The notes under the pieces were generated by a model. That model saw only the letters and a program-made list of their open reading frames with translations. It was not told where the DNA came from and did no database searches. Both the position numbers and the translations under genes were made by a program. Positions 1 to 34,787 of a stretch of 34,787 bases of DNA are shown here, one piece after another. Source of the DNA: Nitrospirota bacterium (GTDB lineage Bacteria > Nitrospirota > 9FT-COMBO-42-15 > HDB-SIOI813); NCBI GenBank assembly GCA_020846775.1, contig JADLDG010000058.1, forward strand, positions 1-34,787. Reading direction: 5' to 3'. Position 1 is the first letter of the stretch, and every line of letters starts with the position of its first letter.

Positions 1-71
1 CCTTTGAAAAAGCAGAAGAACTAATTTCCCCCTTTGAAAAAGCAGAAGAACTAATTTCCCCCTTTGAAAAA
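1..71. repeat. 30-bp tandem repeat inside proS
   Basis: Two exact 30-base units (1-30 and 31-60), each beginning CCTTTGAAAAAGCAG and ending CTAATTTCCC, are followed by a partial third unit (61-71). This merges into a G-rich tract (71-90) of AGGGGGATT units. The array reaches the window edge, so the copy number is unknown. Because the unit is 30 bases, each copy adds exactly ten in-frame residues ([10 protein letters not shown] on the minus strand) to ProS. From general knowledge, short C-rich/G-rich elements reading as NPPFSKG are often dispersed in genomes of Nitrospirota and deltaproteobacteria. Confidence 0.9.
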
Positions 72-829
72 GGGGGATTAAGGGGGATTTTTTCATCTGA
101 AGATCTCTTTGCGACCCCTTCCGCCTTCTCCATGTTGGCGGCATATCCACAGGAATCACAGGAGGCAACAGCCTCCTCACCTGTCTCAGCCAATACCATA
201 AACTCATGGGAGAATTGCCCGCCTATAAGGCCGGTATCAGCCTCAACAGGTTTAAACGTCAACCCGCAGCGCTTGAATATATTTATGTATGCCTCGTACA
301 TCTTTCTGTATGATTCCTCAGCACCTGCCTGATCTGCGTCAAAGCTGTAGGCATCCTTCATTATAAATTCTCTTCCCCTCATTAACCCGAATCTTGGTCT
401 TATCTCATCTCTGAACTTAGACTGGATCTGATACAGGTTAACGGGAAGCTGCCTGTACGATTTGACCTCATTTCTGACAATGTCGGTTACAACCTCCTCA
501 TGTGTTGGCCCCAGGCAGAAATCCCTTTCATGCCTGTCTTTGAGTCTGAGGAGCTCTTTACCATATTTTTCCCAGCGGCCGGTCTCTCTCCAGAGTTCAG
601 CCGGAAGTACCATAGGCATGAAGATCTCCTGCGCCCCTGCCCTGTTCATTTCGTCACGGACTATATTTTCAATCTTTCTTATTATCCTGTAGCCAAGAGG
701 TAGATAGCTGTAAATGCCAGCCGCCAGTTTTCTTATCATTCCGGCCCGCAGCATAAGCCTGTGGCTGATTATCTCCGCCTCTCCCGGGTCTTCCCTAAGT
801 GTTGGTATCAGGAATTTCGAATAGTACAT
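1..829 (-). CDS. proS: Prolyl-tRNA synthetase, N-terminal 276 codons (cut by window edge)
   Basis: Charges tRNA-Pro with proline in the cytoplasm. The start is an ATG at 829-827 (begins [14 protein letters not shown]) preceded by an AGAGGTTGAAG ribosome-binding region, and it overlaps the 3' end of ispG by 22 bases. The class II core is clear: [11 protein letters not shown] near the N-terminus, the motif 2 stretch around LGPTHEEV and [17 protein letters not shown], then [14 protein letters not shown], which in bacterial-type enzymes marks the entry to the inserted editing domain. Just after this point (codons at about 118 down to 2) the frame passes without a stop through a low-complexity repeat encoding [10 protein letters not shown] followed by copies of [10 protein letters not shown]. 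The rest lies outside the window. The gene is the last of the uppS-cdsA-dxr-rseP-ispG-proS cluster. Identity is certain; whether the repeat is kept in the mature protein cannot be judged here. Confidence 0.95.
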
Positions 830-1875
830 ATATCTTCAACCTCTCTGACAAGTGCATCCACAAGTTCATCCTCTCTTAACCTTCTGATGATCTCACCACC
901 CCTGAAAAGGAGTCCAACCCCTTTTCCCCCTGCTATTCCGACATCAGATTCTTTACCTTCGCCTATGCCATTTACCACGCATCCAAGGATAGATACATTG
1001 AGTGGAAGAGTGACAAAAGAGAGTCTTTTCTCTACTTCACAAGCAATCTTTTCTATATCTATCTCCATCCTGCCGCACGTAGGGCAGGAAATAATATTAA
1101 CCCCCCTCTGTCTCAGATTGAGAGATTTTAATATCTCATAAGCCACCCTGACCTCTTCAACCGGATCTGCTGTCAGGGATACCCTGATTGTGTCACCTAT
1201 GCCTTCTGACAGGAGCATCCCTATCCCGATAGACGATTTTACTGTGCCTGATAAGAGCGGCCCTGCCTCAGAAACACCGACATGAAGCGGGTAGTCTGAC
1301 TTTTCAGAAAACAGCCGGTATGCCTCAAGTGTCAACTGAACACTGGATGCCTTTAATGAAACCTTTATATCATGAAAATCAAGTTCTTCAAGTAATCGTA
1401 TATGCCGCAATGCCGATTCAACCATCGCCTCGGCAGTAGGGTGACCATGCTTCTTCAGCAGGTCATCCTCAAGTGAGCCCGCATTTACACCTATCCGTAT
1501 AGGGATTCCCCTGTCTCTGGCCGCATTTACAACATGCGCTATCCTGTCACGGGAGCCTATATTGCCGGGATTCAGCCTCAGACCATCGGCGCCATTATCA
1601 ATCGCCAGGATTGCAAGCCTGTAGTCAAAGTGTATGTCAGCAATAAGCGGGATATTTATCGCCTTCCTGATATCAGGAATGGCTTTTACAGCTTCTGTGT
1701 CCGGTACTGCGACACGAATGACTTCACACCCTGCCTCCTCAAGCCGCTTTATCTGGGCAATAGTAGCACTGACATCCCTCGTATCTGTGTTGGTCATGGA
1801 CTGAACAACAACAGGAGCACCGCCTCCAATCAAAACATCACCAACCTTTATCTGCCTTGTCTTCCTGCGAGTCAT
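808..1875 (-). CDS. ispG: 4-hydroxy-3-methylbut-2-enyl diphosphate synthase (IspG/GcpE)
   Basis: Penultimate enzyme of the MEP isoprenoid pathway, converting methylerythritol cyclodiphosphate to HMBPP with a [4Fe-4S] cluster. The 355-residue length matches the short bacterial form. The N-terminal TIM barrel begins [22 protein letters not shown], with the LRLNPGNIG loop near residue 100. The cluster ligands are visible as C264 and C267 (SCPTCGR), C299 (LGCVVNG) and E306 (GEGKE), the canonical Cys3Glu set. It lies 11 bases after rseP and overlaps the proS start, so it is part of one transcript. There is no strong Shine-Dalgarno sequence close to the ATG, which fits coupling to rseP. Together with dxr in the same operon it shows that this organism uses the MEP route. 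Confidence 0.97.
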
Positions 1876-1886
1876 GTGAAAGTAAA

Positions 1887-3185
1887 TTACCTGAATACTC
1901 TTAGTATGTCATTATATGAAACAATAATTATCAGCATGATCAGCATAGCAAAACCGACTGTCTGCGCCACCTCCATGGTCTTTCTGCTCAATGGACTCCC
2001 CTTTATCTTTTCAATTATCAGGAATACTATCCATCCGCCATCAAGTACCGGGATTGGGAGCAGGTTTAGAATGCCGAGCTGTAAACTAAGAAATGCCAGA
2101 AAAGCAATAAGGTCAGAAAATCCCGATTGTGCCGCCTCTCCGGTGAGTTTTGCTATCATAATAGGCCCGCCAAGTGTCTCAATAGAGATATTCATTGAAA
2201 CCAGCCTCTTCAATACATCAACGGTCAACACAGTTAGCTCCAGCGCCTTCGATATACCATGTTTTATGGAGTCTAAAAGACCATATTTCCTGACTATAGA
2301 CTCCTGCTGATTCATTATACCGATAATACCGTGACCACCCGCTGGATCCTTTACAGGGGTAACCTTAGCAAGTACCCTCTGATCGCCCCTCTTAACGGCA
2401 ATAGTAAGCTCATTTCCTGCATTAGCCCTGATCAGTGAAGAAACCTGGTACCAGTTAAATACAGGATTACTATTTATCTCAACAATAAGGTCTCCTGCCT
2501 TCAGACCTTCGCGTTCAGCAGGGAATCCTTTGTTCACCTTTCCTATGACAGGCGGCATATCAGGAAGCATTCCTGCGTACCCCCCCCCGGCCTTCCTGGC
2601 AGTGCCATTGTCTTTTAATATAATCTCATGAACGTTACTGGCCCTTTCCACCTCAACCTTTAATCCAAGTTCAGGCCTTGTAGATATAATGGTCGCCACA
2701 TCCTCCCAGTCTGACATGGGTTTATTATCAATTTTGACTATACGGTCACCCACCATAACGCCTGAAACCTGGGCAGGAGAACCTTCCTCAAGCCATGCGA
2801 CTACAGGAGCATCCTCTAAAAATGCCGGCATCTTGATACCAATAAGAAACACCAAAGGCATCAACAAAAAGGCTATTATTATATTCATTACTGGTCCGGA
2901 AAGAACAACAGAGGCACGGGCCCCCACGCTCTTCGAAGGGAACTCATCAGGCGCCATAGTCGCTTCATCCATGTTCTCTCCAGCCATCTTCACATATCCG
3001 CCCAGAGGTAGCGCGGACAAAACATATTCTGTATCACCTACCTTTTTACCGATTATCCTGGGACCAAAACCAAGGGAAAATTTCAATACCCTGATGCCTT
3101 TCATTCTTGCCATGAGAAAATGGCCAAACTCATGAACAAATATCAATATCCCCAGACAGATTGTAAATATTATTACTGTATACAT
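1887..3185 (-). CDS. rseP: Site-2 intramembrane zinc metalloprotease RseP
   Basis: Cleaves membrane-embedded anti-sigma factors and signal-peptide remnants in the inner membrane. The 432 residues carry the HEXXH zinc motif in the first transmembrane helix (H18-EFG-H22), followed by the conserved GFGP and [12 protein letters not shown] segments. Two tandem PDZ domains occupy roughly residues 115-280, with the typical GDRIVKIDN and [10 protein letters not shown] carboxylate-binding loops. The C-terminal helices contain [11 protein letters not shown], whose Asp is the third zinc ligand. It has a good ribosome-binding site (GGGGGAG seven bases before the ATG). It sits between dxr and ispG in the conserved envelope cluster. 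No rseA- or rpoE-like partner is visible in the window. Confidence 0.96.
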
Positions 3186-3245
3186 TTATTCTCCCCCGAT
3201 TTCACGCAAAAATACCTCCATCCCTTTCAGTGCCGTCTTAGACAC

Positions 3246-3269
3246 TACTCATTGCCCGGTACTCATTGC
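3246..3269. repeat. TACTCATTGC direct repeat between dxr and rseP
   Basis: The decamer TACTCATTGC occurs twice here (3246-3255 and 3260-3269) in the gap between dxr and rseP. The same decamer recurs at 31273-31282, extended by TCATTGC, at another gene junction. Repeated placement just beyond stop codons suggests a small dispersed element. No function can be assigned. Confidence 0.5.
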
Positions 3270-3276
3270 TTCTTCA

Positions 3277-4434
3277 TCAGCTGATGTTCCCCACCATCCG
3301 CTCAGCCTCTTCCCGGGCCCAGCCGTCAGCCATCAGGACATCTTCTATATTCTTAACGGATGTTACAGTATGTTTTAACATTGTGTCACCAACGATCCTC
3401 TCTATGTCAAGGAATCCTATCCGGCCATCGAGGAATGCCCTTACTGCGACCTCATTGGAGGAATTCAACACTGCTGTCATTGAACCGCCTATTCTGATAG
3501 CGTCAAATGCATATGAAAGGCAAGGAAATTCCTTCCAATCAGGCATTTCAAAGGTCAGCACGCCTGTTTTAGCAAGATCAAGACGGCGCATTACAAGGTC
3601 TAACCTCTCAGGATAACTTAATGCATACGCTATCGGGATACGCATATCCGGTATGCCCATCTGAGATAAGACAGACCCATCCCTGAATTCTACCATAGAA
3701 TGAATTATACTCTGCTGATGTACAAGCACCTCAATCTGGTTAATAGAGACATCAAACAACCACCTCGCCTCAATTACTTCAAGCCCTTTATTCATCAGAG
3801 TGGCAGAATCTATTGTAACCTTTGCACCCATATTCCAGTTCGGATGTCTCAGGGCATCCTCAACTGTCACCTTCTTTCTCTCATCATGGGAGGTTTTCAG
3901 AAAAGGTCCCCCTGAAGCAGTTAATATGATCTTGTGTAAATCCTCCCGTCTCCCGCATTCCAATACCTGAAATATGGCACTGTGCTCACTGTCTACCGGC
4001 AATATTCTAACACTCCTGTCTTTAGCCTCCCTTGTAACGATTTCACCTGCCATCACCATTGTTTCTTTATTGGCAAGGGCTATAGTCTTCCCGGCCTTGA
4101 TTGCTGATAATGTCGGGATAAGTCCTGCAGAACCTGAAACTGCAGAAACTACAATATCGGCTTCAGGTATAGTGGAAACCTGTATAAGACCCTCAACGCC
4201 TGATACTATTTCAACATCAAGATCACTGCACCTGTCTTTCAACGCACCGGCTGCCTGCCTGTTATTTAAAGAGACCATCGCCGGTTTGAAGCGTCTAATC
4301 TGTGCCTCAATTTTTTCGATATTCTCACAGGCAGAAAGGGCCGACACATTGAAACTTTCAGGGAACATGGCTATTACATCAAGTGTGCTGCACCCTATTG
4401 AACCCGTTGAACCAAGTATGGAAATATTTTTCAT
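3277..4434 (-). CDS. dxr: 1-deoxy-D-xylulose 5-phosphate reductoisomerase
   Basis: First committed step of the MEP pathway: NADPH-dependent rearrangement and reduction of DXP to MEP. The protein has 385 residues, the usual family length. The N-terminal Rossmann loop is GSTGSIGCSTLDVI, followed by ALANKETMVMAGE (NADPH-binding region), ILPVDSEHSAIFQ (metal-binding Asp and Glu of the DSEH motif) and TIDSATLMNKGLEVIEARWLF (second acidic metal ligand and substrate loop). The start ATG lies nine bases after the cdsA stop codon with only a weak ribosome-binding site, so translational coupling is likely. The gap to rseP (3186-3276) contains the TACTCATTGC repeats. Confidence 0.97.
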   Translation of the reverse strand: MKNISILGSTGSIGCSTLDVIAMFPESFNVSALSACENIEKIEAQIRRFKPAMVSLNNRQAAGALKDRCSDLDVEIVSGVEGLIQVSTIPEADIVVSAVSGSAGLIPTLSAIKAGKTIALANKETMVMAGEIVTREAKDRSVRILPVDSEHSAIFQVLECGRREDLHKIILTASGGPFLKTSHDERKKVTVEDALRHPNWNMGAKVTIDSATLMNKGLEVIEARWLFDVSINQIEVLVHQQSIIHSMVEFRDGSVLSQMGIPDMRIPIAYALSYPERLDLVMRRLDLAKTGVLTFEMPDWKEFPCLSYAFDAIRIGGSMTAVLNSSNEVAVRAFLDGRIGFLDIERIVGDTMLKHTVTSVKNIEDVLMADGWAREEAERMVGNIS

Positions 4435-4443
4435 TTGAAATTT

Positions 4444-5268
4444 CTATCCGGAACCCATCGCAATTTCAGGTACAAAATATATTATATAATAATAAAATAC
4501 CGGAAGAGTAAAAATAACACTGTCTACCCTGTCAAGGATACCGCCGTGAGCAGGAAGTAACGAACCTGAATCTTTGACCCCGGCTCCCCGCTTCAACATG
4601 GATTCAGACAGGTCTCCTATCTGGCTGATCACGCCAAAAACTATCCCCATAAATACAGCATTATTGAATGACAACTCAGGCAGGACTAACCATCTTGCAA
4701 ACAGTGCGGACAGGATACATGAGAGAACACCCCCGATTGCCCCCTCAACGGTCTTACCAGGACTGATGTCAGGTGATAGTTTGTGCCTGCCTAAATGTCT
4801 TCCAGTATAATACGCTCCTGTATCTACACCCCACGTAACAATCAAAATAAAAAAAACAAGATTATATCCATTCAACAGGCCGCGTAATGGAATAAAATGC
4901 GCAAGAGGCCAGGCAACGTACAATACACCGAATATTATCACAGAAACCGCTGTAACAGAATCATGAATATTTGCCTTGAAAAAAACAAAACAACTTAAAC
5001 AGAGGATAACTATAGCAGTTATAACGACATCTTTCATATCATACAGATAGCCGTCAGGATAAAATGAGTAGAGAATCATTGCCCCGAAGATAAAACCTAA
5101 GAATGGAAAGATACTGGACTTCTTGAAGTAGAATTTATAGAACTCATACTGGCCGATCAAGACCCATAAGGCAACAAAAATAAGGAAAAAGAGGGGCGGA
5201 AAATACCTGACCACAATATATATAAGGGGAATAAGGATTAACGCAGTTACAACTCTCATACCTCCCAT
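4444..5268 (-). CDS. cdsA: Phosphatidate cytidylyltransferase (CDP-diacylglycerol synthase)
   Basis: Makes CDP-diacylglycerol from phosphatidate and CTP in the inner membrane, the branch-point of phospholipid synthesis. The 274-residue protein is strongly hydrophobic, with about seven to eight membrane segments. Its C-terminal signature is visible as SMLKRGAGVKDSG, then LPAHGGILDRVDS, which matches the family pattern of KR, KD, HGG and DRxD. The start codon shares one base with the uppS stop (TGATG at 5270-5266), indicating translational coupling. An AGGG sits seven bases upstream of that first ATG. A second ATG three codons in is too close to its own GGGAGG to be preferred. Confidence 0.95.
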   Translation of the reverse strand: MGGMRVVTALILIPLIYIVVRYFPPLFFLIFVALWVLIGQYEFYKFYFKKSSIFPFLGFIFGAMILYSFYPDGYLYDMKDVVITAIVILCLSCFVFFKANIHDSVTAVSVIIFGVLYVAWPLAHFIPLRGLLNGYNLVFFILIVTWGVDTGAYYTGRHLGRHKLSPDISPGKTVEGAIGGVLSCILSALFARWLVLPELSFNNAVFMGIVFGVISQIGDLSESMLKRGAGVKDSGSLLPAHGGILDRVDSVIFTLPVFYYYIIYFVPEIAMGSG

Positions 5269-6071
5269 CAGATTGCCCTGGATATCTCCCCTTCGACCAT
5301 ACCGAACCGCCTCTCCCTCTGCTGGTAATCCAATATGGCAAGGAGTAGATCCTGCCGTCTGAAATCAGGCCATAGCGTCTTGGTAAAGTATAATTCCGTA
5401 TACGCCATCTGCCAAAGGAGGAAATTGCTGATGCGTGTCTCCCCGCTTGTCCTTATCATAAGATCAGGGTCAGGCAATCCCCTTGTATACAAATAATCTG
5501 AAAATATCTTATTGGTAATATCCTGAGGCATCAGCAAACCGTTTGCCGCATCTGTTGCAATATGCCTGACGGCCTCAACTATCTCACTCCGGCCCCCATA
5601 ACTCAAAGCGACATTTAATATCATTGAATCGTTGTTTGCAGTTTCCTCAGTCACCTTTTTTAACCATCCCTGAACTGATTCCGGAAGTTTGTCTGTCTGG
5701 CCTATGGTCATAAATCTGATATCATTGTCCATAAGTGTCTTTAACTCTTTCCTGAGGAACTGCTCGAGGAACATCATCAAGGTACTGACTTCCAGTTCCG
5801 GTCTTTTCCAATTTTCTGCTGAAAAGGCATAGATAGTAAGTACCTTTACACCAATCTCACGGCAGCAGGTGACTATATCCCTTACAGATTTAATACCCTC
5901 TCTGTGTCCGGCAAGCCTTAGAAAACCACGGCTGCGAGCCCACCTGCCGTTTCCATCCATTATTATGGCAATATGCCGCGGCAGTCTGTCTTTTTCTATC
6001 AGTTCAAGCAGTTCCTGATAAGAAAGACTGCCCTGGATAATATTATCATCTTCCCTGTCAAACATTTGCAA
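5268..6071 (-). CDS. uppS: Isoprenyl transferase (undecaprenyl diphosphate synthase, UppS)
   Basis: cis-Prenyltransferase making the C55 carrier lipid for peptidoglycan and other envelope polymers. The catalytic Asp is in IAIIMDGNGRWA (about residue 40), followed by GHREGIKS. The C-terminal LPDPDLMIRTSGETRISNFLLWQ contains the conserved RTSGE and RxSNFL residues. The open frame begins with TTG at 6071-6069, five bases after AAGGA; an ATG two codons later (6065) is an alternative with longer spacing. Residues 1-30 form an extension before the conserved domain. This is the first gene of the uppS-cdsA-dxr-rseP-ispG-proS operon. The frr and pyrH genes often found upstream are absent; a divergent LOG-family gene stands there instead. 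Confidence 0.95.
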   Translation of the reverse strand: MQMFDREDDNIIQGSLSYQELLELIEKDRLPRHIAIIMDGNGRWARSRGFLRLAGHREGIKSVRDIVTCCREIGVKVLTIYAFSAENWKRPELEVSTLMMFLEQFLRKELKTLMDNDIRFMTIGQTDKLPESVQGWLKKVTEETANNDSMILNVALSYGGRSEIVEAVRHIATDAANGLLMPQDITNKIFSDYLYTRGLPDPDLMIRTSGETRISNFLLWQMAYTELYFTKTLWPDFRRQDLLLAILDYQQRERRFGMVEGEISRAI

Positions 6072-6243
6072 CTGTATCCTTTTCCGGAAAATATTGTTAA
6101 GACTGCATATTATTATCTTGAAGACGTAAAGTCAAATGATTTGGGATAACGAATTATTAATTAAAGGTTTTAATTTCTCTTACGAGAATGTATACAGACG
6201 CTTCACTTAAACGGTTCATGAAGTCGCAGAAGGTATAAATAAT

Positions 6244-6915
6244 ATGGATGACTTGAGGGGAAACGAGACCTGGCGAATATTCAGGATAATGAGCGAGTTC
6301 GTCGAAGGATTCGAAGAACTGAGCAGTGTTAAGCGGGGTGTCTCCATTTTCGGAAGCGCCAGATTATCCAGAAACAATCATTACTATAAGGAGGTAATGA
6401 GGATAGCCGAGCTATTATCAAAAAAGGGATTCTCTGTAATAACCGGCGGAGGTCCCGGTATAATGGAGGCAGGAAACAGGGGAGCAAAAAAGGGAGGAGG
6501 GACTTCAGTAGGACTGAATATTGAACTGCCTTTAGAGCAATCTCCAAATAAGTATCAGGACAAGAGACTCGATTTCAGATATTTTTTTGTACGGAAGGTA
6601 ATGTTTGTCAAACACTCGGTAGGTTATGTAATTACACCGGGAGGTTTTGGCACCCTTGATGAGTTATTTGAGGCACTGACCCTCATGCAGACCGGAAAGA
6701 TAAGAAAAATTCCCGTAGTAATGTTTGGTACTGACTACTGGGAAGGACTTATTGGATGGATAAAGAATAACATGATGAATTCAGGGACTATAAGTAAGGA
6801 GGACATGAAACTCTTTCATCTGACAGATGACACTGAGGAAGTAGTCAGGATTATTGAAGAAAACTACGACAGACAGCGCTCCCCGATTAAAGGAAACCGG
6901 CGGAAAAAAGATTAA
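6244..6915 (+). CDS. LOG-family nucleoside monophosphate phosphoribohydrolase
   Basis: A member of the Rossmann-fold LOG family (TIGR00730 type, often mislabelled lysine decarboxylase), which cleaves the N-glycosidic bond of nucleoside 5'-monophosphates. The first motif is GGGPGIMEAGNRGAKKGGG (about residues 75-93) and the catalytic PGGFGTLDE follows at about residue 137. The conserved R and K of FVRKVMFVKHS precede it. The protein has 223 residues, with a basic tail after the core. AGAAGG lies ten bases before the ATG. It is divergent from uppS across a 172-base gap, and its stop codon overlaps that of glnE (convergent). Whether it acts in cytokinin-like synthesis or in nucleotide salvage cannot be told from sequence. 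Confidence 0.88.
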   Translation: MDDLRGNETWRIFRIMSEFVEGFEELSSVKRGVSIFGSARLSRNNHYYKEVMRIAELLSKKGFSVITGGGPGIMEAGNRGAKKGGGTSVGLNIELPLEQSPNKYQDKRLDFRYFFVRKVMFVKHSVGYVITPGGFGTLDELFEALTLMQTGKIRKIPVVMFGTDYWEGLIGWIKNNMMNSGTISKEDMKLFHLTDDTEEVVRIIEENYDRQRSPIKGNRRKKD

Positions 6916-9900
6916 TCAAGTATCTGTTCAAAGACACCCCGTACATTTTTTCTCAATGACTCATATTCTTTTATGAGACGTGTCGAACCGCTTACCCTCT
7001 TGGAGTCCTTGTATCCCATCCTCATTGCAAGTGAAGTTATTTTGTCATGAGACTTTGACAGAAGGTGTGCCGATACATTCTGAACTATTCGGAGCCTGTT
7101 CTCTAAGGTACGCAGGTAGACATAAGATTTCTTTAGTATGGTGTATTGGTCTTTTGACAGCAACCTCTCTTTATATAACGATTCCAGGGCTGACAGCGTA
7201 TTTGTGACCCTTATGGAGGGGTATTTCAATCCATGCAGCAGCTGGAGATACTGTACAATAAACTCGATATCCACTATCCCGCCTTCTCCTGCCTTTATGT
7301 CATAGTATTCATTGTTTTCCCTGGAAACTTCAGCCTCCATTCTCTTCCTCATGTTTCTTATTGCAGGAAGAAGATCTTCAGGGCTCCTGTTGACCCCATA
7401 TAAGACTGAATAAATGCAGTCAAGAACCTCACGGCCCAGTGACTCATCTCCTGCTATTATCCTTGCCCTTGTCAGAGACTGGAGTTCCCATATATCCGCA
7501 TGCTGCTCTACATAAGTTCTGAAAGCAGTAATAGACTGAGACAGTGGCCCCTTTGAGCCTGACGGTCTCAACCGTACATCAATCTTGAAGACACTCCCTT
7601 CCCTTGTCATTGATGTAAGGACTGACATCGTCTTGCTTGAGAGGTGAGTAAAAAATTCATGATTTGATATGGATTGCTTCCCATCCGTCTCACCATCTCC
7701 GGAGTAGAGAAATACTAAGTCAAGGTCAGATCCGTAAGATATCTCTTCTCCTCCCAGTTTTCCCATACTGACTATACAAAACCCCGCTTCGCTCACCCCG
7801 CCATCTGTTGTTCTACATAAAGGCCTTCCATAAACACGGCGTACTTCATCACTGGCTATCTTATAGGCACAGACCAGCGATACATCTGCAAGGTTGGACA
7901 AATATCGTGAGGCATCACCCGGGCTAACGTAATTAAGGATATCAACATATCCTATCCGCACTTCTTCTATATATTTAAACTTGCGTAGCATATCAAGCTT
8001 TTCAGCATATGTATTGCATTGTTCTATCAATGAAGACAACTCGGCCTGCATATCAACCTTAGCATGTTTTTTCAACATCTCTTCAGGATCTAAAAACATA
8101 TCTACAATCTCAGGATGCCTGATGACTAACTTTGACAGGTACTCGCTGGTGCTGAATATCTTGATAACGGATTCTACTGCCTGCGGGTTCTCTTCAAAGA
8201 ATGAATAAATAGTCTCCCTTGCCCCTACAGAGGATATAAGCGATTCCAGGTTATTCAGTGCAAGGTCCGGATCTGAAGAAGATGTAATATGAGAAAAGAA
8301 CGATGGGAAAATCCTTAGAAAGATCTGACGACTCCTCGGTGTCTGGTGACTGAAGGCGGCGCCGTCTCTCAATAACATAATATTCCTGTATGCCTTGCCC
8401 GGATCCCTGAAATTAGACTCAGATAAAATATTAATAGCCTCATCCTCTGATACCACCCCGCCTATAATTGTATCAATCCCGCCTTCCTCAGATCCTTCTT
8501 CTCCCTGAATACCTTTCTTTAAAAACAGGTCATCATATATCTTTCTTACAGACTTAGTATAAGTATTGTAATCCTTAAGCAGCTGTTCATACGCCTTATG
8601 TTTGGATTTATCCTCGTAACCAATCCGCTTCGCAAGGGTATTGAGGTCATCAGGACCATCAGGCATAACATACGTCTGGCGCTCGCTGACAATCTGTATC
8701 ATATGCTCAACACGCCGCATGAATTGGTATGCCGCTGACAGAGCTTCCTCCTCGTCGTAGGAAATAAACCCCTTCTGTGCAAGTTTGTGCAGTGCCCGCA
8801 TGGTATTCCTCTCCCTTATCCAGGGCTCTTTGCCGCCGTATAACAGTTGTAATGCCTGCACAAAAAACTCTATCTCCCTTATACCCCCGTATCCCAGCTT
8901 CACATTACGTATATCCTTGCCCTTAGCTGCTATACTCTTGTCAATTTTTACCTTCATACCGCTTATTTCATCAATGGCCGTAAAATCAAGATATTTTCTG
9001 TAGACAAATGGCTGAATCATTTTCAAAAATGCCCTGCCTAGTTCTTCGTCTCCTGCAACAGGCCTGACCTTTAGAAGTGCGGCCCTCTCCCATGTCTGGC
9101 CCCACGACTCATAATAAACCTCAAAACTTCTAAGAGGCGATGCAAGGTCTCCACGTTCACCCTCAGGACGCAGCCTGGTATCTACGCGGAAGACAAACCC
9201 CTCATCTGTAGTCTGCCCTATGACCTGACTTATCATCTCTGACAACTTGACAAAATACTGGTGATTCGTAAGGAGTCCATTACTGGTCTCCCCCTTTTCT
9301 GTGTGGTAGAGATACATAATATCTATATCTGAGCTGTAATTTAATTCTTCTCCTCCAAGTTTACCCATTCCAAGGACAGTAAATGTGCATCTCCACGGAT
9401 TTCCATTAATATCATAATATTGCGGTATCCCGTATCTCTTTTCCAAATCCCTGCTACACACCTCATAAGCAATTTGCAGGGCAACGTCTGCCACTACAGA
9501 TATCTCCTGTGTTATCTCAGTCAGGGTCCCATATCCCAGGAGATCTCTGATAGAGATGCGAAGATATTCCATTTTCCTGAATCTCCTCAATACCGTTTTA
9601 ACATCTTCTAAAGTTGTCTCTGGTGTTACCTGCTTGCGCAAATCTTTAAGAGCCGGATCTTTGGCAATAATTCTTTTTAGAAAGTTCGGTACTGCCAGCC
9701 ACTCAATACATTCGCGAGGCGCTGAAAAGAGGAAATTACAGAGATACTGGCTGCTTCCAAGCAGGAGTAAAAAGGGGCCAATAATCTCCTTATGAGACGA
9801 TAGAAACAGATAAAGCTTGTCTTTCTCCTCATAACTTGAGGCAAATCGTTCAAGGTTGTTCAGAGACATGTCAGGATCAGGAGAGTCAATCGCAGACTGG

Positions 9901-10073
9901 AGTATTACCGGCAGTAACCTGTCAAATTTATTTTGAATTGATGTATCTCTGCGCAGCAGCTGCAGGTTTACAGCTGCCCGGCGGCTGTCAGTAAATCCTA
10001 TCCCGGCCAGGACAGAGGACATCCCGGCAGCATCCTCAATATTTTTTATGATCTCTTTTGAGACTTTTTCCAT
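6912..10073 (-). CDS. glnE: Bifunctional glutamine synthetase adenylyltransferase/adenylyl-removing enzyme
   Basis: Controls glutamine synthetase by attaching and removing AMP in response to PII. The protein has two nucleotidyltransferase modules, each followed by a helical linker. The first signature is GMGKLGGEELNYSSDIDIMYLY (about residue 240) and the second is SMGKLGGEEISYGSDLDLVFLY in the C-terminal half. Both keep the GGxELxYxSDxD catalytic acidic residues, so both activities look intact. At 1053 residues it is about a hundred longer than the E. coli enzyme. The extra length seems spread over linkers, including the acidic stretch near GIQGEEGSEEGG. No convincing Shine-Dalgarno sequence precedes the ATG. 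The gene stands alone between the LOG gene and the sulfur-relay operon; no glnA or glnB is nearby. Confidence 0.96.
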   Translation of the reverse strand: MEKVSKEIIKNIEDAAGMSSVLAGIGFTDSRRAAVNLQLLRRDTSIQNKFDRLLPVILQSAIDSPDPDMSLNNLERFASSYEEKDKLYLFLSSHKEIIGPFLLLLGSSQYLCNFLFSAPRECIEWLAVPNFLKRIIAKDPALKDLRKQVTPETTLEDVKTVLRRFRKMEYLRISIRDLLGYGTLTEITQEISVVADVALQIAYEVCSRDLEKRYGIPQYYDINGNPWRCTFTVLGMGKLGGEELNYSSDIDIMYLYHTEKGETSNGLLTNHQYFVKLSEMISQVIGQTTDEGFVFRVDTRLRPEGERGDLASPLRSFEVYYESWGQTWERAALLKVRPVAGDEELGRAFLKMIQPFVYRKYLDFTAIDEISGMKVKIDKSIAAKGKDIRNVKLGYGGIREIEFFVQALQLLYGGKEPWIRERNTMRALHKLAQKGFISYDEEEALSAAYQFMRRVEHMIQIVSERQTYVMPDGPDDLNTLAKRIGYEDKSKHKAYEQLLKDYNTYTKSVRKIYDDLFLKKGIQGEEGSEEGGIDTIIGGVVSEDEAINILSESNFRDPGKAYRNIMLLRDGAAFSHQTPRSRQIFLRIFPSFFSHITSSSDPDLALNNLESLISSVGARETIYSFFEENPQAVESVIKIFSTSEYLSKLVIRHPEIVDMFLDPEEMLKKHAKVDMQAELSSLIEQCNTYAEKLDMLRKFKYIEEVRIGYVDILNYVSPGDASRYLSNLADVSLVCAYKIASDEVRRVYGRPLCRTTDGGVSEAGFCIVSMGKLGGEEISYGSDLDLVFLYSGDGETDGKQSISNHEFFTHLSSKTMSVLTSMTREGSVFKIDVRLRPSGSKGPLSQSITAFRTYVEQHADIWELQSLTRARIIAGDESLGREVLDCIYSVLYGVNRSPEDLLPAIRNMRKRMEAEVSRENNEYYDIKAGEGGIVDIEFIVQYLQLLHGLKYPSIRVTNTLSALESLYKERLLSKDQYTILKKSYVYLRTLENRLRIVQNVSAHLLSKSHDKITSLAMRMGYKDSKRVSGSTRLIKEYESLRKNVRGVFEQILD

Positions 10074-10128
10074 CAGGAAAAGTGAGAATTAATCTGTCTA
10101 TACTTCTGGATAATATGACCAGGGTCAA

Positions 10129-10668
10129 TTAAACAAATAAAGTTATGTCAGCATCCACAGCATACTCTAAAAATGCCGCCGCACCGCACACCTCGACACC
10201 TTCGATAAGATCTTTCTTCTTCACACCCATGACGTCCATAGTCATCTGACAGCCTATCAACCTTACCCCTGATTCCAAAGCTATATTCAGGAGATCTTCA
10301 ATTGACGGAACATTTACCTTATCCATCCAGCTTTTCATCATCTTTGTAGCCATAGCCGTCATACCAGGCAGCGCTCCTATGATATTAGGAATAGACACCG
10401 GCATTGCAGGATTTGCCAGAGATGGGACTTTGAGGTTTTTATTTTTTTTCTTATTTATAATATCGAGCCCATAAAAGGTACAGAAAATGGAACACTCTAT
10501 ATCCATTGCAGCAGCAGTAGTAGCCAGTATCAGCGGTGGATATGCCATATCCAGTGTGCCTTTGGACGCTACTATGGCCATCCTCTTTTTCCTGTCAGAT
10601 AAAAGTTTCTTTAATTTATTTTCGACCAGTTCTTCTATTATTTCCCTGTCTTTATCTGTAATTGACAT
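10129..10668 (-). CDS. DsrE2-like sulfur-relay protein (DsrE/DsrF/DrsH-like family)
   Basis: A cytoplasmic DsrE-fold protein of the DsrE2 type, usually encoded beside TusA and thought to exchange persulfide sulfur with it. After a charged helix (residues 1-28), the fold begins KRMAIVASKGTLDMAYPPLILATTAAAM. The C-terminal part has LIGCQMTMDVMG, whose Cys (C140) is the conserved candidate persulfide site, followed by C161. A lysine/asparagine-rich loop (about residues 72-80) comes from an A/T-rich tract. It has a clear AGAAGGAG ribosome-binding site eight bases from the ATG. It is the last gene of the operon that starts at 11959, 38 bases after tusA. The direction of sulfur flow cannot be deduced. 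Confidence 0.85.
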   Translation of the reverse strand: MSITDKDREIIEELVENKLKKLLSDRKKRMAIVASKGTLDMAYPPLILATTAAAMDIECSIFCTFYGLDIINKKKNKNLKVPSLANPAMPVSIPNIIGALPGMTAMATKMMKSWMDKVNVPSIEDLLNIALESGVRLIGCQMTMDVMGVKKKDLIEGVEVCGAAAFLEYAVDADITLFV

Positions 10669-10706
10669 GCTTTTCTCCTTCTGGAATCATTCGTCTTAAG
10701 GATTTT

Positions 10707-10958
10707 TTATTTTATCTTTCTTATAAAAAACCTGTAATGCCCATCCTCCCCTTCTGTCTTCAATAACTCCTGGCCGGTGTGTTTTGTCCACGCCTCAATG
10801 TCTTTTAATGAACCGGGATCAGACGAAATCATCTCGAGGATCTCTCCTACTGACATTTTGGCTATAGTATTCTTTGTTTTTAATACAGGCAGTGGACAAG
10901 ATAACTTACGGCAATCCAGTGTCTGATCAGGTATATATATTTTATCTTCCATCGGCAT
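10707..10958 (-). CDS. tusA: TusA-family sulfur carrier protein
   Basis: Small cytoplasmic sulfur carrier of 83 residues, about the normal TusA length. The hallmark CPLP motif follows LDCRKLS, placing the persulfide-bearing Cys at residue 21; C16 lies just upstream. The rest reads as the usual two-layer fold, with a second helix at GSLKDIEAWTKHTGQELL. AAGGAGACGTC before the ATG is a good ribosome-binding site. It lies between the dsrH-like gene and the dsrE2-like gene, the typical partner arrangement for sulfur relay. The window encodes a second TusA domain fused to the sulfite reductase, whose CPYN motif differs from the CPLP here. Confidence 0.92.
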   Translation of the reverse strand: MPMEDKIYIPDQTLDCRKLSCPLPVLKTKNTIAKMSVGEILEMISSDPGSLKDIEAWTKHTGQELLKTEGEDGHYRFFIRKIK

Positions 10959-10995
10959 GACGTCTCCTTAATATTCTATCATCATCAATAGTGCT

Positions 10996-11271
10996 TTACC
11001 ACACAATAACCTTATCATGTTCAATAATAAATTGACATATTGAGGAATAATCAATCAGTTTATATGGTGTGTTTAAACCACGAGCCTCAACGTCATCTAC
11101 AGAGGCAAATATGTCACCAGCAACCTGAAGTTTGGAAAGGACCCCATCCTGAATTAGAAGGACAGTGACTTCTCTCTTATCACTTTCATGATCAATTACC
11201 TCTTGCGCCAATTTGTTTTCAATATCCCTGATTATATGAAGAGTTTTCATCTGCCGAAAATGCCTCGTCAC
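10996..11271 (-). CDS. DsrH/TusB-like protein
   Basis: Short DsrE-fold protein resembling DsrH/TusB: a first strand MKTLHIIRDI, then VTVLLIQDGVL and a C-terminal hydrophobic strand. The open frame begins at a GTG (11271) that overlaps the preceding stop codon in the same geometry as the dsrE/dsrF junction; an ATG at 11250 (MKTLHII) is a good alternative by family alignment. The single cysteine (SSICQF, near the C-terminus) is not at the position of the conserved DsrH cysteine in Allochromatium, so a persulfide-transfer role for this subunit alone is doubtful. It probably forms a complex with the two upstream gene products. Confidence 0.75.
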   Translation of the reverse strand: MTRHFRQMKTLHIIRDIENKLAQEVIDHESDKREVTVLLIQDGVLSKLQVAGDIFASVDDVEARGLNTPYKLIDYSSICQFIIEHDKVIVW

Positions 11272-11627
11272 CCGAAGTTTAACAGAACATCACTTTCTGA
11301 TATAAGGTTAATAGCCTCCTGACGGGTGAGTTTCTCTATATTGCTATTGTATCCGGTAATATCCCTCTCCTTCAATGAGTCTTCATCCGCAAACATCCTG
11401 ATTCCACACGCCGAAAATAACTCCATACTGTCATTGATATCAGGTCTTCCTATCGTATGTGGTTGAACCTTCAGGGAATTCCATACTCCATCATCCATTA
11501 ACAGGATGCTGACCTTGTTATCGTGGACGGTCAAACCAATGCTCATACGCAGCGCCTCAGGGACAGAGACAGTATTAAATGGTGTCGTACCAATTATTAT
11601 CAGAAGATTCTTACCTTGCCTCGTCAT
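11268..11627 (-). CDS. DsrF/TusC-like protein
   Basis: A 119-residue DsrE-family protein with the core pattern KNLLIIIGTTPF, NKVSILLMDDGVW and IRMFADEDSLKERDI. The last stretch aligns with the DsrF/TusC form, which has an acidic/ESL segment where DsrE has its active cysteine. The only cysteine is C74 (FSACGIR), a few residues upstream of that site. The start ATG overlaps the TGA of the upstream dsrE-like gene (ATGA at 11627-11624) and the stop overlaps the next gene, so all three should be made in fixed ratio. It is likely a structural partner in a DsrEFH-like complex. Confidence 0.8.
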   Translation of the reverse strand: MTRQGKNLLIIIGTTPFNTVSVPEALRMSIGLTVHDNKVSILLMDDGVWNSLKVQPHTIGRPDINDSMELFSACGIRMFADEDSLKERDITGYNSNIEKLTRQEAINLISESDVLLNFG

Positions 11628-11959
11628 AGAAAACTCAGGAACCTGTCACACTCATTGACCAGCTTAGAAAGGTCATACTGACTATGGAAATCTACGCCAT
11701 CAAACAGATCAGGCTGACTTAGCCCTCTTATCTCAGCGGTATAGGTACAAAGCGCAATCTTGACACCTTTTGCAATTAAACTGTCAAATCCTGCTGAAAG
11801 TTTCCTGGGAGACGTATTAACAACGACATTGTACACACCATCCTCCATCAGGAATATACTTACATCATGTCCCATATCGGCAAAACCTTCAGCAAGCCTC
11901 TTTACAGTGTGTACATCCTGGTGTTCAGGGCTCTTGTGTAAGAGAAAACCTATTTTCAT
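11624..11959 (-). CDS. DsrE-like sulfurtransferase subunit
   Basis: First gene of the five-gene sulfur-relay operon; 111 residues. The pattern MKIGFLLHKSP, HDVSIFLMEDGVYNVV and KIALCTYTAEIRGL fits the DsrE fold. C71, in the LCTYTAEIRG segment, sits where DsrE proteins have their persulfide-forming cysteine, so this is the likeliest catalytic subunit of the set. There is no Shine-Dalgarno sequence before the ATG. A TATAAT box lies only eleven bases upstream of it, so the message may be nearly leaderless. A role in cytoplasmic sulfur transfer to TusA is inferred from family and neighbours. Confidence 0.8.
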   Translation of the reverse strand: MKIGFLLHKSPEHQDVHTVKRLAEGFADMGHDVSIFLMEDGVYNVVVNTSPRKLSAGFDSLIAKGVKIALCTYTAEIRGLSQPDLFDGVDFHSQYDLSKLVNECDRFLSFL

Positions 11960-11970
11960 GACTCATCGTT

Positions 11971-12000
11971 ATTATACACAAATATGGGTATGGTGGTAAA
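11971..12000 (-). promoter_or_regulatory. Promoter of the dsrE-like operon
   Basis: On the minus strand, TTTACC (12000-11995, four of six to the -35 consensus) and a perfect TATAAT (11976-11971) are separated by 18 bases. The ATG at 11959 begins only eleven bases after the TATAAT, so transcription would start about four or five bases before it. The absence of a ribosome-binding site agrees with a leaderless or very short-leader transcript. Confidence 0.6.
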
Positions 12001-12029
12001 GGTTAAGGGAGCAAACAGGGGACGATTTA

Positions 12030-12824
12030 TTAAAAGTCTATAGTCAAACCGACTGTCGCAGAGTCAGGGCTCGCATCAGATATTCCAACACTGAAGCCCG
12101 CATCGAGTAATACACCTTCCATGATCTTATATCTTGCACCCAGCAGGATGGAGAAAAAATCAGGATTATGAGGGACTTTATTTGTCTCTCCATTAACTTC
12201 ACCGACTAACTGAATCTCTTTATCCGCAGAATACTCAACCGCCAACTTAAAAAGGAAGACATTCTCATACTCCGAACCCCAGGACGGTTTGTTTATGAAG
12301 GTATAACCAACGTTCATATGGGCGCTTAATAACTCAGACATCTCCCTTGTAGCTATAAATACAAAACCAAAGTCAGTCTCGCCTGTACTGAACCCGCTCT
12401 CCCCTTCGCCTGATTTAAATTCATTCTCCGGGGTCGGTATTTTAAAAAATGGCTGTATTGTAAGTGAAATGGGATTACCCTCACGTCCCTTGAGAAAAAG
12501 AAGTCTGGATTTTAGTATCATGTCGCCTAATCCATCTGCATTCTTACTGCCTTTCGGTCTCCAGAATACATAGGGGATTTCAACACCTACATCAAGGTTA
12601 TTAATAACGCCGTAATTAACCTCCAGATCCAGGTTGTTAGACTCACCGCCATGCGGGAAATTCACAGCCCTGACCCCTGTCTCAAGTTTGACCCTGTGTA
12701 CCTTTTCGGGATAGGCGCTTTGCGTCGTCAAAGGACGGCGGGCAAATGAGGGCGACGCAACAAATAAAACAGAGAAAAATATAATAGTTGAGACTGCGGA
12801 TAAAAGATTTCTATTCAATTGCAT
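12030..12824 (-). CDS. Predicted outer-membrane beta-barrel protein of unknown substrate
   Basis: A 264-residue secreted protein. Residues 1-28 form a signal peptide with the hydrophobic core TIIFFSVLFVASP and a likely cleavage at SFA-RRP. The mature part alternates short amphipathic strands (LDLEVNYGVINNLDVGVEIPYVFW, MILKSRLLFL, TDFGFVFIATREM, FLFKLAVEYS, SILLGARYKI) and ends VGLTIDF with a terminal Phe, the usual barrel-assembly signal. It resembles the loose family of putative transporters annotated as phenol-degradation MetA-pathway or alpha-amylase-like outer-membrane proteins; the substrate is unknown. It lies between hflX and the sulfur-relay operon, with its own strong promoter and a palindromic site. 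There is no Shine-Dalgarno sequence, so it is another candidate for short-leader expression. Confidence 0.75.
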   Translation of the reverse strand: MQLNRNLLSAVSTIIFFSVLFVASPSFARRPLTTQSAYPEKVHRVKLETGVRAVNFPHGGESNNLDLEVNYGVINNLDVGVEIPYVFWRPKGSKNADGLGDMILKSRLLFLKGREGNPISLTIQPFFKIPTPENEFKSGEGESGFSTGETDFGFVFIATREMSELLSAHMNVGYTFINKPSWGSEYENVFLFKLAVEYSADKEIQLVGEVNGETNKVPHNPDFFSILLGARYKIMEGVLLDAGFSVGISDASPDSATVGLTIDF

Positions 12825-12834
12825 GAGCGAGATA

Positions 12835-12864
12835 ATAATAACCGCAAAGTTTACGGTATGTCAA
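12835..12864 (-). promoter_or_regulatory. Promoter with palindromic operator before the outer-membrane protein gene
   Basis: The minus strand shows a perfect TTGACA (12864-12859), an 18-base spacer and TATTAT (12840-12835). The TGA stop of hflX is part of the -35 box. The spacer is almost filled by the 17-base near-palindrome ACCG-C-AAA-G-TTT-A-CGGT (12841-12857, plus strand), in which only one symmetric pair is mismatched. A repressor bound there would block RNA polymerase. The start codon at 12824 is ten bases beyond the -10 box. Confidence 0.6.
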
Positions 12865-14483
12865 GGGATGAATAGTTTCGATTCCAGGATAGTTAACAAA
12901 GGTGAAAGGGTCTCCGGGTGGAGGGCAGAAACGGCACAGGCATCGAACCTCTTGCAGAGGACTCTGACTGATTCCTCATCACACTTATCCGTTTTGTTGA
13001 AAACGAGTTGTCTTTCTATGTGGTCTATTCCAAGTTCAGTGATTATTTTATCTACAGAATCCATATGCTGTTCAAACCTGGGGCTGCTGATATCCACTAC
13101 ATGAAGGAGCAGGTGCGCATCTCTCAATTCATCCAGGGTAGCCCTGAAAGCGCCGAACAAATCATCAGGAAGCTCTTTAATGAAACCGACTGTATCTGTT
13201 ATGATAACCTCTCTGTCTCTCGGGAACCTCAGCCTCCGGCTCGAAGTGTCGAGGGTCGCAAACAGAAGGTCCTCAGTCTTCACTGAACTTTTTGTCAAAG
13301 AATTAAGAAGTGTTGACTTCCCTGCATTTGTATATCCCACTATAGATACTATTGGAATACCGCTCTGGACACGTCTTTCTTTTCTTTGTCTTCGTGCACT
13401 GCTTAAATGCTCAAGCTCCTTTTCGAGGTGTGTGATCCTGTCCCGTATACGCCTCCTGTCAACCTCCAGTTTCATCTCACCAGGGCCCCTTCCGCCTATG
13501 CCTCCTGCAAGCCTGGACAATGCCTTTCCTGTACCTGTAAGACGGGGGAGCAGGTATTTGAGTTGTGCCAATTCCACCTGAACCTTGCCGTCACGGCTGT
13601 GGGCATGCCTGGCAAAGATATCGAGGATAAGCTGAGTCCTGTCTATAACACGTACATCCGTCATCTCGCCTATAGATTTTACCTGAGTGGGTGACAGGTC
13701 CTGGTCAAATATTATCAGATTGGCGCCGCTCTGGAGTGATTTAATTATAAGCTCTTTGAGCTTTCCCTCACCCATTAAATACCTCGGATGCAACACCTTC
13801 GGCCTTTGAATCACAGTATCGAGTATTTTAACCCCAGCTGTCCTGGCAAGTTCCTTCAGCTCTTCAATGGAATCCGCCTGATCACTCTTGCTTTTCAAAG
13901 AGGCACTGACGACAACAGCCCTGTCCCCCTTGTCAATTTCTATCCCCTCACTGGTAAGAGAAAGCCGCCTGTCAATTTCACTGAATAGATCCTCCATGTT
14001 TAAATCCAGACGATGGAATAAAACCTTATCTAACACCTTGTATGCCTTGCCTTCTGAATTAGGGGGTATAAGATGGGCCATATAGACATTTTCAGGGAAG
14101 CCGTCTGCTGTAATGCTTATCACTGCCATCAGGTCTAATCTCAGCAGTGCAAGGTCAGTCAGGTCATCCTGGGACAGGGATTCATTTTTAAGGTGAGTGT
14201 GGACACACCTTATACTTCGTGTATACCTCTTTCCAAAACCAAATTCAGAAATATCGGGGATTACTATCTCCCTGTGGTCACCAATAATAACATGATGGAT
14301 TACACCATTCCTGTCCACCATTATGCCGATCTGCCTGTTTATTTCACGGGAGATGGATGTGATGTATCTCGCAAGTTCAGGAGTAATCAGCTCTGCAGGA
14401 GGAATGCGGCGTCTGTAAATATTTTTTAACCGTCTGAGCTGATCAGCCTTTAATCCGGATGTGTTGCCGTAAAGGGTAGAAAT
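12861..14483 (-). CDS. hflX: GTPase HflX (ribosome-associated), apparently starting at ATT
   Basis: Ribosome-splitting GTPase of the Obg-HflX superfamily. The full frame gives 540 residues: the family's N-terminal LYGNTSGLKADQLRRL and IYRRRIPPAELITPELARY, the HflX domain ending in GGRGPGE (about 330-336), then the G domain with GYTNAGKS (about 383-390), DTVGFI and NKTD. The first ATG (14321) would remove 54 residues that match conserved N-terminal family sequence. Upstream of it the frame holds no ATG, GTG or TTG until a TGA at 14504-14502. Between that stop and the conserved region lies AAGGAGG (14498-14492), eight bases before an ATT at 14483-14481, which is therefore the best start. A sequence error or a downstream start is the alternative. 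Confidence 0.9.
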   Translation of the reverse strand: MSTLYGNTSGLKADQLRRLKNIYRRRIPPAELITPELARYITSISREINRQIGIMVDRNGVIHHVIIGDHREIVIPDISEFGFGKRYTRSIRCVHTHLKNESLSQDDLTDLALLRLDLMAVISITADGFPENVYMAHLIPPNSEGKAYKVLDKVLFHRLDLNMEDLFSEIDRRLSLTSEGIEIDKGDRAVVVSASLKSKSDQADSIEELKELARTAGVKILDTVIQRPKVLHPRYLMGEGKLKELIIKSLQSGANLIIFDQDLSPTQVKSIGEMTDVRVIDRTQLILDIFARHAHSRDGKVQVELAQLKYLLPRLTGTGKALSRLAGGIGGRGPGEMKLEVDRRRIRDRITHLEKELEHLSSARRQRKERRVQSGIPIVSIVGYTNAGKSTLLNSLTKSSVKTEDLLFATLDTSSRRLRFPRDREVIITDTVGFIKELPDDLFGAFRATLDELRDAHLLLHVVDISSPRFEQHMDSVDKIITELGIDHIERQLVFNKTDKCDEESVRVLCKRFDACAVSALHPETLSPLLTILESKLFIP

Positions 14484-14498
14484 ATAGTAAACCTCCTT
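14484..14498 (-). promoter_or_regulatory. Shine-Dalgarno sequence that decides the hflX start
   Basis: AAGGAGG (14498-14492, minus strand) is followed by eight bases and then ATT. It is the best-matching ribosome-binding site near hflX, and the only start-like codon at correct spacing in the hflX frame is this ATT. The in-frame TGA four bases farther upstream (14504-14502) excludes an earlier start. Confidence 0.75.
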
Positions 14499-14535
14499 AA
14501 GTCAGTTTATTATTTTACCCTTCTGTGGTCAACTA

Positions 14536-14631
14536 TTATGTTAAGGCATAGAGCACAGCCACGACTATTACCCCTTTTGTCAGTATAACGACAGACTCAA
14601 ATATCAAAGCTATTCTGTTATTTGTAATCAT
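14536..14631 (-). CDS. Small single-span membrane peptide, 31 residues
   Basis: An ATG at 14631-14629 preceded by AAAGGAG with eight-base spacing opens a 31-codon frame ending in TAA at 14538-14536. The product has a short polar start (MITNNR) and then an uninterrupted hydrophobic stretch with one Lys (ALIFESVVILTKGVIVVAVLYALT), enough for one membrane helix. It lies between the GGDEF/HD-GYP gene and hflX on the same strand, about 50 bases before the hflX start. I recognise no family. Support comes from the good ribosome-binding site, the length of the hydrophobic run and the otherwise empty gap; a chance frame is possible. Confidence 0.5.
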   Translation of the reverse strand: MITNNRIALIFESVVILTKGVIVVAVLYALT

Positions 14632-14722
14632 GAATTAATCTCCTTTAATGACCTTCGTGATTTTTATTATATGAATTTAATATTAATGGAAGATTAAAAG
14701 ATAACAACCTGGATGGAATACC

Positions 14723-16633
14723 TTATTTCAAACCTACGGCCTCTGTCTCTAAGATCCTGATAAATACCTCTACTATCCCGGGGTCAAATTGAGAACCTGA
14801 ACACCGTTGAAGCTCAGCTACGGCTGTTTCAATTGACAGGGCTTTCCTGTAAGGTCTGTCAGTAGTCATCGCGTCAAACGTATCAACAACTGCGAGTATA
14901 CGGCAGGCTAATGGTATAGCCTCTCCGCTCAATCCGTCAGGATAGCCTGAACCATCATAAAATTCCTGATGGTGGCGTATGAGCGGCTTAAGCCTTCTCA
15001 ACATCTCCAGAGGCGAGATTATCTTTTCGCCAATCTCAGCGTGTCTCTTCATTATTTCAAATTCCTCCGGAGTCAGCTTTCCCGGTTTGTTAAGGATATG
15101 GTCAGGAATGCCAATTTTACCAATATCATGCAGCAGGCAGAGATAGACAAGCTCTTCCTGATCGGTCTGAGACATGTTGATTGCGCGCGCGATCTCTCTT
15201 GCGTAGTCAATTGCACGTTCTGAATGACCATTCGTATAATGGTCTCTTGCATCAAGGGCGCTGCTCAGTGAGGTAACTATTTCAAAAAGTGATTGAGGAG
15301 AGGCATCTTTTGAAAACATCTTCCCTAACTGCTCTTCGAGAGCTGACACTATATGCTGACTATTGTCAAATCTCTTTAGCGCTTTTACTGCAATGAATGT
15401 CTCAAAAAGTTTCTGGTTGCATAGATTCAAGTCTCTGGTTTCCGTACAATCAAAAGAAAACACCTGATTGCCACCCCTGTATTTTGCCAGATACATGGCC
15501 TGGTCGGCAAACTGGATCAGCATGTTTTGATCATCAGTATGATAGAATAATGTAGAAAGACCGAGGCTGATTGAAACCCCTAAGGAATCATCCTGAAACC
15601 TTTCCCTGACCTTACTTAATATCCTGTCAGCTACTAACATTCCCTGGTCGTGTGATGCATCAGGAAGCAGGCATATATATTCGTCACCTCCATAACGTCC
15701 AATTGTATCAATTGATCTCGTATTGTCTTTGAGACATTGTGCCACCTCCCGAAGTATACGATCCCCCTGATAGTGGCCATGAACATCGTTGGCAGACTTA
15801 AAATTATCTATGTCAATCATGATTAATGAAAAACCTTTTTGAGTTCTTTGAGATCGAATGACTTCTTGCTGATACATTTCGAGAAATGCCCTGTGATTAA
15901 GGAGCTTAGTCAAACCATCAGTTGACGCCTGCATCTTTACCTCTTCAAAAAGCTGTGCATTCTTTATAGCATTGGCTGATGTATTGGCTATTATTTGACA
16001 AAATCTAATCTCCTCCGCTGTGAATACTCGCTTATCTGCTACAACCTTAAGGAGCAAGGTACCTATTATTTCAGACTGATAAGAAATTGGTATGACAAGG
16101 AGAGACTTTATGTCTGCCTGATTGACTATTTCCCGCACGTCCATCATTATGTTATCTTCACTAATGTCGTTGATTATTACGGTCTCACCGGTCTCTAAAG
16201 CCTTTCTTATTTCAGGATATTTTATTAACTCTATCTGGAGTTGGTTTACGTCGGGGACATCATGAGAAGCAACGACATATCCATGTTCTCTTTGCGGGTC
16301 AACAAGTATAATAGAACATCGGTCAGCATCTATATACAGGCCAACCCTGTTAACCATTGTCCTGAGAACTTCATTGATATCCAGAGACGATGAAACGCTC
16401 CGGGTGATTTCAAGTATCAGCTCCAGTTCCTTCTTGCTCTGCCATAGATAATTTATATTTATCAGAAGGTCTCGAATCTGACAGTACAGGGGATTTAGTA
16501 TTGATGTTATTATAGTCTTTTCCAATGGCGTAAAGTTAATATTGAGAGACTTAAAAGAACCAGAGAACAGTGATTTTAATCGGTTTTTTAAAAAAACTCT
16601 TGACATCGAAATAATAATTGGTATTATTATCAT
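14723..16633 (-). CDS. GAF-GGDEF-HD-GYP cyclic-di-GMP signalling protein
   Basis: A 636-residue protein with both halves of cyclic-di-GMP turnover. A hydrophobic N-terminus (MIIIPIIISM) may be a short membrane anchor. A GAF domain spans about 70-230. The diguanylate cyclase domain (about 235-395) has TDGLTKLLNHRAF, MIDIDNFKSAND and the active-site variant GGDEY (315-319). A product-inhibition site RxxD (R306-D309) lies exactly five residues before it. The HD-GYP phosphodiesterase domain keeps HDIGKIGIPD, KRHAEIGEKI, HHQEFYDGSGYPDGL and DTFDAMTTDRPY, so it looks active. TAGGA precedes the ATG by about five bases, overlapping the palindrome at 16635-16648. It is divergent from the Rrf2 regulator, only 30 bases apart. 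Confidence 0.9.
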   Translation of the reverse strand: MIIIPIIISMSRVFLKNRLKSLFSGSFKSLNINFTPLEKTIITSILNPLYCQIRDLLININYLWQSKKELELILEITRSVSSSLDINEVLRTMVNRVGLYIDADRCSIILVDPQREHGYVVASHDVPDVNQLQIELIKYPEIRKALETGETVIINDISEDNIMMDVREIVNQADIKSLLVIPISYQSEIIGTLLLKVVADKRVFTAEEIRFCQIIANTSANAIKNAQLFEEVKMQASTDGLTKLLNHRAFLEMYQQEVIRSQRTQKGFSLIMIDIDNFKSANDVHGHYQGDRILREVAQCLKDNTRSIDTIGRYGGDEYICLLPDASHDQGMLVADRILSKVRERFQDDSLGVSISLGLSTLFYHTDDQNMLIQFADQAMYLAKYRGGNQVFSFDCTETRDLNLCNQKLFETFIAVKALKRFDNSQHIVSALEEQLGKMFSKDASPQSLFEIVTSLSSALDARDHYTNGHSERAIDYAREIARAINMSQTDQEELVYLCLLHDIGKIGIPDHILNKPGKLTPEEFEIMKRHAEIGEKIISPLEMLRRLKPLIRHHQEFYDGSGYPDGLSGEAIPLACRILAVVDTFDAMTTDRPYRKALSIETAVAELQRCSGSQFDPGIVEVFIRILETEAVGLK

Positions 16634-16648
16634 AATTCCTATCGGAAT
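16600..16648 (+). promoter_or_regulatory. Promoter and palindromic operator of the rrf2-apr operon
   Basis: On the plus strand, TTGACA (16600-16605) is followed by TATTAT at 16622-16627 (16-base spacer; a second TATTAT-like box three bases on gives 19). The start point would fall near 16634, directly at the inverted repeat ATTCC-TATC-GGAAT (16635-16648). The promoter lies within the first codons of the divergent GGDEF gene, and the palindrome overlaps that gene's ribosome-binding site. Autoregulation by the Rrf2 protein is an inference. Confidence 0.5.
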
Positions 16649-16663
16649 AGTAGGATATAAAAT

Positions 16664-17107
16664 ATGCGATTTTCAGTGAAAAGTGAATATGCAGTAACTG
16701 CTGTTTTGGATGTTGCCGGCCATGCGGATAAGGGCCCTGTACATGTAAAATCAATTGCCAGCCGACAGACTATTCCTGTCAGGTTCCTGGAACAGGTTAT
16801 GGCATCGCTGAAAAAGGCTGGAATTGTAGATAGCATAAGAGGGGCTCAGGGTGGATATGTTCTTGCCCGTGACCCTAAGACGATAAATATCGCACAGATA
16901 ATTGAGGCAATAGAAGGACCCATAACTCCAGTTGATTCTATTTCAGATTCTGCCGAATTTAAAGGTTCACATATTAATGGACGTGTCGTCAGTGATGTAT
17001 GGAATGATGTAAAACGTGCTATATCTAATGTACTGAATGGTGTAACCATAGATGACCTGAATAAGAAGATAAGGGAAAAAGAAGTTTCCGTTATGTACCA
17101 TATATAA
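16664..17107 (+). CDS. Rrf2-family transcriptional regulator without cluster cysteines
   Basis: A winged-helix DNA-binding protein of 147 residues. The N-terminal part (MRFSVKSEYAVTAVLDVAGH), the recognition region (IASRQTIPVRFLEQVMASLKKAGIVDSIRGAQGGYVLARDP) and the IIEAIEGPI helix are typical of Rrf2. The protein contains no cysteine, so it cannot hold the Fe-S cluster of IscR or NsrR; this resembles CymR, the cysteine-metabolism repressor of Firmicutes. It is the first gene of the sulfate-reduction operon, 19 bases before aprA, and is presumably its regulator. AGGA lies nine bases before the ATG. The signal sensed is unknown; a cysteine precursor such as O-acetylserine is one possibility by analogy. 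Confidence 0.9.
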   Translation: MRFSVKSEYAVTAVLDVAGHADKGPVHVKSIASRQTIPVRFLEQVMASLKKAGIVDSIRGAQGGYVLARDPKTINIAQIIEAIEGPITPVDSISDSAEFKGSHINGRVVSDVWNDVKRAISNVLNGVTIDDLNKKIREKEVSVMYHI

Positions 17108-17126
17108 TTAAGGAGGGTTTATAGTT

Positions 17127-18845
17127 ATGGAAAAAAATGTAATCGAAACAGATGTCCTCATTATTGGAGGCGGGACATCGGGGTGTCTGGCTGCCGTTGA
17201 ACTGAAAGAGCTTTATCCAAATCTAAGTGTTACGATAATGGAAAAGGCCCATGTAGACCGGAGCGGATGCCTGGCAGGAGGAATGAATGCTATTAATGCA
17301 TACCTGAACCCTGGTGAAACACCAGAGAGCTTCACAAAATATGTCAGATTCGACTCATGCGGCCTTGTGAGGGAAGACCTGGTCCTCAGCATGTCCGAAC
17401 TGTTTGAATACTGTGTAAAGAAGGTAGAAAAGTGGGGCCTGCCTATCCTATGCGACGAAAAGGGAAACTACGTCCCTCGAGGAAGGTGGAATATCAAGAT
17501 AAATGGCGAGTCTTTAAAACCGATAATTGCAAAGGCCGCAAAAAATGCCGGCGCCAAGATTTTAAACTGGGTCACGGCAACCAACTTTATAATGGCTGAC
17601 GGAAAGGTTGCCGGCGCCATGGGCTTCAGTATAAAGAACGGAAATTTCTTTATTGTTAAGGCAAAGGCAACCATCATCGCTACCGGCGGGGCTGCAGGTA
17701 TATATAAACCGAACAATGCTCATGATGCACAGCACAAGACCTGGTATAGCCCTTATAATACAGGGGCGGGATATGCAATGGGGATTCGGGCCGGGGCTGA
17801 GATGACCAGCTTTGAGATGAGGTATATAGGCCTTAGGGTGAAAGATACAATAGCGCCGACAGGGACAATAGCCCTCGGCGTAGGGGCTCCGCAGATCAAT
17901 TCAAAGGGTGAGAAGTTCATGGCTGCTAAGTATGCGCATATCGGCGGCGACGGTGCACCGACTCCCTACCGCTCACACGGCCCACTTCAGGAGATAAAAG
18001 AAGGCCGCGGTCCCGTCTACTTGGATACAAGGCACATCACTGCTCAACAGGCACGGGATTTAAAATCCGCATTCCTGGATATGTACCCGTCCATGGTACT
18101 TTACTGGGCGGCTAATGAGATTGATCCCTCCAAGGAACCGGTTGAGGTACAGACTACTGAGCCATACGTCGTAGGGGGACACACTCAGTCCGGTTATTGG
18201 GTTGACGTTAACCGTAAGACGAGTATTGAGGGGCTTTATGCAGCCGGCGACGTTTCGGGCGGCGCTCCATACAAGTTTGTAAGCGGATGCTGGGCAGAGG
18301 GAGTTATCGCCGCCAGGGCCGCCGGCGAGTATGTACAGAAAACAGGGTTTGCACAAATACCTGAAAACGTCCTGAAGGATGAGCAGGAGAGGGTGTTTAG
18401 TCCGCTTATGAATCAAACCCATAAGATAGACGGGATAAATAATTATGACATGGAGGTCAGGATCCAGAAGATTATGGAGGAATATGCGGGCGGAGCAGCA
18501 ACATTCTATGAGGTAAATGACGAGAGGCTTCAGGTAGCAAGGAGGCGCCTGTCAACACTGCCGGACCAGTTCAAATATCTGATGGCGGAAGACCTGCATG
18601 ACCTTATGAAGGCTCACGAGGTCATAGACAGGGTATATGTGGCTCAGGTACTTGTGGAACATATGATGTACAGGAAAGAGACGAGATGGCCGGGTTACTG
18701 TACAAGGACTGATTATACAGAGTTAGACGATACAAACTGGCTTAAGTTTGTTAATTCAAGGAGAGACCCTGAAACAGGGAACATTGAAATGTTCACAAGA
18801 CCATATGAACAGATAGTGCCAGGGGACAGGTATAAACCAAGATAA
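17127..18845 (+). CDS. aprA: Adenylylsulfate reductase alpha subunit (short AprA-type flavoprotein)
   Basis: FAD-dependent subunit that reduces APS to sulfite and AMP. It belongs to the fumarate-reductase flavoprotein superfamily, with the dinucleotide motif GGGTSG at residues 14-19. AprA-specific traits are GRWNIKINGESLKPIIAKAAK (about 119-139), EMRYIGLRVKD (230-240; the Arg region that contacts APS), GGHTQSGYWVD (H352 region) and the C-terminal KETRWPGY with LDDTNWLKFVNSRRDP. At 572 residues it is clearly shorter than the 640-660 residues of AprA in sulfate respirers; it looks like the compact form seen in assimilatory operons of some anaerobes. It has a strong AAGGAGGG ribosome-binding site. 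It is followed by aprB after 42 bases. No qmoABC is adjacent. Confidence 0.88.
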   Translation: MEKNVIETDVLIIGGGTSGCLAAVELKELYPNLSVTIMEKAHVDRSGCLAGGMNAINAYLNPGETPESFTKYVRFDSCGLVREDLVLSMSELFEYCVKKVEKWGLPILCDEKGNYVPRGRWNIKINGESLKPIIAKAAKNAGAKILNWVTATNFIMADGKVAGAMGFSIKNGNFFIVKAKATIIATGGAAGIYKPNNAHDAQHKTWYSPYNTGAGYAMGIRAGAEMTSFEMRYIGLRVKDTIAPTGTIALGVGAPQINSKGEKFMAAKYAHIGGDGAPTPYRSHGPLQEIKEGRGPVYLDTRHITAQQARDLKSAFLDMYPSMVLYWAANEIDPSKEPVEVQTTEPYVVGGHTQSGYWVDVNRKTSIEGLYAAGDVSGGAPYKFVSGCWAEGVIAARAAGEYVQKTGFAQIPENVLKDEQERVFSPLMNQTHKIDGINNYDMEVRIQKIMEEYAGGAATFYEVNDERLQVARRRLSTLPDQFKYLMAEDLHDLMKAHEVIDRVYVAQVLVEHMMYRKETRWPGYCTRTDYTELDDTNWLKFVNSRRDPETGNIEMFTRPYEQIVPGDRYKPR

Positions 18846-18887
18846 TGAATCTAAACTGAACCATATACTATTTTAGGAGGAAGAGAA

Positions 18888-19271
18888 ATGCCGGTAATAA
18901 TACATACGGACAAATGCAATGAATGCAATGGGTCATCTAACCCCCCATGCGTAAGGATGTGCCCTGGCGACCTTTGGATGAAGGACCCCAAGACAGGTAA
19001 GATAGTTATGAGAAATGCTTCAGACTGCTGGGACTGCCTGCCATGTGTAAAGGTCTGCCCGCAGGAGGCAATTGAATTCAGGCTCTCTTATCAGCTCGGA
19101 TTTCAGACTGCAAGGCTGCTTCCCCACATACATAATACAAGGGATTTTATTACATGGGAACTTATTGATACAAATGGTGTTACCGACAAATTCACCATAA
19201 GGACCAAGGTACTCCCGGTCGAACTTGATGAGAGCATAGAAGGAGTTACACCGGCAGAGTACTCGATATAA
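18888..19271 (+). CDS. aprB: Adenylylsulfate reductase beta subunit (two-cluster ferredoxin)
   Basis: Electron-transfer partner of AprA. Two [4Fe-4S] motifs are visible: C10, C13, C21, C25 (the longer C-x2-C-x7-C-x3-C form typical of AprB) and C47, C50, C53, C57. The tryptophan between C47 and C50 (DCWDC, W48) matches the residue reported in archaeal AprB to sit between the cluster and FAD. After the ferredoxin core, the tail (about residues 75-127) is shorter than in sulfate respirers, where it wraps around AprA; total length is 127 residues. TAGGAGG lies before the ATG. It sits between aprA and the sulfite reductase in one operon. Confidence 0.9.
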   Translation: MPVIIHTDKCNECNGSSNPPCVRMCPGDLWMKDPKTGKIVMRNASDCWDCLPCVKVCPQEAIEFRLSYQLGFQTARLLPHIHNTRDFITWELIDTNGVTDKFTIRTKVLPVELDESIEGVTPAEYSI

Positions 19272-19290
19272 ACGAGAAAGGGTATTTTTA

Positions 19291-21714
19291 ATGAATCAAT
19301 CTACTGAAGAAAAAACAGCAGAGATCCCGCAGCACATACTTGATGAAATATCATCGTTCGAGACCGAGATCGGACGTCTTCGGCGCAAGGAGATGCCTGA
19401 AGAAAAATTCAAGAAGTTCAGGCTGCAAAATGGCATCTATGGACAGCGTCAGAAAGATGATTTCATGGTCAGGGTCAAGGTGCCTCAGGGCGTACTGAAT
19501 CCCGAACATTTAAAACTGCTGGCGAATATAGGTGATAACTTCTCAAATGGTATCGCACATGCTACCTCCCGTCAGGATATTCAATTTCATTTTGTGAAAC
19601 TCGAAAATGTACCAACTATTATGAGATCGCTTGCAGAAGCTGGCCTGACCACAAGGGAGGCATGCGGCAATACTATCAGGAATGTCACGGCATGCTATCT
19701 TTCTGGTATTTGCCCTGATGAAATTTTTGATGTGTCCACATATTCACGACAGACAACAGATTATTTTCTCAGAAACCCTGTGTGCCAGAGCCTCCCGAGA
19801 AAGTTTAAGATATCCTTCTCAGGATGCAGCAAGGATTGCGCATTAGCCCCCATCAATGATATTGGTGCAGTCGCGGTACAGAAAGAGATTAATGGGACAA
19901 CACAGCGCGGGTTTAAAATTTTCATCGCAGGCGGACTTGGTCCGCATCCAAGGGTGGCTCAATTGTTTGAAGAATTTGTTCCGGCAGATGACCTTCTTCC
20001 TTTAGCTGAATCTATACTCAGGGTTTTTGACCAATATGGAGAGAGAAAGAACAGAAACAGGGCCCGGATGAAGTTTCTTCTCGAAAAAATCGGTTTTGAT
20101 GAACTCAAACACCGCATTGAGGAAGAATTCAAAATTGTTAAGGCGTCAGAAAAATGGTCTTATACACTTCCACCTGAGGATATGCCAGGCAGTCTTCCAT
20201 TGACAGTTGAAGACAGGGAACAACGGCTCGCATCATTTGAGTTCACTGAGCCCCCTGGAAATGGCGACCCTTATTTTCACAGATGGCGTGCTACAAACGT
20301 AATTCCTCAGAAACAGACCGGTTATTGCATAGTTCATATAGGGCTTCAACTCGGGGATATAACAACTGATCAGTTGAGAACACTCTCAGATATCACAGCA
20401 AAATATTCATACGGCAGGATACGGGTAACTCATCAGCAAAATCTCCTCATGAGGTGGGTCAGAAATGAAAGTCTCTATGCCTTGTACAAGGAATTGAAGG
20501 CAGCAGAAATGGCACAGGCTGGAGTTGGAAGGATGATGGATATTCAAAGCTGTCCCGGAGCAGAGACATGTAATCTTGGTCTCACCTCATCGAGACAGTT
20601 GGCCAGGGCAATCGGGCTTGAACTTTCTACCAGAGACGATGCAGAGGTTGAAAATGTAAAGATTAAGGTAAGCGGATGCCCTAACTCCTGCGGTCACCAT
20701 CATATTTCTGATATTGGATTTCATGGTGTTGCAAAGAAACTGGAAGGCCGGCTCGTTCCACATTACCAGCTTCATCTCGGCGGCGGAGTAGGAAACGGGA
20801 GGGCAGTGATCGGGGACTCGGACATAAAACTTCCTGCCCGCAATATCCCTTCTGCTGTATCGCAGCTCGTCTCTGTTTATCAGAGAGACCGTATTGACAG
20901 CGAGCAGTTCTATCAGTTTCTGGATAGGGTCGGAGTTGAGTACATCCACAACATCCTTGATAAATATACATCAATCCCTTCATTTGCAGAAGCGCCGGAA
21001 AAATACTCCGACTGGGGATCGAGCTCAGAGTTCGTTGTAAAACTCGGTGCCGGAGAATGCGCCGGCGGGGTTGTAGATATTATTGAGGATTTTCTGGCAG
21101 CGGGCAGTCGTGAGGCATACAAGGCAGCTATGCTCTTTGAGGCTGGTGAAAATGAACAGTCCGTTGAGTGGCTAAACCGCTCTGTCTTATCTGTTGCACG
21201 AGGGATGCTTGTCCCTTTCGGAATTGATACTGAGGTAGAGAGCGAAATAATCCGGGAATTTCAGGATAAGATCATTGATAAGTGTATTGTATCTGACAAG
21301 GTTGAACCGCTATTTGAGGATTATTCAAAAAAGGTTACAAAAGAACGTTTAAGTGAATACGTTAATCTTGCAAAGGTGCTGGCTGAAGAGTCACAGGAGG
21401 CGTACCGGCAGATTGACGCAAGTTTTAAGTTCAAGAAAAGGGAAAAAGAAGACAGACCAGAGGAGGTAAAAAAAGACATGGATAAAAAGATTGACGAATA
21501 CCTGGACCTCAAGGGTGTTGCATGCCCGTATAACTTTGTAAAGACAAAGTTAAAACTTGAAGAGATGGATGCAGGTCAGACACTTCAGATTATCATAGAC
21601 GAGGGTGAGCCTTATAAGAATGTCCCGAGAAGTGTAATTAATGAAGGGCATACGATTCTTGAGGAAGAAAAGATTGAGGATAAACATTACAGGATTGTGA
21701 TAGAAAAGACGTAA
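19291..21714 (+). CDS. Ferredoxin-type sulfite (nitrite) reductase fused to a TusA domain
   Basis: An 807-residue siroheme reductase made of two tandem halves plus extra C-terminal domains. Half one (about 40-290) has C135-x5-C141 (ACYLSGIC) and C179-x3-C183 (SGCSKDC). Half two (about 320-560) has C421-x5-C427 (SCPGAETC) and C463-x3-C467 (SGCPNSCG), the canonical siroheme-cluster set. Residues about 570-715 form a helical region beginning FVVKLGAGECAGG. The last about 80 residues are a TusA domain (DLKGVACPYNFVKTKLKL, C745) with Asn in place of the second Pro of the CPxP motif. Context between aprB and sat points to sulfite as substrate rather than nitrite. The fused carrier may accept the reduced sulfur. 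The domain assignment is firm; the chemistry of the first cluster site is inferred. Confidence 0.88.
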   Translation: MNQSTEEKTAEIPQHILDEISSFETEIGRLRRKEMPEEKFKKFRLQNGIYGQRQKDDFMVRVKVPQGVLNPEHLKLLANIGDNFSNGIAHATSRQDIQFHFVKLENVPTIMRSLAEAGLTTREACGNTIRNVTACYLSGICPDEIFDVSTYSRQTTDYFLRNPVCQSLPRKFKISFSGCSKDCALAPINDIGAVAVQKEINGTTQRGFKIFIAGGLGPHPRVAQLFEEFVPADDLLPLAESILRVFDQYGERKNRNRARMKFLLEKIGFDELKHRIEEEFKIVKASEKWSYTLPPEDMPGSLPLTVEDREQRLASFEFTEPPGNGDPYFHRWRATNVIPQKQTGYCIVHIGLQLGDITTDQLRTLSDITAKYSYGRIRVTHQQNLLMRWVRNESLYALYKELKAAEMAQAGVGRMMDIQSCPGAETCNLGLTSSRQLARAIGLELSTRDDAEVENVKIKVSGCPNSCGHHHISDIGFHGVAKKLEGRLVPHYQLHLGGGVGNGRAVIGDSDIKLPARNIPSAVSQLVSVYQRDRIDSEQFYQFLDRVGVEYIHNILDKYTSIPSFAEAPEKYSDWGSSSEFVVKLGAGECAGGVVDIIEDFLAAGSREAYKAAMLFEAGENEQSVEWLNRSVLSVARGMLVPFGIDTEVESEIIREFQDKIIDKCIVSDKVEPLFEDYSKKVTKERLSEYVNLAKVLAEESQEAYRQIDASFKFKKREKEDRPEEVKKDMDKKIDEYLDLKGVACPYNFVKTKLKLEEMDAGQTLQIIIDEGEPYKNVPRSVINEGHTILEEEKIEDKHYRIVIEKT

Positions 21715-21718
21715 AAGT

Positions 21719-21730
21719 GGGGTTAACCCC
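21719..21730. promoter_or_regulatory. Perfect 12-base palindrome before sat
   Basis: GGGGTTAACCCC lies four bases after the stop of the sulfite reductase gene and 29 bases before sat. It has no loop and no following T-run, so it is a poor terminator; a protein-binding site is possible. No matching copy was noticed at the other sulfur-gene promoters in the window. Confidence 0.3.
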
Positions 21731-21759
21731 TGATTATTATTAACACGGAGGAGGAATAA

Positions 21760-22923
21760 ATGCTGCAATCAATACCACATGGCGGAAAACTGATAAACCG
21801 CATTCTTAGAGGCAAAGACAGGGAAATGGCAGAACTGAAGGCTAAAGAGCTCAGGAAGATACCGCTTACATCAAGGGAGGTATCGGACCTCGAGATGATG
21901 GCAACAGGGGCTATGAGCCCGCTTGAGGGGTTCATGTGCCAGGACGACTATCACTCCGTTGTTGATACGATGAGACTGACAAGCGGCCTTCCATGGTCTT
22001 TGCCTGTAACCCTTGCTGTTTCTCAGGAAATCGCAGACAGTCTTACCCTTAAAGAAGAGGTGACACTTGTGGACAGGAATGGTCAAGCCCTTGCGATACT
22101 GGCAATAGAAGACATCTTCATTCATGACAAGGAAAAGGAGTCTGTGGAAGTTTACAAGACTGACAGCCCGGAACATCCTGGTGTCAAGTACATAAATGAA
22201 GCTGGACCAGTACTCATAGGTGGTAAGATCAGCCTTTTCCAGAGACCGGTACATGATGAGTTCCTGCCGTACCGCCTTGACCCTGAGGAGACCAGAAAAA
22301 AATTCCAGGATAAGGGATGGAAGACAGTCGTTGGATTTCAGACAAGAAATCCAATACATCGTGCACATGAGTATATACAGAAATCTGCCCTTGAGATAGT
22401 AGACGGCCTCATGGTTCATCCTTTGGTCGGGGCAACCAAAGGAGATGATGTCCCGGCTTCTGTTCGTATGCTTTGCTATGAGGCATTGTTCCAGAATTAC
22501 TACCCTAAAGACAGGACTATGCTTGCGGTTTTTCCAGCTGCTATGCGTTATGCTGGACCCAGAGAGGCTATTTTTCATGCATTGTGCAGAAAGAATTATG
22601 GTTGTACACATTTCATAATTGGCAGGGACCATGCAGGAGTAGGTAATTATTATGGGACATTTGACGCACACTACATCTTCGATGAATTTGAACCTGGAGA
22701 GCTTGGGATAACCCCTCTCAGATTTGACCATACATTCTATTGTAAAAGATGCACAAGTATGGCATCATACAAGACTTGTCCTCATGACTCTGGCGATCAT
22801 GTAACACTCTCAGGCACCAAGGTGCGTGAAATGCTTAGAAATGGCATTAAGCCTCCAGCGGAGTTCTCAAGGCCGGAAGTAGCCAGTATCCTTATTGAGG
22901 CCATGTCGGCAAAGAAAGAGTAG
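21760..22923 (+). CDS. sat: Sulfate adenylyltransferase (ATP sulfurylase)
   Basis: Activates sulfate with ATP to give APS, the substrate of AprAB. The monomeric/dissimilatory-type Sat fold is shown by [12 protein letters not shown] (from residue 194; the ATP-phosphate-binding RNP and HxxH), [13 protein letters not shown] and [12 protein letters not shown] (288-299). A zinc-type motif C328-x2-C331-x8-C340 with nearby His residues resembles that of bacterial Sat. Its length of 387 residues is normal. CGGAGGAGG lies before the ATG. It ends the sulfur operon rrf2-aprA-aprB-sulfite reductase-sat. The downstream purC frame overlaps or abuts it, so they may share a transcript. No APS kinase or sulfate permease is present in the window. 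Confidence 0.96.
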
Positions 22924-22945
22924 AGTCGCATTAGATGAATGGAGG

Positions 22946-23833
22946 ATGCGCAAAATCGAAAAACCAGTCTTGAAAGTTGAACTGCCCGGAATAAGGCCAT
23001 TACGCAGCGGCAAGGTGCGCGACATCTTTGACCTTGGAGACAATTTGCTGCTTGTAGCTTCAGATCGTGTCTCTGCATTCGATGTTATTCTTCCGACTGG
23101 CATACCAGAGAAGGGAAAGATTCTCACACAGATATCCCTTTTCTGGTTTAAACAGGTGGAAGATATTATACAAAATCACCTGATTAGTGCCGAAGTTAAA
23201 GACTTTCCGGCCGTTTGTCAACAGGGCCGGGAAATACTCAACGGAAGAAGCATGTTGGTAAGGAAGGCTAAACCCCTCCCGGTAGAATGTATTGTGAGAG
23301 GATATATCTCTGGTTCAGGGTGGAAGGAATACAATAAGAACGGTACTGTCTGCGGCATAAAACTCCCTGAAGGTCTGGTCGAGTCATCAAAACTTCCGGA
23401 ACCTTTGTTTACCCCCTCTACAAAAGCCGATGAAGGTCATGATATTAATATTACGTTTAAAGAGGTCATAAATATAGTAGGTATGGAGATGGCGGAAAGA
23501 CTCAGAGACATAAGCATCAGGATATATACAAGGGCCAGGGATATTGCAGAGAATAAGGGGATAATTATCGCCGACACAAAGTTTGAATTCGGCATAGTTG
23601 ATGACAAGCTGACATTAATAGACGAAGTCCTTACCCCTGATTCGTCCCGCTTCTGGTCATTAAAAACATATCAGGCTGGAAGGGGTCAGGACAGCTATGA
23701 CAAGCAAATCGTGCGCGACTACCTTCTGGGTCTCGACTGGGACCAGCAGCCTCCTGGTCCGGAACTCCCGCAAAATATCGTGGAAAAAGCAGCGGCCCGG
23801 TACCGTGAGATCATTGAAATACTGATGTCCTGA
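22946..23833 (+). CDS. purC: Phosphoribosylaminoimidazole-succinocarboxamide synthase (SAICAR synthetase)
   Basis: Purine synthesis step joining CAIR with aspartate. The fold is complete: PLRSGKVRDIFDLGDNLLLVASDRVSAFDVILPTGIP at the N-terminus, VECIVRGYISGSGWKEY, LPEPLFTPSTKADEGHD and the C-terminal DEVLTPDSSRFW, ending near residue 295. The ATG at 22946 gives the family-typical start (RKIEKPVLKVELPG), but GGAGG abuts it with no spacer. The frame is open back to an ATG at 22895 inside sat, which would add 17 residues without family support. The true start is therefore uncertain. The gene follows sat closely and converges on the ABC1 gene 12 bases beyond its stop. Metabolically it is unrelated to the sulfur genes. 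Confidence 0.95.
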   Translation: MRKIEKPVLKVELPGIRPLRSGKVRDIFDLGDNLLLVASDRVSAFDVILPTGIPEKGKILTQISLFWFKQVEDIIQNHLISAEVKDFPAVCQQGREILNGRSMLVRKAKPLPVECIVRGYISGSGWKEYNKNGTVCGIKLPEGLVESSKLPEPLFTPSTKADEGHDINITFKEVINIVGMEMAERLRDISIRIYTRARDIAENKGIIIADTKFEFGIVDDKLTLIDEVLTPDSSRFWSLKTYQAGRGQDSYDKQIVRDYLLGLDWDQQPPGPELPQNIVEKAAARYREIIEILMS

Positions 23834-23845
23834 TACCAAACGTTA

Positions 23846-25522
23846 TTACAGCCTTCCAGACCTTATAATTGCCCAGACCAGCCAAAGCCCCAGTAAACCC
23901 GCTACTATATAGCCTACAGCGCCTAATAATGGAAAACCCAGAAAAAGGGGGCCGATCTGCGTCTGCATGATGATTGAAGAGCCAATTATGATTGAGGCTA
24001 TAATAAGACTGAAGGACAACCTGTTGCTGGCCTTGTCAATGTGTTGTTCCAGGCCTTCCAGTTTCTCATGCCTCACCTCTATTTCTATACGCCCTTCCCT
24101 TATACGTTTAAAAATATGATGAAGCTCACGCGGAAGTTCGCGAAGAAGACCGCTGACCTCTAACCCTATCTTGATCATGTCATTGTAAATCCTTGACGGC
24201 TCAAACAATCTCTTCCTGAGCAGGTGTTGAGTATATGGCCTGATATTCTCTACAAGATTGAATTCAGGGGCAAGTGTCCTTACTATAGATTCTACTGTCA
24301 TGAAGGCCTTGCCGAAGAGGAGCAAGTCTGTAGAAATTTTAATATGATGCCTGCGCCCCAGAGCTATAATGCCGTTTACAAACTCTGCAAAAGAAAAATC
24401 TTTCAGCGGGACGTCATAATATCCATCTATAAATTCCCTTATATCTTTCTTCAATGCCTTCTGGTCATAATCTCCCAGTATAATCCCAATCTCCAGATAA
24501 ATATCCATCAGGCGCCCTATATCTCTTTCAATCACTGCTATAAAAAGACCTGAAAGATTTTCCATCATCTCATCATCGAGACGTCCCATTATCCCGAAAT
24601 CATGAAAACATATCCGGCCGTCATCAAGTACAACTACATTCCCGGGATGAGGGTCAGCATGGAAGAAACCATGATCAAACAACTGCAGTAGATAGGAATC
24701 ACTGAATTTCTTTGCCAGGACATATCTGGAGTGAGCATCCCCGCCTACTTCGGTGATTCTTTTACCAGGTGCATATTCTATCGTCAGTATATGACTTCCA
24801 CTGATATCCCAAATAACTTCTGGTATGTAGACATCCTTTGAGTCGTCGAACATCGTCCTGAAACGGTCTGCACTTCTTCCCTCAATCCTGAAGTCTAACT
24901 CCTTTCGGATTGTAAGAGAAAACTCTTCTACCATCCCGACAGGATCATATAACTTTGCCTCAGGTATATATCTTTTGATCAGTCTGGCGAGTGTCAGGAG
25001 AATACTTAGATCTGTCTCAATTGTGTCTCTGATACCAGGACGTTGTATCTTTACAACGACTTCTCTTCCATCAGGTAACCTGGCCCTGTGAACCTGTCCA
25101 ATGGAAGCTGCAGCAAGGGGTGTCTCGTCAAAGAATGAATAGAGTTTGTCTACAGGTTTACCAAGTTCTGCTAATATTTCTTCTCTTGCCTGCTCAACTG
25201 GAAAAGGCGGGACATGATCCTGAAGTCTTTGCAGCTCAATGACATATTCCTCAGACAGAATATCCCGCCTCAGACTTAATATTTGCCCGAACTTGATAAA
25301 GGTAGGGCCGAGCTCCTCAAGGACGAGCCTGAAGCGCTCGGCTGTATTTTTAGGACTGTCTTCCTTCTCACGCGTCTTGAATATCCGCTTTCCTAATGGG
25401 ACATATCCCTGAAGGTTCAAGCTTTCAATCAGATAACCAAAACCATACTTAATCAGGGTATTAAGGATTAAACGGACACGCTGTATATCCCTGTATGTCT
25501 GTTTAAAGTGGTAGAATGGCAT
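23846..25522 (-). CDS. ABC1/UbiB-family atypical kinase
   Basis: Membrane-associated protein-kinase-like protein; the family supports ubiquinone or other isoprenoid-quinone and lipid metabolism. The 558 residues show the KxGQ extension (FIKFGQILSLR), the Ala-rich nucleotide loop AAASIGQVHRA, the invariant Lys in VVVKIQRPG, DPHPGN and the metal-binding DFG (FHDFGIMG). Two hydrophobic helices close the C-terminus (SLIIASIIIGSSIIMQ and GAVGYIVAGLLGLWLVWAII), as in UbiB. It begins just three bases after the Spy-like gene's stop, with GGGTGG as a weak ribosome-binding site, so it is probably co-transcribed with tlpA. No quinone-biosynthesis neighbours are seen, so ubiB is not asserted as the symbol. 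Confidence 0.92.
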   Translation of the reverse strand: MPFYHFKQTYRDIQRVRLILNTLIKYGFGYLIESLNLQGYVPLGKRIFKTREKEDSPKNTAERFRLVLEELGPTFIKFGQILSLRRDILSEEYVIELQRLQDHVPPFPVEQAREEILAELGKPVDKLYSFFDETPLAAASIGQVHRARLPDGREVVVKIQRPGIRDTIETDLSILLTLARLIKRYIPEAKLYDPVGMVEEFSLTIRKELDFRIEGRSADRFRTMFDDSKDVYIPEVIWDISGSHILTIEYAPGKRITEVGGDAHSRYVLAKKFSDSYLLQLFDHGFFHADPHPGNVVVLDDGRICFHDFGIMGRLDDEMMENLSGLFIAVIERDIGRLMDIYLEIGIILGDYDQKALKKDIREFIDGYYDVPLKDFSFAEFVNGIIALGRRHHIKISTDLLLFGKAFMTVESIVRTLAPEFNLVENIRPYTQHLLRKRLFEPSRIYNDMIKIGLEVSGLLRELPRELHHIFKRIREGRIEIEVRHEKLEGLEQHIDKASNRLSFSLIIASIIIGSSIIMQTQIGPLFLGFPLLGAVGYIVAGLLGLWLVWAIIRSGRL

Positions 25523-25525
25523 ATA

Positions 25526-26104
25526 TTAATGCCACCCGTACCCCCAACCACCCATTTGCGAACCTCTCCAATCCATTAAATGATGTAAAAGTTCCTGATA
25601 CTGTTTATCATTTAGAAAACTTCTCGTCTTTAGAAGTGCCTTAATTCTGTAAGTATTCAACGAGGACCATGCAGCCTGTATCTTGCCTGAAACATCTTCT
25701 ATGGCCTTATCACTGGCATTTTTTGAACTCAGCAGCTCCATAAGATCCATTTCGGCAATCTCTATTTCGACCCGCCTCTTCATCATTTCTTTACGGTATT
25801 CAGAATATATCTTCCGGAATTTCTCAGCCTGTTCTTCGTTAAGTTCAAGTTTTTCCTGTAACTCTTCCCACATATTCATCCCCGGAGGAGTGCCCATCAT
25901 TCCCCTTGACTTACCCATCATAGGGTGTTTCATTCCATGCCCACCCATCATGCCCGGCCCCTTCATGCATGGAGGCATATTATCGTCACTCTGCATATCA
26001 GACATCTGATAACCATCATATCCTTCGTCTGCCATGGCGCCTCCAGCAAATGTAAAGATGAAACTTAAAGCAGCAAATATTATCAACCAGTTACGCATCT
26101 TCAT
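25526..26104 (-). CDS. Periplasmic Spy/CpxP-like Met- and His-rich protein
   Basis: A 192-residue secreted protein. Residues 1-25 form a signal peptide (NWLIIFAALSFIFTFAGGAMA). The next about 50 residues are rich in Met, Gly and His (MPPCMKGPGMMGGHGMKHPMMG), suggestive of metal binding, and the C-terminus ends with a Trp/Gly/His tail. The middle (about 78-165) is helical with the LELNEEQAEKFRKIYSEYR pattern of the Spy/CpxP and zinc-resistance (ZraP) families, which act as periplasmic chaperones or metal sensors. AAAGGAGG lies before the ATG. It lies 32 bases after tlpA in the same operon. A role in metal or envelope stress is inferred only from the family. Confidence 0.8.
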   Translation of the reverse strand: MKMRNWLIIFAALSFIFTFAGGAMADEGYDGYQMSDMQSDDNMPPCMKGPGMMGGHGMKHPMMGKSRGMMGTPPGMNMWEELQEKLELNEEQAEKFRKIYSEYRKEMMKRRVEIEIAEMDLMELLSSKNASDKAIEDVSGKIQAAWSSLNTYRIKALLKTRSFLNDKQYQELLHHLMDWRGSQMGGWGYGWH

Positions 26105-26136
26105 GATTTACCTCCTTTGTTAGTTGTTTAAGCATT

Positions 26137-26709
26137 TTATAACGTATTCTGAAGCAGGGAAGATATATATTGGTTTGCCTGTCTGGTATCCCAGTTTCTG
26201 CCTCCCTGAGCCTTTCCTATTATCTGACCCTTCGAGTTGATGAAATAAGTGGTAGGGAGGGCCCATACTTTATAATTATCAGACACCTTATAATCAGAGT
26301 CAATAAGTGCAGGAAAAGTGAGGTTATAATGCTTAATGAATTTATTTACGCTATTAATATCCTCACCGGAGGCGACGGCAAGAATTACAAATCCCTTTCC
26401 CTTAAACTGTCTGTACAACTTTTCCATAGAGGGCATCTCCTCCCTGCAGGGACCGCACCATGTTGCCCAAAAATTAAGCATTATCACCTTGCCCCTGAAG
26501 TCTTTGAGATTTACCTGTTTGTTCGATACGTCTTTCAAAGTAAATTCCTTAGCCTCCAAAGGGGATGAAAACTCCTGAATTCCAAGGTAAGTTGCGGAGT
26601 AATCTCCTGCTGAAGCCTGCTCATCAGGCAAAGGAGTTAAACTCAGCCATGCACACAGGATAAGTACAAGCAATATACTGAGATGATTATTACGCGATGC
26701 CAATTTCAT
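26137..26709 (-). CDS. TlpA/ResA-like periplasmic thiol-disulfide protein
   Basis: A membrane-anchored or secreted thioredoxin-fold protein of 190 residues. The N-terminal hydrophobic segment (LSILLVLILCAWLSLTPL) is followed by a linker containing EFTLKDVSNKQVNLKDFRGKVIMLNFWATWCGPC. The WCGPC active site and the cis-Pro loop (ALPTTYFINSKGQIIG) are intact. Such proteins reduce or isomerise disulfides in the periplasm, for example in cytochrome c maturation; no cytochrome genes are near. The Cys within the N-terminal hydrophobic segment could make it a lipoprotein, though the lipobox is imperfect. A promoter is present upstream. It is followed by the Spy-like gene. Confidence 0.9.
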   Translation of the reverse strand: MKLASRNNHLSILLVLILCAWLSLTPLPDEQASAGDYSATYLGIQEFSSPLEAKEFTLKDVSNKQVNLKDFRGKVIMLNFWATWCGPCREEMPSMEKLYRQFKGKGFVILAVASGEDINSVNKFIKHYNLTFPALIDSDYKVSDNYKVWALPTTYFINSKGQIIGKAQGGRNWDTRQANQYISSLLQNTL

Positions 26710-26736
26710 AGAAAGATTCAGGAAATCTATAAAAAG

Positions 26737-26766
26737 ACTATAACATGCTGTTAATTATGCCGTCAA
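26737..26766 (-). promoter_or_regulatory. Promoter of the tlpA-spy-abc1 operon
   Basis: The minus strand has TTGACG (26766-26761) and TATAGT (26742-26737) separated by 18 bases, each five of six to consensus. The leader to the ATG at 26709 would be about 20-25 bases and lacks a clear ribosome-binding site. Confidence 0.5.
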
Positions 26767-26770
26767 GGAG

Positions 26771-26877
26771 AACCCTCGGCGCATAACGGGCATATTCTCA
26801 TTCTGAACTGGGTTCATCATATCATAGACACTGAAGCAAGTTAAGTTCGACACGTCACCACCGTAGACCGAGGGGTT
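26771..26877. other. Hairpin-bounded 107-base element, function unknown
   Basis: AACCCTCGG (26771-26779) pairs with CCGAGGGGTT (26868-26877) except for one bulged G, enclosing about 88 bases between the ankyrin gene stop and the tlpA promoter. One minus-strand frame is open across it to a TAA at 26755-26757 but has no proper start. It may be a structured RNA, a terminator-like region or a remnant of a dispersed element. Confidence 0.3.
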
Positions 26878-26882
26878 ACTCT

Positions 26883-28676
26883 TTAGAATTGCATTCTTTG
26901 GCTATTACTGGATATTTGAGCCTGAATAGCTTTGACTATTTCAGGATGATTCCTCTTTTCCGCCAGTTTTAAGGCTGTCATACCATCCGCAGTCTTTGCA
27001 GTGACATCCGCACTTTTTTCTAAAAAGGTCAATACTATATCTGATTGACCCTGCTCTGCTGCAACCATGAGGGCCGTCAGACCATTGTCTGTTCTTGCGT
27101 TCACCGGAGCCCCGTTGGATAATAAGATGTTGACCGTATCTTTGCTCCCATAACCTGCTGCAAACATCAAGGGGGTAATCCCTTCTCCAGTTGAGACATT
27201 TATTCCTGCACCCTTTTCCAGCAATTCCTTAACAATCGCAGCCTGCCCCTTCATCGAAGCAACAATCAAAGGCGTCATTCCGGACCTTGCCTTGGCATTA
27301 ACATTGGCGTTTCTGGAAAGGAGAAACTGCACGATGTCTCTCCGCCCGTGTTTTGCTGCGACCATCAGGATCGTCTCTCCTTCCCTGGTCTCCGCATTAA
27401 CATTTGCCCCGGAATCCAGCATGAGCTGCACCATACCAGTGTGTCCCTGCCTCGCAGCAATCATCAAGGCTGTCTCTCCTTCCCTGGTCTCCGCATTAAC
27501 ATTTGCCCCCGAATCCAACAAGTACTGTACCATTCCTAAGTGACCCTGCCTTGATGCAAGCATTAGGGCAGTATCACCTTTCCCGTTGCTCGCATTGATA
27601 TTGGCACCAACTTCCAGTAAGAGCTTCGCAACATCCAGATGACCCTGCTCGGACGCAATCATAAGGGGTGTCATACCATCATCATTTCTGGCATTTGCAT
27701 CAACACCCTTCGACAGAAAAGTCTGCACTATCCCTGCGTGACCAAGACCTGACGCAACCCTGAGTACTGCATTCTTCGTGTTGATATCTATCTCTTTTTC
27801 CATAAGAACTTCCACAACCTTTATCTGGTTATCCATAGTGGCTATTTCTAATAACGACATGCCGTAGGCTCCTCTGGTCATGGATGCACCTTTATCCAGC
27901 AAGGACTCTACAATGTCATCATGACCTCTCTCAACAGCGAATAGGAGGGCTGTCTTCCCTTCAATGTCCTGACTATCTACTGCTGCCCCTTTATCGAGCA
28001 GATAATTGACCATGCTGGTCATCCCATCTATTACGGATATCATCAAGGCAGTCTGGCCATACCGGTCGCTGGCATTTATATCAGCCCCAGAATTCAACAG
28101 GACTTCTGCGATCTTCTGGTGGCCCATCTTTACAGCTAACATAAGGGGAGTCCAGCCGTAGCGGTCCCGTACATTTACATCAGCCTTACCGGCTATCAAG
28201 GTTTTCACACTATCAAGGTGCCCTTTAATGGTTGCAACCATTAAGGCCGGGTTTGTCTCATCTTCATCGGTAACCCTGGCCAGCAAGGTATTCAAAATAT
28301 CAGTATGACCATGTACTGAAGCTAAAATCAAAGGGGTCAGACTATCTTTATTCACAGCACCCGCTGTGGCCCCCCTGTCGAGCAAAGATTGAACAATGGG
28401 TGCGTAGCCAATACTTGCGGCAACCATCAGGGCTGTCGAACCGTCCTGATATTTAGCATCAGGATTTATACCGGCGTCTAAAAATAATTTTACGGCATCA
28501 TGGTCACCCTTCTGAACTGCGGTCAGGAACGCCGACTCACTTAGACAATTTGAGATTCCTCTTTCTCTCAACATTAAATTAACTTCCTGAGGGATAAAGC
28601 CGTAAGCACTCAGCGGACTGGTAATAGCCATCGCTAAGGTCAGTCTGAATAACATCTTAATAATATAATTTCCCAT
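26883..28676 (-). CDS. Secreted ankyrin-repeat protein
   Basis: A 597-residue protein with a signal peptide (GNYIIKMLFRLTLAMAITSPLSAYG) followed by about 16 consecutive 33-residue ankyrin repeats with the usual DGxTALMxAAxxGHxxIVxxLLxxGAxVNA pattern. It has no recognisable enzymatic domain, so it is probably a periplasmic or exported protein-binding scaffold. The start is placed at the ATG at 28676, because GAGGAGG lies five bases before it. An ATG eight codons upstream would contain that ribosome-binding site within its coding sequence. Two adjacent repeats (about 27370-27540) are nearly identical at DNA level, showing recent duplication. It has its own promoter with a palindrome over the -10 box. 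The partner is unknown. Confidence 0.88.
   Translation of the reverse strand: MGNYIIKMLFRLTLAMAITSPLSAYGFIPQEVNLMLRERGISNCLSESAFLTAVQKGDHDAVKLFLDAGINPDAKYQDGSTALMVAASIGYAPIVQSLLDRGATAGAVNKDSLTPLILASVHGHTDILNTLLARVTDEDETNPALMVATIKGHLDSVKTLIAGKADVNVRDRYGWTPLMLAVKMGHQKIAEVLLNSGADINASDRYGQTALMISVIDGMTSMVNYLLDKGAAVDSQDIEGKTALLFAVERGHDDIVESLLDKGASMTRGAYGMSLLEIATMDNQIKVVEVLMEKEIDINTKNAVLRVASGLGHAGIVQTFLSKGVDANARNDDGMTPLMIASEQGHLDVAKLLLEVGANINASNGKGDTALMLASRQGHLGMVQYLLDSGANVNAETREGETALMIAARQGHTGMVQLMLDSGANVNAETREGETILMVAAKHGRRDIVQFLLSRNANVNAKARSGMTPLIVASMKGQAAIVKELLEKGAGINVSTGEGITPLMFAAGYGSKDTVNILLSNGAPVNARTDNGLTALMVAAEQGQSDIVLTFLEKSADVTAKTADGMTALKLAEKRNHPEIVKAIQAQISSNSQRMQF
27373..27540. repeat. Recently duplicated ankyrin units
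   Basis: A stretch beginning TCTCTCCTTCCCTGGTCTCC occurs at about 27373 and again at about 27472, one 99-base (33-codon) unit apart. The copies match almost base for base through the following ATTAACATTTGCCCC segment. The repeated peptide is SGANVNAETREGET. The near-identity points to recent unit duplication or gene conversion. Confidence 0.7.
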
Positions 28677-28721
28677 ACATTCCTCCTCTGATAATAACAA
28701 TGATGATTTTCTCGATTCAAT

Positions 28722-28756
28722 TTTGGGATATTATTCCCAAATTATCACCATGTCAA
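28722..28756 (-). promoter_or_regulatory. Promoter and operator-like palindrome of the ankyrin gene
   Basis: On the minus strand, a perfect TTGACA (28756-28751), a 17-base spacer and TAATAT (28733-28728) form a promoter. The inverted repeat TTTGGGA-TATTAT-TCCCAAA (28722-28741) covers the -10 box, and a further TTTGGGA half-site lies upstream of the -35 at about 28763-28769. This arrangement suggests a repressor with two sites. The leader would be about 45 bases, with GAGGAGG before the ATG. Confidence 0.6.
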
Positions 28757-28829
28757 GATCTTTTTGGGAATGTAACATCTCTCATATTAAAAGAAGGTTA
28801 GAGAATTAAAGATGGGATACTGCCAATGG

Positions 28830-31256
28830 TTAGCTTTTTGAATTCTTAATTAAACCCTCAGCCACATGAACAACGTCACCAACGTCCTTACTATAACCGT
28901 CAACACCTATCTCTTCGGCAAACCTCTTAGTAGTCACAGCCCCGCCGATCATAATCTTATAGGAAAGCCCCTGTTCATGAACAGAGTCTCTTACAACCTT
29001 CATTTGCATCATCGTCGTTGTCATAAGGGCTGACAACCCTATAATGTCGGCATTATGTTCTTTCGCGGCAGCAAGTATCTCCTCGCAGGAAACATTCTTG
29101 CCTATGTCAATAACATCAAAACCGAAGTTGTTAAGCATCATAACGCAAATATTTTTACCCAGATCATGGATATCCCCTTTTACAGTAGCCATGATTATAG
29201 TTCCCTTTTTAACCTTTGCCGCATTCTTTTCCATGAGTGGGGTCAGGACATCTACACCCCGTTTCATGGTCTCAGCAGAGGCTACCAGGTGGGGAATAAA
29301 CTTTTTCCGTTCGGCAAACAGGTCTCCCAGGTGCCTTATGGCTGGTGTCATAATGTCAAGGAATATGCCTGAAGGATCCAGACCATCCTTCATCCCTTCA
29401 TGAACTAATCTCACAATGCTGTCCCTCTCACCATCCACCACTGCATCGAATATCCTATCCCGGGCATTTTTGACTGTCTTGCCTGCCTCACCTGCTTTAT
29501 TGGGGGCAGGATTTGATTCTGTCCCCAATGTCCCCATAACAGAGATATACCTCCGGCATCCCGCATCCCTCCCGGAAAAGAGGCTCGCAGCAAGCACAAT
29601 GTTGTGCATTTCAGGATCATATGGATTTATTATGCCTGCATCGAGACCAGCCCCTATTGCCATTCCGAGAAAAGTATTATGAATAAGTTTCCTGTTCGGC
29701 AGTCCGAAAGATACGTTGCTTATTCCAAGGATAGTCGGACTGCCAAGGTTCTCTTTAACGAGCCTGATCGTCTCCAACGTTTGAGCAGAGGCGTCCGGTG
29801 CGGCAGATACAGTAAGGGCAAGACAGTCAAAAATAATGTCATCCCTTCTCAAGCCTAAAGCTATAGCCTTCTCAAGGACAGCCTCTGCAATCTTTAGCCT
29901 GTCAATAGCCTTTTCAGGCAGATCACTCCCGGCCAGCAGCGCAATCACTGCAGCGCCGTATCTTTTTATCACCGGGAGAAGTCTTTCGAGGCGTTCAGGT
30001 TCGGCATTAACACTGTTAACGAGGGCCTTTCCGGCATATACGCTGAGACCTTTTTCTATTGCATCAACACTGGAGCTGTCAATGACAAGAGGTATATCAA
30101 CAACAGTCTGAACTGAGTTTACAGCACGCTGCATATTTGATGGTTCATCAGTCATGGGCACTCCAACATTTACATCCAGTGCCATTGCATCGGCATCATA
30201 TTGCTTTCTTGCCTCAGTCACGACTGCATCCATTCTGCCTTCCCTGATTGATTCAGCAAATGCTTTCTTACCTGTTGGATTAATCTTTTCTCCTATTTTA
30301 AGAAAAGGATATCCGCTGCCAATATAAATGGTCCTGGAACGGCTGGTAATCTTAAGCCCCGGCGAAGCAGATCTTGCAGCGGGTTTTCTACCTTTTAACT
30401 TCTTTGACAAAAGGTTAATATACTCAGGAGTCGTCCCACAACACCCGCCCATTATATTTACACCGGCTTCATAAAATTGTTCTGCATATGATGCAATCTC
30501 ACCCGCAGTCGCAGGAAAGATGGTCTTACCACCTGCATTCACCGGAAGACCTGCATTAGGTTGTGCGCATATAAAGGAGTCAGTTGTCATTGAGATTTGT
30601 TTAACCACGCCGGTCATCTCTCCAGGCCCCGTTGAACAGTTCACCCCGATAATGTCCACTCCCAGCCCTTCGAGAACTGCTGCTGCAGTTTGCGGGTCAG
30701 TTCCTGTGTCTGTAAGTCCGTCCTGAGTGAACGTCATAAGTGCAGCAACAGGGAGGCCTCTTCCGGAACTTTTTGCAGCAACAACTGCCGCCCTTATCTC
30801 AATCAGGTCAAACATGGTCTCAATAACTATCAGGTCACATCCTGCACCAGCCAGGGCATCTACCTGCTGAGAGAAGATATCTACCGCCTCTTCAAAAGAT
30901 AGCTCTCCAAGGGGATAAACAGTGACACCACACGGGCCAACATCTCCGGCGACAATTCCTGTATCGCCTGCAGCCTTTCTGGCGATTTTAACCGCTTCCC
31001 TGTTTATCTCAGCCAGTTTGCCTTCAGCGCCATATTCCGCAAGACGAAGGCGTGAAGCACCAAACGTGTTCGTAAGAATAATGTCACTGCCGGCCTTAAT
31101 ATATTCCCTGTGAACATCAAGGATAATATCAGGCCTTTCCAGGTTCCATAAATCAGGGGCATAACCAGCTGGAAGCCCCCTGTTCTGCAGCATTACCCCC
31201 ATGGAACCATCAAGCAGCAGTATCTCATTTTTTAACCTCTGAAGCAGATTCCGCAT
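28830..31256 (-). CDS. metH: B12-dependent methionine synthase lacking the reactivation domain
   Basis: Transfers the methyl group of methyltetrahydrofolate to homocysteine via cobalamin. The 808 residues hold three modules in order. The first is the homocysteine-binding barrel with zinc cysteines (GVNCSTGP and GGCCGTTP, near residues 208 and 272). The second is the pterin-binding barrel (IYIGSGYPFLKIGEKINPTGKKAF onward, to about 570). The third is a cobalamin cap and binding domain with DIHDLGKNI, whose His is the cobalt ligand, and the GGAVTT loop. The C-terminal SAM-binding activation domain of E. coli MetH is absent, and the product ends soon after the B12 domain. The missing domain is supplied by the gene just upstream on the same transcript (27 bases before the start). 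Confidence 0.94.
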   Translation of the reverse strand: MRNLLQRLKNEILLLDGSMGVMLQNRGLPAGYAPDLWNLERPDIILDVHREYIKAGSDIILTNTFGASRLRLAEYGAEGKLAEINREAVKIARKAAGDTGIVAGDVGPCGVTVYPLGELSFEEAVDIFSQQVDALAGAGCDLIVIETMFDLIEIRAAVVAAKSSGRGLPVAALMTFTQDGLTDTGTDPQTAAAVLEGLGVDIIGVNCSTGPGEMTGVVKQISMTTDSFICAQPNAGLPVNAGGKTIFPATAGEIASYAEQFYEAGVNIMGGCCGTTPEYINLLSKKLKGRKPAARSASPGLKITSRSRTIYIGSGYPFLKIGEKINPTGKKAFAESIREGRMDAVVTEARKQYDADAMALDVNVGVPMTDEPSNMQRAVNSVQTVVDIPLVIDSSSVDAIEKGLSVYAGKALVNSVNAEPERLERLLPVIKRYGAAVIALLAGSDLPEKAIDRLKIAEAVLEKAIALGLRRDDIIFDCLALTVSAAPDASAQTLETIRLVKENLGSPTILGISNVSFGLPNRKLIHNTFLGMAIGAGLDAGIINPYDPEMHNIVLAASLFSGRDAGCRRYISVMGTLGTESNPAPNKAGEAGKTVKNARDRIFDAVVDGERDSIVRLVHEGMKDGLDPSGIFLDIMTPAIRHLGDLFAERKKFIPHLVASAETMKRGVDVLTPLMEKNAAKVKKGTIIMATVKGDIHDLGKNICVMMLNNFGFDVIDIGKNVSCEEILAAAKEHNADIIGLSALMTTTMMQMKVVRDSVHEQGLSYKIMIGGAVTTKRFAEEIGVDGYSKDVGDVVHVAEGLIKNSKS

Positions 31257-31272
31257 CCATTCCCCCTTCTTT

Positions 31273-31290
31273 TACTCATTGCTCATTGCT
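31273..31290. repeat. TACTCATTGC repeat at the metH junction
   Basis: TACTCATTGC followed by TCATTGC lies across the stop codon of the reactivation-domain gene. It repeats the decamer found twice between dxr and rseP (3246-3269). In the minus direction it reads GCAATGA GCAATGA, a seven-base unit, and the in-frame stop TGA falls inside it. Confidence 0.5.
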
Positions 31291-31984
31291 TTCCACTTAT
31301 GGCTTCTTTGCGTGCCCATCCAATTACAGCCGACACAGAAAATCGAGGCTCCATTATAAAAGACTCTGTAATAGAAACGCCTATTTTTTCAGCCTCAGTC
31401 AGCCTCATAATTTCACGTTGCGCCTCCAACCCCCAGTCTCCATAACCAGCAGCATAGCGAAATGTTGGTTCATAACCGTTCTTCCTGATTTCGGTTTCAA
31501 CTTTTGCTCCAACCTGCTCTGCCATATAATCAGCCATCCAGGACGCTACTCTTTCCAAATAATATGCATCTGCAATGCTTGATTTAGTAAGCAAATCAAT
31601 CTTTTTAACTATTCTTTCCCCTATCGTGCAAACCAGCAATGTCGCATAGTCGCATTTTTTCAAAAGCCTGAGAATATTTTCCCCTTGAAAAATAGAGTCA
31701 CTTTCAGCTAAAATGACTCGTTCAGTTTGGACCAGAGCCTTTCTTTCATTATTGTCGTCACCCCCTGGCATCTCAACCTTAAAAGTGCGGTAACAGGCAG
31801 CTCCTTTTATAAGGGAATAAGCCAGATCAATGGCTTTTTTTATGTCCCTGGCTATATGTTCCTCATGCATAGCCTTCAATGACTCAACACTGCGCGGAAT
31901 ACGAAGTTCCCGCAGCACCTTTTTTTCCTCTATTTTGAATGGTATATTGCTTAATACGACTACATGTCCAATGCTCTGCATCAT
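31283..31984 (-). CDS. Split MetH reactivation (SAM-binding) domain protein
   Basis: A 233-residue protein homologous to the activation domain of MetH, which binds S-adenosylmethionine and remethylates oxidised cobalamin. The SAM loop appears as FRYAAGYGDWGLEAQ near the C-terminus, followed by SITESFIMEPRFSVSAVIGW, the family's closing segment. The N-terminal IPFKIEEKKVLRELRIPRS and the middle LLVCTIGERIVKKID also fit stand-alone forms known from Thermotoga-like organisms. The start is placed at the ATG pair at 31984; a TTG at 32017 would add 11 residues but has no ribosome-binding site, and a TGTGATAAT promoter-like box falls between the two. It lies 26 bases upstream of metH. Confidence 0.85.
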   Translation of the reverse strand: MMQSIGHVVVLSNIPFKIEEKKVLRELRIPRSVESLKAMHEEHIARDIKKAIDLAYSLIKGAACYRTFKVEMPGGDDNNERKALVQTERVILAESDSIFQGENILRLLKKCDYATLLVCTIGERIVKKIDLLTKSSIADAYYLERVASWMADYMAEQVGAKVETEIRKNGYEPTFRYAAGYGDWGLEAQREIMRLTEAEKIGVSITESFIMEPRFSVSAVIGWARKEAISGKQ

Positions 31985-32076
31985 TTCATGTGTTATATTA
32001 TCACAACGCAGCTGCAAGTTAAACTATGCATGTCAGGGAGATATATGGGATCGCTTTCCTGGGAAATATTATGATA

Positions 32077-34200
32077 TTATATCTTGAATTTATTAGCCTG
32101 GGAGTCAAGCAATTCTGACTGTTGCGCAAGAAGATTAACCGCAGTTGCCATTTCAGACGCAATGTCTACACTGCTCTGGGTAATACTGCGGATTTCCTCA
32201 GAAAAGTTCTGTATTTTCTGGCTCTCTTTTGCCTGATCATTCGAAGCAATGACTATTTCCTGAATCTTCGTACTCACATTCGCCATGGTTTCGGCTATCT
32301 GTCCGCTGCCAACCGCCTGCTCGTTCGTAGCCCTTCTGACCATCTTCGCAATCTCGCGGATCCTCTCAGTTGCGGCAACAATTACATGTGTACCGGCATT
32401 CTGCTCCTGGGTAGCATGTGCAATATATTTTATCATTGAGTTGACATTCGTTATAGAGTCGGTCACTTCTTTAATGCTTCTGGCCTGTTCAGTAGTAGAC
32501 TGTTCAATTAACTTATTCATTACCATAGAATCTTTTGCGCTCTTAAGTATCTTGGATAATGCCGCATCTGATTCAATAGACAACTTGCTCCCATCATCAA
32601 CACTCCTTGAGACCTCCTTTGTCAAAATAACGGCATCACCCACTTCCCTCTGTACATCTTCAATAAGCTGGGCTATCTCTTTTGTTGATACAGCCGTCTT
32701 TTCGGCAAGTTCTTTAATCTCATCAGCCACAACTGCAAATCCACGTCCGTATTCTCCCGACTGCGCCGCAAGAATGGCGGCATTTAATGCAAGAAGCCCT
32801 GTCTGGTCTGTTACCTCATCAATGATGGTTAATATACCTCCTATCTCAGCAGACCTTCTGCCTAGTTCACTTATTACCTGTGATAGCTTACCCATGGTTG
32901 ATCGTATATTATCCATTCCCTCCATTGTCTTCCTGACTGACTGTTGTCCAACCAATGCTGCATCTTCACTAACCTTTTCCGATAAGAGCGCCGCTTTTTT
33001 TGCACTCTCCTCAACAGTTCCAATGGATAAGTTAATTTCCTGCACTGTCAAGACGGTTCTTTCTGCGGAGTCTGCAAGGATATCAGCGTGATCTGCGATT
33101 TGCTTAATAGATGCCGACATTTCAAGAATTGCAGATGACGTTTCCTCCACAGACGACTCAAGCACCTCGGTATTATCAGCTACCGCTTTTATTGTAGATT
33201 CCATTTCAAGAATTGCTGAAGATGATGACATGACGCTGGTAGACAACATGTCAATACTATCCGCCACATCCCGTATTGATGTATTTATACCATTTATTGA
33301 ATCAGATATCTTTTCTATAGATTGTGACTGTTTTTTTGCCCCCTCACTCACGTTGTTTGAGCTCAGGCTGATACGGTGCGACGCAAAAACTACATGTTTT
33401 GATGCATCCTGAACACTCTTTAACATGTCTTTCAGGCTGCCAACCATCTTTTTAAATGAATTTCCAAGGACACCAATTTCATCACTGGACACTATATCAA
33501 TTGAATGGCTGAAATCTCCTTCAGCTACAATCGTGACCGCCCCTGCCATATCCAGAATCGGTCTGATAATCATTTTCACAAAGGCGGATGCTATGCCAAT
33601 AGACAGCAATATTATCACTGCGGTAATGAATATGCTTACTATCAGTGTGTTTCTTAACTCAGCATTCAGAGAACTAAGAGATACACCTAGTCTTACAGAC
33701 CCGGCAATATCATTATTAGCCTCCCCATCCATTGAAGAAACTCCTTTTTTAACTACTGGAACAACGATGTCATAAAAAGAATTACCTTTTCCAATCGTCA
33801 TCAAAGAAACCTTATTTTCAAGGTGGACATAACTATCTGCAGGAGAGAAGGGTTTAACAATTTTTCTCGCATTAAGCGGGTCCCTATATGCCAATTCTCT
33901 TCCCTGACTATTATAAATAATTACATATGCTATATCTTTACGATTAATTACTCCTTCAATTAAAATACTTAATATTTCGGAATCCTCCATACTTATTCCG
34001 AAGACAGCATTATATGCTAATGCTTCAGCCAATATCTCGCCCTTCTCAATAAGTTTTGAATGTAATTGTTTTTCTGTCCTCTGAATAAAGAAGGACGCTG
34101 ACACAATTCCTGTTATGAGAAACAGTGCGCTTAACAAAATAATAAACTTAAGTCTAATACTTTTTAGTATAAAATTGAAGTAGGTCTGAAATTGCATCAT
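32077..34200 (-). CDS. Methyl-accepting chemotaxis protein
   Basis: A 707-residue transmembrane receptor. The first membrane helix is at about 15-35 (LKFIILLSALFLITGIVSASFF), with a periplasmic sensor of about 150 residues that reads as a single Cache-like or unknown fold. The second helix is at about 188-210 (TLIVSIFITAVIILLSIGIASAF), then a HAMP domain (PILDMAGAVTIVAEGDFSHSIDI) and a long coiled-coil signalling domain. The hairpin tip is intact: DQTGLLALNAAILAAQSGEYGRGFAVVADEIKELAEKTAVSTKEI, split here by description only at its core GRGFAVVADEI. There is no C-terminal pentapeptide for CheR tethering. No che genes are near. The ligand is unknown. The ATG has no clear ribosome-binding site. 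Confidence 0.93.
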   Translation of the reverse strand: MMQFQTYFNFILKSIRLKFIILLSALFLITGIVSASFFIQRTEKQLHSKLIEKGEILAEALAYNAVFGISMEDSEILSILIEGVINRKDIAYVIIYNSQGRELAYRDPLNARKIVKPFSPADSYVHLENKVSLMTIGKGNSFYDIVVPVVKKGVSSMDGEANNDIAGSVRLGVSLSSLNAELRNTLIVSIFITAVIILLSIGIASAFVKMIIRPILDMAGAVTIVAEGDFSHSIDIVSSDEIGVLGNSFKKMVGSLKDMLKSVQDASKHVVFASHRISLSSNNVSEGAKKQSQSIEKISDSINGINTSIRDVADSIDMLSTSVMSSSSAILEMESTIKAVADNTEVLESSVEETSSAILEMSASIKQIADHADILADSAERTVLTVQEINLSIGTVEESAKKAALLSEKVSEDAALVGQQSVRKTMEGMDNIRSTMGKLSQVISELGRRSAEIGGILTIIDEVTDQTGLLALNAAILAAQSGEYGRGFAVVADEIKELAEKTAVSTKEIAQLIEDVQREVGDAVILTKEVSRSVDDGSKLSIESDAALSKILKSAKDSMVMNKLIEQSTTEQARSIKEVTDSITNVNSMIKYIAHATQEQNAGTHVIVAATERIREIAKMVRRATNEQAVGSGQIAETMANVSTKIQEIVIASNDQAKESQKIQNFSEEIRSITQSSVDIASEMATAVNLLAQQSELLDSQANKFKI

Positions 34201-34259
34201 ATTTTCACGGGGTTAGTGGATCAATTATCGGACTTACTGATATGGCACTTAAGATAATA

Positions 34260-34319
34260 AAAAAGGGTGAAGATTCAATTATTGCGTTAATGCAATATAA
34301 TAGAACCGTCACCCTTTTT
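34260..34319 (-). terminator. Rho-independent terminator of the rRNA operon
   Basis: The 11-base perfect arms AAAAAGGGTGA (34260-34270) and TCACCCTTTTT (34309-34319) enclose 38 bases that contain a smaller hairpin (ATTGC/GCAAT). Read on the minus strand it ends in a T-run right after the 5S gene. Since the arms are A/T-flanked on both sides it could also act in the plus direction. Confidence 0.8.
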
Positions 34320-34327
34320 ACTTTAAT

Positions 34328-34444
34328 CCCGGCAGCCATCTACTTTCCCATGGCCTTACAACCATAGTATCATCGACCCAAGAGGGCTTAACTTCCGTGT
34401 TCGGTATGGGAACGGGTGTTGCCCCTCCGGTATTACCACCGGGA
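34328..34444 (-). rRNA. rrf: 5S ribosomal RNA
   Basis: On the minus strand the segment starts TCCCGGTGG, contains the invariant loop B/C sequence ACCCGTTCCCATACCGAACA and GAAGTTAAGC, and ends GGCTGCCGGG. Its ends pair to form helix I. The length of about 117 bases is normal. It follows the 23S gene by about 65 bases and is closed by the terminator at 34260-34319. Exact ends are uncertain by one to three bases. Confidence 0.95.
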
Positions 34445-34508
34445 AACTTATCTTAGTGCGGGGTTATACCCCTTTGTAAATACCAAATATACCAAAGGCA
34501 AATTTATA

Positions 34509-34787
<279 letters not shown>

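Follow-up and report, generated by a model that had tools for sequence, protein, structure and literature searches.

Translation of hflX in a 34,787-nucleotide stretch of DNA from a Nitrospirota bacterium (contig JADLDG010000058.1; hereafter the window) almost certainly starts at an ATT codon at position 14483 of the minus strand, as judged from a comparison of related genes. The same codon position is occupied by ATT, ATC or ATA (collectively ATH) in relatives from several phyla, a strong Shine-Dalgarno (SD) sequence lies just upstream, and infC shares this architecture. The hflX start is probably an infC-type weak initiation site that is exposed to initiation factor IF3.

The hflX start site

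The minus-strand frame runs TGA (14504-14502) CTT AAG GAG GTT TAC TAT ATT (14483-14481) TCT ACC CTT TAC GGC AAC. The original prediction, made from the letters of the window alone, had described an in-frame TGA, 54 codons devoid of ATG, GTG and TTG ahead of the first ATG, and an AAGGAGG motif placed eight bases before ATT; all are present as described. The first in-frame canonical codon after the TGA is the ATG at 14321, codon 55 when counted from ATT, and none of the frames contains ATG, GTG or TTG until 109 nt past ATT. The features of the region are compiled in Table 1.

Table 1. Features of the hflX 5' region and coding sequence in the window.
Feature	Position	Strand	Basis or remark
Putative -35 hexamer, TTGACC	14527..14532	-	Conserved in L002, L003 and L004
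Putative -10 hexamer, TAAACT	14504..14509	-	Conservation and position in relatives
In-frame TGA stop upstream of ATT	14502..14504	-	Sequence reading
SD sequence AAGGAGG, spacer 8 nt	14492..14498	-	In relatives, SD enrichment confined to this offset
hflX initiation codon ATT (fMet expected)	14481..14483	-	Conserved ATT/ATC/ATA column without canonical alternative
hflX coding sequence; 540 aa when started at ATT, 486 aa at the first ATG	12861..14483	-	TIGR03156
Long-form HflX N-terminal extension (modelled as residues 1-195)	13899..14483	-	Absent from the E. coli-type model; alignment and model
First in-frame canonical codon, ATG (codon 55)	14319..14321	-	Inside predicted strand 52-57; unlikely start

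Conservation in relatives

A comparison of hflX 5' ends in related genomes, which had been proposed together with the ATT start, was carried out on 177 distinct sequences from genomes of the same genus, the family, the Nitrospirota, the Desulfobacterota and one small third phylum; the search beyond the Nitrospirota yielded just the latter two groups. The column of the window's ATT is occupied by ATT in 58, ATC in 43 and ATA in 36 sequences (ATH in 137 of 177) and by ATG in nine. At other nearby columns ATH occurs in 0-14 sequences, except for columns 4 and 8, where the protein has ordinary Ile/Val/Thr positions. Retention of ATT, ATC or ATA across phyla excludes an artefact, and the predicted start can be regarded as real.

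The most informative relatives are the 98 in which no ATG, GTG or TTG is found between the in-frame upstream stop and residue 24. In 92 of these genes without a possible canonical start, ATH stands exactly at the window's ATT column, and 89% of the 98 carry an SD core before it, compared with 1-10% at control offsets. In 22 relatives ATH is preceded by an in-frame stop at a distance of one to three codons, and in several the stop is directly adjacent, for example as TAA-ATA in L043, L049 and L085; these stops fix the N-terminus. A strict set of 129 ATH genes, which also lack a canonical codon in positions 2-5, contains an SD in 127 cases. According to our reading of the genome groups, it includes Nitrospira-like, Leptospirillum-like and Thermodesulfovibrio-like families. 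Taken together, hflX displays the sequence hallmarks of an infC-type ATH gene, namely an ATH codon without a usable canonical start, a strong and well-spaced SD and conservation of the rare codon (137/177).

A plasmid search for hflX led only to Fusobacterium, whose hflX is annotated with a start at another position. In four relatives (the Manganitrophaceae-like L060 and L083, and L207 and L219), hflX has no clear ATG, GTG, TTG or ATH at the usual column; the candidate starts are ACG, CTG or a displaced ATT, ATC or ATA.

Gene specificity

In the genome to which the window belongs, infC begins with ATC; in the relatives it begins with ATA, ATC or ATT, and an SD precedes it in almost every case. 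Genomes of the Nitrospirota family f2 that were examined have an ATH start in infC although their hflX begins with ATG or GTG. The possibility that the lineage tolerates ATH starts in general was considered as an explanation and rejected on two grounds. In the same genomes as hflX, the start codon is canonical in 27 of 30 obg genes and in 29 of 30 lepA genes, and on a contig of 260 kb from a genome of the same genus infC is the sole clean ATH case among 205 long open reading frames (ORFs). ATH starts are therefore not used loosely in this lineage and, by these sequence controls, the trait is gene-specific. Sporadic ATH starts are seen in another ribosomal GTPase: obg apparently begins at ATC or ATT in L244 and L247 (family f3), and with ATG in their siblings L248 and L249.

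Proposed weak initiation and control by IF3

The E. coli HflX protein splits 70S ribosomes under stress (PMC9067457), and by homology the same activity would be expected of the window's HflX. A strong SD on a very short leader would bring the 30S subunit to the ATT codon, whose imperfect pairing with the initiator tRNA would make for weak initiation that IF3 could reject, as it does on infC. The site, which is retained as ATT, ATC or ATA with a strong SD across the Nitrospirota and much of the Desulfobacterota, likely keeps the ribosome-splitting GTPase scarce; falling IF3 activity would then raise HflX synthesis in step with infC, a response from which the cell may benefit. The link to IF3 is plausible, given that the architecture recurs in infC, both in this genome and in the relatives, and that IF3 discriminates against such codons. 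That IF3 sensing, beyond low output, is the selected function is a proposition that we consider almost evenly balanced.

A serious rival is a pure low-expression set-point. The ATH codon might only hold HflX at a low and constant level, as in pcnB, because excess splitting is harmful, and the IF3 level would not be usefully sensed. We regard this explanation as possible, though not the one to be favoured. It draws on an apparent trade-off between codon and SD: while nearly all genes of the strict ATH set have an SD, only 5 of 35 hflX genes with a canonical start do and 30 lack one. Within one close group, L027, L078 and L030 combine ATC with an SD and L024 and L089 combine ATG with no SD, so that codon and SD change together; L027, L030 and L024 belong to a single genus. 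The SD-poor canonical genes are explained no less well by low expression as the selected trait than by IF3 sensing. After correction for relatedness, however, support for the trade-off is modest (six well-supported independent pairs, p 0.125).

Further points against a mere set-point are that the hflX site is identical in design to that of the autoregulated infC and that ATH with SD is by far the commoner form and has persisted even though a single mutation would give ATG. On a maximum-likelihood tree of hflX built without the first three codons, at least 33 interchanges among ATT, ATC and ATA and at least six changes between ATH and ATG were counted at the window's column. By these approximate parsimony counts, changes between ATH and ATG (6/39) are low against the one in three third-base changes that would be expected to give ATG (p 0.01). 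Family f2 of the Nitrospirota and most Desulfuromonadales (the latter two codons further in) use ATG, GTG or TTG for hflX, so the ATH codon is not indispensable.

If IF3 sensing is the function of the site, hflX and infC, both with ATH and a strong SD, may form an ancient IF3-controlled pair across the Nitrospirota and Desulfobacterota, a suggestion that we put forward tentatively. In such a pair, a drop in IF3 activity would raise the ribosome-splitting HflX together with the factor that holds the subunits apart, and a translation-level regulon would be defined solely by the start codon. An ATH start kept throughout a phylum by the gene of a ribosome-splitting GTPase suggests that ribosome recycling takes regulatory input from the discrimination that IF3 exerts on start codons.

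Comparison with known systems

Control of rare start codons by IF3 has been established for infC and for Streptomyces sigR (PMC5472188). The infC gene, which starts at AUU, AUC or AUA and is autoregulated, resembles hflX in its ATH codon, the strong SD just upstream, the deep conservation and its role in the ribosome subunit cycle. Autoregulation of infC has been proven in E. coli, whereas hflX, known here from its sequence, would be a target and not the sensor. Like hflX, sigR combines a rare start codon with a strong SD that are conserved in a lineage, and it is repressed by IF3; it differs in its GTC or GTT codon, its restriction to one genus and its product, a stress sigma factor (PMC5472188).

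Other non-canonical starts are known from genes that do not encode initiation factors. E. coli pcnB, cited as the second chromosomal example of AUU (in PMC1780047 and PMC13009471), is such a gene, and AUU limits its expression; unlike hflX, it encodes poly(A) polymerase. In Staphylococcus, ccpN (AUA) and cvfC1 (AUU) reach about 10-30% of the output obtained with AUG (PMC13009471). Their non-canonical starts are conserved, as in hflX, and are accompanied by an extended SD, but the two genes, detected by ribosome profiling, encode a metabolic regulator and a small protein (PMC13009471). Closest in product is lepA of Borrelia and Bacillus licheniformis, a ribosomal GTPase gene with an inferred AUU start (PMC1780047). 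In contrast to hflX, these cases are isolated annotations (PMC1780047), and lepA of the Nitrospirota is canonical.

The kind of control is thus already known; the gene and a conservation that is phyla-deep appear to be new. No report of an hflX gene with a non-canonical start was found in the literature searched, which took in few subscription journals. Very few genes other than infC are known to retain a non-canonical start over long evolutionary times. Gene callers restricted to ATG, GTG and TTG hide control by ATH starts, and in many genomes the annotated N-terminus of HflX is likely wrong.

The N-terminal extension of HflX

The protein belongs to the HflX GTPases (TIGR03156, 440.8 bits against a cut-off of 216.75). 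The match to the E. coli-type model NF008280 begins only at residue 184, which identifies the window protein as a long-form HflX. The claim that the conserved N-terminus is encoded upstream of the first ATG holds: residues 1-54 show conservation at the protein level in every aligned relative and carry the invariant G6, G10, L11, R24, S45 and Q51. In the predicted structure (pLDDT 86.6), strand 3-6, helices 13-24 and 35-48 and strand 52-57 are formed, and in this model a start at ATG 55 would cut into the N-terminal fold.

These data bear directly on the view that the true start is ATG 14321, the first canonical codon and the gene callers' choice, and that the conserved stretch upstream is untranslated. 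Beside the conservation of that stretch as protein and the location of codon 55 inside a predicted beta strand, the first canonical codon varies widely among relatives and the SD is positioned at ATT. A start at ATG 14321 is thus very improbable and is effectively refuted by the comparative data.

The extension has no match to a Pfam family and no sequence relative in the PDB. Its alignment reveals an invariant HTH...D motif (H95-T-H97 and D107/D110), and the top Foldseek matches of its AlphaFold model are JAB1/MPN (JAMM) proteins with weak E values of 0.04-0.15. The candidate catalytic Glu of a JAMM-like reading is not invariant. The extension could possibly be an unrecognised JAMM-like domain.

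Promoter, leader and remaining alternatives

A putative promoter, TTGACC-17-TAAACT, has its end at 14504, which is 20 nt upstream of ATT; it is kept in the genus and in L004. Since promoter-like sites in the scan were no more numerous than in shuffles, the promoter call rests on conservation and position. Promoter-like pairs close upstream of ATH were found in 41 of 136 relatives, compared with 13 of 136 in a control window, and in ATH relatives they cluster with the end of the -10 hexamer 18-23 nt before the ATH codon. Transcription is predicted to start at about 14498-14496, giving a leader of about 14 nt that consists of the SD and the spacer only. The 5' end of the mRNA probably coincides with the SD, in which case no upstream start codon would be transcribed. 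As the in-frame TGA overlaps the -10 hexamer, the frame upstream of it probably remains untranscribed.

A 31-codon ORF (14536-14631, minus strand) with its own SD lies just ahead of the hflX promoter and encodes a hydrophobic peptide; it is conserved in L003, of the same genus, and absent in L002. This small ORF offers a starting point for canonical initiation upstream or out of frame, followed by frameshifting into hflX. Such a route is hardly conceivable and was rejected: the ORF terminates ahead of the promoter and has no counterpart in L002, all frames around the SD are free of canonical triplets in the window and in 96 of 127 relatives, and the predicted leader measures only about 14 nt. 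A sequencing or assembly error, for example the loss of G from ATG ATT, could yield the window sequence by a single-base loss, but its probability is negligible and it is refuted by the relatives: ATT, ATC or ATA occupies this position in two genomes of the same genus and in more than 130 further relatives, most of them without any canonical alternative. Both this error and the downstream start are ruled out by the conserved ATH column, the SD and the close upstream stops in relatives.

In L004, an insert of about 60 nt, located about 90-20 nt upstream of hflX, separates the conserved promoter from the SD; it is flanked by a CACTGATAGAAA duplication and resembles a small mobile element.
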